Shown here: piece by piece, positions 1-64,000 of the stretch | How positions within the stretch are numbered: position 1 is the first letter of the stretch | How the letters are laid out: the number at the start of each line of letters is the position of its first letter | From: Corynebacterium hindlerae | GTDB lineage: Bacteria; Actinomycetota; Actinomycetes; Mycobacteriales; Mycobacteriaceae | Direction: 5' to 3' | Length of the DNA stretch: 64,000 nt | Assembly (NCBI RefSeq): GCF_014117265.1 | Contig: NZ_CP059833.1 | Coordinates: 1,581,069 to 1,645,068, forward strand | Made by a program: the position numbers and the translations under genes | Notes under the pieces: model-generated | What the model saw: the letters and a program-made list of their open reading frames with translations, nothing else | Databases searched by the model: none | What the model was told of the DNA's origin: nothing

Positions 1-173
1 AAACCGCGGCGAGAAAGTTCAGAAGGATGCCCCACGAGCACCAAGTTTATGCAACCTCATGTCTTCGCATGCTTACCGACGCCCGGGGCTGGCAAAGCGG
101 GGAGGCGGCACATCAGCTACGTGTGCCGGTTGCGGTTAGAATTGGTCACAATCATGAAAGGAAGTTCTGCTTC

Positions 174-872
174 GTGAACGGTGACCTAAATATATACTGC
201 GACGAAAGTACTCACCTGCCGGGTGATGGTATGCCCTTCATGGTTCTCGGTGCCATCGCTTGCCCAACAGAAAAAACGAAGGAAGCAGCCTCGCGACTGA
301 GAGATTTGCGGAGGAAGCATGATCTTCCAAGCTACTTCGAGATCAAGTGGAACAAAATTTCTCCATCCAAACTGGATTTCTACTTGGATGTTATTGATTA
401 TTTCTTCGATGACGACGATCTAGGTTTCCGTTGTGTTATTGCCCCCAAAGCTGAGCTTGACCATCAGCGATTCCGTCAGACACACGATGACTGGTACTAC
501 AAAATGATGTTCCTGCTGATACGCAACGTCATCCCATCTTCTGGCAGGGCGTTTATCTACCTCGATAAGAAGGATACTCGAGGCGCGGGAAAGGTCGCGA
601 AGCTCAAAGAGGTGATATCGAATTCGATGTACGATTTTGACCGCAGGATCGTACAGCGAATTCAAATCGTTGAGTCTCACCATGTCGGTCTCCTCCAGTT
701 GTCAGATTTACTGCTGGGTTGTGTCAATTACGCCAGCCGTGCTCAGCTCGACAGTGAGGCAAAAACACGCGTTCTACATCGGGTCCAGGAACGGTCAGGG
801 CTAAAATTGACTCAGACAACGTTACTCACGGAAACAAAGTTCAACGTCTTTCGTTGGAACCCACAGGAGTAG
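174..872 (+). CDS. DUF3800 domain protein
   Basis: The protein (232 aa) opens with a strand ending in the acidic motif YCDES and keeps the Asp-rich core typical of DUF3800 proteins, a family proposed to have an RNase H-like fold and often found near mobile or defence genes. Visible landmarks are Tyr-Cys-Asp-Glu near the N-terminus, FIYLDKKD in mid-protein and LQLSDLLLGCVNYA near the C-terminus, where the family has a conserved Asp. I chose GTG 174 because an AAAGGAAG ribosome site lies 9 nt upstream and the domain begins two codons later. A longer frame opens at 27, but its extra residues do not resemble the family. The next gene starts 5 nt after the stop, so they form a pair. Family assignment is by recognition of motifs; the biochemical role is unknown. 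Confidence 0.75.
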   Translation: MNGDLNIYCDESTHLPGDGMPFMVLGAIACPTEKTKEAASRLRDLRRKHDLPSYFEIKWNKISPSKLDFYLDVIDYFFDDDDLGFRCVIAPKAELDHQRFRQTHDDWYYKMMFLLIRNVIPSSGRAFIYLDKKDTRGAGKVAKLKEVISNSMYDFDRRIVQRIQIVESHHVGLLQLSDLLLGCVNYASRAQLDSEAKTRVLHRVQERSGLKLTQTTLLTETKFNVFRWNPQE

Positions 873-877
873 CATCT

Positions 878-1402
878 GTGATCCATCTCGAACCAACGGA
901 AGTCTTCAATCCAGGACAAATGACGTGCGATGAATACCTAGATTCGCTCTTCAATACCTTCCTAAAGACATTGATTCATCGACCTCTTTATTGGAAAACG
1001 GCAGGCTGCCGTGTAAGTTTCCGCCGTTATGAAGAAGTCGATGGACGTTACGCGAGCTTCTGGCATCTCATTAGCGGTGGGAGTCAAACCGACACTGAGC
1101 GTAATGTTGAAATCGAACGTTGCCGTCGGATTGGTTGGATTCGTCCGATGGTGGAGGCCTTCAATCAAGATTTTCCTAACCGCGAGAACCACATCTATTG
1201 GTGGGTTAGCCCTGACCCACGCTGGCGAGGCCGCAGGTATGGTCTAGCTACTGAAGGATTCGAATACGTTCTGTTCATTGAGGAACGTCCTAAGTATGCT
1301 CTTATCATCACGGCATACTACGTAAAGCAAACCCGTCGTCGCGCAAAGTTTAGAGCCGAGCATGACGAATTTTGGAAGGAAAAGCAAGGGCCGCCCGCGT
1401 AG
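878..1402 (+). CDS. Uncharacterised protein paired with DUF3800; possible PBECR-like nuclease fold
   Basis: The protein (174 aa) starts at GTG 878, 8 nt after an AGGAG that lies inside the last codons of the upstream DUF3800 gene, so translation is probably coupled. A TTG at 854 would extend it into the upstream gene but has no ribosome site. Visible blocks are CRRIGWIRPMVEAF in the middle and YVLFIEERPKYALIITAYYV toward the end, followed by a basic, helical tail (KQTRRRAKFRAEH). Blocks of this kind occur in phage-linked barnase/EndoU/RelE-like (PBECR) proteins, which are candidate RNases, but I am not sure of this assignment. The pairing could be toxin-antitoxin-like or part of a small defence unit. 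No catalytic set can be proven from the sequence. Confidence 0.5.
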   Translation: MIHLEPTEVFNPGQMTCDEYLDSLFNTFLKTLIHRPLYWKTAGCRVSFRRYEEVDGRYASFWHLISGGSQTDTERNVEIERCRRIGWIRPMVEAFNQDFPNRENHIYWWVSPDPRWRGRRYGLATEGFEYVLFIEERPKYALIITAYYVKQTRRRAKFRAEHDEFWKEKQGPPA

Positions 1403-1640
1403 CGAACGGCCCCAGATACTCCTTCAACATCCTGGTTGATGAGCTATAAACAAGGATAGCAGGCCATGTCAACCCATCCTCTGTAGCGCGGTATCTTCCG
1501 GGGCTGCAGACGTATTATTGGACGTCTCGCGCTGCAAGTTCGATTTAATTCGGGAGTTGATAGGCAGCGTGAAACTGACTCATCCGATTGACGAGCAGTG
1601 GCAGCTTTTCGATGTCGCAAAAGGACAAACTCGGTGCCCC

Positions 1641-2183
1641 TCACACCACGGCCACCGCCAACAACTCCGACACTTCCGCGGCAGTGAGCAACCCATCGAC
1701 GGGTGGCAGTTCGATACGAAGCCGTGGCACCTCATCGTGGTCGGCGACCACCCAAAAACCCGCTGCTAACAGGGCGGATTCGGGGATGAGTCCGATAGGT
1801 CCGTAAGTGGAACCGGAGCGCCAACCGAAGGCCTCAACGGCGGGGATGTCGGCGGCAAGGAGGTGGGTGAGGCAGGCGTCGATAAGCACAGTGTGCGCGC
1901 CCTCGGTGAGCCGCGAGCCGAACAGTGAGCTGAGCACGGTGGCGTCGGGGGAGACCGGGCCACTGGGCATCTCTAACACTCCCGGCAGCAAAACTGGGGG
2001 AGCGAAGAGGATGGTAGCTACGTCTGGGATGGCAAACCCGCAGGTGCCATAGGTCATCAGGGTGTTGCTCAGCCACAGCTCCTTGGTCATGGCCACGTCA
2101 GTTGCTGCGGAGCCGGCCTCCCAGAACGCGGAACGCAGACAGGCCGGATGCACGTTCGACAGTGACACCGGCTCAATGCGCAT
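1641..2183 (-). CDS. GNAT-like protein downstream of parB
   Basis: The 180-aa protein has an alternating strand/helix make-up ending in a Leu/Val/Ala-rich tail, and sits where actinobacterial genomes often carry a GNAT-type N-acetyltransferase after parB. The block AFGWRSGSTYGPIGLIPESA may be the acetyl-CoA region, but it is not a textbook R/QxxGxG/A loop, so catalytic activity is uncertain. Its ATG shares one base with the parB stop (TAATG), so it is translated as the third gene of parA-parB-GNAT. Nothing in the sequence shows its substrate. I see no terminator directly after it. The 238 bp up to the preceding plus-strand gene hold no supportable gene. Confidence 0.55.
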   Translation of the reverse strand: MRIEPVSLSNVHPACLRSAFWEAGSAATDVAMTKELWLSNTLMTYGTCGFAIPDVATILFAPPVLLPGVLEMPSGPVSPDATVLSSLFGSRLTEGAHTVLIDACLTHLLAADIPAVEAFGWRSGSTYGPIGLIPESALLAAGFWVVADHDEVPRLRIELPPVDGLLTAAEVSELLAVAVV

Positions 2184-3145
2184 TAGCCCTCCAGCAAGCC
2201 CATGATGCGGTCGAAGTCATCGCGGTCGCCGAATTCCAGCACGATCTTGCCCTTGCGCTTGCCCACAGAGACGGACACCTTGGTGTCAAAGCGGTCGCCG
2301 AGGCGGTCAGCGGCCTCAGTGGCAAAGGCTGGCGCTGGGGCCTTGGTGCGCTGCTTCGGGGCCGGTTCCTCACCACGGTTGAGCAGAGTGACGGCTTCTT
2401 CCGTGGCACGTACCGACAGCCCCTCGGCCACAATGCGGGTGGCGAGCTCGGACTGGGCCTGAGCACCAGCCTTGAGGCCCAGGAGGGCGCGCGCATGCCC
2501 CGCAGACAGCACGCCCGCGGCTACCTTGCGCTGCACATCCACCGGGAGTGCCAGCAGGCGAATCATGTTGGTGATCAGCGGACGGGACCGTCCGATCCGG
2601 GCAGCGAGTTCGGCTTGGGTGACGCCGAATTCTTCCAACAACTGCTGATACGCGGCCGCTTCTTCCAGCGGGTTGAGCTGCGCGCGGTGGATGTTTTCCA
2701 GCAGTGCATCGCGGAGCATCTCGCCATCATCGGTTTCCCGGACGATCGCCGGGATCTTATGCAATCCCGCTTTGCCGGCCGCGCGCCAGCGGCGTTCACC
2801 CATGATGATCTCGTAGCCACTGTCCTTCTCGCGAACGACGATGGGCTGCATGAGTCCGAACTCCTTGATGGAGTGCACGAGCTCAGCCAAAGCCTCGGGG
2901 TCGAATACCTGGCGTGGCTGGCGGGGATTCGGGCGAATGTCCCGGAGGGGGATTTCGCGGTAGGTTGCGCCGAAGGACGTTTCCGAAGTCGCCTGTTGCT
3001 GGCCCGCCTGTTGCGCGGGTGTGGATCCGTTGCCCAGAATAATGTCGGCAGCAGAGCTGGTCAGGCGTGGTTTTTCTTCCGGGGTGCTCGGGATCAGTGC
3101 GGCGAGTCCGCGGCCGAGGCCACCTTTACGAGTTTCGTTCGCCAC
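2183..3145 (-). CDS. parB: Chromosome partitioning protein ParB
   Basis: ParB is the parS-binding CTPase clamp that loads onto origin-proximal DNA and works with ParA (and SMC/Mks complexes) to segregate origins. The 320-aa protein has the basic N-terminal ParA-stimulating segment ([13 protein letters not shown]), the ParB/Srx CTP-binding domain with [10 protein letters not shown] and the [13 protein letters not shown] motif, a helix-turn-helix ([19 protein letters not shown]) and a C-terminal dimerisation domain ending in [15 protein letters not shown] start it at GTG 3145, which overlaps the parA stop (TAGTG) and has GGAG upstream; an in-frame extension to 3208 only overlaps parA. It is followed directly by the GNAT-like gene. 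Confidence 0.96.
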
Positions 3146-4062
3146 TACTTTTCTCCTTCTGGCTGTTGTCCGATGGGTCCGGATTCTTCGGTGGGCAGGT
3201 AATCGCACCTGGTCGCGAGTTCCTTCGCTGCATCGAGGTAGGCGAGTGCGCCGCGCGAACCGGGGTCGTATTGCAGCACGGTTTGCCCGTATCCTGGCGC
3301 TTCGGAAACCTTCACGGAACGCGGGATCATGTTGCGCAGCACCACGGGGCCGAAGTGTTCCCGGACTTCGTTGGCCACTTGCTCGGCGAGTTTAGTGCGA
3401 GCGTCGTACATGGTCAGCAAGATCGCGCTGATGTGCAGCTTGGGGTTGAGGTGCTGCCGGATCATGGTGATGTTGTTCAGCAGCTGACCCACGCCTTCCA
3501 GCGCGTAGTACTCCGCCTGGATGGGAATGATGACTTCGTTCACCGCGGTCATGGCGTTGATGGTGAGCAGGCCTAACGACGGCGGGCAGTCAATAATCAC
3601 GTAGTCGAAGCCATCGAGGGTGGCGAGGGCGTCGGCAAGCCGGTATTCGCGTCGCACCATAGACACCAGCTCGATTTCGGAGCCGGCGAGGTCAATGGTG
3701 GCGGGGATGCAGAAGAGATTGTCGTTGAAGGTGGATTTCTGCATGGCTTCGGCCGCGGTGCATTCCCCGATGAGCATCTCGTAGGAGGACAGCACCCCGG
3801 ATCGGTGTTCAACGCCGAGCGCGGTGGATGCGTTACCTTGCGGATCCAGGTCCACGACCAGCACTTTCAGCCCGTGTAGTGCCAGTCCGGCGGCGAGGTT
3901 CACTGATGAGGTAGTTTTACCTACTCCGCCTTTTTGGTTCGCAATGGTGATGGTGCGAGGCACCTCGGGGCGGGGGAGTGACAGTGCGTTTGGCGTCATC
4001 ACCTTCGCTGCCCGCCTAGCTGCGGCGGCAATTGGTGTGTCGTCCCAGAACTGCTCGTCCAT
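3145..4062 (-). CDS. parA: Chromosome partitioning ATPase ParA
   Basis: ParA is a Walker-type ATPase whose DNA-bound dimer gradient drives ParB-parS complexes apart; in corynebacteria this also links to apical growth. The 305-aa protein has a short N-terminal extension, then the deviant Walker A motif [14 protein letters not shown], the DLDPQGNAS switch, and [13 protein letters not shown] as Walker B. It lies 36 bp downstream of rsmG and overlaps parB by one base, so rsmG-parA-parB is probably one transcript. The start ATG at 4062 has a GGGAA-type ribosome site (gggaaatg on the minus strand) close by. Confidence 0.97.
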
Positions 4063-4098
4063 TCACATTTCCCTTCCCAAAATTTTGGCCTTTTTATC

Positions 4099-4725
4099 CT
4101 ACTTGATCCGCGGCACGATGATGAGGGTCGTTGGCTCTTCCAGGTGTGCCTGGCCCACAATGCGGATCTCCGCGAGCCCGCCGCCAGCCTTTTTGATCTC
4201 TTTCGCGTCCCGCTGCAGCTCTTCCGCCACCGAGGATCCTTTGAGGGCAATCATCCTGCCGCCCTTTTTTACCAGCGGGAGGGACCATCCGGCGAGCCGC
4301 CCTAGGGGAGCGACGGCGCGCGACGTCACGACGTCGACAAGCCCCACCTGCGCCCGCACGGCCTTTTCTTCGGCGCGGCCGCGGATGACGGTCACGTTGT
4401 CAAGGCCGAGCTTCTCGACGACCTCCCCCAGGAACACGGAGCGCTTTAGCAGTGGCTCGATCAGAATGATATTCAGGTCAGGACGTGCGATCGCGAGGGG
4501 AATACCCGGAAGACCAGCACCGGAACCGACATCGGCGACGGTCACCCCATGTGGGATCGCCTCCTGCGCCACGGCACAGTTGAGGATGTGGCGCTCCCAG
4601 AGCCTAGGCACCTCACGGGGGCCGATGAAGCCCCTGGTAGAGCCGTCTGTCGCGAGGAGATCGTGGTACTTTTCCGCCAATTCGAGGCGATCCCCGAACA
4701 CATCCGCTGGTTTCACGTGAAACAT
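4099..4725 (-). CDS. rsmG: 16S rRNA m7G527 methyltransferase RsmG
   Basis: RsmG (GidB) methylates G527 of 16S rRNA using S-adenosylmethionine; loss gives low-level streptomycin resistance in several bacteria. The 208-aa length is normal. The SAM-binding loop is [17 protein letters not shown], followed by the acidic IEP strand and the RAVAPL motif seen in the family. The first residues MFHVKP are encoded by a parS-like palindrome, which fixes ATG as the likely start. It follows yidC after a rho-independent terminator, so it may have its own promoter, and leads into parA. No jag/R3H gene lies between yidC and rsmG, unlike in many other actinobacteria. Confidence 0.96.
4709..4724. promoter_or_regulatory. 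parS-like ParB binding site
   Basis: The sequence GGTTTCACGTGAAACA matches the conserved parS palindrome TGTTTCACGTGAAACA at 15 of 16 positions. It overlaps the first codons of rsmG, so the encoded MFHVK peptide and the site are one sequence. It lies 1.6 kb from parB and about 2.2 kb from the first DnaA box, as expected for origin-proximal partition sites. I found no second parS in the window. Confidence 0.9.
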
Positions 4726-4758
4726 CCTTTCTTGCTCTTCTCACTCTACTGTGGCATG

Positions 4759-4782
4759 AAAAAAGCCACCCTTGCGGGTGGC
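4759..4782 (-). terminator. Rho-independent terminator after yidC
   Basis: A GCCACCC/GGGTGGC stem with a 4-nt loop is followed on the minus strand by six T residues. It lies 14 bp beyond the yidC stop and 34 bp before rsmG, and would end or attenuate the rpmH-rnpA-yidD-yidC transcript. Confidence 0.9.
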
Positions 4783-4795
4783 ATGTGGTGGAAGC

Positions 4796-5749
4796 TTACT
4801 TGCGTTTCTTCTTCGGGTTGTTGGGTCGCTGACCTGGCTTCGGGGCGGACGCTCGCTTTGCTGCCTTTTTAGCCTCGATCTCTGCTTCTTCTTCCTTGTC
4901 CATCTTGTCAAAGACGTACTTCATCTGGAAGTAAGTCCAGATGTTGTTGGCGCCCATGTAGCACAGCAGACCGATGTGCCACAGCACACCAGTGAACAAA
5001 ATCGTGGCTGGCATGAACCAGAGCATCATCTTGTTCATCATGTCCATTTGAGACGCCATCATGTCATTAGCAGGGGCCTTCTGCTTACCGGAGGCAATGC
5101 GCGCTTTCTGACGTTCCAGCGACATCCGAGCATTGAAGTGCGTGGCGAGCACCGTCAGCACGATCAGCGGAGCCGCAACCATGGCGATCTTCAGCTTGCT
5201 CAGATCGGCGCCGGGGAAGGCAGCGTACTGCTCTGCCGGCATCGAGATGTACGAAGACAGTGGCACACCGAACAGTTTCGCATCCAGAAAGGACTGCACA
5301 TCTTCTGGCTTGAAGAAGTAGTTGGCGGTGTTGCGGTTTTCCTCAATGGACATCCCCAGCTGTCCCGCGCCGGTACCGGTGCGGTTGAAGGAGCGCAGCA
5401 CGTGGAACAGGCCAATGAACACCGGCATCTGCACCAGTAGTGGCAAGCAACCTGCGATTGGGTTGACGCCCATCTCCTTTTGGAGCTTGCGCGTCTCCTC
5501 CATCATCTTCTGCTGGTCGTTCTTGTACTTCTGGCGAATTTCCTGCATCAGTGGCTGCATTTCCTGCATCTTGCGACCGGAACGCATCTGGTTGATGGTC
5601 GGCTTCACCAGCAGGATACGGATGGTGAAGGTCAGGAAGATGATGGCCAGGACCCAGGTGATACCGGATCCGGGGTCGAGCACAAAAGAAAATACTTTGT
5701 GCCAGAACCACAGCACAAAGGAAATCGGCCAATAGATGAAATTGAGCAC
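4796..5749 (-). CDS. yidC: Membrane protein insertase YidC
   Basis: YidC/Oxa1 inserts and folds membrane proteins alone or with SecYEG. The 317-aa protein has an N-terminal membrane segment, a second one (ITWVLAIIFLTFTIRILLV), the cytoplasmic coiled region rich in QEMQPLMQEI and QKYKNDQQKM, then PIAGCLPLLVQMPVFIGLF and further hydrophobic segments around IAMVAAPLIVLTVLA and MMLWFMPATILFTGVL. The conserved Arg in TM1 of the insertase groove corresponds to the R of IRILL. It ends in a long Lys/Arg-rich tail (PKPGQRPNNPKKKRK), suited to ribosome contact. It starts 8 bp after yidD, inside the rpmH operon. Confidence 0.96.
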   Translation of the reverse strand: MLNFIYWPISFVLWFWHKVFSFVLDPGSGITWVLAIIFLTFTIRILLVKPTINQMRSGRKMQEMQPLMQEIRQKYKNDQQKMMEETRKLQKEMGVNPIAGCLPLLVQMPVFIGLFHVLRSFNRTGTGAGQLGMSIEENRNTANYFFKPEDVQSFLDAKLFGVPLSSYISMPAEQYAAFPGADLSKLKIAMVAAPLIVLTVLATHFNARMSLERQKARIASGKQKAPANDMMASQMDMMNKMMLWFMPATILFTGVLWHIGLLCYMGANNIWTYFQMKYVFDKMDKEEEAEIEAKKAAKRASAPKPGQRPNNPKKKRK

Positions 5750-5757
5750 TGTGAGTC

Positions 5758-6021
5758 TTAACTCCTTTTGGTTTTGCTTGGGCGGACGGGGTCAAATCCG
5801 CCCGGATGCCAGGGCCCACATTTAGAAAGCCGCACTAGGGACATTACGGTACCTTTCACGGCTCCGTGTTCCTTCAGTGCATCGAGTGCATACGCGCTGC
5901 ACGTTGGCTCAAAACGACAGGTAGAACCCATCTTAAGTGGCGAGATGTACTTTTGGTATACCAACACCAGGCGCAGCAGCGCTTTAGTTGCGGGTGAGTT
6001 TGGTGAGTGCGTACTGCACAT
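5758..6021 (-). CDS. yidD: Membrane protein insertion efficiency factor YidD
   Basis: YidD is a small membrane-associated protein that aids YidC-dependent insertion. The 87-aa product has the diagnostic block YQKYISP...[15 protein letters not shown] and [13 protein letters not shown], with the conserved cysteines. I start it at ATG 6021 because AGGAG lies about 10 nt upstream and this gives the usual family length; the frame runs further upstream only inside rnpA. The gene overlaps the 3' end of rnpA by 38 bp in another frame, so it is translationally coupled. Confidence 0.93.
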
Positions 6022-6334
6022 CGTCCATGAGCTCCTTGCTGGTTGCGTGGCCGGCGCGTGGCAGCGCCCTAATGACAACGTCACAGCCAGCGGGGATAGT
6101 TCCCGAAAGGTGATGGCACACATGCCGAAGCCGTCGGTAGGTTCGGTGTCTGACGACCGAATTACCGACGGCTTTGGAAACGATGAGACCGAAGTGAGGT
6201 CCGCCGAAACGAACAAACTCACTCTGATCCGCGATCACAAGATGGACGACAACCGTTTTGGTTCCCGTCCGACGCCCCTTACGCACTACGCGCCGGAACT
6301 CGGCAGAGTCCAGCTTGAACTGCTGTGGGAGCAC
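5984..6334 (-). CDS. rnpA: Ribonuclease P protein component RnpA
   Basis: RnpA is the protein subunit of RNase P, which matures tRNA 5' ends with the M1 RNA. The 116-aa protein begins LPQQFKL, as is typical, and carries the RNR signature as [16 protein letters not shown], with [10 protein letters not shown] just before it. It starts at GTG 6334, 9 bp after the rpmH stop, in the universal rpmH-rnpA arrangement, and overlaps yidD at its 3' end. Confidence 0.96.
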
Positions 6335-6343
6335 TCTTGTAAA

Positions 6344-6487
6344 TTACGCGGTCAGCTTTGCACGGCCCTTGCTACGACGAGCCGCAACGATTGCGCGACC
6401 GGAACGGGTACGCATACGAGTACGGAAGCCGTGAACACGTGCACGACGACGGTTGTTCGGCTGGAACGTCCGCTTGCCCTTTGCCAC
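6344..6487 (-). CDS. rpmH: 50S ribosomal protein L34
   Basis: This 47-aa, very basic protein reads [20 protein letters not shown] at its start, continues with [10 protein letters not shown] and ends KGRAKLTA, the standard L34 pattern. It starts at GTG 6487 with AGGAG 7 nt upstream. It is the first gene of the minus-strand operon leaving oriC. Its promoter must lie in the origin region between 6488 and about 6700; there is no clear match I would assign. Confidence 0.96.
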
Positions 6488-7245
6488 GGTTACACTCCTA
6501 AAGTTCTGATCGGGAGACGTCATGGCTGCGAAAAATTGGCTGGCGCGCTTAACGACGCCAGTTGTTCAAAATCCGCGGCCCTTAGGTCACCCTGGTTTGG
6601 ATGATTGTTAACAACTCGGACGTTGAAATGTGTCGCACACGCTTAGCTAAGCGGCGCGTCACAGGCCGACTAACTTCCGAGCCGCCAGGCTTGAAGAACA
6701 AACCCGGCGTTATGCACACCAAAATCTAGTGATGTGACAGACAGGTGAAATCCTACGCTATGGCTGGGTGCGAACCAAATCGACACGCCGGGGGAAATGA
6801 CTACCCCTTGAATGACATTTTTGTAATTCGAGCGCTGGTAGGACGCGTTTTTGCACGGTTATCCACATGTAGCATGTTCACTACAGAGTGGGGCATTTTC
6901 CCTATGTAGACAGGGTGCGCGAGAGCCGAGTAAGTATAGAAATACGCGTTTCATTCACAGCCTGTGCGTAAACCAAAATGTGTATAACTCTCGACCAAAA
7001 CTTTAGAGTTTAAAATTTCATCGCTAAAGATGCAGGTCACAAGGTTTTCCACCCCCATGAAAGTTATCCACAGGCTATGACGTATCCTGTGTATAACTTG
7101 GTGTAAAAAGTTATCCACAGGTGTGTACAACTCTGTGGAAGCACAGGACAATGACAATTTCATGATGTGGACAACCTATCCACCGCCAAAAGAACAACCG
7201 TCCGACCACATCCATCGGACAACTGCGTAGCAAAAAGGAATGTAA
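6488..7245. other. Replication origin oriC (rpmH-dnaA gap) with DnaA boxes
   Basis: No gene lies in these 758 bp. Perfect DnaA boxes TTATCCACA occur at 6859, 7064 and 7111 (plus orientation), and near matches of the form TTATACACA at 6979 and 7088 on the minus strand, with TTTTCCACC at 7045. The stretch from about 6940 to 7030 is AT-rich (for example ttaaaatttca near 7010) and could be the unwinding element. Divergent rpmH and dnaA flank it, the normal actinobacterial oriC setting. The dnaA promoter should lie in the last 150 bp. Confidence 0.92.
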
Positions 7246-8694
7246 GTGACCCAGATTTCAGATGATCTGCAAACAACGTGGCATGAGATCGTCGCAGACC
7301 TCACCCGCCTAGCCGAGGAACCCGGCTCAGGCGTGGCACCGCTGACCGTTAAGCAGCGCGCATTCCTTGCTCTGGTCAAGCCGATTTCTTTCATTCCGGG
7401 CTACGCCATCATTTCCACACCACACAACATGGCTCGTGACGTGATCGAAAATGATCTCGGCGATGCCATCCGCCTCGTCCTGCAGCGCAAAATGGGTCGC
7501 CCCTTCTCGCTCGCCGTATCCGTGGAGCCAGATAACCCTGATCAACACGAGTTGCCGCTTGAGAAAAAGCCGGCGCAACAGGATCACTGGAAAGAGGTGG
7601 TCGTCGATACGCCCGCGCCTGAACCGGCCCCTGTCGTGCGGGAAGCACCGTCCACCGACAAACGAGACCTCTCACTGAATCCGAAGTACACCTTCGAAAA
7701 TTTTGTGATCGGCAGCTCGAACCGTTTCCCAGTCGCCGCCGCCAAGGCGGTCTCGGAATCACTGGCTCAGGCCTACAACCCGCTGTTTATTTGGGGCGGA
7801 TCCGGCCTCGGGAAAACGCACCTGCTGCACGCCATCGGTAACTATGCAAAGGTGCTGCAACCTGGGCTGCGCGTGAAATACGTGTCCTCTGAGGAATTCA
7901 CCAACGACTACATCAACTCGGTGCGTGATGACCGTCAGGAAAAATTCAAGCGAAACTACCGCAACCTGGACGTGCTCATGGTTGATGACATCCAGTTCCT
8001 GGAGGGCAAGGAAGGCACCCAGGAAGAGTTCTTCCACACCTTCAACGCGCTACATCAGGCGGACAAGCAGATCGTCTTGAGCTCTGACCGCCCACCAAAG
8101 GAGCTAACTACCCTCACCGACCGGCTGCGCACCCGATTCAAGGCCGGCCTCATTACTGACATTCAGCCGCCTGACCTGGAAACACGGATGGCCATCTTGT
8201 CCAAGAAGGCGCAGTCCGAAGGTACCGTCGTCGATCACGAAGTTCTGGAGCTCATTGCATCCCGGTTTGAGACATCCATCCGTGAACTCGAAGGCGCCCT
8301 CATCCGCGTCACTGCCTATTCCTCGCTGATCAAAGAACCAATCGACCTCAAAACCGCCGAGATCGCCCTGCGCGACATCATGCCCGACGCCGACGACGTT
8401 GAAATCAGCGCTGACCACATCATTGAGCAGGCAGCCGAGTACTTCGACGTCACCGTTGATGCGCTCACCGGCGTCGGCAAGACCCGTGCGGTGGCACATG
8501 CGCGTCAGATCGCCATGTACCTGTGCCGCGAACTCACCGATCTTTCCTTGCCACGTATCGGCGAGTACTTCGGCGGTAAGGATCACACGACAGTGATGTA
8601 CGCGGTGCGCAAGATCAACAAGGAAATGACCGAAAAGCGCGATACTTACGATCAGATCCAGTCGCTGACCTCGGCGATTAAGAAGCGCAAGTAG
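7246..8694 (+). CDS. dnaA: Replication initiator DnaA
   Basis: DnaA is the AAA+ initiator that binds DnaA boxes and opens the origin. The 482-aa protein has the N-terminal DnaB-interaction domain (to about residue 90), a variable Pro/Glu-rich linker (about 95-145), the AAA+ core with Walker A WGGSGLGKTHLLHAIG, Walker B VLMVDDIQFL and sensor segments, and the C-terminal DNA-binding domain with GGKDHTTVMYAVRKI that reads the boxes. It starts at GTG 7246 with AAAAGGAA upstream. DnaA-box clusters lie on both sides, which fits autoregulation. Confidence 0.98.
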   Translation: MTQISDDLQTTWHEIVADLTRLAEEPGSGVAPLTVKQRAFLALVKPISFIPGYAIISTPHNMARDVIENDLGDAIRLVLQRKMGRPFSLAVSVEPDNPDQHELPLEKKPAQQDHWKEVVVDTPAPEPAPVVREAPSTDKRDLSLNPKYTFENFVIGSSNRFPVAAAKAVSESLAQAYNPLFIWGGSGLGKTHLLHAIGNYAKVLQPGLRVKYVSSEEFTNDYINSVRDDRQEKFKRNYRNLDVLMVDDIQFLEGKEGTQEEFFHTFNALHQADKQIVLSSDRPPKELTTLTDRLRTRFKAGLITDIQPPDLETRMAILSKKAQSEGTVVDHEVLELIASRFETSIRELEGALIRVTAYSSLIKEPIDLKTAEIALRDIMPDADDVEISADHIIEQAAEYFDVTVDALTGVGKTRAVAHARQIAMYLCRELTDLSLPRIGEYFGGKDHTTVMYAVRKINKEMTEKRDTYDQIQSLTSAIKKRK

Positions 8695-8727
8695 CGGGTT
8701 GCTGATAGCGATTCGGTCGCTGGAACT

Positions 8728-8792
8728 AATCCCTATGCCTATCCAAAGCAAAAGCCCAGGTGGCGAGCATGAATAGGCATAGGGATTTTTTG
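8728..8792 (+). terminator. Terminator-like long hairpin after dnaA
   Basis: Two perfect 15-bp arms (AATCCCTATGCCTAT and its complement) at 8728-8742 and 8773-8787 enclose a 30-nt loop and are followed by a run of T to 8791. It begins 33 bp after the dnaA stop and should end dnaA transcription. A related AATCCCTA/TAGGGATT palindrome occurs at 32779-32836, so it may belong to a dispersed family. Confidence 0.8.
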
Positions 8793-8835
8793 TGCAACCA
8801 CCGATCGCTATCCGCGCATTCTTGGCCGCAAAAAA

Positions 8836-9073
8836 CTATCCACAGATGTTATCCACACCTGTGTAATTACAAGAGTGTGATTCCGTGAAACAGCACACAA
8901 GCGGGCATGTGCAAAACTACGGCAAATCTGTGCAAGAACACGTGGATCATTTGTGGATAACCAACGACTGGCAAAAGTATCCCCAACCGGCCATTGTTAT
9001 CCACAGATCATTCACATGCCATCCACACGCTAGGATTGAAGCGATGAGCTGTGGAAAACCCGAGTTATCCACA
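8836..9073. other. DnaA-box cluster between dnaA and dnaN
   Basis: Perfect TTATCCACA boxes occur at 8849, 8997 and 9065 (plus) and 8952 (minus), with CTATCCACA at 8836 and TTTTCCACA at 9050 (minus). The dnaA-dnaN gap (8695-9250, 556 bp) contains no other gene. Clusters here serve as the second half of bipartite origins in many bacteria; whether unwinding occurs on this side is not shown. The dnaN promoter probably lies between 9100 and 9230. Confidence 0.88.
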
Positions 9074-9250
9074 GTTTGCACAGGACTTACTGTAGTTACC
9101 ATTCTTTTACTTGTAATTCTTAAAGAAGAAAGAGGGCGTGGGGATAGTTCTTCGAAAGCACCTCGGGCCGAGGCTGCTCGATTTACCTTCGCTCCTCTTC
9201 CCAGGTAGCTTTGTGTGTAATTACGAAACTTTGAAGGAGACTTAGCGAGC

Positions 9251-10432
9251 ATGGAGACATCAATTTCATTCCGTGTGGCCAAGGACGATTTGGCTAGCGC
9301 GGTGGCTTGGGTTGCACGTAGCTTGCCGTCGAAGCCAACTCAGCCGGTGCTCCGTGGCATGCTGATCACCGCAGACGATGATGGTCTTGAGCTTGCTGGC
9401 TTTGACTATGAGGTGTCTACCAAGCAACGAATTTCTGCCGAGGTTTCCCAAAATGGCCGCATTGCTGTTGCCGGTAAACTGATCGCGGATATCACCAGCA
9501 CGTTGCCTAACAAGCCTGTTGATGTCACGGTTGATGGTTCCAAGGTGCTGCTTTCTTGTGGCGCTTCTCGCTTCGAGCTGCCGAGCATTCCACTCGATGA
9601 TTACCCGCAGCTCCCTGCCCTCCCTGAGGTCACCGGTGCGATCGACCCGAAGCTCTTCACCGAGGCCGTCACCCAGGTTGCTACGGCTGCTGGCCGCGAC
9701 GAGACCCTCCCGATGCTTACTGGCGTCCACTTTGAGGTTCACGGCGAAGATGTACTGCTGGCCGCTACAGACCGATTCCGTCTTGCCGTGCGCAACTTCA
9801 ACTGGATTCCGCGGAACCCGCAGGTAGAAGCCAAGTTGCTGATCCCAGCGAAGACGCTCTTGGAAAACGCCCGCAGCCTGGATACCAGCCTCAACGATCC
9901 TGTTGAGATCGCGGTGGGCAACGATGAACAGATCGGTAGCGATGGTCTGTTTGGTGTGCACGCCGACACCCGCCAGACCACCACGCGTATGCTCGACGCG
10001 GACTTCCCGAATTTCCGCCCGCTGCTGCCGAAGTCTCACACCTCCATCGCCAGCGTGGAGATTGCACCGCTTCTCGACGCCATCCGCCGCGTTGCCCTCG
10101 TTGCTGACCGCAACGCGCAGATCCGCATGAGCTTCTCTGAGGGCCAGGTCGTGCTGGACGCGGGCGGCAACGATTCCGGCCATGCAGAGGAAGTTCTTCC
10201 GTGTGCTTTTGCAGGTGAACCGCTGCACATCGCGTTTAACCCGGGTTATCTGAAGGACGGTCTAGCCGTGATTAACACGAATCGTGTTGTTTTCGGTTTC
10301 ACGCAGCCTTCTCGCCCGGCGATCATGATTCCGGAGCCAGAGGTGTTGCCTGAGGCTGATGGCAATGGTGAGTTCCCGACCCCAGCCACGGACTTCACCT
10401 ATTTGTTGATGCCAGTTCGCCTGCCGGGCTAA
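9251..10432 (+). CDS. dnaN: DNA polymerase III beta sliding clamp
   Basis: DnaN forms the ring-shaped dimer that tethers DNA polymerase III and many repair factors. The 393-aa protein has three repeated clamp folds; the second includes LPMLTGVHFEVHGEDVLLAATDRFRLAVR and the end reads FTYLLMPVRLPG, the usual C-terminal tail (M-P-x-R-x) next to the partner-binding pocket. An AGGAG lies about 13 nt before ATG 9251. The stop codon abuts the recF ATG (TAAATG), so the two are coupled. Confidence 0.98.
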   Translation: METSISFRVAKDDLASAVAWVARSLPSKPTQPVLRGMLITADDDGLELAGFDYEVSTKQRISAEVSQNGRIAVAGKLIADITSTLPNKPVDVTVDGSKVLLSCGASRFELPSIPLDDYPQLPALPEVTGAIDPKLFTEAVTQVATAAGRDETLPMLTGVHFEVHGEDVLLAATDRFRLAVRNFNWIPRNPQVEAKLLIPAKTLLENARSLDTSLNDPVEIAVGNDEQIGSDGLFGVHADTRQTTTRMLDADFPNFRPLLPKSHTSIASVEIAPLLDAIRRVALVADRNAQIRMSFSEGQVVLDAGGNDSGHAEEVLPCAFAGEPLHIAFNPGYLKDGLAVINTNRVVFGFTQPSRPAIMIPEPEVLPEADGNGEFPTPATDFTYLLMPVRLPG

Positions 10433-11605
10433 ATGCACCTTCGTCACCTGCAGTTACGGGATTTCCGTTCATGGCCGACGCTTGAGCTTGAGCTGGGGCC
10501 GGGCGTGACCGTGTTTGTGGGCAGAAATGGCCACGGAAAGACGAACATTGTCGAGGCCGTCGGGTACGCGGCACACCTGTCGAGCCATCGGGTTCCCACC
10601 GATGCGCCGCTCGTGCGATCTGGGCAAGACAACGCCCTGATTTCCGCGACGGCGATCAATGACGGCCGTGAGCTGACTGCGCACTTGCTGGTGAATGCCC
10701 ATCGGGCCAACCAGGCGCAGATTAACCGTACTCGCCTGAAAAGCCCCCGCGAGCTGCTGGGAGTGGTCAAGACGGTGCTGTTCGCCCCGGAGGATTTGGC
10801 CCTGGTCAAGGGTGAGCCCTCGGAGCGGCGCAAGTACTTAGACACGATCCTGGCCACTCGTCAGCCGCGGCTCGCGGGCGTGAAAGCGGACTACGAGCGC
10901 GTCGTTAAGCAACGCAATGCCCTATTGAAGTCGGCGGGTGCCGCGCTGCGCCGCGGGTATGACGACGCAGACGGGGCTAGCGCCTTAACGACGCTGGATG
11001 TGTGGGATTCCCAACTTGCCCACCTCGGGGCGCAGTTGATTGCGCACCGACTTATGTTGGTCGCTGAATTACAGGACGAAGTACCCAAGGCGTATTCCAC
11101 CATCGCCCCGGAATCCCGGCCTGCATCCGTGAGTTACAAGTCCACCGTGCCTGTCTCCGGGACAGACCCGGCGGTGATCGAAGCCGAGATGCTCGCGGAA
11201 CTTGGGGGCCGGCGTGCTAAGGAAATCGATCGTGGAGTGTCATTGGTCGGGCCCCACCGCGATGACCTGGAGCTGATTTTGGGTAACGATCCCGCAAAAG
11301 GATTCGCCAGCCACGGGGAGACGTGGTCGTTTGCGCTTTCGTTGCGGATCGCCGAATTTTATCTGGTCAAAGGCACCGGATCTGATCCCATTTTGATATT
11401 GGACGACGTTTTCGCGGAGCTCGACGCCAAACGGCGCACCAAACTAGTACAGATCGCTCAAGATGTAGAGCAAGTGCTGATCACCGCTGCCGTGGATGGA
11501 GATTTACCCGAAAACCTGGTTGATGTCACTACCCACACAGTGACTGCGATCGACGATCCGGAACTCGGCAGAATTTCAAGGTTGGACTATGAGCGAGCCG
11601 ATTGA
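10433..11605 (+). CDS. recF: DNA repair ATPase RecF
   Basis: RecF is an SMC-like ATPase that loads RecA at gapped DNA with RecO and RecR. The 390-aa protein has Walker [17 protein letters not shown], the [26 protein letters not shown] block typical of RecF, and Walker [15 protein letters not shown] near the C-terminus preceded by an ABC-like signature region. It directly follows dnaN and overlaps the next gene by 17 bp. Confidence 0.97.
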
Positions 11606-12122
11606 CCCAATCCAGGCCGCCTTCGAAAACGTTCGCAAGCAGGCGAAACTCAAAACCGGGAAGGCGCCGGACTTAAGTAAGCAGGGGCAGGGGCGTCGTA
11701 AAGCGCCTGCTTCCGGGCGGCGTCGCGGCATCCCCACCGGTAAAGACGGCAGGCCGCTGCGCAGGCGCGACAATTTTCAGACCCTCAGCGACGTGCTCAA
11801 AGGCGAGATTCGTAGCCGGGGTTGGCAAAAAGACATTGCCGGCGGTTGGATTTTCTCGCACTGGAATGTGCTGGTCGGCGACAAAATCGCCCAGCACACG
11901 CGCGTGCAGATGATGAAAGACAAAGCACTGTTCATTCAATGCGACTCCACCGCGTGGGCGACAAACCTGCGCCTTATGCAGCGTCAAATCCTGCAGGAAA
12001 TTGCAAAACACGTCGGGCCGGACGTGGTGGCGGAGCTGAAGATCTTTGGCCCGAACGTACCAAGCTGGCGCAAAGGGCCGCTACATGTCAAAGGTCGCGG
12101 GCCGCGGGATACCTACGGATAA
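11589..12122 (+). CDS. DUF721/DciA-like protein
   Basis: The 177-aa protein has a basic, low-complexity N-terminal half ([17 protein letters not shown]) and a C-terminal DUF721 domain from about residue 65 ([21 protein letters not shown]...[16 protein letters not shown]). DUF721 proteins in bacteria that lack DnaC/DnaI include DciA, which helps load the DnaB helicase, and a gene of this family follows recF in most actinobacteria. It overlaps recF by 17 bp, so it belongs to dnaN-recF-DUF721. The helicase-loader role is inferred from the family and position. Confidence 0.88.
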
Positions 12123-12238
12123 CCAAATAAAGTTGCGATTTCAGGTTGATTGCGAGTAGGTAACAATCGTTGAATGGCGTTCAGTGGCAGGTGATGATAT
12201 TTATATTCATTACCAGCTATCCTTTGAGGAAGGAAACC

Positions 12239-12732
12239 ATGTTTGGAAAAAAACCGCGCTAGTGATTGCCTGTATGGCGGGAATGTCTTGAATGATCTCA
12301 CCTGCTGCAGTTGCTGACCCATCGAGTGCGATTGAAGTTCCGGCTCAATCGAATATCGAAGCTGTGCGTGAGGCTCAAGAGCAGTATCGGCAGACTGCAA
12401 CCCCAGAAGAGTACGCCGCAGCCATGCGCGCCTATGAGGAACTACGTACTACGGGCGCAATCAGTGAAACCACATTAAATAGCGGTCCAAACACAGCAAC
12501 CTTGAGAGCGGCCTGCATTTCAATTCCTAAGTGGGCGATTGTTGCCTACGGCTGGAATCTCAAAGCGGGTGGTTATGTATCAGCTATAACTGCTACTGGA
12601 GTATCCGGTACCATAATTGGACTTCCTGCTGCACAGGTGCTGATCGCAATTGGAGCCATCGGAGTTGAAGGCGGGCAGGGATTAATCAATTGGGCAGAAT
12701 CTACTACATGGCCAAAACAAATTTGCATCTAG
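12239..12732 (+). pseudogene. Small secreted hydrophobic (bacteriocin-like) peptide with damaged leader
   Basis: A strong ribosome site (GAGGAAGG) precedes ATG 12239, but that frame stops after MFGKKPR. Shifting by one base in the run of seven A at 12247-12253 gives KKTALVIACMAGMS, a normal signal-peptide core, then an in-frame TGA (12289-12291), then MISPAAVA and an open frame from 12292 to 12732 (146 aa). The reconstructed leader would be cut after Ala-Val-Ala. The body has a charged helical part (residues about 20-60) and a C-terminal half rich in Gly, Ala and Ile (KAGGYVSAITATGVSGTIIG), flanked by two Cys. This resembles hydrophobic secreted antimicrobial peptides in style only; no family is recognised. 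Either it is decaying or the A-run slips. Confidence 0.45.
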
Positions 12733-12736
12733 CTAG

Positions 12737-12916
12737 GTGATTGACTTGATTTCGACTGTGCTGCCGTATGTTATCGACGGGTTATTCATTTCTGCTTTGG
12801 GCTACTCGGCTTGGTATCAAGCTGACCGAAGACGTAAAGCGGAAAAGAGGATAAGCGAGTTAGAGGCGATCATCGGCAAGAAGGAACCCCGCGCTGGTTT
12901 TGGTGAAGGAAACTGA
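12737..12916 (+). CDS. Small membrane protein, candidate immunity partner
   Basis: A 59-aa product starts at GTG 12737, four bases after the stop of the secreted-peptide frame, so it is likely coupled to it. It has one hydrophobic segment (residues about 3-26, ending SALGYSAWY) followed by a highly charged helical tail (RRRKAEKRISELEAIIGKK). This size and layout are common in bacteriocin immunity proteins and small holin-like proteins, but no sequence family is recognised. No good ribosome site is visible; a TTG four codons in is the alternative start. The remaining 156 bp up to gyrB contain its promoter. Confidence 0.45.
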   Translation: MIDLISTVLPYVIDGLFISALGYSAWYQADRRRKAEKRISELEAIIGKKEPRAGFGEGN

Positions 12917-13020
12917 TTTTTGCCCGGCCACACCAGTGAGTTTTCTGAAGCATCAGCAAAAAGGCGCCACAATCGTCCCTGAGCACTCGCGTCCGTCATC
13001 CCAGTAGGGGAGCACACAGT

Positions 13021-13036
13021 GTAAGATAGAGGGGTC
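13021..13036 (+). promoter_or_regulatory. gyrB promoter core shared with gyrA
   Basis: GTAAGATAGAGGGGTC holds a -10-like TAAGAT (13022-13027) 46 bp before the gyrB GTG. The same string with two changes (GTAAACTAGAGGGGTC) lies before gyrA at 29173-29188. No convincing -35 box is visible. Confidence 0.6.
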
Positions 13037-13066
13037 TATCGGCAATTTTAGAGCAAGGAGTGCTAG

Positions 13067-15097
<2,031 letters not shown>

Positions 15098-15160
15098 CCG
15101 CTGTCGAATTTGTGGTTCTGTTTTGGCCAGATCGAGCCAGAAATTCGACGCAAGTTAACC

Positions 15161-15166
15161 TATAAT
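15161..15166 (+). promoter_or_regulatory. -10 box for a leaderless sbnA-like transcript
   Basis: A perfect TATAAT lies 7 nt before ATG 15174, which has no ribosome site. This is the pattern of corynebacterial leaderless promoters, where transcription starts at the A of ATG. Confidence 0.65.
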
Positions 15167-15173
15167 AGGGAAA

Positions 15174-16124
15174 ATGAATCGTGCACCCCATCCCTGTGCA
15201 AGTATTTCTGATGCCCTGGGAAACACCCCGCTGGTAAGTCTGGAACGACTCGGACTCAATAAGCTCACTGCCTGGGCCAAGTTGGAGCAGTTCAATCCCG
15301 GTGGTAGCGCCAAGGATCGGACGGCGCGCGAGATGGTGAAAGTGGCCGATATTGCTCCCGGCACTATGGTGATCGAATCCAGCTCGGGAAACCTGGGGCT
15401 GGCGCTGTCTCGGGAAGCTGTGTTGGGTGGCTGGGATTTCCACTGCGTGGTTGATCCCCGCGCGAACAAGGCCACAGTTAATTACATGAAGGCCATGGGC
15501 GCGACCGTCCACGTCCTCACCGAGCCAGATCCGGAGACCGGGGATTGGCTCGCGGCCCGCCGCAAGAAGGTAGCTGAGCTGCTCAAGGACAACCCGGATG
15601 CGATCAATCTGGATCAGTACTCGAACACCGCGGCTTTTCACGCACATGCGCAAGGCACCATGCGCGAAATTCACGAACAACTGGGCCACGCCCCAGACTT
15701 TCTCCTCGTAGCTGTGTCCACCACCGGAACTATCGGCGGCTGCCAAAAATATGTGCGTCAACACGGACTGGGTACCCAACTGGTCGCAGTGGACGCCGAA
15801 GGCTCGGTGCTCTTTGGGGGTGAGCGCGGCACGCGCCACCTGCCCGGATTTGGGGCAGGGGTGGTGCCGGAGCTTTCGTCCCAGGTCCGCCCGGATCGGG
15901 TTATGAGGATCGCGGATCGGGCGTCGATAAGCGCTGCGCGGAATTTAGCGCGCACCACAGCGATTGTGCCAGGGGCATCGGGCGGCGCGGTGATTGCGGC
16001 ACTGCTCCAGCTTGATCGCGAGCTGACCGAGCCTGCCGAGGCAGTGGTGGTTATTCACGATAGCGGCAATTTCTACCTGGATACGATCTACAACGACGAG
16101 TGGGTGCGGGAGAACGTGAAATGA
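15174..16124 (+). CDS. SbnA-like PLP-dependent synthase (cysteine synthase fold)
   Basis: The 316-aa protein is a fold type II PLP enzyme. The PLP lysine is in NPGGSAKDRTA, the phosphate-substrate loop is SSSGNLGLALS, and the cofactor glycine loop is STTGTIGG. It resembles SbnA more than CysK: SbnA joins O-phosphoserine and glutamate to make the precursor of 2,3-diaminopropionate, used in siderophores such as staphyloferrin B. No SbnB-like dehydrogenase is seen, so the product is unproven. Its stop overlaps the next ATG (ATGA), so it is made together with the oxidoreductase/decarboxylase fusion. A cysteine-synthase-like role is the alternative. Confidence 0.8.
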   Translation: MNRAPHPCASISDALGNTPLVSLERLGLNKLTAWAKLEQFNPGGSAKDRTAREMVKVADIAPGTMVIESSSGNLGLALSREAVLGGWDFHCVVDPRANKATVNYMKAMGATVHVLTEPDPETGDWLAARRKKVAELLKDNPDAINLDQYSNTAAFHAHAQGTMREIHEQLGHAPDFLLVAVSTTGTIGGCQKYVRQHGLGTQLVAVDAEGSVLFGGERGTRHLPGFGAGVVPELSSQVRPDRVMRIADRASISAARNLARTTAIVPGASGGAVIAALLQLDRELTEPAEAVVVIHDSGNFYLDTIYNDEWVRENVK

Positions 16125-18718
16125 GGATCGCAATTGTCGGCGGCGGGCCACGCGGATTGTGGGCGGCCGAGGAACTGATGAACTTGGCGTGGCAGCGTGG
16201 CCTTGCGCTGCACGTGACGGTGTTCGATGGCGGGGGAGTAAAAGCTTACGATCCGTCCCAGCCGGACTATTGGCTGCTCAACGTCACCGCGGAGATGGTT
16301 GAGTCCACCACGCTGGGATCTTTCAATGAGTGGTCCGGCAACACCGAGACCTACCCGCCCCGGGCGTGCGTCGGTGAGTTCCTTGCCGAGTCTTGGACCG
16401 GCCTGCCCATCCCGCCGCGCTGCACGATCACGCGTGTGGGCCACGAAATCGCCGACTCGCAGGCACTCACCAGCGAGTTTGACCAGGTCCTCGACGTCAC
16501 AGGGCATGACGCGACCTGGCCGGGCGCGCTTGATGACGCCCTGACGGTCTATCCCCACGGCTCCCTGGATTCCGTGACCCCGGGCAGCACCGTCGCGATT
16601 CGCGGCACCGCCCTGACCTTCATCGATGCCGTCCTTGACCTCACCATCGGTCGGGGCGGAAAGTTCAAAGATGGCGTGTACCACCCTTCCGGATACGAGC
16701 CCAAGCAGATCATTCCGGTCAGTCGCTCGGGCAGATTCATGAACGTCAAGCCGGATCACTCCCCGCAGACCGATTATGTGGTCGATCGATTCGGTCCTGC
16801 TATTGGGGCTGCTGAGTCGACAGCGGAGATTACTGCGCTCTTGCAGCAGGCGGCGGCCACCCTAACCGAGGACTGTCCTGACAACATTGCGGCGGTGCTG
16901 GCGGGAACTGCTGCGCCGGCAGATGGCGTCGCTGAGCTGCGTGCGAGCATTGCGGTTGCCGTAGGGGAGCGGCCACTGGATGCGCGCGGAGCGGTGGGGG
17001 TGGCGTATCGTGCGCTGTATCCGCAGCTCGTCGACCGAATCTCCTTCCAGGATCCGCTCCCAGGATTTAAGGAACTGACCCGCATCTTGGAGCCGGTTGC
17101 CTTCGGCCCGCCGTCCTGTAATGCCCTCAAGATCCTGGCGCTTATTGACGCTGAACTCATCGCTCCACCCGTGACCGGGGATATTCCCGGGGCGGACTTT
17201 GTAATTGATGCGGTGCAAGCACCACCCCCGTATCCGCCGGTGCGCACAGATCGGGACGGTTTCCTGCCGGGGTCCGACAATTTTGCGGTGATTGGCCGCG
17301 CGACCGAGCTCTGGGTGCTGGGTAACGACACGCTCTCGCGCGCCTACCACGATGTGATTCCGCGGTGGGCGCGCCGGGTGGTAGCTGCCCACTCGCCACA
17401 GGAAGTGCATGGCCTACCACCAATGCCGGCGCGGCTGGAGCCGTGGGCGCAGCAACTGACGGAGTCCTATTCCGATGCTCGCCGCCTGATTGACACCTAC
17501 GGTAGCCCGATCAACGTCCTGAATTCGGAGCCGATGCTGCGCAATGCCCAAGAACTGGTGGCCGCCGGTCAGGATCACGACGTGGAAATCCGCGTGTTCT
17601 TCGCACGCAAGGCAAACAAAGCGCTGACTTTTGTTGACGCCATCCACCAGGCCGGGCACGGCGTGGATGTGGCGAGCTTCCGCGAACTGCAGCAAGTGCT
17701 GGATCGCGGAGTTGCAGGGGAGAACATCATCTTGAGCGCCGCGATCAAGTCCGATGAGCTACTGCGCTTGGCAGTCGAGCGCAATGTGACGATCAGCGTG
17801 GACAATGTCACGGAGCTGCGGCGCATCGTCCAGCTGGCAGACCGACCGGTGCGCGTCGCCCCGCGCCTGGCTCCCAACCCGAAGCGCTTGCCACCGACCC
17901 GCTTCGGTGAGCGCAGTTCCACCTGGATCCAGGCGCTGACCAGCATAGATCTTGGTCATGTCTCGGTAGTCGGAGTTCACGTCCACCTGCACGGCTACAG
18001 TGCTTCCGACCGGGTCACCGCTCTCCACGAGGCCTTCCACCTCATCGATGCCCTGCCACACCCTATCGAATTCATCGACCTCGGCGGCGGCGTGCCCATG
18101 AGCTACCTCGCGGACCCTGCCGACTGGCAGCGCTTCCACACAATGCGTGCGCACCCACACCTTGCCCCGTTCACCTGGAAAAACGACCCGCTGAAGACGA
18201 TTTACCCGTATTGGCAAACCCTCACGCGTGGCACCTGGCTCGGCGAGGTCCTCACCTCCGAAGGCATCGCCGACGGGCTGCGCAGCCGGGCCCTTAGGCT
18301 GCACCTGGAGCCGGGCCGTTCGCTTCTCGACGGCTGTGGCCTTATTCTGGCCCAAGTGGAATTCGTCAAAACCCGCAGCGATGGCCTGCCCCTGGTGGGC
18401 CTGGCGATGAATCGCACCCAATGTCGTACCACCTCGGACGATTACACAGTCGACCCGCTGCTCATTCGCGCGCCGGGCAATGCATCCGGACCCGAGGTGG
18501 AAGCATTCCTGGTGGGTGCCTACTGCATCGAAGACGAGATCATCTTGCGTCGTCGCATTCGATTTCCTCACGGGGTGGCTCCGGGCGACATTGTTGCGAT
18601 CCCGAATACTGCCGGATACTTTATGCACATCTTGGAAAGTGCGTCCCATCAGATTCCATTGGCGAGGAATGTTCAGTGGCCTAGTAGCCAATTGGACGAC
18701 ATCGATAGGCTTAGTTGA
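16121..18718 (+). CDS. FAD/NAD(P)-binding domain fused to PLP fold III decarboxylase-like domain
   Basis: This 865-aa protein joins two enzymes. Residues 1 to about 440 are an FAD/NAD(P)-binding protein of the NAD_binding_9 type (IAIVGGGPRGLWAAEEL at the N-terminus; VAIRGTALTFIDAVLDL and GRGGKF later). Residues about 460-865 are a fold III PLP enzyme like diaminopimelate/ornithine decarboxylase and the Y4yA group: the PLP lysine is Lys497 in ARKANK, with GVHVHLHGY, DLGGGVPMSY and EPGRSLLDG for cofactor binding. ATG 16121 overlaps the sbnA-like stop. Together they suggest a small pathway that builds, decarboxylates and oxidises or reduces an amino-acid-derived product, analogous to SbnA/SbnH in siderophore synthesis. 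The substrate is not known. Confidence 0.8.
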   Translation: MRIAIVGGGPRGLWAAEELMNLAWQRGLALHVTVFDGGGVKAYDPSQPDYWLLNVTAEMVESTTLGSFNEWSGNTETYPPRACVGEFLAESWTGLPIPPRCTITRVGHEIADSQALTSEFDQVLDVTGHDATWPGALDDALTVYPHGSLDSVTPGSTVAIRGTALTFIDAVLDLTIGRGGKFKDGVYHPSGYEPKQIIPVSRSGRFMNVKPDHSPQTDYVVDRFGPAIGAAESTAEITALLQQAAATLTEDCPDNIAAVLAGTAAPADGVAELRASIAVAVGERPLDARGAVGVAYRALYPQLVDRISFQDPLPGFKELTRILEPVAFGPPSCNALKILALIDAELIAPPVTGDIPGADFVIDAVQAPPPYPPVRTDRDGFLPGSDNFAVIGRATELWVLGNDTLSRAYHDVIPRWARRVVAAHSPQEVHGLPPMPARLEPWAQQLTESYSDARRLIDTYGSPINVLNSEPMLRNAQELVAAGQDHDVEIRVFFARKANKALTFVDAIHQAGHGVDVASFRELQQVLDRGVAGENIILSAAIKSDELLRLAVERNVTISVDNVTELRRIVQLADRPVRVAPRLAPNPKRLPPTRFGERSSTWIQALTSIDLGHVSVVGVHVHLHGYSASDRVTALHEAFHLIDALPHPIEFIDLGGGVPMSYLADPADWQRFHTMRAHPHLAPFTWKNDPLKTIYPYWQTLTRGTWLGEVLTSEGIADGLRSRALRLHLEPGRSLLDGCGLILAQVEFVKTRSDGLPLVGLAMNRTQCRTTSDDYTVDPLLIRAPGNASGPEVEAFLVGAYCIEDEIILRRRIRFPHGVAPGDIVAIPNTAGYFMHILESASHQIPLARNVQWPSSQLDDIDRLS

Positions 18719-18777
18719 TCTTGCGCTGCGGAAGTTGCTAACCAGGGGGCATCTGGGTTTCGCCCTAAGATGGTGGC

Positions 18778-19524
18778 ATGACCACGTTGATCCACGTGGA
18801 TAGTTTCAACATCACGCGAGGCAAGAAGCACATCCTTCGTGTTTTATCCTTTGAGCTGCAAGAAGGTAGCATCACGGGCATCATCGGTCCTTCTGGTTCT
18901 GGCAAGACGACGCTGCTCCGAGCCATCGTTGGTGTGCAGAAATACCAAGGCGAGTTACATGTCCTTGGCCACCCAGCCGGTGACGCTGCCAATCGCGGGC
19001 GAATTGGCTATATGACGCAAAGTGCCAGCGTCTACGAGTGACTCACCGTCCGCCAAAACCTCAGCTACTTTTCCCAGCTCACGGGTTCAGCAGCCGAGGT
19101 TGACAGCACAATCGAATTCCTGGGTCTTACCGAGCAGCGCGACCAAAAAGTGAGCACGCTCTCGGGTGGCCAACGCAATCGGGTGAGTTTGAGAGCACCG
19201 CTCGCTGGTATCGTCGGCGGGTCTTTTGGCTTGCTAGCCAGTGCATTTGCCGAAAACGGATTCCAGGCGGTGCAGTTCATGCCCGTTTTCTTTGGCCCGC
19301 AGTTCTTCCTGGGCGGCGTGCTGGTGCCGCGCTCGGATATGAATTCCGTGCTCCAGGTGGTCTCGAATTTCCTGCCGCTGTCCTACGTGATCGACGTGCT
19401 GCGAAAGCTGCTGGTTTCCACAGAAATCTACGGCGAATTTTGGCGCGACATGTCCGTCGTGGCGGCCTTCGCGGTGGGAGCACTCATCCTCGCGGCGGTG
19501 TCCATGCCGCGCGCCACGAACACT
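18778..19524 (+). pseudogene. ABC-2 transporter remnant: ATPase N-half fused to permease C-terminus
   Basis: The frame from ATG 18778 encodes an ABC ATPase with Walker A GPSGSGKTTLL, but a TGA at 19039-19041 interrupts it in the Q-loop region. Reading on, the same frame gives LTVRQNLSYFSQLTG and the signature LSGGQRNRVSL, then passes without a stop, at about 19195, into the last third of an ABC-2 permease (FFLGGVLVPRSDMNSVLQ, LPLSYVIDVLRKLL, a final membrane helix). Walker B of the ATPase and most of the permease are missing, so a deletion joined the two genes in frame. ATG 18778 is preceded 6 nt upstream by TAAGAT, a leaderless-type promoter. Confidence 0.85.
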
Positions 19525-20643
19525 TATCGCCTTGATCGTGAGAACGAGCGGGCTCTGATTGAAGCCAGCATGGATGAACTCTTAACAAGTGAGGATTCGG
19601 TATGCCTCGATGAGTGGCAGCATGTGCCGCAAGTATGGGACGCTGTGCGACGCTTGGTCGATGATGGTACCTCAACGCGATTTTTCTTGAACGGAAGCGC
19701 GACTCCGCGAACTGGGATAGATATTCATTCTGGCGCTGGCCGGATTTTGTCTTTGCGCATGCGTCCCTTGTCAGTGGCTGAGCGTGTTGGAACGACACCA
19801 ACCGCGTACATAGCCGACTTGTTCGAAGGAACAGCAGATGTTCGCGGTGAAACTGACTGGACGCTCCAGAAGTATGCGGACGCCATTTGTTCCACTGGTT
19901 TGCCGGGTATCTACCAAATGAGCGGGGGAATGCGTCGACAAGCTATCGCGTCGTACATCGGGCGGGTAATTGACCGTGACATCGCTGACCAAGGCTTGAT
20001 GGTTCGCAAGCCTGAATCCATGCGCGCATGGTGGGCGGCCTACGCGGCTGCATCGTCAACCACAACTGCGTACAACAAGATTTTGGATGCGGCGACACCA
20101 GGGGATGCCGGAAAGGTGTCCAAAGACGCTGCCCTGGCATATCGTGATGCTCTCACCGCGTTGTGGCTGCTTGATCCAGTTCCGGCGTGGTTCCCTAACC
20201 GTTCACCCTTCAAGAAGCTGACTACAGGGCCGAAGCATCAAGTTTTCGACCCAGGCATCGCTGCAGCTCTGATTGGGGTGACGCCAGAAATGCTAGTTTC
20301 ACAGAACCCGAGTAGTTGGGAACTCTTTGGCCAACTCTTTGAGTCATTAGCAACTTTGACCGTTCGTGCGGCCGGCCAAGCCGCCGAGGCACACACTTCT
20401 CACCTCCGGACTCAAGGAGGATTGAAAGAAGTGGATCTCATCCTTGAGCGTTTTGATGGCCGTGTCATTGCATTCGAAGTCAAACTTAAGCCGGTGCCCA
20501 ATGACCGAGATGTGCGCCATCTGCATTGGCTCGGCGAACAACTCGGGGGTCGACTCAAGGAAAAAGTTGTCATCACGACGGGCACGCATGCTTATCGACG
20601 CTCCGATGGTGTCATCGCTGTCCCACTGGCACTGCTGGGTTAG
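19525..20643 (+). pseudogene. Truncated AAA/DUF4143 ATPase fused in frame to the permease remnant
   Basis: From about 19525 the same open frame (open from 19150 to 20643) becomes an AAA_14/DUF4143 protein. It begins in the segment before Walker B (YRLDRENERALIEASM), has Walker B VCLDEWQHVPQVWDAVRRL and the sensor FFLNGSATP, then the DUF4143 half with FDPGIAAALIGV and a nuclease-like EVKLKPVPN near the end (VDLILERFDGRVIAFEVKLK). The Walker A domain is absent, replaced by the ABC-permease tail, so it cannot be a working ATPase of this family. The C-terminal half is intact. The exact joint is judged from loss of permease-like hydrophobicity after SMPRATN. Confidence 0.8.
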
Positions 20644-20716
20644 CAATCATTGGATCTGACCAAGATTACCCGTGTTACAACCAACCGCGGCCCGTAAAAA
20701 CCGGCATGCTAGTGGC

Positions 20717-22057
20717 ATGGATCTTGCAACTCTCCGCATTTCTCTTAATGACACCAACGTTTACCGAATCGTCGAGCTACCTCATGAGGTTTCGCTGAAT
20801 GCGTTGCATCGTGTTGTCCAGTTCGCCTTTGGTTGGGAAGATATGCATCTCCATTCGTTCACTTCACCAGCGATGAAAGGTGTTGAATGGACGAATTACA
20901 TTTCGGAACCAGAGCGTCAGCGTGACGACAGCACGGAGTTTCTGCATGTTCTGGCTCCCAAAGTGGGCGACAGACTGACCTATGTGTATGACTTCGGTGA
21001 CTGGTGGGAGCACACCATCGAAGTAGTTGAATTGCAGCCCGGAAAGGCTCAGGGGCCTTGGACACTTGGCCTGCACGAACACTGGTTTGAACCTATTCGA
21101 ATCATTTCAGGAGTCGGAATGTGCCCCCCTGAGGATTTCGGCGGCCCTGGCATCTGGACCGATTTCCTGAAATGGTCGGCAGGTGCCCAGGTAGAACACA
21201 AGATGTTCGAAGAGCGGATGGAGTTTTTCTTCCCTGATTACCGTCGGCAAGATATTGCAGAAATAGCAACACTTCCGATCCGGGGTATCGAGCAGTATCT
21301 GCCACTGGGGCCCGCTTTTGATGCCCGACATGATTATTTCCTACCGCTTGATGAATCGCTGCCTCTTGCCGAATTCGTGGCGACCGGACAGTTGTGGAAT
21401 CTGCAGCGCATCGTGGCTGAGGCATGGCAGTCCTGGCTTGATCCAGACGAGATGGCTTCTCCTCGTGAGCTCCTAGAAGTTATCTATTTCTTCCTTGATT
21501 TGGTGGGAGAGGGGGCGAAGCTCACGTCAGCTGGCTACTTGCCGACGAGTATCGTCACAGAATTGGAGCAGTGGGGGAGCGAGCACGGTCAAGATTGGAT
21601 CAGCACGGGGCGTCGTAAAGCGCCGTTTAGCGAGCGGGATGTGGCGCGCGCGGGGTGGCTGCGGGAGCTGCTTTGCGACGCCGGGATCCTCAAAATCCAG
21701 AAGAAAATGATTGTCCCGGTGAAGAGCGCTCAGAAGAAGGCGCAGGACCCGGAGTGGCTGTTGGAAAGAATCTTGCGAACGATTGCGAGAAACAATCACC
21801 CGATTGAAACCGGCCTCGAGTTGTCTACTTACATCATGTATGTGTCCTACGGCGACATGTGGCCGAACCAATTTGTTCCAACTTTCAGCCACATCATTGG
21901 TGACATGGACCTCGCCGTGAGGGATATGCACCAACGCTACCTGGACTACCTACACAATTTCATGGCGCTCGGTTACGTGGAAAAGGATCAGCGCTGGCGT
22001 AGTGCACTCGTCAGGATGTGCCACATGGTGGACGAGGATCTGAAGAAGCCAGACTAG
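20717..22057 (+). CDS. Plasmid pRiA4b ORF-3 family protein
   Basis: The N-terminal half matches the pRiA4b ORF-3-like (PF07929) pattern: LHRVVQFAFGWEDMHLHSF, VYDFGDWWEHTIEV and GPGIWTDFLKW. The remaining 250 residues are helical and resemble the longer versions of the family that contain zinc-free helical repeats. I start at ATG 20717 (446 aa), where the domain begins; the frame opens at 20672 but the extra 15 residues look non-native and neither start has a ribosome site. Function is unknown; these genes occur on plasmids and in accessory islets, as here between ATPase debris and a HicAB locus. Confidence 0.8.
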   Translation: MDLATLRISLNDTNVYRIVELPHEVSLNALHRVVQFAFGWEDMHLHSFTSPAMKGVEWTNYISEPERQRDDSTEFLHVLAPKVGDRLTYVYDFGDWWEHTIEVVELQPGKAQGPWTLGLHEHWFEPIRIISGVGMCPPEDFGGPGIWTDFLKWSAGAQVEHKMFEERMEFFFPDYRRQDIAEIATLPIRGIEQYLPLGPAFDARHDYFLPLDESLPLAEFVATGQLWNLQRIVAEAWQSWLDPDEMASPRELLEVIYFFLDLVGEGAKLTSAGYLPTSIVTELEQWGSEHGQDWISTGRRKAPFSERDVARAGWLRELLCDAGILKIQKKMIVPVKSAQKKAQDPEWLLERILRTIARNNHPIETGLELSTYIMYVSYGDMWPNQFVPTFSHIIGDMDLAVRDMHQRYLDYLHNFMALGYVEKDQRWRSALVRMCHMVDEDLKKPD

Positions 22058-22067
22058 CGTCACACAA

Positions 22068-22442
22068 TCAGGAAAGCAGCTGGTAGACCCTACCGGTCGA
22101 GACCCCCAACAGTTCGGCGGTGTCGGCGGACGAAATGCCGCGATCTTTCAGCTGGCGAGCGACATTGCGGATCCGTGCGGCCGCAACTTCCTGTAGACGC
22201 GCGGCCTGCTCAGTTTGTGCTTTAGCCTCGGCAATCTCATTCTCGAAGCCGTCCAACGTTGCGCGAATGAGAATTTCGACGTGGGAGTGATCAACCTCTG
22301 GCTCAACGGTGTCTAGATAGTCTCGCACTTGCTGTTTTGCGTGTTTCAATGCGGAGACGCTCGTTGCATTGTTGTCGTCAACCACCAAGTCCCAGCCGCC
22401 TTCCCACCTGGAGGCTTGCACGACAATTCGGTTAGTTTCCAT
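22068..22442 (-). CDS. hicB: HicB-like antitoxin
   Basis: The 124-aa protein has a HicB partial RNase H-like fold at the N-terminus (IVVQASRWEGGWDLVVDD) and a helix-turn-helix at the C-terminus (ISSADTAELLGVSTGRVYQLLS) for operator binding. The middle is a long charged helix (NEIAEAKAQTEQAARLQEV). It starts at ATG 22442 with GAGGTGAG upstream and overlaps the 3' end of hicA by 11 bp, so hicA is first in the operon. It should neutralise HicA and repress the hicAB promoter. Confidence 0.82.
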   Translation of the reverse strand: METNRIVVQASRWEGGWDLVVDDNNATSVSALKHAKQQVRDYLDTVEPEVDHSHVEILIRATLDGFENEIAEAKAQTEQAARLQEVAAARIRNVARQLKDRGISSADTAELLGVSTGRVYQLLS

Positions 22443-22626
22443 GTCTCACCTCGTTAATAGCCTTTAGCTCGTGTCGAGTAACTGCCGGTGAAAGCTCTCG
22501 CGTCTGTGTCAAAACCACCGGACGGTTAAGGCTTGGGTGTTCCCATACTTCGTGGTCGCCTTTTCCTTGGCGGGCAAAAGTAAACCCGGCATCAATCAGT
22601 AGTTTTACCAGGTCGCGATATTTCAT
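22432..22626 (-). CDS. hicA: HicA-like mRNA interferase toxin
   Basis: The 64-aa product from ATG 22626 (MKYRDLVKLLIDAGFTFARQ) has the double-stranded-RNA-binding-like HicA fold; the catalytic His is in GKGDHEVWEHP, where most family members have GSHH. HicA cleaves mRNA without needing the ribosome. A longer frame opens at 22725 but the added residues do not fit the family. The next gene downstream is hicB, overlapping by 11 bp. The intact His suggests an active toxin. Confidence 0.82.
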   Translation of the reverse strand: MKYRDLVKLLIDAGFTFARQGKGDHEVWEHPSLNRPVVLTQTRELSPAVTRHELKAINEVRHGN

Positions 22627-22688
22627 CGGCTTGGTCACACAGTCAGTACAGCCCCCACTATACAAATGCTGGCAATGGTGAAAGTGGG

Positions 22689-22838
22689 GACTAGAAAGTC
22701 CCGATTTCCAGTGGATTACCGGCATGACCTGCCGTTTTCTGGCTACTAGAAACCTACTGGAAAATCGGGGGCTTCTAGTAGAAACAGCTCTGACCTGCAG
22801 AAAAATATTAGAGACAGTTTACTAGAAATGTTTCTAGT
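22689..22838. promoter_or_regulatory. Operator region with repeated CTAGAAA boxes
   Basis: Between hicA and the divergent AlbA_2 pseudogene there are ACTAGAAAG (22690), ACTAGAAAC (22745), TTCTAGTAGAAA (22773) and a perfect palindrome ACTAGAAATGTTTCTAGT (22821-22838). The segments 22689-22714 and 22754-22782 also form a long imperfect inverted repeat. This is the layout of a multi-site operator, for HicB, a regulator of the divergent gene, or both. Confidence 0.6.
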
Positions 22839-22850
22839 GACCTTTTGGTC

Positions 22851-23491
22851 ATGGACAACTACTCCATCGCTGACCTTTGCTCGCGTCCGGAAGATCAATG
22901 GTTTGATCGAAAGTCCTCTTCAATTGCACCCAAGGACCTCGCGGACATCTCGTGGCCTTCGCCAATGCTGAGGGCGGACTTCTTGCTGTTGGAATTACAG
23001 ACGACGGCAAGGTGGAAGAGAAGCTTACCGTCGAGCGCGAGAACGATCTGCGGGTCGCCGCCCACAATCACACAGATCCCGCAGTGCGACTTCGCATTGA
23101 GAAGCTGAACTCGGTGCTGCTTTTTCACGTCGAGCCGGGTGAGCGTGTCCACTTCACCGAAAATGGTGATTGTTATCTCCGGCTTGCAGAAAAATCGGTG
23201 AAGTAGGGCGTTGACCAGCAGCAAGAGCTCCGCTATTCCAAGGGTGAGCAGCTTTATGACGCCACTGGGCTGCGCACCACTAGCTCCGATGACCTTGACA
23301 TGGAAGCACTAGCAGGTTTCGCTCGGCGGATAGGTTCCAGCTCGCCTGAAAATGCCTCAGAGCTCGTAGTTTGATTACTCGAAGTGCGCAAGAGCTTGGC
23401 ATCGCTTTCCGACGCCGGTCTCGTCGAATGGCACGGCAATTCGCCACGAGACCCCCGAGCTCGGTGGGTCGCCAAGCCACCACTGAACTAG
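22851..23491 (+). pseudogene. AlbA_2-domain (Schlafen-like) regulator, frameshifted
   Basis: The frame from ATG 22851 encodes DQWFDRKSSSIAPKDLADI, the start of an AlbA_2 ATP-binding domain. At about 22945 the reading shifts to another frame that continues the domain (AFANAEGGLLAVGITDDGKVE). That frame is then broken by TAG at about 23204-23206 and by TGA near 23370, and the last part ends in LVEWHGNSPRDPRARWVAKP, a winged-helix-like tail, with stop at 23491. At least one frameshift and two stops make it non-functional. It is divergent from hicA and shares its operator region. The next 170 bp (23492-23661) hold no gene. Confidence 0.78.
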
Positions 23492-23661
23492 AGACCAATG
23501 ATTCCAGTAGCTTTTAATAATAAGCAGATTGGGATCAAGCGAGAATCGGTCCGGGGAATGAGTTGCTGTGTTTCCTGGATTCCTAAATCAATTTGCCTGC
23601 CGGGGACTCCTGCGCGAGTGACCTTGCGCTGCTCGTTAGAGGACGGGAGGTATTTTGCGCG

Positions 23662-24078
23662 CTACCCCGCGTGCTTTTCGACGACCTCGCCCAGGCCACC
23701 AACATTTTCAGCGACGACATTGGCGGCCTTGCCGCGAATTGATCCGTACAGCTTGGTGAGTGGGCTGTTGTATAGCTTCTCAGCTTGGCGGTCGGCGGTG
23801 GCCATGAGCTTGTCGGAAATTTCCTCGCTGTGGGCTTCCAGGTGCTTGCTAAAAGAGGTGTCGGCTGGCTTGGAATCCCAGTAAGGGGCGAGAATTTCTA
23901 ACATCTCATCCAGTACGCGTTCCACTCCAGCTTCGACAATGTCAGCTTTCGCCTTAGTGGCAGCAGTTAACCCACCTTTAAGAGCCATGCCGGCAATACC
24001 GGTTTGGCTCTCGATGGTGGTGCGGACGAAGTTAGCGAGGTCAGTAACGAGTGCTGCGCGGTCATTAATAGTGATCAT
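23662..24078 (-). CDS. Conserved actinobacterial protein (DUF6918-like)
   Basis: The 138-aa soluble, helical protein begins with DRAALVTDLANFVRTTIES and ends GEVVEKHAG. I recall similar short proteins (DUF6918-type) in corynebacteria and mycobacteria but cannot name a function. Its start is 9 bp after the L-lactate dehydrogenase stop, on the same strand, so the two are probably co-transcribed. There is no signal peptide or membrane segment. Confidence 0.65.
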   Translation of the reverse strand: MITINDRAALVTDLANFVRTTIESQTGIAGMALKGGLTAATKAKADIVEAGVERVLDEMLEILAPYWDSKPADTSFSKHLEAHSEEISDKLMATADRQAEKLYNSPLTKLYGSIRGKAANVVAENVGGLGEVVEKHAG

Positions 24079-24087
24079 GCAGCCAGT

Positions 24088-25035
24088 TTAGCTAAAGAAC
24101 TCCTTTTGGATGGCGCGGAGCGTGTCGGCAGAGTGCTTGAAACGTTCCAGTTCGTGCTCGGAAATCTCCAGCTCAACGACGCGACGGATACCCTTGCGGT
24201 TCACGATCGCCGGGGTACCAATGTAGATGTCCTCCTCCCCGTACTCGCCTTGCAGCAGCGCGGAGACTGGGAGTGCGACATCCTGATTCTGCAGGATAGC
24301 GCGGGTAATACGGGCCAAGCCCATGCCAATGCCGTACGAGGTTGATCCTTTGGCGTCAATGATGGTGTAGGCAGCGTCGCGGGTTTCTTCGAAGATCTTC
24401 TCTAGCTTTGCCTCTAGGGATGGGTCCTTCTCCAGCTGCTTGCGCATGGACACGCCAGCAATCGTGGCAGAGGAGAGCACCGGAAGTTCGGTGTCGCCGT
24501 GCTCGCCGATGATGTAAGCGTGGACCGAGGTAGGGGAGACCTCGTAGAGTTCGCCCAGCATGTAGCGGAACCGAGCGGAGTCCAAAATGGTGCCAGAACC
24601 AAGCACGCGCTCGTGAGGCAGCCCAGAGTACTTCCAGGCGGCGTAGCTCAAGATATCCACTGGGTTCGACGCCACCACGATGATGCCGTCGAAGCCATTG
24701 GCCATGACTTGATCAACGATCGATTTCATGATCTTCATGTTCTTGTCCACCAGCTGCAGACGCGTCTCACCTGGCTTCTGGGCAGCTCCGGCACAAATGA
24801 CGACGATGGCGGCGTCCGCACAATCCTCATAGGTGCCTTTGGTGACCTTCGTGCGTGAATGCGCCCATACCACGCCATGGTTGAGGTCCATGACGTTACC
24901 TTCAAGCTTCTTTTCATCGATGTCAATGATTGCGAGGTGATCGCAGGTTCCTTGGTTGACCAGTGCATAGGCGTAGGCGACTCCGACGTCACCCGCACCG
25001 ATGAGAACCACTTTGTTTCCTACAGTTTGCTTCAT
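24088..25035 (-). CDS. ldh: L-lactate dehydrogenase
   Basis: The enzyme reduces pyruvate to L-lactate with NADH. The 315-aa protein from ATG 25035 begins [20 protein letters not shown] (Rossmann GxGxxG) and has the catalytic His region [17 protein letters not shown], the substrate Arg of [13 protein letters not shown], and [21 protein letters not shown] lies 7 nt upstream of this ATG; two earlier in-frame ATGs would add 10 residues with no benefit. The gene is divergent from the fructose-type PTS gene and followed by the DUF6918-like gene. Confidence 0.95.
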
Positions 25036-25204
25036 GCCATAGCCTTTCTTCGGGTTCATTTCCATTATGCGCCCGAATGGAGCAACATGCAGGGCTTAAA
25101 GCAGACTGATTCGGGTGAAAACAGACACAATCGGGCAGGTTTGGGGGCTAGAAATTACCGCTTCAGGTATTCGTTTTTGGTTAACCGCTTGTTAGCATGA
25201 CTCT

Positions 25205-27136
25205 ATGAATCAAGATATAACCACCGACAAGCCTCGGATACTGGCTATTACAGCCTGTCCGACAGGTATCGCACACACATATTTGGCGGCTGAAAATCTA
25301 GAGACCGCGGCCAACGAAAAAGGCATCAATCTGAAGGTGGAAACGCACGGATCGATTGGTGTAGAAAACGCTTTTACTGAAGCTGACATCAAGAATGCAG
25401 ATGCGGTGTTAATCGCGGCAGATACGGTGATTGAAAAAGACCGCTTCGTCGGTAAGCGCTTGCTTGCTGTGTCTGTTGACGAAGCCATCAAACATCCCGC
25501 TACATTGCTCGAACGCACCCTCAGTGCCGGTTATTGGAACGAGGGAAAGAATGTCGCGGGAGAAAATGACAACGCTTCGACGCGCGACGGGACTTCCTTA
25601 GGACGCCAGCTTTATCAGGCACTGATGAACGGTGTTTCTCACATGGTGCCCTTTGTTGTCACCGGCGGTTTGCTCATCGCAATTGCGCTGTCAATCGGTG
25701 GCCAGGCCACTGCTGAGGGCTATCAAATCCCGGAAGATTCGTTCTGGTTCACTATCAGTTCCATCGGAGCCTTGGCGTTTAGCCTGATGGTGCCTGTGCT
25801 GTCGGCCTTTATCGCATCGGGTATAGCGGGCCGGCCTGGTCTGGCCCCCGGGTTTATTACCGGTCTGATAGCGACGACAGGCACGCTCTATAACTCCGAA
25901 GCCGGAGCAGGCTTCATCGGCGGTATTATCACGGGCTTTCTTTCCGGCTACGTGGCACTGGCGATTAAGAAAATTCCGGTGGGCAAATACATCGCTCCGA
26001 TCATGCCGGTGATTATCATTCCGATCTTCACCACGCTTGTTGTCGGGTTGTTGTTTGTCTACCTGTTGGGCAATCCGATTTCGTCGCTGTTTGAGGCGCT
26101 TTCGAACTGGTTGAATTCCCTCGAAGGAACCTCGGTCATTGTGTTGGGCGCTATTTTGGGCGCGATGATCGCTTTCGATATGGGTGGCCCCTTTAACAAG
26201 ACGGCGTTCCTGTTTGGCGGTGGCATGATCGCAGCGGGCAATGCAGCTCCGATGGGCATGGCTGCTGCGGCGATTGCCGTGCCTCCGCTCGCGGTGGGTG
26301 CGGCCACCTTGATTCGCCGGGACTGGTTCAGCAAACCAGAGCGCGAATCAGGTATTGCTGCATTGTTCATGGGCTTTTTCGGCATTACCGAGGGAGCGAT
26401 CCCCATTGCTGCGGCGCGTCCGCTGCATGTCATCCCCGCGAACGTTATTGGTGGTGCGGTAGCCGGTGCGTTGGCGGGAATGTGGGGTGTCAAAGACAAT
26501 GTCATGCACGGGGGACCAATCGTGGCGGTGCTCGGTGCTGTGGATGGAGTGCCAACTTTCTTCCTCTCGCTGGGGGCAGGTATTGCTGCTACCGTTGCTT
26601 TCTTACTGTTGGTCATGCGGGTTTCGCGGAGCAAGACCGACAGCCAGGAGCAGGCGCTTATCGACGCCGATCTGGTTTTCCTTGATCACGATGCCCCGGC
26701 GGGGGAAAGAAATGATGTTGTCCGAGGTCTGGTCGAATTCGCCGCACAGCAGGGGCGCATTGCGGATGTCGAGCAGGTAGTCCGCTCTGCTCTTGATCGA
26801 GAAGCACAAAATTCCACGGCTGTTGGGAATGCAGTTGCTATTCCGCATGCTCGCTGTGGCGGAGTGAAAGTCCCGACTCTTGCTTTCGCACGCTTGCCGG
26901 AACCGGGAACCCATTGGTCCGCACCAGACAATGCCCCGGTGCGGTTGGTGTTCTTGATTGCCGTTCCTGAGGACGCTGGGAAGGAACACTTGCGGCTGCT
27001 GAGTAAACTCGCCCGCGCTCTCATGCGTGACGATTTCCGGGAAGCACTCCTGAGTGCGTCCTCACGCGAGCAGGCGCTTGGCCAGATCCGGGAAGTTACG
27101 GAATTTGGTTCAGTAACTCACCCAGTGCGTCACTGA
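25205..27136 (+). CDS. Fructose-type PTS permease, IIB-IIC-IIA
   Basis: This 643-aa protein imports and phosphorylates a sugar, most likely fructose, by the phosphotransferase system. The order is IIB (about 1-110; phosphocysteine Cys18 in TACPTGIAHT), IIC (about 135-475; GVSHMVPFVVTGG, SGIAGRPGLAPGF, and FFGITEGAIPIAA), then IIA (about 495-640; phosphohistidine His548 in AIPHARCGG). Fructose permeases of corynebacteria are usually IIABC in another order, so the substrate class is likely but the exact sugar is not proven. The 3' end overlaps the convergent HAD gene by 41 bp. No 1-phosphofructokinase or DeoR regulator lies beside it. Confidence 0.9.
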   Translation: MNQDITTDKPRILAITACPTGIAHTYLAAENLETAANEKGINLKVETHGSIGVENAFTEADIKNADAVLIAADTVIEKDRFVGKRLLAVSVDEAIKHPATLLERTLSAGYWNEGKNVAGENDNASTRDGTSLGRQLYQALMNGVSHMVPFVVTGGLLIAIALSIGGQATAEGYQIPEDSFWFTISSIGALAFSLMVPVLSAFIASGIAGRPGLAPGFITGLIATTGTLYNSEAGAGFIGGIITGFLSGYVALAIKKIPVGKYIAPIMPVIIIPIFTTLVVGLLFVYLLGNPISSLFEALSNWLNSLEGTSVIVLGAILGAMIAFDMGGPFNKTAFLFGGGMIAAGNAAPMGMAAAAIAVPPLAVGAATLIRRDWFSKPERESGIAALFMGFFGITEGAIPIAAARPLHVIPANVIGGAVAGALAGMWGVKDNVMHGGPIVAVLGAVDGVPTFFLSLGAGIAATVAFLLLVMRVSRSKTDSQEQALIDADLVFLDHDAPAGERNDVVRGLVEFAAQQGRIADVEQVVRSALDREAQNSTAVGNAVAIPHARCGGVKVPTLAFARLPEPGTHWSAPDNAPVRLVFLIAVPEDAGKEHLRLLSKLARALMRDDFREALLSASSREQALGQIREVTEFGSVTHPVRH

Positions 27137-27869
27137 CGGAGTCAACCACTTCGTCGGTGGCTTGTTTCACTTCATCGGGAGACCACGGGAGGCTGAAACT
27201 GCGGTGAGCCAGAGCGTGCATGGTCAGGTCGTTCCAGGAATCACCGAAGGTGAAGATCGGTTGTTCGTGGAGGCCAAGATGATCGATGAGCCATTGCAAA
27301 CCAGCGCCTTTACTGATGCCCTTCGGTGCTATGTCGATGAAGTCCTGGTTTCGAACCGGGGTGTTGGTCGGAACCGTTGAGATCTTGTCGAACAGTAGTT
27401 GCAGCTTGGCCTCGTCATGTGGAACCCAAAACGGAACTTGGGTGATGGTGTGGCGAGGCAGGTCGGCAATATCAACATCGATGAAGTCGTCGAGAACGAA
27501 ACTGTGGGAGTCTGTCGTACTGTCATACAGCCGTAGATCCCGGCTATCCAACGTGCAAGCAAAAACCGCTACATTGGACAGACCCTGCGCCAGGTCGACG
27601 AGGTCGCGTACACAGTCAGTCGGAATACTGCTGTGGTGGAGATAGGTGCCAGTGGCGTCGTAAAGCGCTGCCCCCGTGGAGGCTATGACATAGTCGCATT
27701 GGAGTGGTGTCCCGTCCAGCGCGTCACGCACGCCAGCTGGTGATTTTCCGGTGGCTATGACAGCTAGGTGCCCTGCGCGACGCCATTGTTCTACGGCCGT
27801 GCAGATGTGCTGGGCGAGCTGACGCTCAAAGTAGATTGTTCCATCGAGATCAAAGACTGCTACGGCCAT
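27096..27869 (-). CDS. HAD-superfamily phosphatase (Cof/HAD-IIB type)
   Basis: The 257-aa protein begins MAVAVFDLDGTIYFERQ (nucleophile Asp in DLDGT), has TGKSPAGV (motif II Thr-Gly) and FTFGDSWNDLTM (motif IV, D-x3-D). The cap of about 100 residues is of the HAD-IIB type, as in sugar-phosphate phosphatases. It converges on the PTS gene with a 41-bp overlap, and may act on PTS-derived sugar phosphates. I start at ATG 27869; the frame continues 42 codons upstream, but that part is not family-like. An ATCCCCTT/AAGGGGAT inverted repeat sits at 27891-27941 in its 5' region. Confidence 0.82.
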   Translation of the reverse strand: MAVAVFDLDGTIYFERQLAQHICTAVEQWRRAGHLAVIATGKSPAGVRDALDGTPLQCDYVIASTGAALYDATGTYLHHSSIPTDCVRDLVDLAQGLSNVAVFACTLDSRDLRLYDSTTDSHSFVLDDFIDVDIADLPRHTITQVPFWVPHDEAKLQLLFDKISTVPTNTPVRNQDFIDIAPKGISKGAGLQWLIDHLGLHEQPIFTFGDSWNDLTMHALAHRSFSLPWSPDEVKQATDEVVDSVSDALGELLNQIP

Positions 27870-28034
27870 ATCCTTGACTTTAAAACACAAATCCCCTTGG
27901 GACACCGCTCTTGACGTCAAAAAACGGTCGCCGAAGGGGATCGGAAATGTTGTAACTCTTCCGCCACAGTAGTTAACTGCAATCACAACAGCCACAACTG
28001 TAACACAGCACTAAAGGGTAACGATAAAAGAAAC

Positions 28035-28295
28035 TCATAACCTTTCGGTAACGGCGGCGCACAGCACATGAGCGAACACCTCATTACTGGAGGTCAGCGG
28101 TTGCAGTGCGCTGCAGCACGACGAAATGTAGTCACACTGCGCCTGGGGGGAGCTAAACACCGAAATTCCCGCGATGTGGGGGCGAGTGAGACTCGCTAAC
28201 GCCACAATTGCACCAAGAGAACGGACCGAGGCGCCAGTTTCGGCGCACACGGCGTCGGCAAGTAGCAGCGTTTCCTCAGCGTCCACGGTTTCCAT
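28035..28295 (-). CDS. Doc/Fic-like toxin, separated from its antitoxin
   Basis: The 86-aa frame begins METVDAEETLLLADAVCAET and continues VRSLGAIVALASLTRPHIAG, a pattern seen in Doc-type toxins (VRDLGLLESALARP). The later part LQPLTSSNEVFAHVL aligns in place of the HPFxDGNKR active-site loop but lacks those residues, so it may be inactive, or a divergent member. Its first 54 bp are repeated at 28877-28930, directly after the CopG gene, which shows that it once followed that antitoxin. Assignment to Doc is by partial similarity only. A complete Doc is longer (about 125 aa). Confidence 0.45.
   Translation of the reverse strand: METVDAEETLLLADAVCAETGASVRSLGAIVALASLTRPHIAGISVFSSPQAQCDYISSCCSALQPLTSSNEVFAHVLCAAVTERL
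28234..28287. repeat. 54-bp direct repeat, copy 1
   Basis: This 54-bp segment matches 28877-28930 in the same orientation with 3 mismatches. It spans the 5' part of the Doc-like gene. The two copies bracket about 590 bp that interrupt the toxin-antitoxin locus. Confidence 0.9.
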
Positions 28296-28303
28296 CAGCC
28301 TCT

Positions 28304-28564
28304 CTATTTAATCCGAATGAGATAAGTACCCTTGAGTGTTGGATGGGGCACGCAAGTCCCGACACCGCTGAATGATAATGCGAGACGGGCTGCCTCTTTC
28401 ATGCAGGAGTAATAGCTGCCGATGAAGGATACAACGTGCTCTCCTACATTCTGTGTTTCTACGAAATCGGAAGTGATGACTGGACTGTGGGGCTCCGCTT
28501 GGACCGGGGTAGCAACAGCCGGTGTTGAACCTGTGATGATGGTGCAGGTCAATGCAGTTAACAA
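28304..28564 (-). CDS. Small predicted secreted protein within an inserted segment
   Basis: The frame starts at TTG 28564 with a hydrophobic leader (LLTALTCTIITGSTPAVA) ending in an AxA cleavage site, followed by about 65 residues with two Cys (SYYSCMKEAARLAL and GVGTCVPHP). Upstream codons in this frame encode SLSKKK, an ideal positive start, but the only nearby ATG there is followed by TGA, so the N-terminus may be damaged or begin at TTG. No family is recognised. It lies inside the segment framed by 54-bp repeats, divergent from another small gene. Confidence 0.4.
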   Translation of the reverse strand: MLTALTCTIITGSTPAVATPVQAEPHSPVITSDFVETQNVGEHVVSFIGSYYSCMKEAARLALSFSGVGTCVPHPTLKGTYLIRIK

Positions 28565-28650
28565 CTTCTTCTTTGAAAGTGAAAAGATTCACATAACTGG
28601 TAAGTTAACTGATTAAAGTAAACATATATATACGTCTGGACGAATAACGA

Positions 28651-28875
28651 ATGGCAAGACAGCAAAAATTATCAGACAAACTGAAAACACTTTCCATGCT
28701 CGTAGGGCACGAGGAATGTAGCGATACAGCGGCTTGGCTGGAGCTGTTTCATGTAAACGCACTCAACTCCGAAGACGAAAACGGTGAACTTTGCCAAGCT
28801 GTCCTTGTTGCGACACTAGTTTCAATCATTGCTCAGTTAGAAAAACGGATCTTTGAATTAGAGAAACAACGGTGA
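28651..28875 (+). CDS. Small helical protein within an inserted segment
   Basis: A 74-aa product starting MARQQKLSDKLKTLSMLVGH and ending in a heptad-like helix (VSIIAQLEKRIFELEKQR). I do not recognise it. Codon use is AT-richer than in neighbouring genes, as in the rest of the 28288-28876 segment. It is divergent from the small secreted protein; an AT-rich gap (28565-28650) with catatatatac would hold both promoters. No good ribosome site is seen. Confidence 0.4.
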   Translation: MARQQKLSDKLKTLSMLVGHEECSDTAAWLELFHVNALNSEDENGELCQAVLVATLVSIIAQLEKRIFELEKQR

Positions 28876-28929
28876 ACCAGTTTCGGCGCACAGGACGTCG
28901 GCAAGCAGCAGCGTTTCCTCAGCGTCCAC
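28858..28929 (-). pseudogene. 5' remnant of Doc-like toxin next to its antitoxin
   Basis: GTG 28929 overlaps the end of the CopG gene in the classic antitoxin-toxin way and encodes VDAEETLLLADVLCAETG, nearly identical to the start of the Doc-like frame at 28295. After SPLFL the frame stops at TAA (28858). It is the original 5' end of the toxin, cut off by the inserted segment. Confidence 0.7.
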
Positions 28930-28930
28930 G
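28877..28930. repeat. 54-bp direct repeat, copy 2
   Basis: Second copy of the 54-bp repeat (51 of 54 identical to 28234-28287). It covers the end of the CopG gene and the truncated toxin start. Confidence 0.9.
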
Positions 28931-29128
28931 ACGCACCCGCCCGTGCAAGGCCGCATACGACGCGACTTCGCGCCGGGCAAGTTCCTGCAGCTCAGCAGAT
29001 CGAACCGTGCGCGCCGCCTTTTCCACGATCGCCCGAGCGGCGGCCTCTTGCTTAGACACCCCGAGGGAATTTGCCAGCAGAGTGAGCGCGGCGTCTTGTT
29101 CTGCTGTGAGTCTTAACGTCATTGCCAT
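28919..29128 (-). CDS. CopG/ribbon-helix-helix antitoxin
   Basis: The 69-aa product starts MAMTLRLTAEQDAALTLLAN and continues LGVSKQEAAARAIVEKAA, a ribbon-helix-helix DNA-binding domain, then a basic helical tail (RREVASYAALHGRVRRGR). It is the antitoxin of the adjacent, now broken Doc-like toxin. The start is ATG 29128, with a second Met two codons on. An inverted repeat that overlaps this start is a likely autoregulatory operator. It is divergent from gyrA, 81 bp apart. Confidence 0.8.
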   Translation of the reverse strand: MAMTLRLTAEQDAALTLLANSLGVSKQEAAARAIVEKAARTVRSAELQELARREVASYAALHGRVRRGR

Positions 29129-29146
29129 GGTATCGGAATGATACCA
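29128..29146. promoter_or_regulatory. Operator of the CopG antitoxin gene
   Basis: TGGTATC and GATACCA form perfect 7-bp arms around GGAAT, touching the CopG start codon. Ribbon-helix-helix antitoxins bind such palindromes to repress their own operon. It is 27 bp before the gyrA -10 sequence, so it might also affect gyrA. Confidence 0.6.
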
Positions 29147-29172
29147 GAGGCAGCGGTGCAACGGCTTAAAAC

Positions 29173-29188
29173 GTAAACTAGAGGGGTC
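29173..29188 (+). promoter_or_regulatory. gyrA promoter core shared with gyrB
   Basis: GTAAACTAGAGGGGTC (14 of 16 identical to the gyrB copy at 13021-13036) contains a -10-like TAAACT at 29174-29179, 31 bp before the gyrA GTG. Confidence 0.6.
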
Positions 29189-29209
29189 CCAACGAAGAAA
29201 AGGTGAAAA

Positions 29210-31804
29210 GTGAGCGACGAGAATCTCTTTGATCGCGTGCAACCGATCGACATCAACGAGGAGATGCAGTCGAGCTACATCGACTACGCCATGTCCGTTA
29301 TTGTCGGCCGTGCACTCCCGGAGGTCCGCGACGGTCTGAAGCCCGTCCACCGCCGTATCCTCTACGCAATGTTCGACAATGGCTTCCGCCATGACCGCTC
29401 CTACGTGAAGTCCGCGAAGCCAGTCGCCGAAACCATGGGTAACTACCACCCACACGGCGACGTCGCCATTTACGACACCCTGGTGCGCCTCGCCCAGCCG
29501 TGGAACATGCGCTACCCGCTTGTCGACGGCCAAGGTAACTTCGGCTCCCGCGGTAACGACGGCCCGGCAGCCATGCGCTACACCGAATCCCGCATGACGC
29601 CACTGGCCCTGGAAATGGTCCGTGACATCCGCGAAAACACCGTGGACTTCGTGCCAAACTACGACGGCAAAACCACCGAACCCACCATCCTGCCGTCGCG
29701 CGTGCCGAACCTCCTGATGAACGGCTCCGGCGGTATTGCCGTTGGTATGGCCACCAACATCCCGCCGCACAACCTGAACGAGGTTGCCGAGGCCATCTAC
29801 TGGATGCTGGACAACCCAGAGGCCACCGAAGCGCAGCAGCTCGAGGCCTGCATGGAGCGCATCAAGGGACCTGACTTCCCGACCGCCGGTCTGATCGTTG
29901 GCACGGACGGCATCAAGGACGCCTACACCACCGGCCGCGGCTCCATCCGCATGCGTGGCGTGACCTCCATCGAGGAAGAAGGCTCCCGCCAGATCATCGT
30001 CATCACCGAACTGCCGTACCAGGTCAACCCGGATAACCTCATCTCCAACATTGCGGAGCAGGTAGCGGCCGGAAAATTGGCGGGCATTTCGCGTATCGAC
30101 GACGAATCCTCCGATCGTGTCGGCATGCGCATCGTGGTCACCCTCAAGCGCGACGCCGTGCCACGCGTAGTGCTGAACAACCTGTACAAGCACTCCCAGC
30201 TGCAAACCAACTTCGGCGCCAACATGCTGTCCATCGTCGATGGCGTGCCACGCACCCTGCGCATCGACCAGATGGTGCGCCTGTACACCGATCACCAGAT
30301 CGAAGTCATCATTAGGCGCACCCAGTTCCGTCTGGACAAGGCCGAAGAGCGCGCCCACATCCTGCGCGGCCTGGTCAAAGCCCTGGACATGCTGGACGAG
30401 GTCATCGCCCTCATCCGCCAGTCCCCAACGGTGGACGAGGCCCGCACCGGCCTCATGGCCCTGCTGGAGATCGACGAAGATCAGGCAGACGCAATTCTGG
30501 CCATGCAGCTACGCCGCCTGGCAGCTCTGGAACGCCAGAAGATCGTCGATGAGCTGGCAGAGATCGAGCTGGAAATCGCAGATCTGAAGGACATCCTGGC
30601 TAAGCCAGAGCGTCAGCGCGCCATCGTCAAGGAAGAGCTTGAGGGGATCGTCGAAAAGTACGGCGATGATCGCCGCACCCAAATCGTGGCCGCAACCGGC
30701 GACGTCACCGAGGAAGACCTCATCGCACGCGAAAACGTCGTGGTCACCATCACCTCCACCGGCTACGCCAAGCGCACCAAGGTCGACGCCTACAAGTCCC
30801 AGCGACGCGGCGGCAAGGGCGTGCGTGGCGCCGAGCTCAAGCAGGACGACGTCGTTCGCCACTTCTTCGTCTGCTCCACGCACGACTGGATTCTGTTCTT
30901 CACCAACTACGGTCGCGTCTACCGCCTCAAGGCCTACGAGCTGCCGGAAGCATCCCGCACCGCACGCGGCCAGCACGTGGCAAACCTCATGGAGTTCCAG
31001 CCGGGTGAAAAGATCGCCCAGGTCATTCAGCTCCAGACCTACGAAGACGCACCGTACCTGGTGCTGGCAACCCAGCAGGGACGCGTGAAGAAGTCCCGCC
31101 TGCTCGATTACGAAACTGCACGCTCGGGTGGCCTCATCGCCATCAACCTCAACGAAGGCGACAAGCTTATCGGCGCAGCTCTGTGCTCCGGCGACGACGA
31201 GCTGCTCCTGGTCTCCGAGGAAGGCCAATCGATCCGCTTCAAGGCCGACGACGAGACGCTGCGCCCAATGGGCCGCGCCACCGCCGGTGTGAAGGGCATG
31301 CGCTTCCGTGGCGACGACCAGCTGCTTTCCATGTGCGTCGTCCGCGATGGCGACTTCCTCATGGTTGCCACCTCCGGTGGCTACGGAAAGCGCACCGACA
31401 TGAACGAATACTCCGTCCAGGGTCGCGGTGGCGTCGGCGTGGTCACGTTCAAGTACAACGCCAAGCGTGGCAAGCTCATCTCCGCACTGGCCGTTGACGA
31501 GGACGACGAGATCTTCGCCATCACCTCCGGTGGCGGCGTGATCCGCACCGAAGTCAACCAGATCCGACCAACCTCCCGTGCCACCATGGGCGTTCGTCTC
31601 GTGGACCTGCCGGATGGGGTGGAGCTGCTGGCTATTGACAAGAATGTCGAAGCGGAAGGCGAGGAAGAAGCCGAAGCTGTAGCAACCGGAAAGGTGTCGG
31701 CACCAGCAGCACCGGAGACAGCACCACTGGAGACCCTCGAAACCGTAGTCGAGGCCACTGACCAGCCACGTGACGCCTCCGGCGTGCCACAAGAAGAGGA
31801 CTAA
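29210..31804 (+). CDS. gyrA: DNA gyrase subunit A
   Basis: GyrA carries the DNA-cutting tyrosine and the DNA-wrapping domain of gyrase. The 864-aa protein has the winged-helix/tower core with the active-site Tyr in [10 protein letters not shown], then the C-terminal beta-pinwheel with a GyrA box QRRGGKG and a long acidic tail. The quinolone pocket reads [12 protein letters not shown]: residue 85 (E. coli Ser83 position) is Val (GTC, 29462-29464), while the Asp at 89 (E. coli Asp87) is unchanged. GTG 29210 follows AAAAGGTG. DUF3566 follows after 3 bp. Confidence 0.98.
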
Positions 31805-31807
31805 CAC

Positions 31808-32146
31808 ATGGCAGAACGTAAGGTAACCGTCCAACGAATTAACCCGCTGGCTGCATTCCGTACCGCGATGGTGCTGTCGCTGTCAGCGCTCGTGGCATGG
31901 ATGATCTGCGTCAGCCTGCTGTATGCCGGAATGGGTGCAGCGGGAGTATGGGACAACCTCAACTCCGTTATTGGTGGCGCCGGTGGCGAAGGTACCGTCA
32001 CCTTCACGCTGGTGCTGTCCCTGGCCGGACTGATTGGGGCGATCCTTGCGATCCTCATCTCAGTGCTCGCTCCACTCATCGCGCTGGTCTACAACGCAAC
32101 CGTGGACCTGTTCGGTGGGCTTGAAGTAACGCTTAACGACGCCTAG
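31808..32146 (+). CDS. DUF3566 membrane protein
   Basis: The 112-aa protein has two hydrophobic segments (about 20-45, MVLSLSALVAWMICVSLLYA, and 66-95, LVLSLAGLIGAILAILISVL) and an N-terminal RKVTVQRINPLAAFRTA motif typical of DUF3566. The gene follows gyrA in nearly all corynebacteria and mycobacteria, 3 bp after the stop here, so it is co-transcribed. Function is not established; location suggests a membrane role linked to growth or origin-proximal genes. Confidence 0.88.
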   Translation: MAERKVTVQRINPLAAFRTAMVLSLSALVAWMICVSLLYAGMGAAGVWDNLNSVIGGAGGEGTVTFTLVLSLAGLIGAILAILISVLAPLIALVYNATVDLFGGLEVTLNDA

Positions 32147-32225
32147 CTGAACCTCACAAAAATAGGGCTTTACCTGCTGATTTGGTTTCTTGTTAAACGG
32201 TGGGTAAAGTTCTATTTCGTTCCCA

Positions 32226-32299
32226 GGGCCTATAGCTCAGTCGGTTAGAGCGCATCGCTGATAACGATGAGGTCGCAAGTTCGATTCTTGCTAGGCCCA
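32226..32299 (+). tRNA. tRNA-Ile (GAT)
   Basis: A 74-nt cloverleaf with acceptor GGGCCTA/TAGGCCC, discriminator A, TTCGATT T-arm, and anticodon GAT at 32260-32262. The 3' CCA is not encoded. It lies between DUF3566 and tRNA-Ala, the usual place after gyrA. Confidence 0.97.
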
Positions 32300-32310
32300 C
32301 ACGGAACAAT

Positions 32311-32383
32311 GGGGCATTAGCTCAATTGGTAGAGCATCTGCTTTGCAAGCAGAAGGTCAGGAGTTCGATTCTCCTATGCTCCA
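32311..32383 (+). tRNA. tRNA-Ala (TGC)
   Basis: A 73-nt cloverleaf with acceptor GGGGCAT/ATGCTCC, stem TCTGC/GCAGA and anticodon TGC at 32344-32346. CCA is not encoded. It is 11 bp after tRNA-Ile and just before a strong terminator. Confidence 0.97.
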
Positions 32384-32390
32384 CAGGTTA

Positions 32391-32424
32391 AGACCTCCAA
32401 CCTTCGGGTTGGAGGTCTTTTTAG
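32391..32424 (+). terminator. Terminator after the tRNA pair
   Basis: A 12-bp perfect stem (AGACCTCCAACC and its complement) with a TTCG loop, followed by TTTTT, ends the gyrA-DUF3566-tRNA transcript. Confidence 0.95.
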
Positions 32425-32523
32425 TTTTGAGGCACGGGGCTAAGGGGGGGGCTATAGATGCGGAAATCTTGTTCAATACCGCAATAGATGTCGCACCTGG
32501 GGCCTGACAGGTTGTTTGCGCGC

Positions 32524-32602
32524 TGGCCCCGACATTGCGGCCCCGAAGTTCGGGCTGGTGGAGGCATTTTTGGAGCAACCTCGGGGGAGTAATGTCGGGG
32601 CC
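32524..32602. repeat. 80-bp palindromic dispersed repeat, copy 1
   Basis: This element begins TGGCCCCGACATT and ends AATGTCGGGGCC, forming long inverted arms around CGAAGTTCGGG...GGAGCAACCTCGGG. About 90 percent of it matches 53111-53190 in the same orientation. The gap 32425-32907 contains no gene. Confidence 0.88.
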
Positions 32603-32778
32603 GATTTTCACAGAAACCACTTGACACGCCCCGCACCTGTGCTAGCGGGTGGGGTTACTTATCTGTAGTGACTAAGAACCGGCCCCGATGCAAGACATCA
32701 TTCACTAGACAGTTAATGACCGGCCAACAATACGTTTAAGCTTCATTGGCAGTTGATAGCGACTTGCCGCTGAATACG

Positions 32779-32856
32779 AATCCCTACGCCGATCCCATCC
32801 GTTGACCGGGGTGTTTAGCATTAAAGCCTAGGGATTTGTCCCGCGCGACAAATCCC
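32779..32856. repeat. Nested palindromes with AATCCCTA/TAGGGATT
   Basis: AATCCCTA at 32779-32786 pairs with TAGGGATT at 32829-32836, and GGGATTTGTC (32831-32840) pairs with GACAAATCCC (32847-32856). The first pair resembles the dnaA terminator at 8728-8787. The position upstream of the ankyrin lipoprotein gene may be regulatory or simply repeat debris. Confidence 0.55.
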
Positions 32857-33094
32857 TATCAGAGCCCCGATAGCACGAACTATCTCAATGCCTCTATTGT
32901 GGCGGACATGAACCGCCAGCTTTATGTCAGTGCAGTCCTGCCAATCGCGTTAGTGCTGGCTGGGTGCACACAGACGGGCGACCAAGCAGCTGCACCAGTA
33001 ACTACACCAGCAACGGAGGTATCTCTCCTGGCACCACGTCCACAGGCAGACCGGGAGGTTCTTGAGTCTGCGAAAGAGGGGGACGTCGTTAAGC

Positions 33095-34546
33095 GGCTCT
33101 TCCGGTTTTAGAGTGCGTTGATCTTGTCCTGTAGTTGTCCGGAGTGGATCAGGCACCGCAAGATGTAGTGGTTGAGGTTTCGGAATCCCAGGGCGATCCC
33201 CCGTAGGTGCTCGAGCCTGCCGTTGATGGCCTCGACCGGCCCGTTGGACGCCCCGATATCGAAGTAGGCGAGCACATCTTCCCGCCGACGCCACAGGGTT
33301 CTCCCGAGTTGAGCCAGCTCCTCCAGACCTTTCGGCAAGCCTTTGCGCAGGGTGGTGATGATCCGTTCCATCAACTTCTTGCCTTCTGATTTCTGCGGGT
33401 GCCCGTATGCTGTGATCAGGTCCTGGTAGAACATCCAGGTGACCTCGAGTGCCACGTAGTCATCGTCGGTGGCCCACAGCATGTCCAGGCGTTGTTTCTG
33501 CCGCTCGGTGAGGTAGTTCGTCCTGGTCAACAGGGTGCGACGGTACTTATACAGCGGATCATCTTTGCGTCCGCGGCGTCCGGTGGTCTCTCGTTGGAGT
33601 CGTTGCCGGCACCCGGTAAGCTTCTCAGCCGCCAGATGCACCACATGAAACGGATCCATCACCTTGGTCGCGTCCGGGAGGACCTGGTCCACAGCACTGG
33701 CGTAGCCGGTGAACCCGTCCATGGTCACCACCTGCACCTGGCTGCGGAAACCGGGGTCGCGTTCCTGCAGCCACCCGCGCAGCACGTCCGCGGACCGCCC
33801 CGGTCTCATGTCCAGTAGTCGGGCGGGCCCGCGGCCGTCGACCAGTGGGGTGAGGTCCACGAGGATGGTCACCAGGTTCGAAGGCTAACCTCGGGTGTGT
33901 TTCCAGACGTGCTCATCGACTCCGAGGATGCGCACGCCGTCGAGGTGGTGCGGGTCGTCGTAGACGAGCTGGCGGCAGGCATCGAGTGCGACCTGGTTGA
34001 CCAGGTCCCAGCCGATACCGAGTACTTTGGCGGTGGCAGACACACTCATCCGGTCAATGGCGAGGCGCTGGAGGATCCAGCGGGTGACTCGGTGGGTGAG
34101 CTTGGATCCGTCATCCGCGCAGGCCAGGGATGCCTGGAAGATCTTCCTAGAGCAGAAGGGCTCTGTGCACAGAAAGCGGGGGACGCGGACGTCCAGGCGG
34201 GTGGGGAACCCGACGACGGGAAGATCAACGAGCCGGCGCAGGGTGTGATCCCTCAGCTTGCCTGGGTGCCCGCAGTCCGGGCAGGTGTGGTTCACGGCCA
34301 CCGGGGTGGCGTCGATGATGGTGATGTTTCCGGCGTCGGCGGCTCCGGTGATCGTGAGGCCGATTTCTGCGGTGCGGCAGATGGTGTCGGCGACGAGGTT
34401 GCCAGTAGTAGGCTGCACAGTAGGGTCCTGGTTCGGTTGGATGGAAGCTTCGCAACTCTCATCTTGTACCGGCCAGGACCCCTATATGTTGTGCCACCCC
34501 GAACCCCACCCCATGGTCAGCTACGCACTCTAAAACCGGAAGAGCC
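33095..34546 (-). mobile_element. ISL3-family insertion sequence (IS31831-like)
   Basis: A complete 1,452-bp element with 24-bp perfect terminal inverted repeats beginning GGCTCTTCCGGTTTTAGAGT and an 8-bp target duplication CGTTAAGC at 33087-33094 and 34547-34554. Size, repeat length and duplication size agree with corynebacterial IS31831-type ISL3 elements. Intact ends and an exact duplication indicate a recent insertion, but its transposase has a stop codon. Confidence 0.95.
33108..34418 (-). pseudogene. ISL3 transposase with an internal stop
   Basis: From start at 34418 the frame has an N-terminal zinc-finger (NHTCPDCGHPGKLRDH and FLCTEPFCSRKIF), a helix-turn-helix and the start of the DDE domain (ILGVDEHVWKHTRG), then TAG at 33885-33887. 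The same frame continues at once (PSNLVTILVDLTPLVDGRG) with the rest of the DDE domain to 33108 (MVTMDGFTGYASAV-type block as VVTMDGFTGYA, and a C-terminal RHH-like NGRLEHLRGIALGFRN). The 436-codon span is full length; one nonsense change should inactivate it unless another copy supplies transposase. Confidence 0.92.
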
Positions 34547-35080
34547 CGTTAAGCTTGCTGCAGCCCTAAGCTCAGGCGCAAACGTAAAGACAACCGACGA
34601 TTTCGCCCGCACCCGGTTGCTATAGGCGGTGCCTAATGACCATGTGGAGGCTGCTCGGCTGTTGCTTGAGGCCGGGGCCAGCCCGGATGCGGTGGACAGG
34701 CAGCAGGACACCCCTTGGTTGGTCACGGGTGTCACCGGCTCTGTTGCCATGGCGCAGCTGCTGCTGAATTATCATCCCGATCTGACGCTGAAAAATCGTT
34801 ATGGCGGAATCGCGATCATCCCCGCGTCAGAGCGAGGCCACGTGGAGTATGTGCGCGCGATGACTCGCAGCGGGATGGATCTGAATCACGTGAATGATTT
34901 GGGTTGGACCGCCCTGCTTGAGGCCGTGTATTGCGGCGACGGCAGCAAGCCGTATCAGGAGATTGTGCAGATCTTGCTCGATGCGGGTGCAGATCCGGGG
35001 ATTAAGGACTCACAAGGCCTGGTGGCGTTGGATCATGCCCGGAGCAAGGGGCAAACGGAGATCGTGCAGATTCTGCAGTC

Positions 35081-35998
35081 TCACTCGTAACACGTGCGGG
35101 ATGCCTCGTGTTCGCGGTGGTAGGGTGGCTCGAATTGGAAGGTCGAGTGCTCGATAGAGACGTCGAAGTGTGAGCCCACGCACCGTTGGAGCTTGTCCAG
35201 GATTATTGGGACTTGGCCGTTGTGGAAGGACCTTTCGGTGAGCACCACGTGTGCCGTGAGTACGGGAAGTCCGGAGGAGATGCGGGTGGCGTGAAGGTCG
35301 TGGACGTCCAGGACTTCCGGTATTGAGAGGATGTGCGCACGAACATCCTCAAGGGAGAGCCCGGGCGGGACCGATTCCATGAGGATTGCGCCAGCTTCGC
35401 GGAGGATGTGGAGGGCGCGGGGCAGGATCAGGAGCGCGATGAGGAGGCTGACAATCGCGTCGGCACGCGTGAAGCCAGTGGTGGCGATAACGATGGCGCT
35501 GATGATGACGGCGACGGAGCCGAGGGCGTCATTCAGTACCTCCAGCGTGGCGGCTTTCATGTTGAGGTCGTTGCCGTGGCCGCCACTGAGGACGAGGAAA
35601 CTCACAATGTTGCCCACGAGGCCAACAACGCCGAACAAGAGCAGGCCTTCAGGATGGACCGCTACGGGGCTGACGAGGCGCCGGATCGCCTCCACCAGGG
35701 CGTAGCAACCGACCCCGGCGAGCAGTAGTGACTGCACCGCGGAGGAAATGACCTCGGCGCGTCGGAACCCCCAGGTGTAGGTGGCGGTCGCGGGGCGGAG
35801 TGCGACGGAGGCAGCGGTGAACGCGAGCAGCAGCCCGCTCGTATCGACGGCCATATGCCCGGCATCCACCACCAGGGCAAGGCTGTGGGTCCACCATGCG
35901 CCGATGAGCTCAGCGATGAGAATGCTGCCCGTTATGGTCAGGGCAATACCTATTCGGGTGTGGTTTGTTGCTGTGTGATGGTGATGATGTCCGGACAT
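35081..35998 (-). CDS. Cation diffusion facilitator (zinc/cadmium exporter-like)
   Basis: The 305-aa protein exports divalent metal, probably zinc. It starts at ATG 35998 (AGGAGGT 4 nt upstream) with MSGHHHHHTATNHTR, a His-rich N-terminus, then six membrane segments. The metal site in TM2 is VDAGHMAVD (HxxxD); in TM5 the usual HxxxD appears as EVLNDALGS, with Glu in place of His. The C-terminal cytoplasmic domain (HDLHATRISSGLPVLTAHVV) is normal. It overlaps the convergent lipoprotein pseudogene by 10 bp. An inverted repeat upstream may be a metal-sensor operator. Confidence 0.9.
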   Translation of the reverse strand: MSGHHHHHTATNHTRIGIALTITGSILIAELIGAWWTHSLALVVDAGHMAVDTSGLLLAFTAASVALRPATATYTWGFRRAEVISSAVQSLLLAGVGCYALVEAIRRLVSPVAVHPEGLLLFGVVGLVGNIVSFLVLSGGHGNDLNMKAATLEVLNDALGSVAVIISAIVIATTGFTRADAIVSLLIALLILPRALHILREAGAILMESVPPGLSLEDVRAHILSIPEVLDVHDLHATRISSGLPVLTAHVVLTERSFHNGQVPIILDKLQRCVGSHFDVSIEHSTFQFEPPYHREHEASRTCYE

Positions 35999-36011
35999 GT
36001 GACCTCCTGCG

Positions 36012-36039
36012 TTTTCAATAAACCACACTTTAATGAAAA
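36012..36039. promoter_or_regulatory. Inverted repeat upstream of the CDF exporter
   Basis: TTTTCAATAAA and TTTAATGAAAA form 11-bp arms (10 of 11 paired) around CCACAC, 14 bp before the exporter start on the minus strand. Such AT-rich palindromes before metal exporters are often ArsR- or Zur-family operators; the regulator is not in the window. Confidence 0.5.
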
Positions 36040-36378
36040 TAGGAAACTTAAAAGCTTTCAGGATTTCGGTTGCTGAAAATTAGTTGTCAATCATGGAGAG
36101 AGCTGTCAGTAGAATGTAAAAAGCCTGCTAGTGGACAGTCTGGAAGAGAGGCAACTTCTGAACTGGGCGATGGGGCGTAACAAAATAAGGAAATAATTAA
36201 ACATGTACGGTCATATTCACATCAAACTCTCGGCTGGTGCTTGGAAAAATCCTTTGCAATTTAGCAAATTAGATGCGTAGATCTTGGTAAACCCTGATCA
36301 TATTCTGGCTGAAACCTTCTTTACCTGGTGTTTCATTAAAAGCGTTAGAGAAAACCTCTCCTAGAAAAAGAGCCCCGG
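36040..36378. other. AT-rich gap before the CAP gene
   Basis: These 339 bp are clearly more AT-rich than the flanking genes and carry no reading frame or RNA that I can support. They should contain the promoter of the CAP-domain gene. Confidence 0.6.
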
Positions 36379-36837
36379 ATGATGAAGAAACTTATTAACG
36401 CCACCGCAGCAGCACTCGCCCTCACTTTCGGCGTCGCAACCGCCCCAGCTGCAGATGCTTTCATCCTCCCGGGTTTCGCTGCAGAAAACCTCATCGCAGC
36501 AGAAGCTGACATCGCAGACCAGATCAATGGCATCCGCGTTGCGCATGGCTTGGCGCCACTCGGGTGGAACCAGTACCTGTCCGATATTTCTCGTGGCTGG
36601 TCTCAGACCTGCGCCAACCGCGATGTGCTAGCTCATGATCCGGTTGCCTTGCAGGTATCTGATCTGGAAAACGTGGCTGAAATGTACCGCAACCCTCGGG
36701 ATGCTGTTAATGGGTGGATGAACTCCCCAGGGCACCGGGCGAACATTTTGAGCCCCTATGCCAAGACGATGGGTATCGGCGTGGCTAAGAATAACCTCAC
36801 TGGTGGTTACTTCATCACCATGCGTGGCTCATACTAG
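36379..36837 (+). CDS. Secreted CAP-domain protein
   Basis: The 152-aa precursor starts MMKKLINATAAALALTFGVA, a signal peptide cut after the Ala-Asp-Ala region, and has one CAP/SCP domain: DQINGIRVAHGLAPLGWNQY, HDPVALQVSDLENVAEMY and NGWMNSPGHRANILSP (the His-containing CAP motif). Single-domain CAP proteins are secreted by many actinobacteria; roles proposed include lipid binding and envelope functions. Two ATGs are adjacent; either may be used. A strong terminator follows. Confidence 0.85.
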   Translation: MMKKLINATAAALALTFGVATAPAADAFILPGFAAENLIAAEADIADQINGIRVAHGLAPLGWNQYLSDISRGWSQTCANRDVLAHDPVALQVSDLENVAEMYRNPRDAVNGWMNSPGHRANILSPYAKTMGIGVAKNNLTGGYFITMRGSY

Positions 36838-36847
36838 GAGTTAATAA

Positions 36848-36878
36848 AAGTGGCCTGGCGTGAAGCCGGGCCACTTGG
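36848..36878. terminator. Bidirectional terminator between CAP and fecB-like genes
   Basis: AAGTGGCCTGGC and GCCGGGCCACTT pair around a short loop, with A-rich sequence on one side and TTTATTT on the other, so it can stop both the CAP gene and the convergent binding-protein gene, which ends at 36880. Confidence 0.85.
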
Positions 36879-36879
36879 T

Positions 36880-37893
36880 TTATTTCTTGGGCAGTAGTTC
36901 TTTCAGATCGGAGACAATCTGCATGGCGCCTGTCGGGCCGAGGCCGAGGTACCACACGTCGTCGTTAACGCGATGAGCTTTGCCTTCGGCTACCGCGGGG
37001 AGCGCTTTCCAGGAGGAACTCTCGATCACGGCGGTTTCCCCGGTGGCTGCGGGAGTGCCATAGGAGGTGTAGAAGATAATCGAGCCATCCGCCTTGTCGA
37101 TGGTCTCAGGGGAAATCTCCACAGCTAGTTCGTCGACATCCTGTTCAGCTGGTCGTGCCAGCCCAGCATCCTGCAAGATCACGCCGATGAGAGACTTGCG
37201 GCCATAAAGACGAAGCTTGCCTGGCATGAAGCGAACGAGGGAAACCGTCGTTCCATCTGGCACAGAATTGCCAAGCCCTGAGACAGCCTCATGGTACTGC
37301 TGCAGCTTCGCCTCTGCTTCTTTTTCCATACCAAGGGTTTCACCAATGAGAAGGAAGTTTTCTTTCCAAGGGAAACCGGGTCGGATGGAAAATACCGTAG
37401 GAGCAATCTGGGAAAGCTGTGGGTACAACTTGTCTGCTCGCAGTTGGTTCCCCAGGATCAGGTCTGGTTGCAGGGCTGCGACAGCCTCCACATTGACTTC
37501 GTTGATTGTGCCAACCGTGGTGACCCCTTCAAGTTTGTCCGCCAAGTAGGACGGAATGGGGTTTTCACCTTTAGAAGTGGTCATGCCGACGGGAGTGATA
37601 CCCAGCGTGAGCACTCCGTCGAGCTCACCGTTTTCCAACACGACGATGCGCTTCGGCTTTTCTTTGATTTCGGTGGTTCCTGCGGCGTGCTTGACGGTGC
37701 GGGGGAACTGGCCAGGCTCCGCATCGCTACCAAACTTGGCCGTCTCGGTGTCGGCGGTACCAAACTTGGAGCCGCCGGTTGCGACATCCTTGTTGACCGG
37801 GCTGGCGGTGTTTTCCGGTTCGGGAGCACTGCAAGATGTGAGCGCGAGCGCTGCGGTGATGAGCAGCGCCGGGAGGGCTTTCATAACTGACAT
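36880..37893 (-). CDS. Iron-siderophore/haem ABC transporter substrate-binding lipoprotein
   Basis: The 337-aa precursor has a lipoprotein signal (LLITAALALTSC, Cys21) and a two-lobed FecB/FhuD-type binding fold: PKRIVVLENGELDGVLTLGI, EAVAALQPDLILGNQ and QIAPTVFSIRPG. It delivers a ferric chelate to the permease genes on the opposite strand. A DtxR box lies between this gene and the divergent permease gene, so both are iron-repressed. The ligand is not identifiable. An in-frame ATG at 37884 is an alternative start. Confidence 0.9.
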   Translation of the reverse strand: MSVMKALPALLITAALALTSCSAPEPENTASPVNKDVATGGSKFGTADTETAKFGSDAEPGQFPRTVKHAAGTTEIKEKPKRIVVLENGELDGVLTLGITPVGMTTSKGENPIPSYLADKLEGVTTVGTINEVNVEAVAALQPDLILGNQLRADKLYPQLSQIAPTVFSIRPGFPWKENFLLIGETLGMEKEAEAKLQQYHEAVSGLGNSVPDGTTVSLVRFMPGKLRLYGRKSLIGVILQDAGLARPAEQDVDELAVEISPETIDKADGSIIFYTSYGTPAATGETAVIESSSWKALPAVAEGKAHRVNDDVWYLGLGPTGAMQIVSDLKELLPKK

Positions 37894-37898
37894 GAAAA

Positions 37899-37917
37899 AT
37901 AGGTTAGCCTAACCTCT
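37899..37917. promoter_or_regulatory. DtxR iron box
   Basis: ATAGGTTAGCCTAACCTCT matches the DtxR consensus TTAGGTTAGCCTAACCTAA at 16 of 19 positions, with a perfect 15-bp palindromic core AGGTTAGCCTAACCT. It sits 5 bp from the binding-protein start and 23 bp from the permease start. Confidence 0.93.
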
Positions 37918-37940
37918 AGCTGGTCGGGTAGTCTGGTTCG

Positions 37941-38945
37941 GTGTTTTCTTCACAATGTCGCCTGCCACTCACCGTGGTCGTTGGACTAGCGCTCAGTGCA
38001 CTGTGCTTTTCGACGCTGCTGTCCCTGATTACAGGTGCCCGAGCCATACCCATCCATGAGGTCTGGCACGCGTTGAGCGATCGGTCACAGGACCCGGTGT
38101 CTGCCATCCTATGGGATCGCCGCATTCCCCGGACTCTCGTGGCGATGCTCGCGGGCATGGCGTTGGGTTTGGCGGGAGCCCTGATTCAGGCCCTTACCCG
38201 CAATCCATTGGCTGACACCGGTGTGCTCGGGATCAACTCCGGGGCTGCCTTCGCAATCGTGGTAGGACTGGCCCTTGGTGCCACAGATACCCCGCTGATG
38301 CTGTTCCTCCTGGCGTTGGGAGGCGCTGTTCTGGCAGGTGGCGGCACATATGTGTTGAGCCGTGGCAAGGGTGCCAGTGCTGATCCGATGCGGCTGGTAC
38401 TGGCGGGTGTCGCACTCAGCGCGATTCTCGGTGGTGTCGGTGATGGCCTGGCGCTGACCAATCCGCGGGCGTTCGACCGTCTGCACGCCTGGATGGTCGG
38501 AAATGTTGATGTTGGCTCCTACCAACCGGTTTATCTGGTTGCTGCCGGGTTGCTGGTGGGTGTTGTGCCAGCACTCATGGCGATACGTGGTTTGGGTGCG
38601 TTGCAGTTGGGGCAGGAGACAGCGGTGGCGTTGGGCACCCAGCTGGCCAAGACCCGTCTGATGGCGTTTATCGCCATCGTCATCCTCGCTGCTTCGGCAA
38701 CTGCAGCAGCTGGGGTGATTGTGTTCCTAGGGTTGCTGGTACCGCACGTGGCGCGGTGGCTTGTTGGGCCGTCGTTTGGCCGGCTGCTGTTGGTATCGGC
38801 GCTGTTAGGCCCCTTGGTTTTGCTCGTAGCTGATATCGCTGGTCGATTGTTGCTGCCGGGTGAATTCCCTGCCGGAGTGGTGGTGTCCTTCGTGGGAGCG
38901 CCATTCCTCATTATTTATGCTCAACAACGACGAAAAGGAATCTGA
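37941..38945 (+). CDS. FecCD-type iron ABC transporter permease
   Basis: The 334-aa membrane protein has about nine to ten hydrophobic helices and the FecCD landmarks RIPRTLVAMLAGMALGLAGA, LTRNPLADTGVLGINSGAA, and GLLVPHVARWLVGPS, which touches the ATPase. GTG 37941 is preceded 6 nt upstream by TAGTCT, so the transcript may be leaderless. It overlaps the next permease by one base (38945). Together they form the heterodimeric channel. Confidence 0.93.
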   Translation: MFSSQCRLPLTVVVGLALSALCFSTLLSLITGARAIPIHEVWHALSDRSQDPVSAILWDRRIPRTLVAMLAGMALGLAGALIQALTRNPLADTGVLGINSGAAFAIVVGLALGATDTPLMLFLLALGGAVLAGGGTYVLSRGKGASADPMRLVLAGVALSAILGGVGDGLALTNPRAFDRLHAWMVGNVDVGSYQPVYLVAAGLLVGVVPALMAIRGLGALQLGQETAVALGTQLAKTRLMAFIAIVILAASATAAAGVIVFLGLLVPHVARWLVGPSFGRLLLVSALLGPLVLLVADIAGRLLLPGEFPAGVVVSFVGAPFLIIYAQQRRKGI

Positions 38946-39916
38946 TGCGCGTACCAGTCGGACTGTCTTGCGCGGTGATCCTGGTGGCGGTGCTGGCTCT
39001 GATCCTCCCCGGCGCTGGCATGACTACAGCTACTGCTTGGGGTGCGTTGCTAGGAAATAACTCTGGTCTAGCACACACCGTAATCTTCCAGTGGCGGGCC
39101 CCGCGTGTGGTGACCGCGGTGCTGGTTGGGGCCGGTTTGGCGCTCAGCGGTGCGTTTTTTCAGTCGCTTACTCGCAATCCCTTGGGGTCGCCGGACATCA
39201 TTGGTTTTTCTGCGGGCGCGTACACCGGCGTTATCGTCGCTTTGTTGGCTGGCTACGGCGGATTCGTCTACCAGATGGCAGGAGCACTGGTTGGTGGTTT
39301 AGTTACGGCGGTGGCGGTGTTGCTGCTGTCAGTGCGCGCGCGTATCGACGGCCTGCGCATCATCCTGGTCGGCCTCGGAATTTCGGCGATGCTGTCTGCG
39401 CTCAACCGGTGGCTCATTTCCCGTGGTGACTTAGACACGGTGCTCTCCGCCGCTAGTTGGGGAGCCGGTTCCATCAACGGAATGAGGTGGGGTATTGCCT
39501 TCCCGGCTTGTGTGTTCTTGGCGGTGGTGAGTGTCGGGGCACTGCTGCTGCGCCGACAGCTCGATGTGCTTGCACTGGGAGACGACACGGCTACCGGCCT
39601 TGGCCTGCGCACTAATGTGCTGAAGTTGGTGCTGCTACTTGTTGGCATTGTGTTGGTTGCAGCTACCACCGCGGTTGCTGGTCCCGTGTCATTCGTGGCG
39701 CTCGCGGCGCCTCACCTGGCGCAGGGAATCACCCGTGCGCAACGAACTCCGCTTGTTACCACGGGCTTGGTGGGGGCCTTATTGCTGCTAGTTGCCGATA
39801 TTTTGGCGCAGCGACTCTTTCACCCGGTGCAACTGCCCGTCGGCCTGGTGACGGTAGTCATTGGAGGCCTGTATTTGTTGTTCATTATCGCTCACTCTGC
39901 AAGGAAGTATTCATGA
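38945..39916 (+). CDS. FecCD-type iron ABC transporter permease, second subunit
   Basis: The 323-aa permease shows WRAPRVVTAVLVGAGLALSG, LTRNPLGSPDIIGFSAGA and FVALAAPHLAQGI (ATPase-coupling loop). It overlaps the upstream permease by 1 bp and the ATPase gene by 4 bp, so all three are translated as a unit under the DtxR box. Confidence 0.93.
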   Translation: MRVPVGLSCAVILVAVLALILPGAGMTTATAWGALLGNNSGLAHTVIFQWRAPRVVTAVLVGAGLALSGAFFQSLTRNPLGSPDIIGFSAGAYTGVIVALLAGYGGFVYQMAGALVGGLVTAVAVLLLSVRARIDGLRIILVGLGISAMLSALNRWLISRGDLDTVLSAASWGAGSINGMRWGIAFPACVFLAVVSVGALLLRRQLDVLALGDDTATGLGLRTNVLKLVLLLVGIVLVAATTAVAGPVSFVALAAPHLAQGITRAQRTPLVTTGLVGALLLLVADILAQRLFHPVQLPVGLVTVVIGGLYLLFIIAHSARKYS

Positions 39917-40719
39917 CCGCACTGCGCACCGAAAACGCCACCTTGGCCTGGGACAACCATGTGATCTCTCAAGATTTGTCGGTGTCCATCCCCCGTGGGG
40001 CATTCACTGCGATCATTGGGCCGAATGGTTGCGGTAAGTCGACGTTGCTGAAGAGCTTTGCGCGGATTTTGAAGCCTACCGCGGGTGGGGTGTTTTTAGG
40101 CGATTGTGATGTGAATACAATGCCGAGCAAGGGCGTCGCAAAGCAGCTGGCGTTGCTGCCCCAATCGACGGTGACTCCGCCGGATATCACCGTTGCAGAG
40201 TTGGTGCGGCGCGGCCGGTACCCGCACCAAAGCTTGCTCCGGCCTTGGTCCGCGGAAGATTCCCGGGCGGTGGAGGCCGCGCTGGAAGCGACGAATGTTG
40301 CGGGGTTGGGGGAGCAGCGGGTCACGGAGCTGTCGGGTGGGCAGCGACAGCGGGTGTGGCTCGCGATGGTGCTCGCGCAAAACACGCCGATGCTGCTTCT
40401 CGACGAGCCGACCACCTATCTCGATATCTCCCACCAGTACGCGCTGCTGGAACTCGCGAAAGCGCTCGTGACACAACTAAACCGCACAGTAGTTGCGGTG
40501 CTGCATGACCTACAACAAGCTGTGCGGTACGCAGACCACCTCATCGTCATGAAGGACGGTGCGGTGGTTGCGGGAGGCAGGCCGACAGACGTAGTCACCA
40601 GTGAACTGATCCGGGATGTATTCGGGATCGCGGTGACCGTGCATCTGCTGGATGGCCAGGTTGTGATTGTGCCGGCTACGTTACCGGCACCAGATGTGCG
40701 GATGTTGGGCGAATCTTAG
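39913..40719 (+). CDS. Iron ABC transporter ATPase (FecE-like)
   Basis: The 268-aa ATPase has Walker A GPNGCGKSTLLKSFA, Q-loop LLPQSTVTPPDITV, signature ELSGGQRQRVWLAMVLAQ, Walker B MLLLDEPTTYLD and the H-loop VLHDLQQAVRYADH. This is the FecE/FepC type. It ends in a 4-bp convergent overlap with the next gene. It completes the uptake system of binding protein, two permeases and ATPase. Confidence 0.95.
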   Translation: MTALRTENATLAWDNHVISQDLSVSIPRGAFTAIIGPNGCGKSTLLKSFARILKPTAGGVFLGDCDVNTMPSKGVAKQLALLPQSTVTPPDITVAELVRRGRYPHQSLLRPWSAEDSRAVEAALEATNVAGLGEQRVTELSGGQRQRVWLAMVLAQNTPMLLLDEPTTYLDISHQYALLELAKALVTQLNRTVVAVLHDLQQAVRYADHLIVMKDGAVVAGGRPTDVVTSELIRDVFGIAVTVHLLDGQVVIVPATLPAPDVRMLGES

Positions 40720-41408
40720 CGCCCGTCAAAATCCTTCTCTGCATCCTCAGCCTGGTCCTCAAGGGAGTTAAGCTCGGAGACGTTTGCTTCGTCGGCTACG
40801 TCCTCGGCTACCTCATCCTGTGCCTTGTGTTCAGCCAGCTGCTTGTCCAGGTCTTGCAAGAACTCTGCAGAAACCTCTGACTCGTTTGGAGTCACGGTGG
40901 AGTAGACCAGGCGTGAGCCTTCGGTAGCGTGCTCTTCAACGCGTGGAGGGACTGTGCCTGCCTTCTCTGGGCGCAGCACGAACCAGTACAGAGCGGCACC
41001 CAGGGCACCAAGCAGCGCAGTAACAAGAGCAATGGCGCTGAACTTGCCGCACTTCTTCTTAGGAGCCTTCTTCAGTCCTAGTTTGACGGCGCGCTCATCA
41101 GTCTTTTTAGCGAGCTGCTGGGATGTCTTGCGGGTAGAGTCACGCAGTTCAGAGATTTTTTCCGAAGCTGCGGCCTCCGCGCGGGCCTTTTCCAGGCGAA
41201 CCCGGGCATTTTCTGCGACCTTAGCGGCGGAATCCCGGCTTTCATCTAGGAGTGCCTTGCCTTGGTCGGCGAGATCCGACAGGTTGTAATTCTCGGCAAC
41301 CTCAGAAAGTGCATCATATGCTTCTGCGGTTTTGCGCGTCCGGTAGTCATTGACCGCGTCAATAGCGGCTCGCGTGGTCTTGATAGCGAGGCGGACATTG
41401 TTATTCAT
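40716..41408 (-). CDS. Membrane-anchored conserved corynebacterial protein
   Basis: The 230-aa protein has a long helical, charged N-terminal half (RTRKTAEAYDALSEVAENY, KVAENARVRLEKARAEAAAS) with coiled-coil character, one membrane segment (about 124-146, FSAIALVTALLGALGAALYWFV) preceded by KAPKKKCGK, and an acidic C-terminal tail. It resembles conserved corynebacterial proteins of unknown role that sit near the cyclophilin gene. It is divergent from ppiA (96 bp apart). Confidence 0.7.
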   Translation of the reverse strand: MNNNVRLAIKTTRAAIDAVNDYRTRKTAEAYDALSEVAENYNLSDLADQGKALLDESRDSAAKVAENARVRLEKARAEAAASEKISELRDSTRKTSQQLAKKTDERAVKLGLKKAPKKKCGKFSAIALVTALLGALGAALYWFVLRPEKAGTVPPRVEEHATEGSRLVYSTVTPNESEVSAEFLQDLDKQLAEHKAQDEVAEDVADEANVSELNSLEDQAEDAEKDFDGR

Positions 41409-41503
41409 TGTTCGTTACTCCTCTTCCCTTAGTTGATTTGGTTCTAATTCAAGCGTAGCGACAATGCAGGAATCGCGACGGAGAATGACGTAACATAGTG
41501 CCC

Positions 41504-42025
41504 ATGACTCAAAAGACCGCAACCGCGACTTTGCACACTAACCACGGTGACATTGTCATCGACCTGTTCGGCAACCACGCACCAGAAACCGTGGCTAACT
41601 TCGTTGGCCTGGCTCAGGGCACTAAGGAATACCAGGCTGCAAACGCGTCCGGTACCCACGAAGGCCCGTTCTACGATGGCGCTATCTTCCACCGCGTTAT
41701 TGACGGCTTCATGATTCAGGGCGGTGACCCAACGGGCACTGGCCGTGGTGGCCCGGGCTACATGTTCGGCGATGAAATCCACCCTGAGCTGCGCTTTGAC
41801 CGCTCCTACCTGCTGGCTATGGCCAATGCGGGCCCTGGCACCAACGGTTCCCAGTTCTTTATCACCGTGGCGGCCACCCCGTGGCTGAACGGCAACCACA
41901 CCATCTTCGGTGAGGTGACCGATGAAGCGTCCCAGAAGGTCGTCGACAAGATTGCTACCACCGCAACCGGCGCGATGGACCGACCTGTCGAGGACGTTGT
42001 GATTAACTCCATCACGATCTCCTAA
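41504..42025 (+). CDS. ppiA: Peptidyl-prolyl cis-trans isomerase (cyclophilin)
   Basis: The 173-aa cytoplasmic cyclophilin catalyses proline isomerisation. It has the active-site set [15 protein letters not shown] (Arg, Phe, Met, Gln), [16 protein letters not shown] and [12 protein letters not shown]; the usual Trp/His region is [11 protein letters not shown] start at ATG 41504 ([17 protein letters not shown]); an in-frame GTG two codons upstream is possible. A CATAGT -10-like sequence just before suggests leaderless transcription. ppiA-rhomboid-crgA-pknB order is typical of actinobacteria. Confidence 0.94.
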
Positions 42026-42047
42026 ACTTTCTGTTTCAACCTGCTTG

Positions 42048-42084
42048 AGCTTGCTTGTCGACGCCGTCGGCCGGCAAGCTTTTG
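42048..42084 (+). terminator. Terminator after ppiA
   Basis: AGCTTGC (42048-42054) pairs with GCAAGCT (42074-42080), followed by TTTTG. The stem is short, so strength is uncertain. Confidence 0.5.
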
Positions 42085-42103
42085 TCATTTTGTGGAGCGT
42101 TAA

Positions 42104-42778
42104 ATGCTGAAAGCTTGGTGGCGGCAAGCCCCAGTTACTGTCTTTTTCTGCAGCCTCATGATTGTCGCCTATGTGGCAACGGCCCTGCAGTCGCTGTCCT
42201 TAATGGAAAACCTTTCCGGTTCATCCTTGGGGAATGCCTCACTTTTGTATCTTCCCTTGATGACCTCGCCGTTAGGGCCGCTCCGAGCGCTCTTGTCTGC
42301 CTTCATGCATTTGGGTCCAGCGCATTTGACGCTCAACCTGGTGCTGCTGTTTCTGTTAGGCAGGGAAGTGGAGATCAGTTACGGCTCCCGGTTGTATCTG
42401 CTGGTCTGGCTCTTTGCCGCGATAGGTGCCAGCGCCGTAACCGTGTGGATGGATCCACTCGCCTCCACAGTGGGTGCCTCTGGGGTGGGATACGCGCTCA
42501 TGGTGCTGTTCTTATTCGTGGTGCGTCGCCGCGGTGGTGACCTCCGTGGCCCACTGGTGCTCATCATCGCGAACATCATGTACACCCTGATAACGCCCAC
42601 GGTATCGCTATGGGGGCATATGGGGGGATTGCTGGCGGGGCTAGTTTTGTCGTTTGGCCTGCAGTTTTCTTCTCCCGCGTATCGGTGGGTGGCCATATCG
42701 GGCATCGGGCTTGGGTTCATTGTTCTATTGCTGTGGAAAATCTCATTGTTCGCTACCAGCGGTTTTTGGGCCCTTTAA
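42104..42778 (+). CDS. Rhomboid-family intramembrane serine protease
   Basis: The 224-aa protein has about six to seven membrane helices. The catalytic Ser is in TVGASGVGYALM (GxSG) and the His in LWGHMGGLLAGL; the Asn of the oxyanion site is in HLTLNLVLLFLLGREVE. It is therefore a complete rhomboid protease, cutting membrane proteins within the bilayer. It starts at ATG 42104, 78 bp after ppiA. A terminator and a DnaA-box cluster follow. Confidence 0.92.
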   Translation: MLKAWWRQAPVTVFFCSLMIVAYVATALQSLSLMENLSGSSLGNASLLYLPLMTSPLGPLRALLSAFMHLGPAHLTLNLVLLFLLGREVEISYGSRLYLLVWLFAAIGASAVTVWMDPLASTVGASGVGYALMVLFLFVVRRRGGDLRGPLVLIIANIMYTLITPTVSLWGHMGGLLAGLVLSFGLQFSSPAYRWVAISGIGLGFIVLLLWKISLFATSGFWAL

Positions 42779-42792
42779 ACTCCATACACACG

Positions 42793-43070
42793 TTATCCCC
42801 ACCCACCCCGGTGGGGAATTTTTATGCCTAGTTATCCCCAGAGGTTATCCACAATGTGGATAACTACATTCTTGTAATTTCCGAAAAAGTCGTTCACTTC
42901 TTTGCCAGTATCCAGGCAATTTGCGCAATTCTTCGCACAACAGTGCGGTAGTGGACAAGTAGTACACAGAGTTATCCACAGGCTGTGGAAAATGTGGAAA
43001 CTCGTATCTCTGAGTGCTATTCACAGTTTTGTCCCCAGCCTGTGGATAACTTACCGGAGATTATCCACAG
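42793..43070. other. Dense DnaA-box cluster away from oriC
   Basis: Five perfect TTATCCACA boxes lie within 226 bp: 42845, 42972 and 43062 (plus), 42855 and 43042 (minus), plus TTTTCCACA at 42984 (minus) and TTATCCCCA at 42793 and 42832. The density exceeds that of the rpmH-dnaA gap. The region (42779-43286) contains no gene. It is 34 kb from dnaA, so it is more likely a titration or regulatory site than part of oriC; a role in replication control is inference. Confidence 0.85.
42797..42823 (+). terminator. Terminator after the rhomboid gene
   Basis: CCCCACC and GGTGGGG pair around CACCCC, then AATTTTT. It is 19 bp after the stop codon and overlaps the first DnaA-like box of the cluster. Confidence 0.8.
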
Positions 43071-43113
43071 GGGTGGAATAGCATCTGTGTAATTTACCTC
43101 AGAGAAAGCAAAA

Positions 43114-43180
43114 GCCGGATTTGGTAATGCAACTTGACGCCTAGGGCGCCAAAAGTACGGTTAGCATTACCAAATCCGGC
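43114..43180. repeat. 67-bp palindrome, copy 1
   Basis: GCCGGATTTGGTAATGC and its complement enclose a 33-nt centre. The next copy at 43207-43275 shares the arms and parts of the centre (TTGAC, CTAG, AAAA). Confidence 0.85.
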
Positions 43181-43206
43181 ACAGGTTATTCACCCAGAAA
43201 AAACAA

Positions 43207-43275
43207 TGTCGGATTTGGTAAAGCAAATTGACCTCTAGCTCACTAAAACGTCAGTTTGCATTACCAAATCCGACA
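43207..43275. repeat. 69-bp palindrome, copy 2
   Basis: TGTCGGATTTGGTAAAGCAAA pairs with its near complement ending CCAAATCCGACA, around a centre similar to copy 1. It ends 12 bp from the crgA stop. There is no T-run, so it is not a plain terminator. Confidence 0.85.
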
Positions 43276-43286
43276 CGCGGATGTCT

Positions 43287-43553
43287 CTAGCGCCACCCCA
43301 TGGTCATCAGTAGCCCGATGATGAATAGTCCGAAGCCGATGCCGTAGTTCCATGGTCCCAGTTCGCGCATGAAGGAGATGTCTTGTCCGGCGAGGTAGTT
43401 CACTACGAGCCAGAGTAGTCCGGCGAGCATGAAGCCGAACATGATGATCTTGTACCACATGGGGGTGCCGGAGGAGCTGATCTTTACCGGGGTTCGGCTG
43501 GTTGCGGAAGAGCTTACCGGGCTAGAGGTTTGAGAAACTTTTGCTTTAGGCAT
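43287..43553 (-). CDS. crgA: Cell division protein CrgA
   Basis: CrgA is a small membrane protein of the actinobacterial divisome that recruits FtsI and limits Z-ring activity. The 88-aa product has a Ser/Thr-rich N-terminus ([17 protein letters not shown]), TM1 ([21 protein letters not shown]), the short [13 protein letters not shown] loop and TM2. The location next to pknB is conserved. Confidence 0.93.
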
Positions 43554-43632
43554 TTTTTCACCTTTGTGGGACTTTGTGCGTTTAATTGGATTTCATTCTG
43601 CCAGGAGCACCTGGTGGGGGCAATTAGGGTGC

Positions 43633-45618
43633 TCATGGCAGTAGCTGGAATTCGTACACGTCGACATAGACGAGTGCGTCTTTGCCGAGCGTACCGCCGG
43701 CCGGTGGGTCCTGTTTGGCGATTTTTCCTTGATCGATCAGCGCGGTGGTGGCTACAGGGCGCTGCTGCAATGAGGTGTTTGGCGCAGTCCAGCCGGCTGC
43801 GCGTAGAGCGCGCAGCGCCTGGTTAGGCGTCATCCCCTGCAGTGATGGCATTGTTACGGCTGCCCCGTTGGATATAGTGACGTTCACGGCGGAGCCCTTT
43901 GGTAGTTTCTGCCCGGCCTCGGTGATACCGATGACGGTACCGTTTGGTTCGGAGGCGTCTACTACTCGGACCTGCGGAACAAATCCTAGTGAGGTGAGGT
44001 TTTCCTCGGCACTGTCCCACTTCATGCCAGTGATGTCGGGGACACGGACTTCTTCCACACCCTTGGAGATGGTGATGGACACCCGGGAGCCCTTCGACAC
44101 CTGTGATCCGGCGCCTGGTGATTGTTCGATCACCTGGCCGGCTTCGACGGTATCGGAGGATTCCTGTTTGACGGTGGTATCGAGTTGCAGGCCGAGTTCA
44201 CCGAGGATGGTGGTCACTTCCTCCGTGGTTTTACCAGCAAGGTCTGGTACCTCCACGATCTCCTTGCCGGAAGAGACAATGAGCCTGATGGTTGCCCCTT
44301 CACGGATCTGCGATCCTGCTGCCGGGTTGGTAGCGATCACGGTGCCCTTGGGCACGGTGGGGCTGGCCTCATCCTGCCGCTCCACTTGGAAACCTCGCTG
44401 CTGTAGCAGTGCGATTGCTTGGTCTTCCTGCTGGCCAGTGACGTTGGGGACCGCCACGGAGCGGGAGGTCTTGGTGTTTTCCAGGAAGAAGGTGTCATAG
44501 GCCCAGTAGCCACCACCGGCCAGGGCGCCGAGCACGGCGATCGTCGCGATGATCGTTCCCCATGGGCGCTTGGATTCGGGCTCCGCGCGGTGGCGTTTCG
44601 GTGCTGACGACGAAGGTGCTGACGACGAAGGCACTGACGAAGCTGTCGTGGATGCCATCGTTGCCGCTGTTGCTGGCGCTGGTGGTGCCTGCACTGTCTC
44701 CACGATTTGGGTTGGAGGGTCGGTAGGAACCGGATCGGTATTGAGGTGGTTGCGCGCGGCCATTGCTACCGAATTGCGCTGGATGCGACGCAAGTCTTCC
44801 GCGAATTCGGCTGCCGATTGGTACCGGTCGCCGGGGTGCTTGGCCATGGCGGTCAGGCACACCGAGTCTACGTTCACAGCGACGGTGGGGGACAGGCCGT
44901 TGATTCGTTCGGAGGGCGGAATAGGATCCTCTTGAACATGCTGGTAGGCAACAGCAAGTGGCGAGTCTCCCGAGAATGGTGGCTGGCCAGTGAGCAGCTC
45001 GTAGAAGACGCAGCCGGTGGCGTAGATGTCGGAGCGGGCGTCTGCTGTTTTGCCGCGTGCCTGTTCTGGCGAGAGGTATTGGGCGGTGCCGATGACGGCG
45101 GCGGTGGCGGTCATGGCGCTGGTGGCGTCGCCAAGTGCCCGTGCGATACCGAAGTCCATCACCTTGATGTCGCCGGATGGGGTGACCATGATGTTGGCTG
45201 GTTTGATGTCGCGGTGGATGATGCCAGCGTCGTGGCTGACCTGCAGCGCTTCGCAGACTGGGGCGAGGATGCCGGCGGCGTCCTCGGGTGGGAGTGGGGC
45301 GTCGTCGCGGATGATGGTGCGCAGGGTTTTGCCCACCACCAACTCCATCACAATGTACGGGACGGTGACGCCGTGAAGTTCGGTGTCGCCGGTGTCGTAC
45401 ACCGACACGATGGCAGGGTGGTTGAGGCTGCCGCCATTTTGGGCTTCACGACGGAACCGTTCCCGGAATCCTTCATCCCGGGCGAGATCGGCACGCATGA
45501 TTTTCACTGCGACGTCACGGCTGAGAAGGGTGTCCTTCGCGCGATAGACATCGGACATTCCGCCCGTGCCGATCATCTCCCCGAGCTCATAGCGGGCGCC
45601 TAGCGAACTAAGTGGCAC
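43633..45618 (-). CDS. pknB: Ser/Thr protein kinase PknB with PASTA repeats
   Basis: PknB senses peptidoglycan fragments and phosphorylates growth and division proteins. The 661-aa protein has the kinase domain at about 10-275 (GTGGMSDVYRAKD, VAVKIM Lys, HRDIKPANIMV, MDFGIAR, SPEQARGK), a Pro/Ser/Thr-rich linker, TM at about 345-368 (IIATIAVLGALAGGGYWAYDTFF) and four extracellular PASTA repeats beginning VPNVTGQQEDQAIALLQ and ending before VYVDVYEFQLLP. It is the last gene of the fhaA-to-pknB operon, 34 bp after pknA. Confidence 0.97.
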   Translation of the reverse strand: MPLSSLGARYELGEMIGTGGMSDVYRAKDTLLSRDVAVKIMRADLARDEGFRERFRREAQNGGSLNHPAIVSVYDTGDTELHGVTVPYIVMELVVGKTLRTIIRDDAPLPPEDAAGILAPVCEALQVSHDAGIIHRDIKPANIMVTPSGDIKVMDFGIARALGDATSAMTATAAVIGTAQYLSPEQARGKTADARSDIYATGCVFYELLTGQPPFSGDSPLAVAYQHVQEDPIPPSERINGLSPTVAVNVDSVCLTAMAKHPGDRYQSAAEFAEDLRRIQRNSVAMAARNHLNTDPVPTDPPTQIVETVQAPPAPATAATMASTTASSVPSSSAPSSSAPKRHRAEPESKRPWGTIIATIAVLGALAGGGYWAYDTFFLENTKTSRSVAVPNVTGQQEDQAIALLQQRGFQVERQDEASPTVPKGTVIATNPAAGSQIREGATIRLIVSSGKEIVEVPDLAGKTTEEVTTILGELGLQLDTTVKQESSDTVEAGQVIEQSPGAGSQVSKGSRVSITISKGVEEVRVPDITGMKWDSAEENLTSLGFVPQVRVVDASEPNGTVIGITEAGQKLPKGSAVNVTISNGAAVTMPSLQGMTPNQALRALRAAGWTAPNTSLQQRPVATTALIDQGKIAKQDPPAGGTLGKDALVYVDVYEFQLLP

Positions 45619-45652
45619 TGTGCCGATCCTCCTTCCTTAACAAGTAGTTGAC

Positions 45653-47056
45653 TTATCCATTATTAAACAACGACGGTAAATTTGGTATTTCTAAATCCAC
45701 AGTCTCAGTCGGTAGTGGCTCTTCAGGTACGGACACCTGCGGTTCGGTGGTACGAGGCGCCTGCGTCCTGGTTGGCTTCGGCGCACTCGTCGGTGCCTGC
45801 TGCGTTGGGGTAGATTCCGGTGCCGGTTCGGCAGTTTCGTAAATGGTGGTTGGCTGCGCAGGAGACGTTGTCTTCTTCGGACGTGTCGACGGTGGCTGGG
45901 TGACAACCGGCGCAGACGAGGTTGCTGGTGTCGTCACATGAACCGTCACTGGGGCTGGAGTAGGCGTAGGGGCTGAGTCCTTGCCACCGGCCAAGAACGC
46001 ATATGCGCCACCACCAGCAGCGATAAGTGCCACGAGTGCGGCCGCCGCAATCCAGCCTCCCTTCGAAGACTTCTGTGGCTCCTCTGTGTTGGAGCTCTTC
46101 AGCACTTCCGCAGGGGTTCCCACCGGCATCACGGTGGTAGCAGTGTTAGTTGGCGCGTAGTGTGGCTCCGCCACCGGTGTTGGGCTGGGATCCTGTGGTC
46201 GCCGACCGAGTCGTACCTGAGAAACAGCTGCCGCGAAAGCGCCACCCTCGGCGAAGCGTCGCGCCGGATCCTTCCGCAACGCAATGGCGATGAGTTCGCG
46301 GGCCGGAGCAGAAACCGACACATCTAACGATGGTGCGGCGTCGCGAATATGGGATATCGCCACAGATACCGATGAATCGCCAGTGAAAGGCCGGTTGCCA
46401 GAAAGCAGCTCAAAACCAACCACACCCAGGGAATACACGTCAGAAGCGGCGGTAACCTGCTGGCCTTGCGCCTGTTCCGGAGACACATACTGGGCAGTAC
46501 CTACCACCATGCCGGTGCGGGTCAGGGGGACTGCAGCGGCGGCTTTTGCGATACCAAAGTCAGTGATCTTCACCCGATCATCCGGGGTGATCATGATATT
46601 GCCTGGCTTGATATCGCGGTGGACCAGATTCATGGCATGGATCGTCGCTAAGCCATGTGCTGCTTGTTCGATAATCCCCAACGCCCGGTCTTCGGACAGC
46701 TTTCCCTCGCGCGCCAGGAGATCTGCGAGTGATTCGCCTCGGATGAACTCCATGACGATGTAGCAGAACTGGCGACCGCGGTCATCCGTGAGCTCGGAAT
46801 AGTCGTAAGTGGCCACTACGTTCGGATGCTGAATCTGCTCTGCCGTGTGAGCCTCATTGCGGAACCGGCTGAGGAACTCCTGGTTGTCAGAAAACTCCGG
46901 CTTGAGGACCTTGATGGCTACCTCGCGGTTGCGCCGGAGGTCGTCGGCTAGCCACACAGTGGACATGCCACCGTGGCCGACGATCCACTGCAGGCGGTAG
47001 TTCTCGCCGATCAGCTGCTGGAGGGCGTCGATGCCTTCGGTGTTGTAGGAGGTCAT
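45653..47056 (-). CDS. pknA: Ser/Thr protein kinase PknA
   Basis: PknA acts with PknB in growth and cell-shape control. The 467-aa protein has the kinase domain at about 15-280 (GHGGMSTVWLADD, HRDIKPGNIMIT, DFGIAKAA, SPEQAQGQ), a short linker, TM at about 342-362 (IAAAALVALIAAGGGAYAFLAG) and a Pro/Thr-rich extracellular tail without PASTA repeats. It lies 15 bp after pbpA and 34 bp before pknB. Confidence 0.96.
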   Translation of the reverse strand: MTSYNTEGIDALQQLIGENYRLQWIVGHGGMSTVWLADDLRRNREVAIKVLKPEFSDNQEFLSRFRNEAHTAEQIQHPNVVATYDYSELTDDRGRQFCYIVMEFIRGESLADLLAREGKLSEDRALGIIEQAAHGLATIHAMNLVHRDIKPGNIMITPDDRVKITDFGIAKAAAAVPLTRTGMVVGTAQYVSPEQAQGQQVTAASDVYSLGVVGFELLSGNRPFTGDSSVSVAISHIRDAAPSLDVSVSAPARELIAIALRKDPARRFAEGGAFAAAVSQVRLGRRPQDPSPTPVAEPHYAPTNTATTVMPVGTPAEVLKSSNTEEPQKSSKGGWIAAAALVALIAAGGGAYAFLAGGKDSAPTPTPAPVTVHVTTPATSSAPVVTQPPSTRPKKTTSPAQPTTIYETAEPAPESTPTQQAPTSAPKPTRTQAPRTTEPQVSVPEEPLPTETVDLEIPNLPSLFNNG

Positions 47057-47071
47057 GAGAGCTTCCTTTCC

Positions 47072-48502
47072 TTAGCGTGCGCTCCGCAGCGCAGCATCGA
47101 TAACAGCACGGCCAATCGGGGCCGCTACGGAACCGCCCGTAGCGGCCTGACCCCGGTCGCCGCCATTCTTCACGACAACCGCCACCGCAACGTTCGCATC
47201 TGCGGTAGGCCCAAAGGCTATATACCAAGCGTGCGGGTTCGAGTTACGCGAATCCTCGCCATGCTCAGCGGTACCCGTCTTGGAGGCAATGTCGGCGCCA
47301 GTAGCACCGGCAGTCATCCGCTCCGACCCCTTCATCAACTCCGTGAGGGTCGCCGCGGTCTCCGGGGAGATGGCCTCGTTGAGCTCCTTCGGCTTCGTCT
47401 TCTTGATCGAGCGCAGGTCAGAGCCGAGGATCTCGGACACCAGGTGCGGTTCCATCCGCTTGCCTTTATTCGCCACAGTCGCGGCGACCACCGCATTCTG
47501 CAGCACAGACATGGAGATGTCACGCTGGCCAATAGACGATTGGCCACGAGCAGCGGGATCAGAGAGGTCTCCGATCGCGCCGGGGCTCATCGGCAGTCCC
47601 AGATCATAGGTCTGGCCAAGCCCAAACTTTTCCGAGGCTTCGGTGAGCGCCTTGTCACCGATATTGATGCCCATCTCCACGAAGGCGGTGTTACAGGAGC
47701 GTTCAAACGCCTGGCGCAGCGTGGTCTGCGCACCGCCACAAGACTGGCCACCGTAGTTTTCCAAGGTGGCGTTTGTGTTAGGAAGAGTAATTTGGGATGC
47801 CCCGGTGACCGGTGAGTTCGGGTTGTAGCCATGCGCCAAACCGGCAGCCGTGGTGACCACCTTGAAGGTGGACCCTGGGGGCAGTGTCTCCTGAGTCGCG
47901 TGGTTCAGTAGCGGCGAGCCCTCCTGGGCATTGATCTGTGACCAGTCGTCCTCGATGCTTGCCGGATTGTAGGACGGAGTTGAAGCCATGGCCAGGATTT
48001 CACCGGTTTTGGGGTTGATGGCAACCACAGCGCCTTCATAGCCTCGGCTAGCAAGCCCGTTATAGGCCGCTTCCTGCACCGCCGGGTTGAGGGTGAGTTT
48101 CAGCGACGCCCCAGTTTGTTCCTTGCCAGTAATGGTGTCCCACCAGCGAGAAGCGAAGAGGGAAGAGTCAGTGCCGTTGAGAACATCATTGTAGGAGGAC
48201 TCCAACCCGGAGGCGCCATAGGTTTCGGAAAGGTAGCCGAGGGTGGCGCCATACGGGGTGACATCGTTCGGGTACTGGCGGGAGTAGAAGCCATCTTCGT
48301 TGGCCACTGACTGTGCGAGAACCTGTCCGCCGGCGGAAATCTGGCCGCGCGGGATGAGCTGCATCTTGTAGTAGCCACGCCGGTTGAGGGCGTTGTGGGC
48401 GTATTCGTCATCCTTGAACACCTGCACGATGGACAGATTCACCAACAGGATGAGGACGAGGACCACGCTGAAGACAGCGGAGTTGCGGATGGATCGGTTC
48501 AT
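47072..48502 (-). CDS. pbpA: Penicillin-binding protein PbpA (transpeptidase)
   Basis: PbpA is a class B transpeptidase that cross-links peptidoglycan. The 476-aa protein has an N-terminal anchor (FSVVLVLILLVNLSIVQVF), a dimerisation-type domain and the transpeptidase domain with the SxxK motif STFK, the SxN motif as SCN (RSCNTAFVEM), and KTG in ASKTGTAEHG. It follows rodA with abutting start and stop (48502/48503), the usual glycosyltransferase-transpeptidase pairing. Confidence 0.95.
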   Translation of the reverse strand: MNRSIRNSAVFSVVLVLILLVNLSIVQVFKDDEYAHNALNRRGYYKMQLIPRGQISAGGQVLAQSVANEDGFYSRQYPNDVTPYGATLGYLSETYGASGLESSYNDVLNGTDSSLFASRWWDTITGKEQTGASLKLTLNPAVQEAAYNGLASRGYEGAVVAINPKTGEILAMASTPSYNPASIEDDWSQINAQEGSPLLNHATQETLPPGSTFKVVTTAAGLAHGYNPNSPVTGASQITLPNTNATLENYGGQSCGGAQTTLRQAFERSCNTAFVEMGINIGDKALTEASEKFGLGQTYDLGLPMSPGAIGDLSDPAARGQSSIGQRDISMSVLQNAVVAATVANKGKRMEPHLVSEILGSDLRSIKKTKPKELNEAISPETAATLTELMKGSERMTAGATGADIASKTGTAEHGEDSRNSNPHAWYIAFGPTADANVAVAVVVKNGGDRGQAATGGSVAAPIGRAVIDAALRSAR

Positions 48503-49867
48503 TTAGCGCACCGCCTCGTGGAGCTGGGTGCTGGTGTCATCGTGGTTGGCCACTACCTTTGCGCCTTGGCTGTAGGGGCGTTGTGCGGAATCGGAAATGC
48601 GCAGCACCAGGCCGAGCAGAATGTAGTTCGCCATCAGTGAGGAACCGCCAGCTGACATGAAGGGCGTGGTGAGACCCGTCATGGGCATCAGGGCCGAAAT
48701 ACCCGCGGTGACCACAAAAATCTGGATCACCAGCGTTAGGGACAGGCCCGCGGCGACGAGCTTGCCGTAGGAGTCCTTCACCTGCAGCGCGGTCCGCATG
48801 CCACGAGAGACGAAAACCATGAACAGCACGAGCACAGCCGAGAGGCCAACCAGGCCCAGTTCTTCGCCTACGGTAGACAAAATGAAGTCCGACCAGGACA
48901 CAGGAACAATGTGGGGATAACCCTGTCCCAGGCCAGTTCCCATGATCCCACCCCAGGACATGCCGAACAGCGCCTGGGCGAGCTGACTGCTGGTCTCCCA
49001 GTTGCCCACCGGGTCCAGGAACAGGCTGAAACGCGCCTGGATTTTGTTGGAGATTTGGAAGATACCGAAACCGCCGATGGCCACCAGCAGCAGGCCGATG
49101 AGCAGCCAGGAGGCCCGGTTCGTGGCCAGGTAGATCATTCCGAGGACGGTGGCGAACAGCAGTAGGGCGGGGCCGAAGTCATTTTCGCCGGCCATGATCA
49201 CCATCGCGATTGCCCACACCAGCATGATGGGGGCGAGGTCTCGCAGGCGTGGGAATTCCATGCCGAGGAAGCGGTAGCCCGCCACGGTGAACAGGGCTCG
49301 TTTGTTAACCAATAGTTGTGCGAAAAACAGCAAGAGCAAGATCTTGGAGAATTCGCCCGGCTGGATGGAAAAGGGGCCGAGTGTGATCCAGATTTTCGCG
49401 TCGGCGACAGTGTCAGGCTGAATAGGCCAAACCATTGGCAGGGCGAGGAGAACCAGCCCGATAACACCCAAGATGTATGAGTAGCGAGACAGCACTTTGT
49501 GGTCGCGGATAATGACCATGACCAGCACCATCATGATTATGCCGACGAGGGTCCACATCACTTGGCGGGTGGCAAGCGCTGTTTCTTTGGCAGCGTCAAT
49601 CCGGTAGATCATGATCAGGCCAAGCCCGTTGAGCAGGGCAGCGACGGGGAGCATGATCTGGTCGGCAAGCGGAGCCAGGAAACACAGCGAGAGGTGCGCG
49701 ACAGTGAACACGCCGATGTAACCGAAAATGATGTAAAGGACATCCTTGGTCAGCTCGTTGCCCACCGCAATTTCCAGGTTCACCATGGCCACGCCGATAA
49801 TGATGGCGGCCAGAATGAGCAGGCCGAATTCAAGACGTCGGGACGTCAAACGCTGAAAAACAGACAT
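48503..49867 (-). CDS. rodA: FtsW/RodA/SpoVE-family peptidoglycan polymerase
   Basis: RodA is a SEDS glycosyltransferase that polymerises lipid II. The 454-aa protein has about ten to twelve membrane segments, with the SEDS region ENDFGPALLLFATVLGMIY and GQGYPHIVPVSWSDFILSTVGEELG and GLTTPFMSAGGSSLMANY near the end. It directly precedes pbpA and follows pstP with no gap (49867/49868). Confidence 0.96.
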   Translation of the reverse strand: MSVFQRLTSRRLEFGLLILAAIIIGVAMVNLEIAVGNELTKDVLYIIFGYIGVFTVAHLSLCFLAPLADQIMLPVAALLNGLGLIMIYRIDAAKETALATRQVMWTLVGIIMMVLVMVIIRDHKVLSRYSYILGVIGLVLLALPMVWPIQPDTVADAKIWITLGPFSIQPGEFSKILLLLFFAQLLVNKRALFTVAGYRFLGMEFPRLRDLAPIMLVWAIAMVIMAGENDFGPALLLFATVLGMIYLATNRASWLLIGLLLVAIGGFGIFQISNKIQARFSLFLDPVGNWETSSQLAQALFGMSWGGIMGTGLGQGYPHIVPVSWSDFILSTVGEELGLVGLSAVLVLFMVFVSRGMRTALQVKDSYGKLVAAGLSLTLVIQIFVVTAGISALMPMTGLTTPFMSAGGSSLMANYILLGLVLRISDSAQRPYSQGAKVVANHDDTSTQLHEAVR

Positions 49868-51217
49868 CTATTTCGCCACCTCCCGGCAGTTTTGGCCAGG
49901 TTTGTTCAGGTCGGTGGCCGACTCGCCTCCCTCGGGCTTAATGCACACGGGGAGTAGTTCGTCGGCAAGCCGGCGTACCTGCTGGATGACGTCGTCGTAA
50001 TGGCCGGCAGGCATGGCGCTTATCGACGCCCGCGCGTCCGGCTTCACGTCGTTCAGGACGAACGGGGTGCAACCGCCCTCGCCCTTATCGACGATCTTGA
50101 GCTTGCCATCCTGGTCTAAACACGCGACCTGGTACACCTCATGCAAGGGCTTGCCGAAGACGGTCTTGTCAAAGCCCTGCTCGACCACGATGTGGCCTGC
50201 GTCCGTGGTGGCCACGAAGAACGTGTTTTTCTTTTGCTGCACTGCGAAGTAACCAAGGCCTGCTAGCAACCCGATCACGACGAGGGCTACGAGCAGGCCA
50301 ATCCAGGGTTTCCGCTTGGCGGTGTTCGCCGCCTCCGGGACCTCGAATGGCTCGATGACCTGTGGCTGCCGCTCTTGTTTTGTGCGTTCCACCATGGTGG
50401 CAGCACGACCCGCGGCAGTGTCGGGGCGTGGTTCCTCCGGTTCCCCGGCGTTCAGCGCGCCCGCCGTCATGGGGGTGATGGGCAGCTCCGGGCCGGTGTA
50501 GTCATCGGATTCGATGACGTCGGCGATCACCACGGTGACGTTGTCGGGACCTCCGGAGCGCAGGGCGAGCTCGATCAGCCGGATGGCAGCTTCCCGAGGG
50601 GTGCCCTCGGCTAGTGCCTGCTCAATGGTGGTGTGGGTGACTGGGTCGGAGAGGCCATCGGAGCACAGCAGGATACGGTCGCCCACCTGAGCGTCGAGGA
50701 TCTCCAGCGTGGGTTCTACCGGGTTGCCCGTGTATGCCTTCAAGATCAATGAGCGCTGCGGGTGGGTGGAGACGTCCTCTTCGTCCAATTCCCCTTCGTC
50801 CACCAGGGACTGGACGTACGTGTCGTCGCGGGTGATCCGCTCTAGTGTGCCGCCGCGGAGTCGGTAGCCACGGGAGTCTCCGACGTGGAGTTTTCCGAAG
50901 CGGGTGCCGTCGAAAAGCAGCGCGGTGCAGGTGGTGCCCATGCCGGCGGTCTCTGGTTTTGCGTCGACCTCGCTGGCGATCGCGATGTTCGCGTCGTCGG
51001 CGATGGAGCCGAGCATGGCGAGCATGTCGTTGTCGTCAGGGTCTGCGTCGAGAACCCGCAGGTGGTTGATCATGATTTGGGAGGCTACTTCGCCTGCGGC
51101 GTGGCCACCCATGCCGTCGGCAAGTGCGAGCAGGTGCGGGCCGGCGTAGGCGGAGTCCTCGTTGTTTCCGCGCACCAGGCCACGGTCGGAGGCGACGGTG
51201 TAATTAAGCTTCAGCAT
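49868..51217 (-). CDS. pstP: PP2C-family Ser/Thr phosphatase PstP
   Basis: PstP reverses PknA/PknB phosphorylation. The 449-aa protein has the PP2C domain at about 1-235 (VRGNNEDSAYAGPH, ALADGMGGHAAGEVAS, HVGDSRGYRLRGG, LCSDGLSDPV, SGGPDNVTVVIAD), a linker, a TM at about 300-322 (LLVALVVIGLLAGLGYFAVQ) and an extracytoplasmic tail. Metal-binding Asp residues are present. It abuts rodA and fhaB. Confidence 0.96.
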   Translation of the reverse strand: MLKLNYTVASDRGLVRGNNEDSAYAGPHLLALADGMGGHAAGEVASQIMINHLRVLDADPDDNDMLAMLGSIADDANIAIASEVDAKPETAGMGTTCTALLFDGTRFGKLHVGDSRGYRLRGGTLERITRDDTYVQSLVDEGELDEEDVSTHPQRSLILKAYTGNPVEPTLEILDAQVGDRILLCSDGLSDPVTHTTIEQALAEGTPREAAIRLIELALRSGGPDNVTVVIADVIESDDYTGPELPITPMTAGALNAGEPEEPRPDTAAGRAATMVERTKQERQPQVIEPFEVPEAANTAKRKPWIGLLVALVVIGLLAGLGYFAVQQKKNTFFVATTDAGHIVVEQGFDKTVFGKPLHEVYQVACLDQDGKLKIVDKGEGGCTPFVLNDVKPDARASISAMPAGHYDDVIQQVRRLADELLPVCIKPEGGESATDLNKPGQNCREVAK

Positions 51218-51673
51218 TTACGGCTCCAACCTGACGGTAGTGCGGCCAATCTTGATGTCGCTGCCTAGGCGGACACGTTCTGGCTGCTCAATACGCATTC
51301 CGGACAGGAACGTGCCGTTGCGGGACGCGAGGTCCTCCACAAACCAGTCGTTGCCACGCTTGAAGAGGCGAGCGTGCCGACCGGAGGCGTAGTCGTCGCC
51401 AACCACGAAGTCAGCATCCTTACTGCGGCCCAAGGTGACCTCTTGGAGAGTGGAGACATCCATATGGGAGCCTGCCAGCGGGCCTTCGACGATCTTCAGG
51501 AGATGGGGGGCACCGCGCTGGCTCTTCTTCGGGAGCATCGGCCGTGGCTGTGCGACCGCAGCGCCAGCCGACATGTTCGCATCTTTGCGCAAGGTGTGGG
51601 CAATGCCGAGGATGAACAGCCACAACAGCACGAGCAGGCCAACCCGGAATATGAGCAAAATACCGATGTCCAT
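51218..51673 (-). CDS. fhaB: FHA-domain protein FhaB (FipA-like)
   Basis: The 151-aa protein has an N-terminal membrane segment (LIFRVGLLVLLWLFILGIAHTL) and a C-terminal FHA domain (EVTLGRSKDADFVVGDDYAS, GRHARLF, NGTFLSG), which binds phosphothreonine on kinase substrates. It lies between fhaA (2 bp gap) and pstP. Confidence 0.94.
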   Translation of the reverse strand: MDIGILLIFRVGLLVLLWLFILGIAHTLRKDANMSAGAAVAQPRPMLPKKSQRGAPHLLKIVEGPLAGSHMDVSTLQEVTLGRSKDADFVVGDDYASGRHARLFKRGNDWFVEDLASRNGTFLSGMRIEQPERVRLGSDIKIGRTTVRLEP

Positions 51674-51675
51674 GC

Positions 51676-52386
51676 TTAACCCTTTGTAAATCGTACTTCG
51701 ATGCGCGAATGCCCCAGCGTAATCACGTCGCCATCCGCGAGCATCCAGTTGTCCACCGACATGTCATTGACCGTGGTGCCGTTCGTGCTCTGCAGGTCTG
51801 TGAGCACTGCATCCTCACCATTCCATGTGATTTCGGCATGCTCGCGGGACACGCCCGTATCCGGCAGCCGCAGGTCAGCGTCAGAGCTGCGACCAATAAT
51901 GTTCGAACCCTCCCGGACGGCGTAGGTGCGACTGGAACCGTCCTGCAGCAAAAGGTTGACATGCTGCTTACCGACGCTCCGGGGCGTCGGCTCCGGTTTC
52001 ACCTCCGGAATGTGGGTGGAGGACTCCACCTTCAACTGGCCAGTTTTCAGGGCCTCATCAGCGACAATAGTGATAGAGACCGGGCCAGCGGCCATCCACC
52101 CTTGGTTCCGGATATGCCGTTGCATCAGATCCGTAAAGCCCTCAGCAAGTTTTGGGTGCTGCTCGCTTAAATTTGTGGAATCCTGCGGGGACACGTGCAC
52201 GACATAGCGGTTTGCGGTCTCGACATACCCTTCATACGTATGGACACGGTTATCATCCGCCTCCTGCTTCAGGGCCTCTTCAATCTCTGCCGGGACCAGC
52301 TGGCCACCAAAAACCCGAGCTAAGCCGTTATCCAGACCCCGCTGCATTGCCGAATCTAGCTTGGCAAAACGATCCATCAAACCCAC
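51676..52386 (-). CDS. fhaA: FHA-domain protein FhaA
   Basis: The 236-aa protein begins with a DUF3662 domain (about 1-110, DRFAKLDSAMQRGLDNGLAR, VPAEIEEALKQEADDN) and ends with an FHA domain (EGSNIIGRSSDADLRLPDTG, SREHAEITW, NGTTVNDM). FhaA binds phosphorylated MviN/FhaB-type partners in cell-wall synthesis. It is the first gene of the operon; GTG 52386 has AGGAGGT 5-6 nt upstream. Confidence 0.95.
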   Translation of the reverse strand: MGLMDRFAKLDSAMQRGLDNGLARVFGGQLVPAEIEEALKQEADDNRVHTYEGYVETANRYVVHVSPQDSTNLSEQHPKLAEGFTDLMQRHIRNQGWMAAGPVSITIVADEALKTGQLKVESSTHIPEVKPEPTPRSVGKQHVNLLLQDGSSRTYAVREGSNIIGRSSDADLRLPDTGVSREHAEITWNGEDAVLTDLQSTNGTTVNDMSVDNWMLADGDVITLGHSRIEVRFTKG

Positions 52387-52420
52387 GGGCGCACCTCCTT
52401 CCTCTATGCTTAACGTGTCC

Positions 52421-52426
52421 AGTATA
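52421..52426 (-). promoter_or_regulatory. -10 box of the fhaA-pknB operon
   Basis: TATACT on the minus strand, 35 bp before the fhaA GTG, is the best -10 match. No clear -35 is present. Confidence 0.5.
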
Positions 52427-52541
52427 GGGGTTTGTTCCCAATACTCCGGTTTCCTGTTGGGTTTTTTGCCTATCTACCTGCCGATTTGTAACTTTTCCGG
52501 TAGTGCATGCTAAGTTAGACGAGTCGCAATTGATGTTGCTC

Positions 52542-52624
52542 GGGCGAGTGGCGGAATGGCAGACGCGCTGGCTTCAGGTGCCAGTGTCCGTAAGGACGTG
52601 GGGGTTCAAGTCCCCCTTCGCCCA
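52542..52624 (+). tRNA. tRNA-Leu (CAG)
   Basis: An 83-nt cloverleaf with acceptor GGGCGAG/TTCGCCC, a long variable arm (TGTCCGTAAGGACG), anticodon CAG at 52575-52577 and T-arm GGGGGTTCAAGTCCCCC. CCA is not encoded. Confidence 0.97.
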
Positions 52625-52651
52625 CAATGAGCGGTTAGTTAGCCGCTAAGG

Positions 52652-52692
52652 CCGGGGGCCACACTTTTTGAGTGTGGCCCCCGGTTTCTTTT
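52652..52692 (+). terminator. Terminator after tRNA-Leu
   Basis: CCGGGGGCCACAC and GTGTGGCCCCCGG form a 13-bp perfect stem around a short T-rich loop, followed by TTTCTTTT. Confidence 0.95.
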
Positions 52693-52726
52693 GTTTTTGG
52701 GGTGGTGTCGCTGGGGTCTTTGGGGT

Positions 52727-52802
52727 CCTGGTCTTGCTACTTAAGCCTGATTTTCTCGTTTGACCCTGGTCTTGCTACTTAAGCCTAATTTTCTCGTGAA
52801 AC
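52727..52802. repeat. Two-copy 38-bp tandem repeat
   Basis: Units starting CCTGGTCTTGCTACTTAAGC at 52727 and 52765 differ at 4 of 38 positions. The second runs into the 101-bp palindromic element. The gap 52693-53467 contains repeats but no gene I support. Confidence 0.85.
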
Positions 52803-52899
52803 CCGGGAAGTATTTCTCGGGTCTCGGGCCAAAAATAGCGAAATAGCAGATGTGAAGCCCAAAAAGTTGCCGAAACCCGGGGAATGCTTCCCGAGTTTT
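52799..52899. repeat. 101-bp palindromic dispersed repeat, copy A
   Basis: AAACCCGGGAAG...CTTCCCGAGTTTT arms enclose a conserved centre with GGGCCAAAAA and CCAAAAAGTT. It matches 60302-60402 with 87 of 101 identical, same length and orientation. Confidence 0.88.
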
Positions 52900-53110
52900 A
52901 CAGATCAAGAAAAGAACCGTGGTCCGTTCGGCGCTGCTTCTATCTGATGGCACCTTGACGTATTTCGATGTTGGTGTTGCTAGGCGGTAGGGAAATTGTT
53001 CTCGGTCTTCCACCTCAATGTGTGAGAGTTGAGCTTTGGCGGTGGAAGTGGGCGCGACATTGACTCTGGGCTGGTTGGTTGAGAATGGGCCTGACGGGCT
53101 GCTTATGCAT

Positions 53111-53190
53111 TGGCCCCGACATTACCCTCCCGAAGTTCGGGGTCGTGGAGGCATTTTTGGAGCAACCTCGGGGGAGTAATGTCGGGGCCA
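53111..53190. repeat. 80-bp palindromic dispersed repeat, copy 2
   Basis: TGGCCCCGACATTACCCTCC at the left pairs with GGGGGAGTAATGTCGGGGCC at the right. It matches 32524-32602 at about 72 of 79 positions. Confidence 0.88.
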
Positions 53191-53415
53191 AGCCTCCAGA
53201 CAACCAACATCAGGGCCAAGTTTTCAGGCATCCGATCTTGGGATCGAAAGGTACCTGAGATTACCGCCTTTATCGTTTAACGGCACGGGCATCGCAGGTC
53301 ACTGAATACACCACGCTCGCGGATGCATCCGATGCAAAGTGGCCGTTTGCTGGGCAATGGCGATCAATCACCCCCGTTAGCTACCCTAGGCCTTAACGCC
53401 GAACATAGTTCGGGG

Positions 53416-53434
53416 TTAGGGTAGGCTCACATAA
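53416..53434. promoter_or_regulatory. DtxR-like box before the ECF/ABC operon
   Basis: TTAGGGTAGGCTCACATAA agrees with the DtxR consensus at 15 of 19 positions and lies 33 bp before the first gene of the operon. This supports iron regulation, though it is weaker than the box at 37899. Confidence 0.6.
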
Positions 53435-53467
53435 AGAATTGGATTCGACCTGCACCTGAGGTAGCTC

Positions 53468-54067
53468 ATGACTTCGAAATTAACTTCGCAAACGCTCACT
53501 ACGAGGGACCTGATAAATGCGGGCATCTTCTCCGCGCTGTACTTTGTCCTCACATTTGTTACCGGCATGGTGGGTTTTGCCGGTCCGCAGTTCATGTTCG
53601 TGGGCTGGGCTATCGGAGTGATCGTCAACGGCATCGTGCTGGCACTGTATGTTGCACGCACACCGAAGCTTGGCGCTCTCACGATCCTCGGCGGCATCAA
53701 CGGTGTGGCTTTCATGCTCACTGGACACTACGCCTGGTCCCTCTTCGGTTGCCTCGTTTTGGGGTTCTTCGCTGACGTTATCCTCACCAAGCTCAGGTTG
53801 AGCATCAATCAGACCTTTCCGCTGGCATACGCCGTGTTTTGTACGTGGATCACGATGCCATTCGTACCGTTGATCTTGGACACTGATTCCTACTACGTAA
53901 ACATCGCGGACCAGATGGGCCAGCAATACGCTGATGCGATGGCGCAAATCTTCCAGCCGTGGACTATTGGGATCCTCGGGATTGGTGCCTTCATCTTCGG
54001 CATCATCGGCGGGATCATTGGGCTCCGGGTGAGTCGCAAGCATTTTGAAAGCGCTGGTCTGCTGTGA
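53468..54067 (+). CDS. ECF transporter S component (MptD family)
   Basis: The 199-aa membrane protein has about five to six helices and the start DLINAGIFSALYFVLTFVTG, plus FLVLGFFADVI-type block GCLVLGFFADVILT, as in MptD-family S components. S components bind the substrate and dock on a shared T/A module; here the T and A subunits follow in overlapping genes, so the module is dedicated. Iron-regulated clusters with this architecture (S-T-AA plus two fused exporters) occur in siderophore loci such as equibactin. The ligand is unproven. Confidence 0.8.
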   Translation: MTSKLTSQTLTTRDLINAGIFSALYFVLTFVTGMVGFAGPQFMFVGWAIGVIVNGIVLALYVARTPKLGALTILGGINGVAFMLTGHYAWSLFGCLVLGFFADVILTKLRLSINQTFPLAYAVFCTWITMPFVPLILDTDSYYVNIADQMGQQYADAMAQIFQPWTIGILGIGAFIFGIIGGIIGLRVSRKHFESAGLL

Positions 54068-54765
54068 GTCGCGTCCAGCTGGACCCCAGAACGGTTTTAC
54101 TGTCCGTTTTCCTCATCAACTTAACTGCACTCAGCTACGGCTCAACTCCGACACTGCTGGCTTGTATTGCAGCGAGCGCCCTCGCCTTAGCCACGATCAA
54201 GCCCCGCTATGGACTCCTCGCCCTGTTGGTCTTTGGCTTCTTTTACCTGGGCTACTGGGGCCTTTTGCAACTGCCACCTTCGCAACTGTTCGCGTTCAGC
54301 GCCACTCTTTTCGCGTGGTTTAGCCGTTTCACCATCAGCATGTCCATCGGTGCCTTTGCACTCTTGACGCTGACCCCTTCTACACTCACCTCAGCGCTTC
54401 GGCGGATGCGTCTGCCTGGTTGGGCAACCATACCTCCGGCTGTGTTTCTTCGTGTGCTCCCCATCATCGCTACTGAGGCTCGCGCAATCCGTGACGCGAT
54501 GATTCTTCGCGGCCTGCAACCTGGTTTCAAAAGTTGGGTCACACAACCTACTCAGTCATCGGCCATGCTCGTTATTCCGTTGTTGGGCGCTGTCGTCCGC
54601 GCGGGTGATGAGCTGGCATCCTCCGCGCTGGTGAGAGGTTTGGGTGGCGCTGCCTATCCCTCCACTACGGTTGGCCTTTCCTTCAAGCTTGCCGACGCCG
54701 TTGCGCTGTGCGTGCTTGGGCTCATCGTTGCTTCCGTGTGGCTTCCAGTGCAGGTTTTGCCATGA
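54064..54765 (+). CDS. ECF transporter T component
   Basis: The 233-aa protein overlaps the S gene by 4 bp. It has four to five helices and the EcfT coupling motif RVLPIIATEARAIRDAMILR...G, where the Ala-Arg-Gly signatures contact the ATPases. It transmits ATP hydrolysis to the S component. Confidence 0.85.
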   Translation: MSRVQLDPRTVLLSVFLINLTALSYGSTPTLLACIAASALALATIKPRYGLLALLVFGFFYLGYWGLLQLPPSQLFAFSATLFAWFSRFTISMSIGAFALLTLTPSTLTSALRRMRLPGWATIPPAVFLRVLPIIATEARAIRDAMILRGLQPGFKSWVTQPTQSSAMLVIPLLGAVVRAGDELASSALVRGLGGAAYPSTTVGLSFKLADAVALCVLGLIVASVWLPVQVLP

Positions 54766-56210
54766 CGAGACTATCTGCCAGGAATCTAACTTTTACTTAT
54801 TCGCAGGGGGCACGTCTTGGCGATGCCGGGGTGTCGGATGTGACCTTTGATGTGGAGCCTGGGCAGTGTGTGCTGGTCACGGGCGATTCTGGTTCTGGGA
54901 AATCCACACTGCTGAAGCTACTGAACGGTCTTATTCCGCATTTTCACCCCGGCGAGCTTAACGGTGACCTAAGGGTTATCTGTAACGAGGTCGCGATTGT
55001 GCCGGCGGAGCAGCCGCTGTCTCGCGCGATTGAGTTTAGTGCGACTGTGTTCCAGAACCCGCGCACCCAATTCTTCACCGAAAGCGTCGATGCGGAGCTT
55101 GCTTTTGGGCTGGAAAACCTTGGTATTGCGCCGGAAGAAATCGAGCGCAGAATCCAGACCGCGGTAAGGGCGCTCGGAATTGAACAGTTGCGTGGACGCA
55201 AACTCAAGCACCTATCAGGTGGGCAGTTGCAAACGGTGGCGTGTGCGTGCGCGTTGGTCTCACCGGGTGGGCTGGTGCTTTTCGACGAACCAACCTCAAA
55301 TCTCGACACCGAGAGCATCGATACCTTAACCGACGCGCTGCGCCGTCTGAAACAGCTGGGAAAAACGATCGTTATTGCAGAACACCGGCTGTTTTATCTG
55401 AAAGGTATTGCTGACCACGTTCTTTACCTACACAGCGGGCAGATAATGCATCGGTATACCGCGGATGAATTCTTCCAGTTAAGTGATGAAACGCGCCGAC
55501 AACTGGGCCTGCGGAGTTTTTGCCGACAGCCTAGGCCGGTACCCACAGGGTCGATGCGATCAAATGCACCTGGTTTAGAGATTCATGACGTGCGTTTTTC
55601 CTACGGCACGCGCGAAGTTCTGAGCATTGATCAGGTGGGGTTCCGTGCCGGTGAGGTCACAGCGCTCATCGGCCCCAATGGGTCTGGGAAAACCACGCTG
55701 GCCAGGATCATTTGTGGCTTAGCTACTCCGCAGCGCGGTGGCAGTATCCGCCTGGGCGGTGAGGAAATTGGGGCAGGGGCGCGTCGTAAAGCGTCGCAGT
55801 TGGTGATGCAGGACGTCGGACGGCAACTGTTCGCAGCGACGGTGACCGAAGAGGTCACCTTGGGTTTGAGCAAAAAGAAGCGCGACCAGGTAGATGTTCC
55901 CCAAATCCTGCGCTCCCTGGAGCTAGAGCACGTTGCCAACCGCCATCCCCAGTCGCTTTCCGGGGGTCAACGGCAGCGTCTTGCTATCGGCGTCGCAGAG
56001 GCAGAGCAGGCCCAGGTGTACGTGTTTGACGAACCTACCTCCGGTGTGGGCTGGCGTCACCTGCAGTCCATATCCACGCTGCTGCGTTCCCTGGCGGACA
56101 GTGGCGCGGTGGTCATTGTCATTACGCATGACCACGAACTCATCAAAGAATCCGCTACCCACATTGTTGATTTGAATGAAGTGAATAGAAAAGGACAACG
56201 AAATGTCTGA
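54762..56210 (+). CDS. ECF transporter duplicated ATPase (A-A')
   Basis: The 482-aa protein contains two ABC ATPase domains. Domain 1 has GDSGSGKSTLLKLLNG, LSGGQLQTVACACALVS and VLFDEPTSNLD; domain 2 (from about 270) has GPNGSGKTTLARIICG, LSGGQRQRLAIGVAEAEQ and VYVFDEPTSGVGW. ATG 54762 overlaps the T-gene stop (ATGA). It overlaps the next ABC gene by 8 bp. The linker has a REVLSIDQVGF start of domain 2. Both sites look active. Confidence 0.93.
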   Translation: MTRLSARNLTFTYSQGARLGDAGVSDVTFDVEPGQCVLVTGDSGSGKSTLLKLLNGLIPHFHPGELNGDLRVICNEVAIVPAEQPLSRAIEFSATVFQNPRTQFFTESVDAELAFGLENLGIAPEEIERRIQTAVRALGIEQLRGRKLKHLSGGQLQTVACACALVSPGGLVLFDEPTSNLDTESIDTLTDALRRLKQLGKTIVIAEHRLFYLKGIADHVLYLHSGQIMHRYTADEFFQLSDETRRQLGLRSFCRQPRPVPTGSMRSNAPGLEIHDVRFSYGTREVLSIDQVGFRAGEVTALIGPNGSGKTTLARIICGLATPQRGGSIRLGGEEIGAGARRKASQLVMQDVGRQLFAATVTEEVTLGLSKKKRDQVDVPQILRSLELEHVANRHPQSLSGGQRQRLAIGVAEAEQAQVYVFDEPTSGVGWRHLQSISTLLRSLADSGAVVIVITHDHELIKESATHIVDLNEVNRKGQRNV

Positions 56211-57894
56211 CACACCACAGGACGCCTCGCGGGCGAAGCTCAAGGCCGGTCAAGTCGCGCTGAAAAAACTCCTCGCACCAGTGCAGCCGACTATCTACTT
56301 TGGGCAGCTGCTCGCGCTGATCTCCTCGCTGCTCGCCGTAGCACCGTACGTCGCGCTGGTGGTATTGGGCAGCGCGCTTTTCGACGGCGAGACCGATCGC
56401 GCCAAGACCATAGCGAAATGGCTGATTATCGCCTTCCTGGGCCAGCTGGGGTGTTATTTTCTGGCGCTGCTGATCACCCACCTTGCGGACGTAAAGCTAG
56501 TGGGCATTATCCGCCACCGGATTACCAGCACTATCTCACGGGCACCGCTGTCTTGGTTTAGCCAGACCAACTCGGGCAAGGTACGCAAGGCCATCGAAGA
56601 TGACACGCTTACTTTGCACACTCTTGTCGCGCATGCCCCGGTGGAGCGCGTCGCGGCGATCGTCACCCCGCTGTCTCTGCTGGTGTACGCGTTCATTTTG
56701 GACTGGCGTTTGGGTTTGCTTTCCATCGCTACGGTCCCCATTTATCTGGCCATTCAGGCGTATTCCATGAAGGACATGGGGGCCAAGACTGCTGAGATGG
56801 ACGGCTACCTCGCTAAGGTTTCGGCCACCGCGGTGGAGTTTGCTGAGGGGATTTCCGTTGTGAAGGCATTTGGTACCGTCGGCAAGGCACATGCCCGGTA
56901 TCTCGATGCGGCGGCGCGGTTCGCAGACTTCTACTACGAGTGGGTTAAGCCGTTGCTCCGGGTGAGTGCAATTTCTGAATCGGTGATTGCGGTTCCTGTG
57001 CTGCTCCTCATCAATGTCGGTGGGGGATCGCTGCTGGTCGCCACGGGTGAAGTCACGGTGGCTGAAGTCATTGCAACGACGCTGATTGCGCTTGTTATTC
57101 CCGGCACTATTCAGACCGTGGGCATGATGATGTGGTCGTACCAGCTCGCTGGAAATGCTGCACTGCGCCTGGAGGAAGTAATGAACATTTCACCAGTGGC
57201 AGAAGGGACAGTAGAGCTAGATCCGAGCAAGCGAGACAAGACTGTGGAGTTTCATGCGGTGAGCTTTGGTTACGATCCCACAACCCCGGTATTGCAAGAC
57301 TTCACCGCGACGCTGCAGCCTGGCACGGTAACAGCACTGATCGGCCCCTCTGGTTCGGGTAAGTCCACCGCGGCCACAATGTTGGCACGATTCCAGGATC
57401 CTGACTCCGGGAAAGTCACCATCGATGGCGTTGATATCCGCGAGCTCACCTTTGACAGCCTGTACCGCACAGTGGCGTTCGTACTGCAAGATCCGCACCT
57501 GTTGCGCATGAGCATCCGCGACAATATTCGCCTCGCCCGGCCGGAGGTCACCGATGAGCACATCTGGGAGGCAGCACAGGCTGCACACATTGCTGAGGAT
57601 ATCCGCGCGCTGCCAGCCGGGCTCGACACGATCGTGGGAGAAGATACCTCGCTATCGGGAGGCCAACAGCAGCGAATTTCCATCGCCCGGGCGATCGTGG
57701 CAGATACCCCGATCTTGATCCTGGACGAGGCTACCGCCTCAACTGACCCAGATTGCGAAGCGGAAATTCAAGCGGCCCTCACTGAGCTGGTAGCTGGCAA
57801 AACCGTGCTGGTTATCGCTCACAAACCAGAGTCCATCAGAGGAGTGGACCAGATCATTCAGCTCGACCCTGTGAAGGAGACCACCAATGTCTAG
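56203..57894 (+). CDS. ABC exporter-type transmembrane ATPase, subunit 1
   Basis: The 563-aa protein joins six membrane helices (about 30-320) and a C-terminal ATPase: Walker A GPSGSGKSTAATMLARF, Q-loop FVLQDPHLL, signature LSGGQQQRISIARAIV, Walker B ILILDEATASTD. It is of the IrtA/YbtP type, which pairs with a second fused subunit and, despite an exporter fold, imports siderophores in mycobacteria and Yersinia. It overlaps both neighbours by 8 bp. Confidence 0.9.
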   Translation: MSDTPQDASRAKLKAGQVALKKLLAPVQPTIYFGQLLALISSLLAVAPYVALVVLGSALFDGETDRAKTIAKWLIIAFLGQLGCYFLALLITHLADVKLVGIIRHRITSTISRAPLSWFSQTNSGKVRKAIEDDTLTLHTLVAHAPVERVAAIVTPLSLLVYAFILDWRLGLLSIATVPIYLAIQAYSMKDMGAKTAEMDGYLAKVSATAVEFAEGISVVKAFGTVGKAHARYLDAAARFADFYYEWVKPLLRVSAISESVIAVPVLLLINVGGGSLLVATGEVTVAEVIATTLIALVIPGTIQTVGMMMWSYQLAGNAALRLEEVMNISPVAEGTVELDPSKRDKTVEFHAVSFGYDPTTPVLQDFTATLQPGTVTALIGPSGSGKSTAATMLARFQDPDSGKVTIDGVDIRELTFDSLYRTVAFVLQDPHLLRMSIRDNIRLARPEVTDEHIWEAAQAAHIAEDIRALPAGLDTIVGEDTSLSGGQQQRISIARAIVADTPILILDEATASTDPDCEAEIQAALTELVAGKTVLVIAHKPESIRGVDQIIQLDPVKETTNV

Positions 57895-59635
57895 CTCGCG
57901 TCTTCGTGATCCTTTCCTCGTTCGCAGCATGGCGAAGCTGCAAAGCCCCGAGGGCCATCGCCTGGGCAAAAGGTTTAGGCTGTTGAGCTTGCTTGTTGGG
58001 CTTCTCGACGGCCTAGCCGTCCTCGCCTTGCTCCCCCTGACCAGTGCACTTGTTGCTGGCTCAGCGCTTGCCTCATGGCTTTGGGCGCTGCTGGGCATTG
58101 CAATCGTGGCTTTTGCGTTGCGGTTCTTCGCCACGATGGCGTCATACCACAACGCGCTGGATTTCATACGCACTGCGCATAGGACCGTGGGGGACAAACT
58201 CGCCACACTGCCACTCGGTTGGTTTGGCCCCGCGCAAACTGGCGGACTGTCGCGCCTAGTATCTGACCGTTTCATGCAGGCCGCTGAAGTAGTAGCTCAT
58301 ATTCAGGGCACCATATACCGTGACGGCGCAGCCCTGATAACGCTGCTCGTTGGCACATGGGTTTGGAATCCCCGGCTGGGGCTGACTTTCTTGATCATTG
58401 CCCCGTTTGCGCTCGGCATCATGCAGCTTGCTGCGTGGATTCGGCAGCAGGCCTCGGAGCGTGCGCTGCCCGCTAACAAGGAGCTATCCAATCGAATCGT
58501 GGAGTTTGCGAGCCACCAAGCTGCGCTTCGTGCCGCGGGACGCTCCCAGGAATTTCCGCCACTGCAGCAGGCACTGGAATCCGATCATAAGGCGCGGGTT
58601 CGGGAGCTGTGGCTCTCCACCTTCGCCTTGTTGCTCAATGGAATAGTTGTCCAGGCTTTTGTTGTCGCGTTGATTACCGTCGCTGCTGGACTGGCTACCG
58701 AAGGCGCGCTGTCACCGCTGCAGACCATCGCAATCATTGGCATCAGCTTACGTTTCACCCGCTCCCTGGAGCAGATTGGTTCTTCCTATGTGGGGTTGGA
58801 TGTGGCCCGCGCCGCTATCGCTGAGACTGCTGTGATAACTGATTCTCCTTCACTGCCGGAGCCCGCCGAGCCAACACTGGGTGATGGCTCGGGCAGCGTC
58901 GAGCTGCGCAACGTCACCTTCGGTTACGGCGCTAGGAAAGTGCTGAATGACGTGAGTTTCAAGGCAGAACCGGGAACCGTGACAGCCATCGTGGGTCCGT
59001 CCGGTTCCGGAAAGACCACTATTGCTCGATTGATTTCGCGATTCTGGGACGTCGATTCAGGAGCGGTGCTTGTCGACGGCGTCGATATCCGCCAACTCGG
59101 CACCGAACAGCTCATGTCCCGACTATCCATGGTTTTCCAGGACGTTTATCTTTTCGATGACTCCCTGATATCCAACATTCGGGTCGGCCGCCCCGACGCC
59201 AGCGACGAGGATGTGTACCGTGCTGCAGAACTTGCCGGCGTCACCTCCATTGCCGAACGACTCGGTTGGGAAACTCCGGTTGGCGAGGGCGGGCGGCTCC
59301 TCTCCGGAGGCGAGCGCCAGCGCGTCTCTGTAGCCCGAGCCTTGCTGAAACAAGCGCCCATTGTGCTGTTCGACGAAGCTACCTCGGCACTCGACGCCGA
59401 GAATGAGGCGAACATCCTCGCCGCTATGGACCAATTGCGAAGCGAATCAACCTTCATCGTGATCGCACACAAACTGGACACCATCCGATCTGCCGGACAG
59501 ATCATTGTCCTGGACCACAATGGTTGCGTGAGCCAGGTAGGAACTCACGAGGAGCTCTACGACGCCCCTGGTGTGTACCAGCACTTTTGGAAGCGTCGTG
59601 AAGCAGCGCGTGGCTGGGCGCTATCCAGCAGTTAA
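57887..59635 (+). CDS. ABC exporter-type transmembrane ATPase, subunit 2
   Basis: The 582-aa partner has six helices (about 20-310) and an ATPase with GPSGSGKTTIARLISRFW, FQDVYLFDDSLI, LLSGGERQRVSVARALL and IVLFDEATSALD. It would form the heterodimer with subunit 1 (IrtAB/YbtPQ-like). It is followed by a TetR regulator whose start lies one base after the stop. Confidence 0.9.
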   Translation: MSSSRLRDPFLVRSMAKLQSPEGHRLGKRFRLLSLLVGLLDGLAVLALLPLTSALVAGSALASWLWALLGIAIVAFALRFFATMASYHNALDFIRTAHRTVGDKLATLPLGWFGPAQTGGLSRLVSDRFMQAAEVVAHIQGTIYRDGAALITLLVGTWVWNPRLGLTFLIIAPFALGIMQLAAWIRQQASERALPANKELSNRIVEFASHQAALRAAGRSQEFPPLQQALESDHKARVRELWLSTFALLLNGIVVQAFVVALITVAAGLATEGALSPLQTIAIIGISLRFTRSLEQIGSSYVGLDVARAAIAETAVITDSPSLPEPAEPTLGDGSGSVELRNVTFGYGARKVLNDVSFKAEPGTVTAIVGPSGSGKTTIARLISRFWDVDSGAVLVDGVDIRQLGTEQLMSRLSMVFQDVYLFDDSLISNIRVGRPDASDEDVYRAAELAGVTSIAERLGWETPVGEGGRLLSGGERQRVSVARALLKQAPIVLFDEATSALDAENEANILAAMDQLRSESTFIVIAHKLDTIRSAGQIIVLDHNGCVSQVGTHEELYDAPGVYQHFWKRREAARGWALSSS

Positions 59636-59636
59636 T

Positions 59637-60260
59637 ATGCTCATCATGGTATCTGTGGGAAAACGCACTGGTCCTAAACCTCGCTTCAGCGAAGCAGACG
59701 CCGTTGCTGCTGCGCTGGAGCTAGGGTTGGACACATTTACGTTGGCCGGTGTAGCCAAGCGCCTGGGGATAGGCACCTCCTCGCTCTACCGGGTCATTTC
59801 CTCCCGGGATGATCTGGTCACGATGTGTCTGCGCCGAATCTTGGGGCAGCTGAAACATAGCTCTAAGGTCGCAGCGTGGGATAAGCAGCTGGTAGAAGCC
59901 GCGGAAAGCCTGTGGGATCTCATGGAACAGTATCCAGGGCTCGATCACACATTCATTACTTCACCAGGTCTTGTCGTGCAGCTGCAAGATTTCTTCCAAG
60001 CACAAGCATCGCGCCTGGTGGAAGGCGGTTTCCCCGGGGATATCTCTCGGATTGAGTTTGCGCTGGACTTCATTTTTGATACCACAATTTCAACCCACTA
60101 CCAGCTGATGGCAGTCCGGCGAGACTTTCAAAAAATGAGTGAGGAGGCTACAGACACCACCACGTTCTTCACACCAGAGGATTCCTGGCTGGACCGTGGC
60201 TGGCTGGACCGCAAAATCGCATTCATCATCGCAGGGCTCAAGGAGGGGCTGGATGTGTAA
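59637..60260 (+). CDS. TetR-family transcriptional regulator
   Basis: The 207-aa protein has the N-terminal helix-turn-helix (about 25-60, FTLAGVAKRLGIGTSSLYRVISSRDDL) and a helical ligand domain (WDLMEQYPGLDHTFITSPG). It is placed right after the fused ABC genes and may regulate them; no palindrome I trust is visible for it. ATG 59637 or 59646 may be the start. The 101-bp repeat copy B follows. Confidence 0.85.
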   Translation: MLIMVSVGKRTGPKPRFSEADAVAAALELGLDTFTLAGVAKRLGIGTSSLYRVISSRDDLVTMCLRRILGQLKHSSKVAAWDKQLVEAAESLWDLMEQYPGLDHTFITSPGLVVQLQDFFQAQASRLVEGGFPGDISRIEFALDFIFDTTISTHYQLMAVRRDFQKMSEEATDTTTFFTPEDSWLDRGWLDRKIAFIIAGLKEGLDV

Positions 60261-60301
60261 GGGCCCTTCGGGGGCTAGGTGAAGATCTGCTTTACTGGCT
60301 A

Positions 60302-60402
60302 AAACCCGGGAAGCATTCCCCGGATCTTGGGCCAAAAACAGCGATATAGCAAGTGTGAAGTCCAAAAAGTTACCGAGACCCGGGAAATGCTTCCCGGGTT
60401 TT
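60302..60402. repeat. 101-bp palindromic dispersed repeat, copy B
   Basis: Perfect 16-bp arms AAACCCGGGAAGCATT at the ends; centre as in copy A (52799-52899). It lies between the TetR gene and the YhfC gene and could also fold as a terminator. Confidence 0.88.
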
Positions 60403-60484
60403 GCGCTAGCGAGGCACCGGGAGATAACAAAGTGCGCACACCCCCAGGGCAACATAAACTGCGTAGAAAACGAAAGGAATGGAA

Positions 60485-61273
60485 ATGGTCTCCACTACTG
60501 CTATAGCGTGCATGGTGGCAACGCTGCTGCTGTGCATTGCGATTCCTGTCGGCGGCATTGTCGCGGTTGCTCGGCGTAATAAGCAGGTCATGCTCCCATT
60601 CGCGGTGGGCATGTTGGCGTTTTTTGTGTCGCAGGTGGTGCTGCGGATGCCGCTGATGTCGCTGCTAGCTGGGTTGGCGCCGGACCCTGTGGGAAAGTTC
60701 GTCAGTTCCATTCCGGTAGCTAGTTTTTCCGCTGGGTTATTTGAGGAAACAGCGCGCATGGTGTTTATGTTGCTGCTGCTCAAGGGGCTGCATCGTCTGG
60801 TGGACGGTGTGGCTTTTGGCCTGGGCCACGGTGGGATTGAAGCCCTGCTGCTGGTGGGCATGACGATGTTCTTTAACCTCGCCATGTCTTTCATGATCAA
60901 TATGGACAAGTGGGACGTGGTGGCCAAATCGCTGCCGCCGGAGGCAGCTGAGCAGATGCGTACGGCACTTACGCAAACCCCGGCCACGGAGTTTTTAGTC
61001 GGTGGCGTAGAGCGTATTTGGGCGATTGGCCTGCATATTATGTGCTCCTTGATCATCATGATGGGCGTCGAGAAGCAGAAGCGTGCGCTGGCGTGGGTGG
61101 TGGCCGTCCTGGTCCACGGGTTCACCAACCTCGCTGTGCTTGGGGCGATACAGCAAGGCGCCAACGTGTGGCTTGTTGAAGCTGCCGGTCTGGTCGTCAT
61201 TGCTGCGCTGCTCACCGCGGTGGTTCGGTACGCGCGGAGGGTGTTGCCAGCAGGCTTGCCGACGCCCCGCTAG
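60485..61273 (+). CDS. YhfC-family intramembrane metalloprotease
   Basis: The 262-aa protein has about seven hydrophobic segments and the YhfC/PrsW-like motifs FSAGLFEETARMVF (Glu-Glu) and GLGHGGIEALLLVG (His), with a later His in LVHGFTNLAVLG. These could bind zinc for proteolysis inside the membrane. ATG 60485 has AAAGG 7 nt upstream; ATG 60479 is in frame. Function in corynebacteria is unknown. Confidence 0.78.
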   Translation: MVSTTAIACMVATLLLCIAIPVGGIVAVARRNKQVMLPFAVGMLAFFVSQVVLRMPLMSLLAGLAPDPVGKFVSSIPVASFSAGLFEETARMVFMLLLLKGLHRLVDGVAFGLGHGGIEALLLVGMTMFFNLAMSFMINMDKWDVVAKSLPPEAAEQMRTALTQTPATEFLVGGVERIWAIGLHIMCSLIIMMGVEKQKRALAWVVAVLVHGFTNLAVLGAIQQGANVWLVEAAGLVVIAALLTAVVRYARRVLPAGLPTPR

Positions 61274-61348
61274 CTTCTCGCTGGTACGGCTAGCGGATCG
61301 TCTTATGGCTGCATAAGGGAGCCCGCATCCCTTGCTAGATTTAAGTGC

Positions 61349-62821
61349 ATGAATCGCATGACTCCGATTGCGGACGCTGTCACTATGCTGCGCCTAGCCG
61401 ACGACTCCCCGGCATGGGCGATGCTGCGAGCCACAACTGCGCCCGCCATCGTTGCTATTCTCAGTGCGATATTTAAGGGTGATAATAGGCAGGTTACTGG
61501 CACTGAACTGATCCTGGCCGTGGAGCCAATGCTCATTGATATCCGAGAGCAAACAAGCTTGGAGCTGCCGAAATCGGCCACTGCCTACGTCAATGACTGG
61601 GTGAAAGCGGGATATTTGGTTCGTCGCAGTCCACAAGGCACCCGCGATGAGTTTTACGAATTATCTACCGATGCGCACGTAGCTATCGAATACGTGCAAC
61701 AACTCCTCAATCCACAACGCAGCGTGACCCGTTCCCGCCTAGGAACGCTCCAATCGAACCTGCTTGAGTTGGCTGCCGATACGGATCCAGACGAAGCGAC
61801 AGCTATCCGACGGCTGGAGCAGCAGCGCGATAAGCTGCAAGAACGGATAGATCAAATCAGAATGACCGGGGCAGAGGTCATCACTGATGAGGAAGCCGTA
61901 GAGCGCGCCCGTGAGATACTAACCTTGGTCAGTGATTTGCCCACCGATTTTTCTCGCGTTAGAAGTGACATTGAGGCGGTCGATCGAAAACTACGCGAAT
62001 CGATCGTGGAGGAGAAACTGGGCGCAGGTGAGGTACTGGATAACGTATTCCGGGGCGTGGACCTCATCACCGATTCTGAGGCAGGTAAAGCCTTCAACGG
62101 GTTTTACGAGGTATTCCTTGACCAGGAACAATCGGCACAGTTTGATGCCACTTTGGAAACCGTGATGTCCCGTGGTTTTGTTGAAAAGCTCAGCGTGACC
62201 GAACGTGCCGAGCTGCGTGGGCTCATGGACACCCTCGATACGTCTTCCGGTCAGGTACACGATTCCATGACAGGGCTATCGCGCTCCTTGCGTCGTTTTG
62301 TCCAGTCTCGGGAAGCTGAATCGCAACAGGCACTGACAAAGGCCATTAACCAGGCGCAACAGCTAGCCTTGAAACTCGCCCAACAGGGAGTGGAGGCACG
62401 GCGCCTCACGGGCATCGAACTGGAACTGACTACCAGGCAACCCCGCTCCCTATCCACCTGGGTGCTACACAACCCAATGGACTACCGTATTGACAGCGAA
62501 ATACACCTTAACGAGCCTGGTGAGATTGACCTGGCGGCGATGCGACAGCGGATCCGAGAATCAGAAATTGACTGGGCGGAACTCACCGAAGCGATCGACC
62601 ATGCGATTGAGAAAGACGGAAGGGCGTCGATAAGCGACGTGCTCACATTACACCCCGCCACCCAGGGCCTCGCCAGCATCGTGGGGCTGATAAAACTCGC
62701 CCACCAACACGGCAAACGTGCAGACGGAACCGAGCTGCTCACCTGGGAGAGCCCTACCGGAAAGAAGCTCCAGGCACGATACGCAACATATGAATTTACG
62801 GCCCCGATAGGACGCGGATAG
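61349..62821 (+). CDS. jetA: Wadjet/Mks condensin kleisin-like subunit JetA (MksF)
   Basis: The 490-aa protein is of the DUF3375 type: N-terminal winged helix (ADAVTMLRLADDSPAWAMLR, YLVRRSPQGTRDEFYELS), a long coiled-coil middle (about 130-360), and a C-terminal domain (DVLTLHPATQGLASIVGLIK). JetA/MksF is the kleisin of the Wadjet condensin, which in type I systems recognises and cuts small circular DNA with JetB, JetC and JetD. ATG 61349 has TGCTAGATT, an extended -10, 7 nt upstream, so a leaderless start is likely. Its stop abuts jetB. Confidence 0.9.
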   Translation: MNRMTPIADAVTMLRLADDSPAWAMLRATTAPAIVAILSAIFKGDNRQVTGTELILAVEPMLIDIREQTSLELPKSATAYVNDWVKAGYLVRRSPQGTRDEFYELSTDAHVAIEYVQQLLNPQRSVTRSRLGTLQSNLLELAADTDPDEATAIRRLEQQRDKLQERIDQIRMTGAEVITDEEAVERAREILTLVSDLPTDFSRVRSDIEAVDRKLRESIVEEKLGAGEVLDNVFRGVDLITDSEAGKAFNGFYEVFLDQEQSAQFDATLETVMSRGFVEKLSVTERAELRGLMDTLDTSSGQVHDSMTGLSRSLRRFVQSREAESQQALTKAINQAQQLALKLAQQGVEARRLTGIELELTTRQPRSLSTWVLHNPMDYRIDSEIHLNEPGEIDLAAMRQRIRESEIDWAELTEAIDHAIEKDGRASISDVLTLHPATQGLASIVGLIKLAHQHGKRADGTELLTWESPTGKKLQARYATYEFTAPIGRG

Positions 62822-63409
62822 ATGGACAACAAACTTCACGAGACAGACACCGGCACACTCACCGGAGCTCAACGACGCGCCCTCGCTGAACTCATCCGCG
62901 GACCCTACATCTCCCACCTGAACAAACCCGAAGTTTTCCAAACAGTGTCCGCCTCCCGTGAGGTGCTCGGCGAACAACTCGACAACCTCTTCCTCACGCT
63001 CATCGTTGATGACAACGCCGGAGTCGCCTACGTCAAAGCGTGGGATGAAAACGTCGCCGAACAACGAGCACTGCTGCGCACCATGTCCTTAACCTTCATG
63101 GATACCGTCGTCATCCTGCACCTACGCCGTGAACTGGTGACCACCAACCCGAACGAACGCACCATTGTTGATGAAACAGAAGTCTTCGAAGCGACCCTGC
63201 CGTACCAAGCTGCCGGAGGCACCGACCACAGCTCACGACGAAAAAAATTCGATGCCGCATGGAACAAAATGAAAAATAACTCCATCGTGATCAAAACCCC
63301 TACCGAAGGACGATTCGAAGTATCCCCAGTACTGCGCATCATCTTCTCCGCAGAAGAGATCGCCACCGTCACAAAATCCTTCGAAACGCTCCTGGAGGAA
63401 CACACATGA
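62822..63409 (+). CDS. jetB: Wadjet/Mks condensin KITE subunit JetB (MksE)
   Basis: The 195-aa protein has the DUF4194 fold (LAELIRGPYISHLNKPEVFQ, VDETEVFEATLPYQ, NNSIVIKTPTEGRFEVSPVL), two winged-helix-like parts that bridge JetA and JetC. Start and stop abut its neighbours (62821/62822; ATGA overlap with jetC), so the operon is tightly coupled. Confidence 0.9.
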   Translation: MDNKLHETDTGTLTGAQRRALAELIRGPYISHLNKPEVFQTVSASREVLGEQLDNLFLTLIVDDNAGVAYVKAWDENVAEQRALLRTMSLTFMDTVVILHLRRELVTTNPNERTIVDETEVFEATLPYQAAGGTDHSSRRKKFDAAWNKMKNNSIVIKTPTEGRFEVSPVLRIIFSAEEIATVTKSFETLLEEHT

Positions 63410-64000
63410 TCACTGGCCAGTACCGCCTCGACACCATTCAAGTACACAACTGGGGCACCTTCGACGGATTGCACAATGTAAAGGTCGCGCGCGCCGGGTA
63501 TCTCATCACCGGCCCTTCCGGCTCCGGAAAATCCACGCTCATCGACGCAGTATCCACCATCCTCGTACCGCCGGCCAAGCTCAAATTTAACGCCGCTGCA
63601 GACTCCGGAGGCAGTTCCGGACGAGACCTAGTCACCTATTGCCGGGGAGCTTGGCGCCGGGAGCACTCGGAAGAAGCAGACGAACTCACCCGCTCCTACC
63701 TGCGGCCCGGGGCCACCTGGTCTGGAGTGATGCTGCGCTACACTGACGGTGCCGGAAACACCGTCAGTGCCTGTCGGCTCATGTACCTTTCCACGAAGGT
63801 GCACGCTAACCAAGACATCGTCAATCTGTTTCTGTTGCTGCCACGGGAAGCCGAGATCCCGGAATTTGAGCAACTCGCAGTAGATGGGCTCAATATCACC
63901 ACGGCGAAGAAAGAGTTTCCGGAAGCCCTAGCAGTACAACGCACCCACCCTCAGTTCGTCAGTGCGCTGCGCCGTCAGTTAGGCATTGCTGATGAAGGAG
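63406..64000 (+). CDS. jetC: Wadjet/Mks SMC-like ATPase JetC (MksB), 5' part
   Basis: The visible 198 residues are the ATPase head N-lobe of an SMC/SbcC-like protein: YRLDTIQVHNWGTFDGL, Walker A GPSGSGKSTLIDAVS (residues 36-44 onward), and GGSSGRDLVTYCRGAW. The rest (coiled coil, hinge, C-lobe) lies beyond the window, as does jetD if present. It overlaps jetB by 4 bp. Confidence 0.93.
   Translation, partial: MITGQYRLDTIQVHNWGTFDGLHNVKVARAGYLITGPSGSGKSTLIDAVSTILVPPAKLKFNAAADSGGSSGRDLVTYCRGAWRREHSEEADELTRSYLRPGATWSGVMLRYTDGAGNTVSACRLMYLSTKVHANQDIVNLFLLLPREAEIPEFEQLAVDGLNITTAKKEFPEALAVQRTHPQFVSALRRQLGIADEG

What the first reader, a model, noticed from the sequence alone, without database searches (positions are those of the whole stretch)
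42793..43070. A third, very dense DnaA-box cluster 34 kb from dnaA
Seen: five perfect TTATCCACA boxes in 226 bp, plus three near matches, in the rhomboid-crgA gap; the rpmH-dnaA gap has three perfect boxes and the dnaA-dnaN gap four. A given 9-mer on either strand is expected about once in 131 kb of random sequence, so this is not chance. Known: DnaA-titration and reactivation sites (datA, DARS) exist in E. coli. Inference: it is a DnaA reservoir, timing element or secondary initiation site in this lineage.
Basis: partly seen in the sequence, partly recalled or inferred. Interest (0 to 1): 0.78.

Follow-up and report, generated by a model that had tools for sequence, protein, structure and literature searches.

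The report
Conserved DnaA-binding site beside crgA
About 34 kb from the replication origin, this Corynebacterium chromosome carries a dense array of binding sites for the replication starter protein DnaA; it looks like an enlarged version of a site found beside the same division gene in most of the actinobacteria examined, and it is probably a control element that limits how often replication starts.

Summary
In detail: five perfect TTATCCACA boxes in 225 bp between convergent rhomboid and crgA genes, 34 kb from dnaA. It is not a lineage oddity. An array (3 or more perfect boxes in 400 bp) lies near rhomboid or crgA in 99 of 130 distinct Corynebacterium loci. A core of two head-to-tail boxes 13 bp apart, an opposed box 10 bp on, and a palindrome AATNACA-N4-TGTNATT recurs downstream of crgA in other Actinomycetes (a box within 400 bp in 47 of 51 loci of other genera of the family and 22 of 30 of other families). 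A profile built only from those picks the window site as its best hit in 64 kb, the dnaA-dnaN origin second. In M. tuberculosis and M. smegmatis the same gap is one of five strong DnaA sites, function unknown (PMC7738170). Corynebacterium added a second module whose spacing varies in whole helical turns; the box variant follows the origin clearly in one lineage and partly in another. Best reading: an origin-proximal complex that sequesters or inactivates DnaA, datA-like in action. A secondary origin or promoter role is unlikely. DnaA binding in Corynebacterium and the sign of the effect are inferred.

The parts
42104..42778 (+). rhomboid-family gene; the Corynebacterium array usually follows its stop codon
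   Evidence: Pfam PF01694; >=3 perfect boxes within 700 bp of the stop in 89 of 113 distinct rhomboids
42796..42822 (+). terminator-like hairpin with T run after rhomboid; if it works, boxes b-f lie outside the rhomboid transcript
   Evidence: consensus scan, 4 terminator-like sites against a shuffle mean of 1.0; not proof of function
42832..42840 (+). box a, TTATCCCCA, 13 bp before box b
   Evidence: 13 bp is the commonest like-oriented spacing in other genera (12 pairs)
42845..42853 (+). box b, perfect TTATCCACA (module 1)
42855..42863 (-). box c, perfect, head-to-head with b at 10 bp (module 1)
   Evidence: the 10-bp +/- pair occurs 45 times in 123 Corynebacterium regions
42862..42879 (.). 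motif X, AACTACATTCTTGTAATT, an imperfect palindrome overlapping the last two bases of box c; class form AATNACA-N4-TGTNATT
42831..42883 (+). whole module 1: best hit in the window of a profile made only from non-Corynebacterium sites (alignment 42831-42880, envelope to 42883)
   Evidence: E 3.5e-07
42972..42980 (+). box d, perfect (module 2), 127 bp after box b
42984..42992 (-). near-match box TTTTCCACA beside box d; the arm TTATCCACAGGCTGTGGA is mirrored, with a mismatch, before box e
43041..43049 (-). box e, perfect (module 2), 69 bp after box d
   Evidence: such spacings cluster at 60, 70 and 80 bp
43061..43069 (+). box f, perfect
43287..43553 (-). crgA, the division gene beside the site in other actinobacteria
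   Evidence: Pfam PF06781
8836..8885 (+). origin (dnaA-dnaN) copy of the module: CTATCCACA 8836, TTATCCACA 8849 (13 bp apart), motif X at 8865
   Evidence: second-best hit of the outgroup profile, E 4.3e-05; X copy, 1 mismatch
6815..6828 (+). motif X copy, 1 mismatch, in the rpmH-dnaA gap

Best explanation
The cluster is the Corynebacterium form of a DnaA-binding element that sits downstream of crgA, towards rhomboid, across much of the Actinomycetes, in Corynebacterium typically tens of kb from oriC. DnaA binds module 1 (boxes a, b, c), next to and partly overlapping a palindrome X bound by a second factor (MtrA is my leading candidate, roughly 40%). In Corynebacterium, DnaA on module 1 and module 2 sits at spacings kept in register with the helix, forming an ordered or looped complex. 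Being copied one to two minutes after the origin, it doubles its DnaA-binding capacity just after firing and so lowers free or active DnaA and delays re-initiation, in the manner of E. coli datA. Shown: sequence, conservation, geometry, sharing of the module with the origin, covariation of box variant, and (by others, in mycobacteria) DnaA binding. Inferred: DnaA binding in Corynebacterium, the identity of the X factor, looping, and the negative sign of the effect.
For: Boxes beyond chance. Array near rhomboid or crgA in 99 of 130 distinct crgA loci. It stays with rhomboid where rhomboid is about 10-20 kb from crgA and stays between ppiA and crgA where no rhomboid was found in the stretch (L069, L095, L100, L103). 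crgA lies downstream of dnaA, median 30.9 kb, in 64 of 64 genomes placed by hand. Other genera: a box within 400 bp of the crgA stop in 47 of 51 and 22 of 30 loci against about 0.2 expected each; the X core near a box in 41 of 47 and 14 of 22 of those. Of 46 modules used for the profile, 39 have both a second box-like word and an opposed one. The outgroup-only profile hits the window site first, the origin second, and 73 of 123 Corynebacterium regions against 0 of 123 shuffled. Box variant follows the origin clearly in G032 and partly in the related G189 and G124. Of 72 +/- pairs at 50-100 bp, 67 are within 1 bp of 60, 70 or 80. PMC7738170: DnaA pulls down and shifts this gap in M. tuberculosis and ChIP finds it in M. 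smegmatis. Loss of six DnaA-box clusters causes early initiation in B. subtilis (PMC5295017). C. glutamicum fork speed of about 340 bases/s (PMC5461407) gives about 100 s for 34 kb.
Against: No DnaA binding or deletion data in Corynebacterium. 26 of 130 loci fail even the looser array criterion; within 400 bp of the crgA stop itself only 46 of 137 Corynebacterium loci have a box, since the array follows rhomboid. The crgA list was cut and not every listed genome was fetched, so the distant part of the genus is under-sampled. The sign is not settled: PMC7738170 offers titration or nucleotide exchange. Two boxes one way and one opposed is formally the DARS core layout (PMC5742627). The review that reports the B. 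subtilis clusters also says that clusters with significant roles there have not been identified. The spacing test on distinct distances alone gives only p about 0.04. At the G189 and G124 origins the variant and TTATCCACA boxes are mixed. X fits MtrA's direct-repeat motif only in part, and was not found beside dnaA in outgroup genomes. The box b-c palindrome itself scores as terminator-like.
Confidence: 0.55

Rival explanations
1. DARS-like reactivation site: ADP-DnaA assembles on the head-to-head boxes and releases ADP, so the element promotes initiation.
For: Module 1 has two boxes in one orientation and one opposed at fixed spacing, as described for the DARS core (PMC5742627). Ordered geometry suggests activity beyond titration.
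Against: It lies close to the origin, as datA does; the passages read place DARS1 and DARS2 between oriC and terC. DARS spacing was not compared base by base, because few consensus boxes were found in the E. coli loci.
Confidence: 0.18
2. Checkpoint or tether: the DnaA-X complex pairs with the origin, which carries a similar module, or links replication to division through MtrA and the neighbouring crgA, without much change in free DnaA.
For: Module and X are shared with the Corynebacterium origin. X half-sites partly fit published MtrA motifs and MtrA binds oriC in M. tuberculosis and S. venezuelae (PMC3353115, PMC11215152, PMC5487470). Variants of the site in M. tuberculosis have longer cells, like dnaA variants (PMC7738170).
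Against: The Corynebacterium array leaves crgA when rhomboid moves. In the listing that combined MtrA and crgA, no paper was seen to link them (one read in passages only).
Confidence: 0.12
3. The boxes regulate transcription of a neighbour (crgA, rhomboid, or the PH-domain gene), or the b-c palindrome is a terminator.
For: In Mycobacteriaceae other than Corynebacterium a PH-domain gene often starts just past the box on the crgA strand. DnaA and MtrA are transcription factors. The b-c palindrome scores as terminator-like.
Against: In the window the gap is convergent with no promoter-like site, and in 24 of 30 loci of other families rhomboid converges on it, its end 58-396 bp from the crgA stop. 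No PH-domain ORF was found in the Corynebacterium stretches. Expression of Rv0010c and Rv0011c is unaltered in dnaA mutants (PMC7738170). A bare terminator would not need single-orientation boxes or origin-matched variants.
Confidence: 0.08
4. A secondary or former replication origin.
For: Same module as the origin, locally weak duplex at module 1.
Against: Weakest 50 bp is at the 0.371 percentile against 0.019 for dnaA-dnaN; GC skew minimum at 10137 and no turn at 43 kb.
Confidence: 0.04
5. Chance or simple expansion of a box-like word without function.
For: Copy number and the sequence between boxes vary among species.
Against: Conservation, fixed geometry, outgroup profile and covariation with the origin.
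Confidence: 0.01

Closest known systems
M. tuberculosis Rv0010c-Rv0011c DnaA interaction site (PMC7738170)
   Same: Same gap beside crgA (Rv0011c is CrgA: PMC6656915); box-like cluster with a small palindrome; one of five strong DnaA sites in vitro, and in vivo in M. smegmatis.
   Different: The paper sees no obvious correspondence in other species. The Corynebacterium form is much larger (five perfect boxes, second module), convergent, and without the Rv0010c-like gene.
E. coli datA
   Same: Non-coding box cluster outside oriC, origin-proximal, in an intergenic region downstream of flanking genes (PMC5742627, PMC4585315).
   Different: Needs IHF and same-direction boxes; here an opposed box and palindrome X; ATP hydrolysis untested; no IHF site looked for.
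E. coli DARS1 and DARS2
   Same: Core with one box opposed to the other two and fixed spacing.
   Different: Not origin-proximal; DARS2 depends on IHF and Fis; ADP release untested here.
B. subtilis DnaA-box clusters
   Same: Clusters outside oriC whose joint removal advances initiation (PMC5295017).
   Different: Six clusters, effect strong only when all are removed; no companion motif mentioned in the passages read.
S. coelicolor DnaA-box clusters around oriC (H69, H24, D78; names recalled)
   Same: Origin-region clusters; an analogous restraining role is cited in PMC5742627. One of them could be this same gap.
   Different: Identity with the crgA gap not verified; five loci of one unnamed family with 6-10 Mb genomes have three or four strong boxes there, without X in the usual place.

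Membership tests
Actinobacterial crgA-linked DnaA site (type: M. tuberculosis Rv0010c-Rv0011c) | DnaA boxes in the gap downstream of crgA | tested here: met
   same position in other genera
Actinobacterial crgA-linked DnaA site (type: M. tuberculosis Rv0010c-Rv0011c) | 13-bp head-to-tail boxes, opposed box and palindrome X in fixed order | tested here: met
   outgroup-only profile E 3.5e-07 at 42831-42880; order in 39 of 46 outgroup modules
Actinobacterial crgA-linked DnaA site (type: M. tuberculosis Rv0010c-Rv0011c) | Next to the Rv0010c-like PH-domain gene | tested here: not met
   no such ORF in the Corynebacterium stretches against 51 outgroup stretches; in 24 of 30 other-family loci rhomboid leaves no room for it, so I do not treat it as defining for the class
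Actinobacterial crgA-linked DnaA site (type: M. tuberculosis Rv0010c-Rv0011c) | Bound by DnaA | not testable with these tools
   shown in mycobacteria by PMC7738170; here only covariation of box type with the origin
datA | Non-coding box cluster outside oriC, origin-proximal | tested here: met
datA | IHF site between boxes | not tested
   no search for such a site was made
[quoted passage not shown]
   needs biochemistry
DARS | Three-box core with one box opposed to the other two | tested here: met
   boxes a, b (+) and c (-) at 42832, 42845, 42855; layout only, box a is a near match
DARS | Same box spacing as E. coli DARS1/DARS2 core | tested here: inconclusive
   E. coli loci fetched, but only one consensus box found in DARS1
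DARS | Releases ADP from DnaA | not testable with these tools
   needs biochemistry
oriC | DNA unwinding element as weak as at the known origin | tested here: not met
   percentile 0.371 against 0.019
oriC | GC skew turning point | tested here: not met
   minimum at 10137

The most novel reading that the evidence does not exclude
Actinomycetes share one dedicated chromosomal DnaA-control element beside crgA, with an origin-type module (boxes plus an 18-bp palindrome for a second cell-cycle factor, perhaps MtrA). In Corynebacterium it grew into a two-module, helically phased loop machine that switches DnaA off soon after each initiation, filling the role that SeqA, Hda and datA play in E. coli. 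The cryptic DnaA site of M. tuberculosis would be the reduced form of the same element.
Probability: 0.3. Interest if true: 0.9.

Novelty: new variant of a known kind. Interest (0 to 1): 0.75.

Why it matters
How actinobacteria restrain replication initiation is poorly known. A site that recurs across much of the class, near the origin, bound by DnaA in mycobacteria and built up in Corynebacterium gives a compact, deletable target in a harmless laboratory species. It also gives an evolutionary frame to a cryptic M. tuberculosis site that its discoverers could not relate to other species, and points to a specific palindrome whose binding protein can be fished out.

Tried and rejected
Rejected: secondary origin (duplex weakness, with nearest-neighbour values recalled, and GC skew). 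DnaA-trio reading of the sequence after box c: looked for by eye from a recalled consensus, not seen; no script was run. Promoter role: 0 sigma-70-type sites (shuffle mean 1.2), convergent genes. Rfam: only five microRNA models, all below their gathering scores, on the hairpin repeats; taken as chance. Comparison with E. coli DARS and datA spacing: inconclusive. Rhomboid protein scan of genome contigs: no relative. X beside dnaA in 13 outgroup genomes: none with the strict palindrome pattern in the first 4.5 kb of the contig; dnaA was confirmed there in 12 of the 13.

Results against my reading: 26 of 130 distinct crgA loci fail the array criterion. Among outgroup rows printed, 12 have no box at all and L315 only a weak one; distinct ones without a strong box are 4 of 51 and 8 of 30. 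The outgroup profile misses 50 of 123 Corynebacterium regions. X within 3 mismatches is missing from 33 of 113 rhomboid 3' regions, and 25 of 565 shuffles have it by chance. The X core used (ACR-N4-YGT within 45 bp of a box, either strand) is loose; its background is 0.039 per 36 positions, and 14 loci with a box lack it. Of the 20 Corynebacterium origins fetched, half were chosen because one search had shown X there, so 15 of 20 with X within two mismatches overstates it; among the ten not so chosen it is 5. Of the 60 places listed (reversed word: 3 matches in all 201 genomes), sorted by hand lie at the rhomboid-crgA cluster, 16 near dnaA, 2 probably at the origin, and 8 elsewhere or unplaced.

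Dropped rows: 191 loci reduced to 130 by identical crgA DNA. 151 loci with a rhomboid match reduced to 113 for duplicates or open ends. Loci with under 300 bp downstream of crgA were left out. For the tree, 63 regions with exactly one +/- pair of 50-100 bp were taken, 62 after a length filter. One search listed only part of the 200 genomes with a match.

Limits: no paper tying crgA to a Corynebacterium DnaA cluster was seen in ten searches; only open-licence PMC papers are held. Papers were read as follows: PMC7738170 abstract, passages and two sections; PMC12371093 outline with abstract, and passages; PMC3353115, PMC2945938, PMC5295017, PMC5742627, PMC6265350, PMC3937824, PMC5487470, PMC10609481, PMC11215152, PMC5461407, PMC4585315 and PMC6656915 passages only; the rest of the search results as listings. 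The S. coelicolor cluster names, the Ssd resemblance and the parS consensus are recalled.

Full report
What is there. The gap 42779-43286 between convergent rhomboid (+) and crgA (-) genes holds five perfect TTATCCACA boxes and three near matches. The window has 12 perfect boxes against 0.21 expected, all in three places: rpmH-dnaA, dnaA-dnaN and this gap. The whole genome has 43 against 7 for the reversed word. A terminator-like hairpin follows rhomboid at 42796-42822 and no promoter-like site was found; the palindrome of boxes b and c is itself flagged as terminator-like. The boxes therefore probably lie between transcription units.

Conservation in the genus. I fetched crgA neighbourhoods as 191 loci, 130 of them distinct. 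Counting the crgA side and, where rhomboid lies elsewhere, the rhomboid side, 99 of 130 have at least three perfect boxes within 400 bp, and 104 if variants are counted. Anchored on the rhomboid stop, 89 of 113 distinct regions have at least three perfect boxes within 700 bp, against 8 boxes in 147,633 bp upstream. Within 400 bp of the crgA stop itself the figure is only 46 of 137, because the array goes with rhomboid: it is still there when rhomboid is about 10-20 kb from crgA (G045, G174, G139, G181). It also remains between ppiA and crgA where no rhomboid was found in the stretch (L069, L095, L100, L103). In 64 of 64 genomes placed by hand, crgA lies downstream of dnaA, the side on which dnaN lies in the window, at a median of 30.9 kb, range 13.9-159 kb. 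At about 340 bases/s, the C. glutamicum fork speed in PMC5461407 (passages), 34 kb is copied in about 100 s.

Architecture. Module 1 reads box a (+), 13 bp, box b (+), 10 bp, box c (-), then an imperfect palindrome X, in the window AACTACATTCTTGTAATT, overlapping the last two bases of box c. Module 2 starts 127 bp after box b: boxes d and e face each other with mirrored arms of the type TTATCCACAGGCTGTGGA. Among 123 Corynebacterium regions the +/- spacing between 50 and 100 bp is 59-60 (32 pairs), 69-71 (26) or 79-80 bp (9) in 67 of 72 pairs; like-oriented boxes at 110-155 bp also show periodicity, strongest at 11 of the three periods tried (10, 10.5, 11). On a tree of 62 rhomboid proteins 61 rows are within 1 bp of 60, 70 or 80 and one is at 82; the labels need six changes in all, the 82-bp row included (bootstrap range 5-7 for the 70-bp label). 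The naive Rayleigh p of about 1e-24 ignores kinship; distinct distances alone give p about 0.04. I take this as good but not overwhelming evidence that the array keeps helical register.

Motif X. In the window, X within one mismatch occurs three times in 64 kb, once in each of the three DnaA clusters. TACATNNTTGTAATT occurs in 56 of 201 genus genomes, mostly once; of the 60 places listed, 34 are at this cluster and 16 near dnaA by hand sorting. A copy within 3 mismatches is present in 80 of 113 rhomboid 3' regions, against 25 of 565 shuffles. The 35-base module-1 pattern with up to three mismatches occurs once in the window's genome, here.

The whole class. crgA was found in 151 of 151 family genomes and 169 of 216 class genomes. 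In the distinct loci that I fetched, TT[AG]TCCACA lies within 400 bp of the crgA stop in 47 of 51 loci of other genera of the family and in 22 of 30 loci of other families; the Markov expectation is 0.2 loci each, and the other side of crgA gives 0 of 32 and 0 of 9. A loose X core (ACR-N4-YGT) lies within 45 bp of a box in 41 of those 47 and 14 of those 22, at exactly 35 bp from the box start in 32 of these 55 and at 22 bp in 7; the aligned sites read AATNACA-N4-TGTRATT. Of the 46 modules so extracted, 39 carry both a second box-like word and an opposed box-like word such as TGGGGATGA within two mismatches of the consensus. A profile built from these 46 non-Corynebacterium modules finds 42831-42880 as the best hit in the window (E 3.5e-07), the dnaA-dnaN origin second (4.3e-05) and rpmH-dnaA third (0.007); it hits 73 of 123 Corynebacterium regions and 0 of 123 shuffled ones. 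In many Mycobacteriaceae loci a PH-domain gene (PF10756 in the one example tested) lies between the site and rhomboid; no such ORF was found in the Corynebacterium stretches, and in 24 of 30 loci of other families rhomboid converges directly, 58-396 bp from the crgA stop. The site therefore does not depend on one neighbour.

Covariation with the origin. In G032 TTTTCCACA makes up 7 of 8 boxes of the cluster stretch and is the commonest box type at the origin (5 of 13). In G189 and G124, kin of each other (82% rhomboid identity), cluster boxes are mainly TTATGCACA (6 of 8 and 5 of 6); their origins are mixed, with TTATGCACA 4 and 3, TTGTGCACA 3 and 4, TTATCCACA 3 and 4. In the window and in G045, G023 and G117 TTATCCACA is the commonest form at both places. 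So the covariation is clear in one lineage and partial in another. A site that follows the origin's box type is most simply read as bound by DnaA.

Published binding. Hicks et al. 2020 (PMC7738170; abstract, passages and two sections read) pulled down M. tuberculosis DNA with DnaA: five regions stood out, among them oriC, rpmH-dnaA and Rv0010c-Rv0011c; Rv0011c is CrgA (PMC6656915, passage). Gel shift confirmed it, and ChIP in M. smegmatis found the same five. They report recurrent changes in a small palindrome there in clinical strains, longer cells and altered drug susceptibility, no change in expression of the flanking genes in dnaA mutants, and no obvious correspondence in other bacterial species. 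The present data supply that correspondence.

How it probably works. Joint loss of six clusters outside the origin advances initiation in B. subtilis, although the same review holds that clusters with significant roles have not been identified there (PMC5295017, passages). datA restrains initiation in E. coli from an origin-proximal intergenic place (PMC5742627 and PMC4585315, passages). E. [quoted passage not shown] An origin-proximal array that doubles soon after firing fits this logic, and the fixed geometry argues for an ordered complex rather than a mere sink. Whether it lowers active DnaA (datA-like) or regenerates it (DARS-like) cannot be decided from sequence: module 1 resembles the DARS core in having one opposed box, while its closeness to the origin resembles datA. 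I put the negative role at 0.55 and the DARS-like role at 0.18.

The X factor. The C. glutamicum MtrA consensus is an 8-bp direct repeat, RTAACAAT, with a 3-bp linker (PMC3353115, passage); the M. tuberculosis motif is two 7-bp direct repeats with a 4-bp spacer (PMC11215152, passage); both have an 11-bp period. X read as a direct repeat matches one half well and the other partly; its palindromic symmetry is not what a tandem binder needs. MtrA binds oriC in M. tuberculosis and S. venezuelae (PMC5487470, passages). I rate MtrA at roughly 40%; a symmetric dimeric factor is the alternative.

Not an origin. The weakest 50 bp in the gap is at the 0.371 percentile of the window against 0.019 at dnaA-dnaN and 0.067 at rpmH-dnaA; the cumulative GC skew minimum is at 10137 with no turn at 43 kb.

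Novelty. The mycobacterial site is known, and clusters of this general kind are known. New here, as far as the searches show, are its spread across much of the class, the shared module with palindrome X, its presence at the Corynebacterium origin, the enlarged and helically spaced Corynebacterium form, and the covariation with origin boxes. No paper joining these was seen in ten searches of the held library; subscription papers, including the S. coelicolor cluster work that I recall, could not be checked.

Noticed in passing
window 43114-43278: Two ~70-bp hairpins sharing GGATTTGGTAA between the cluster and crgA; some 20 further places in the genome match, so a REP- or MITE-like family.
   Followed up: partly
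L019 (G000:C1:1428924, 1429128, 1429143): Three perfect boxes downstream of rplI; M. tuberculosis has a DnaA site in Rv0057 upstream of dnaB (PMC7738170), by recall the next genes after rplI there, so a second non-origin site may also be conserved.
   Followed up: partly
L013 (G000:C1:1267258, 1267298): Two boxes 40 bp apart just upstream of a 341-aa ORF without a Pfam match that resembles septum-site protein Ssd (recalled); like-oriented pairs 40-41 bp apart also appear in G137, G102 and G149, not checked to be the same locus.
   Followed up: partly
G000:C1:430170/430185, 1856540/1856556, 2155433/2155448: Opposed box pairs 15-16 bp apart at three further places; the first lies upstream of a 124-aa ORF that looks like YraN (recalled).
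   Followed up: no
L224 (G173), after the rhomboid stop: CRISPR-like repeats directly follow rhomboid where other species have the DnaA array; a box pair lies about 27 kb further on.
   Followed up: no
L065, 22-517 bp after the rhomboid stop: Fifteen perfect boxes in about 500 bp, the largest array seen.
   Followed up: no
L348-L352 (unnamed 6-10 Mb genomes, one family): Three or four strong boxes beside crgA, preceded in three of the five by GTCACACCGGCGTCAAC and in two by a near form, a direct repeat of 11-bp period like the MtrA motif; perhaps one of the known Streptomyces clusters.
   Followed up: partly
window 4709-4724: parS-like GGTTTCACGTGAAACA (consensus recalled).
   Followed up: no
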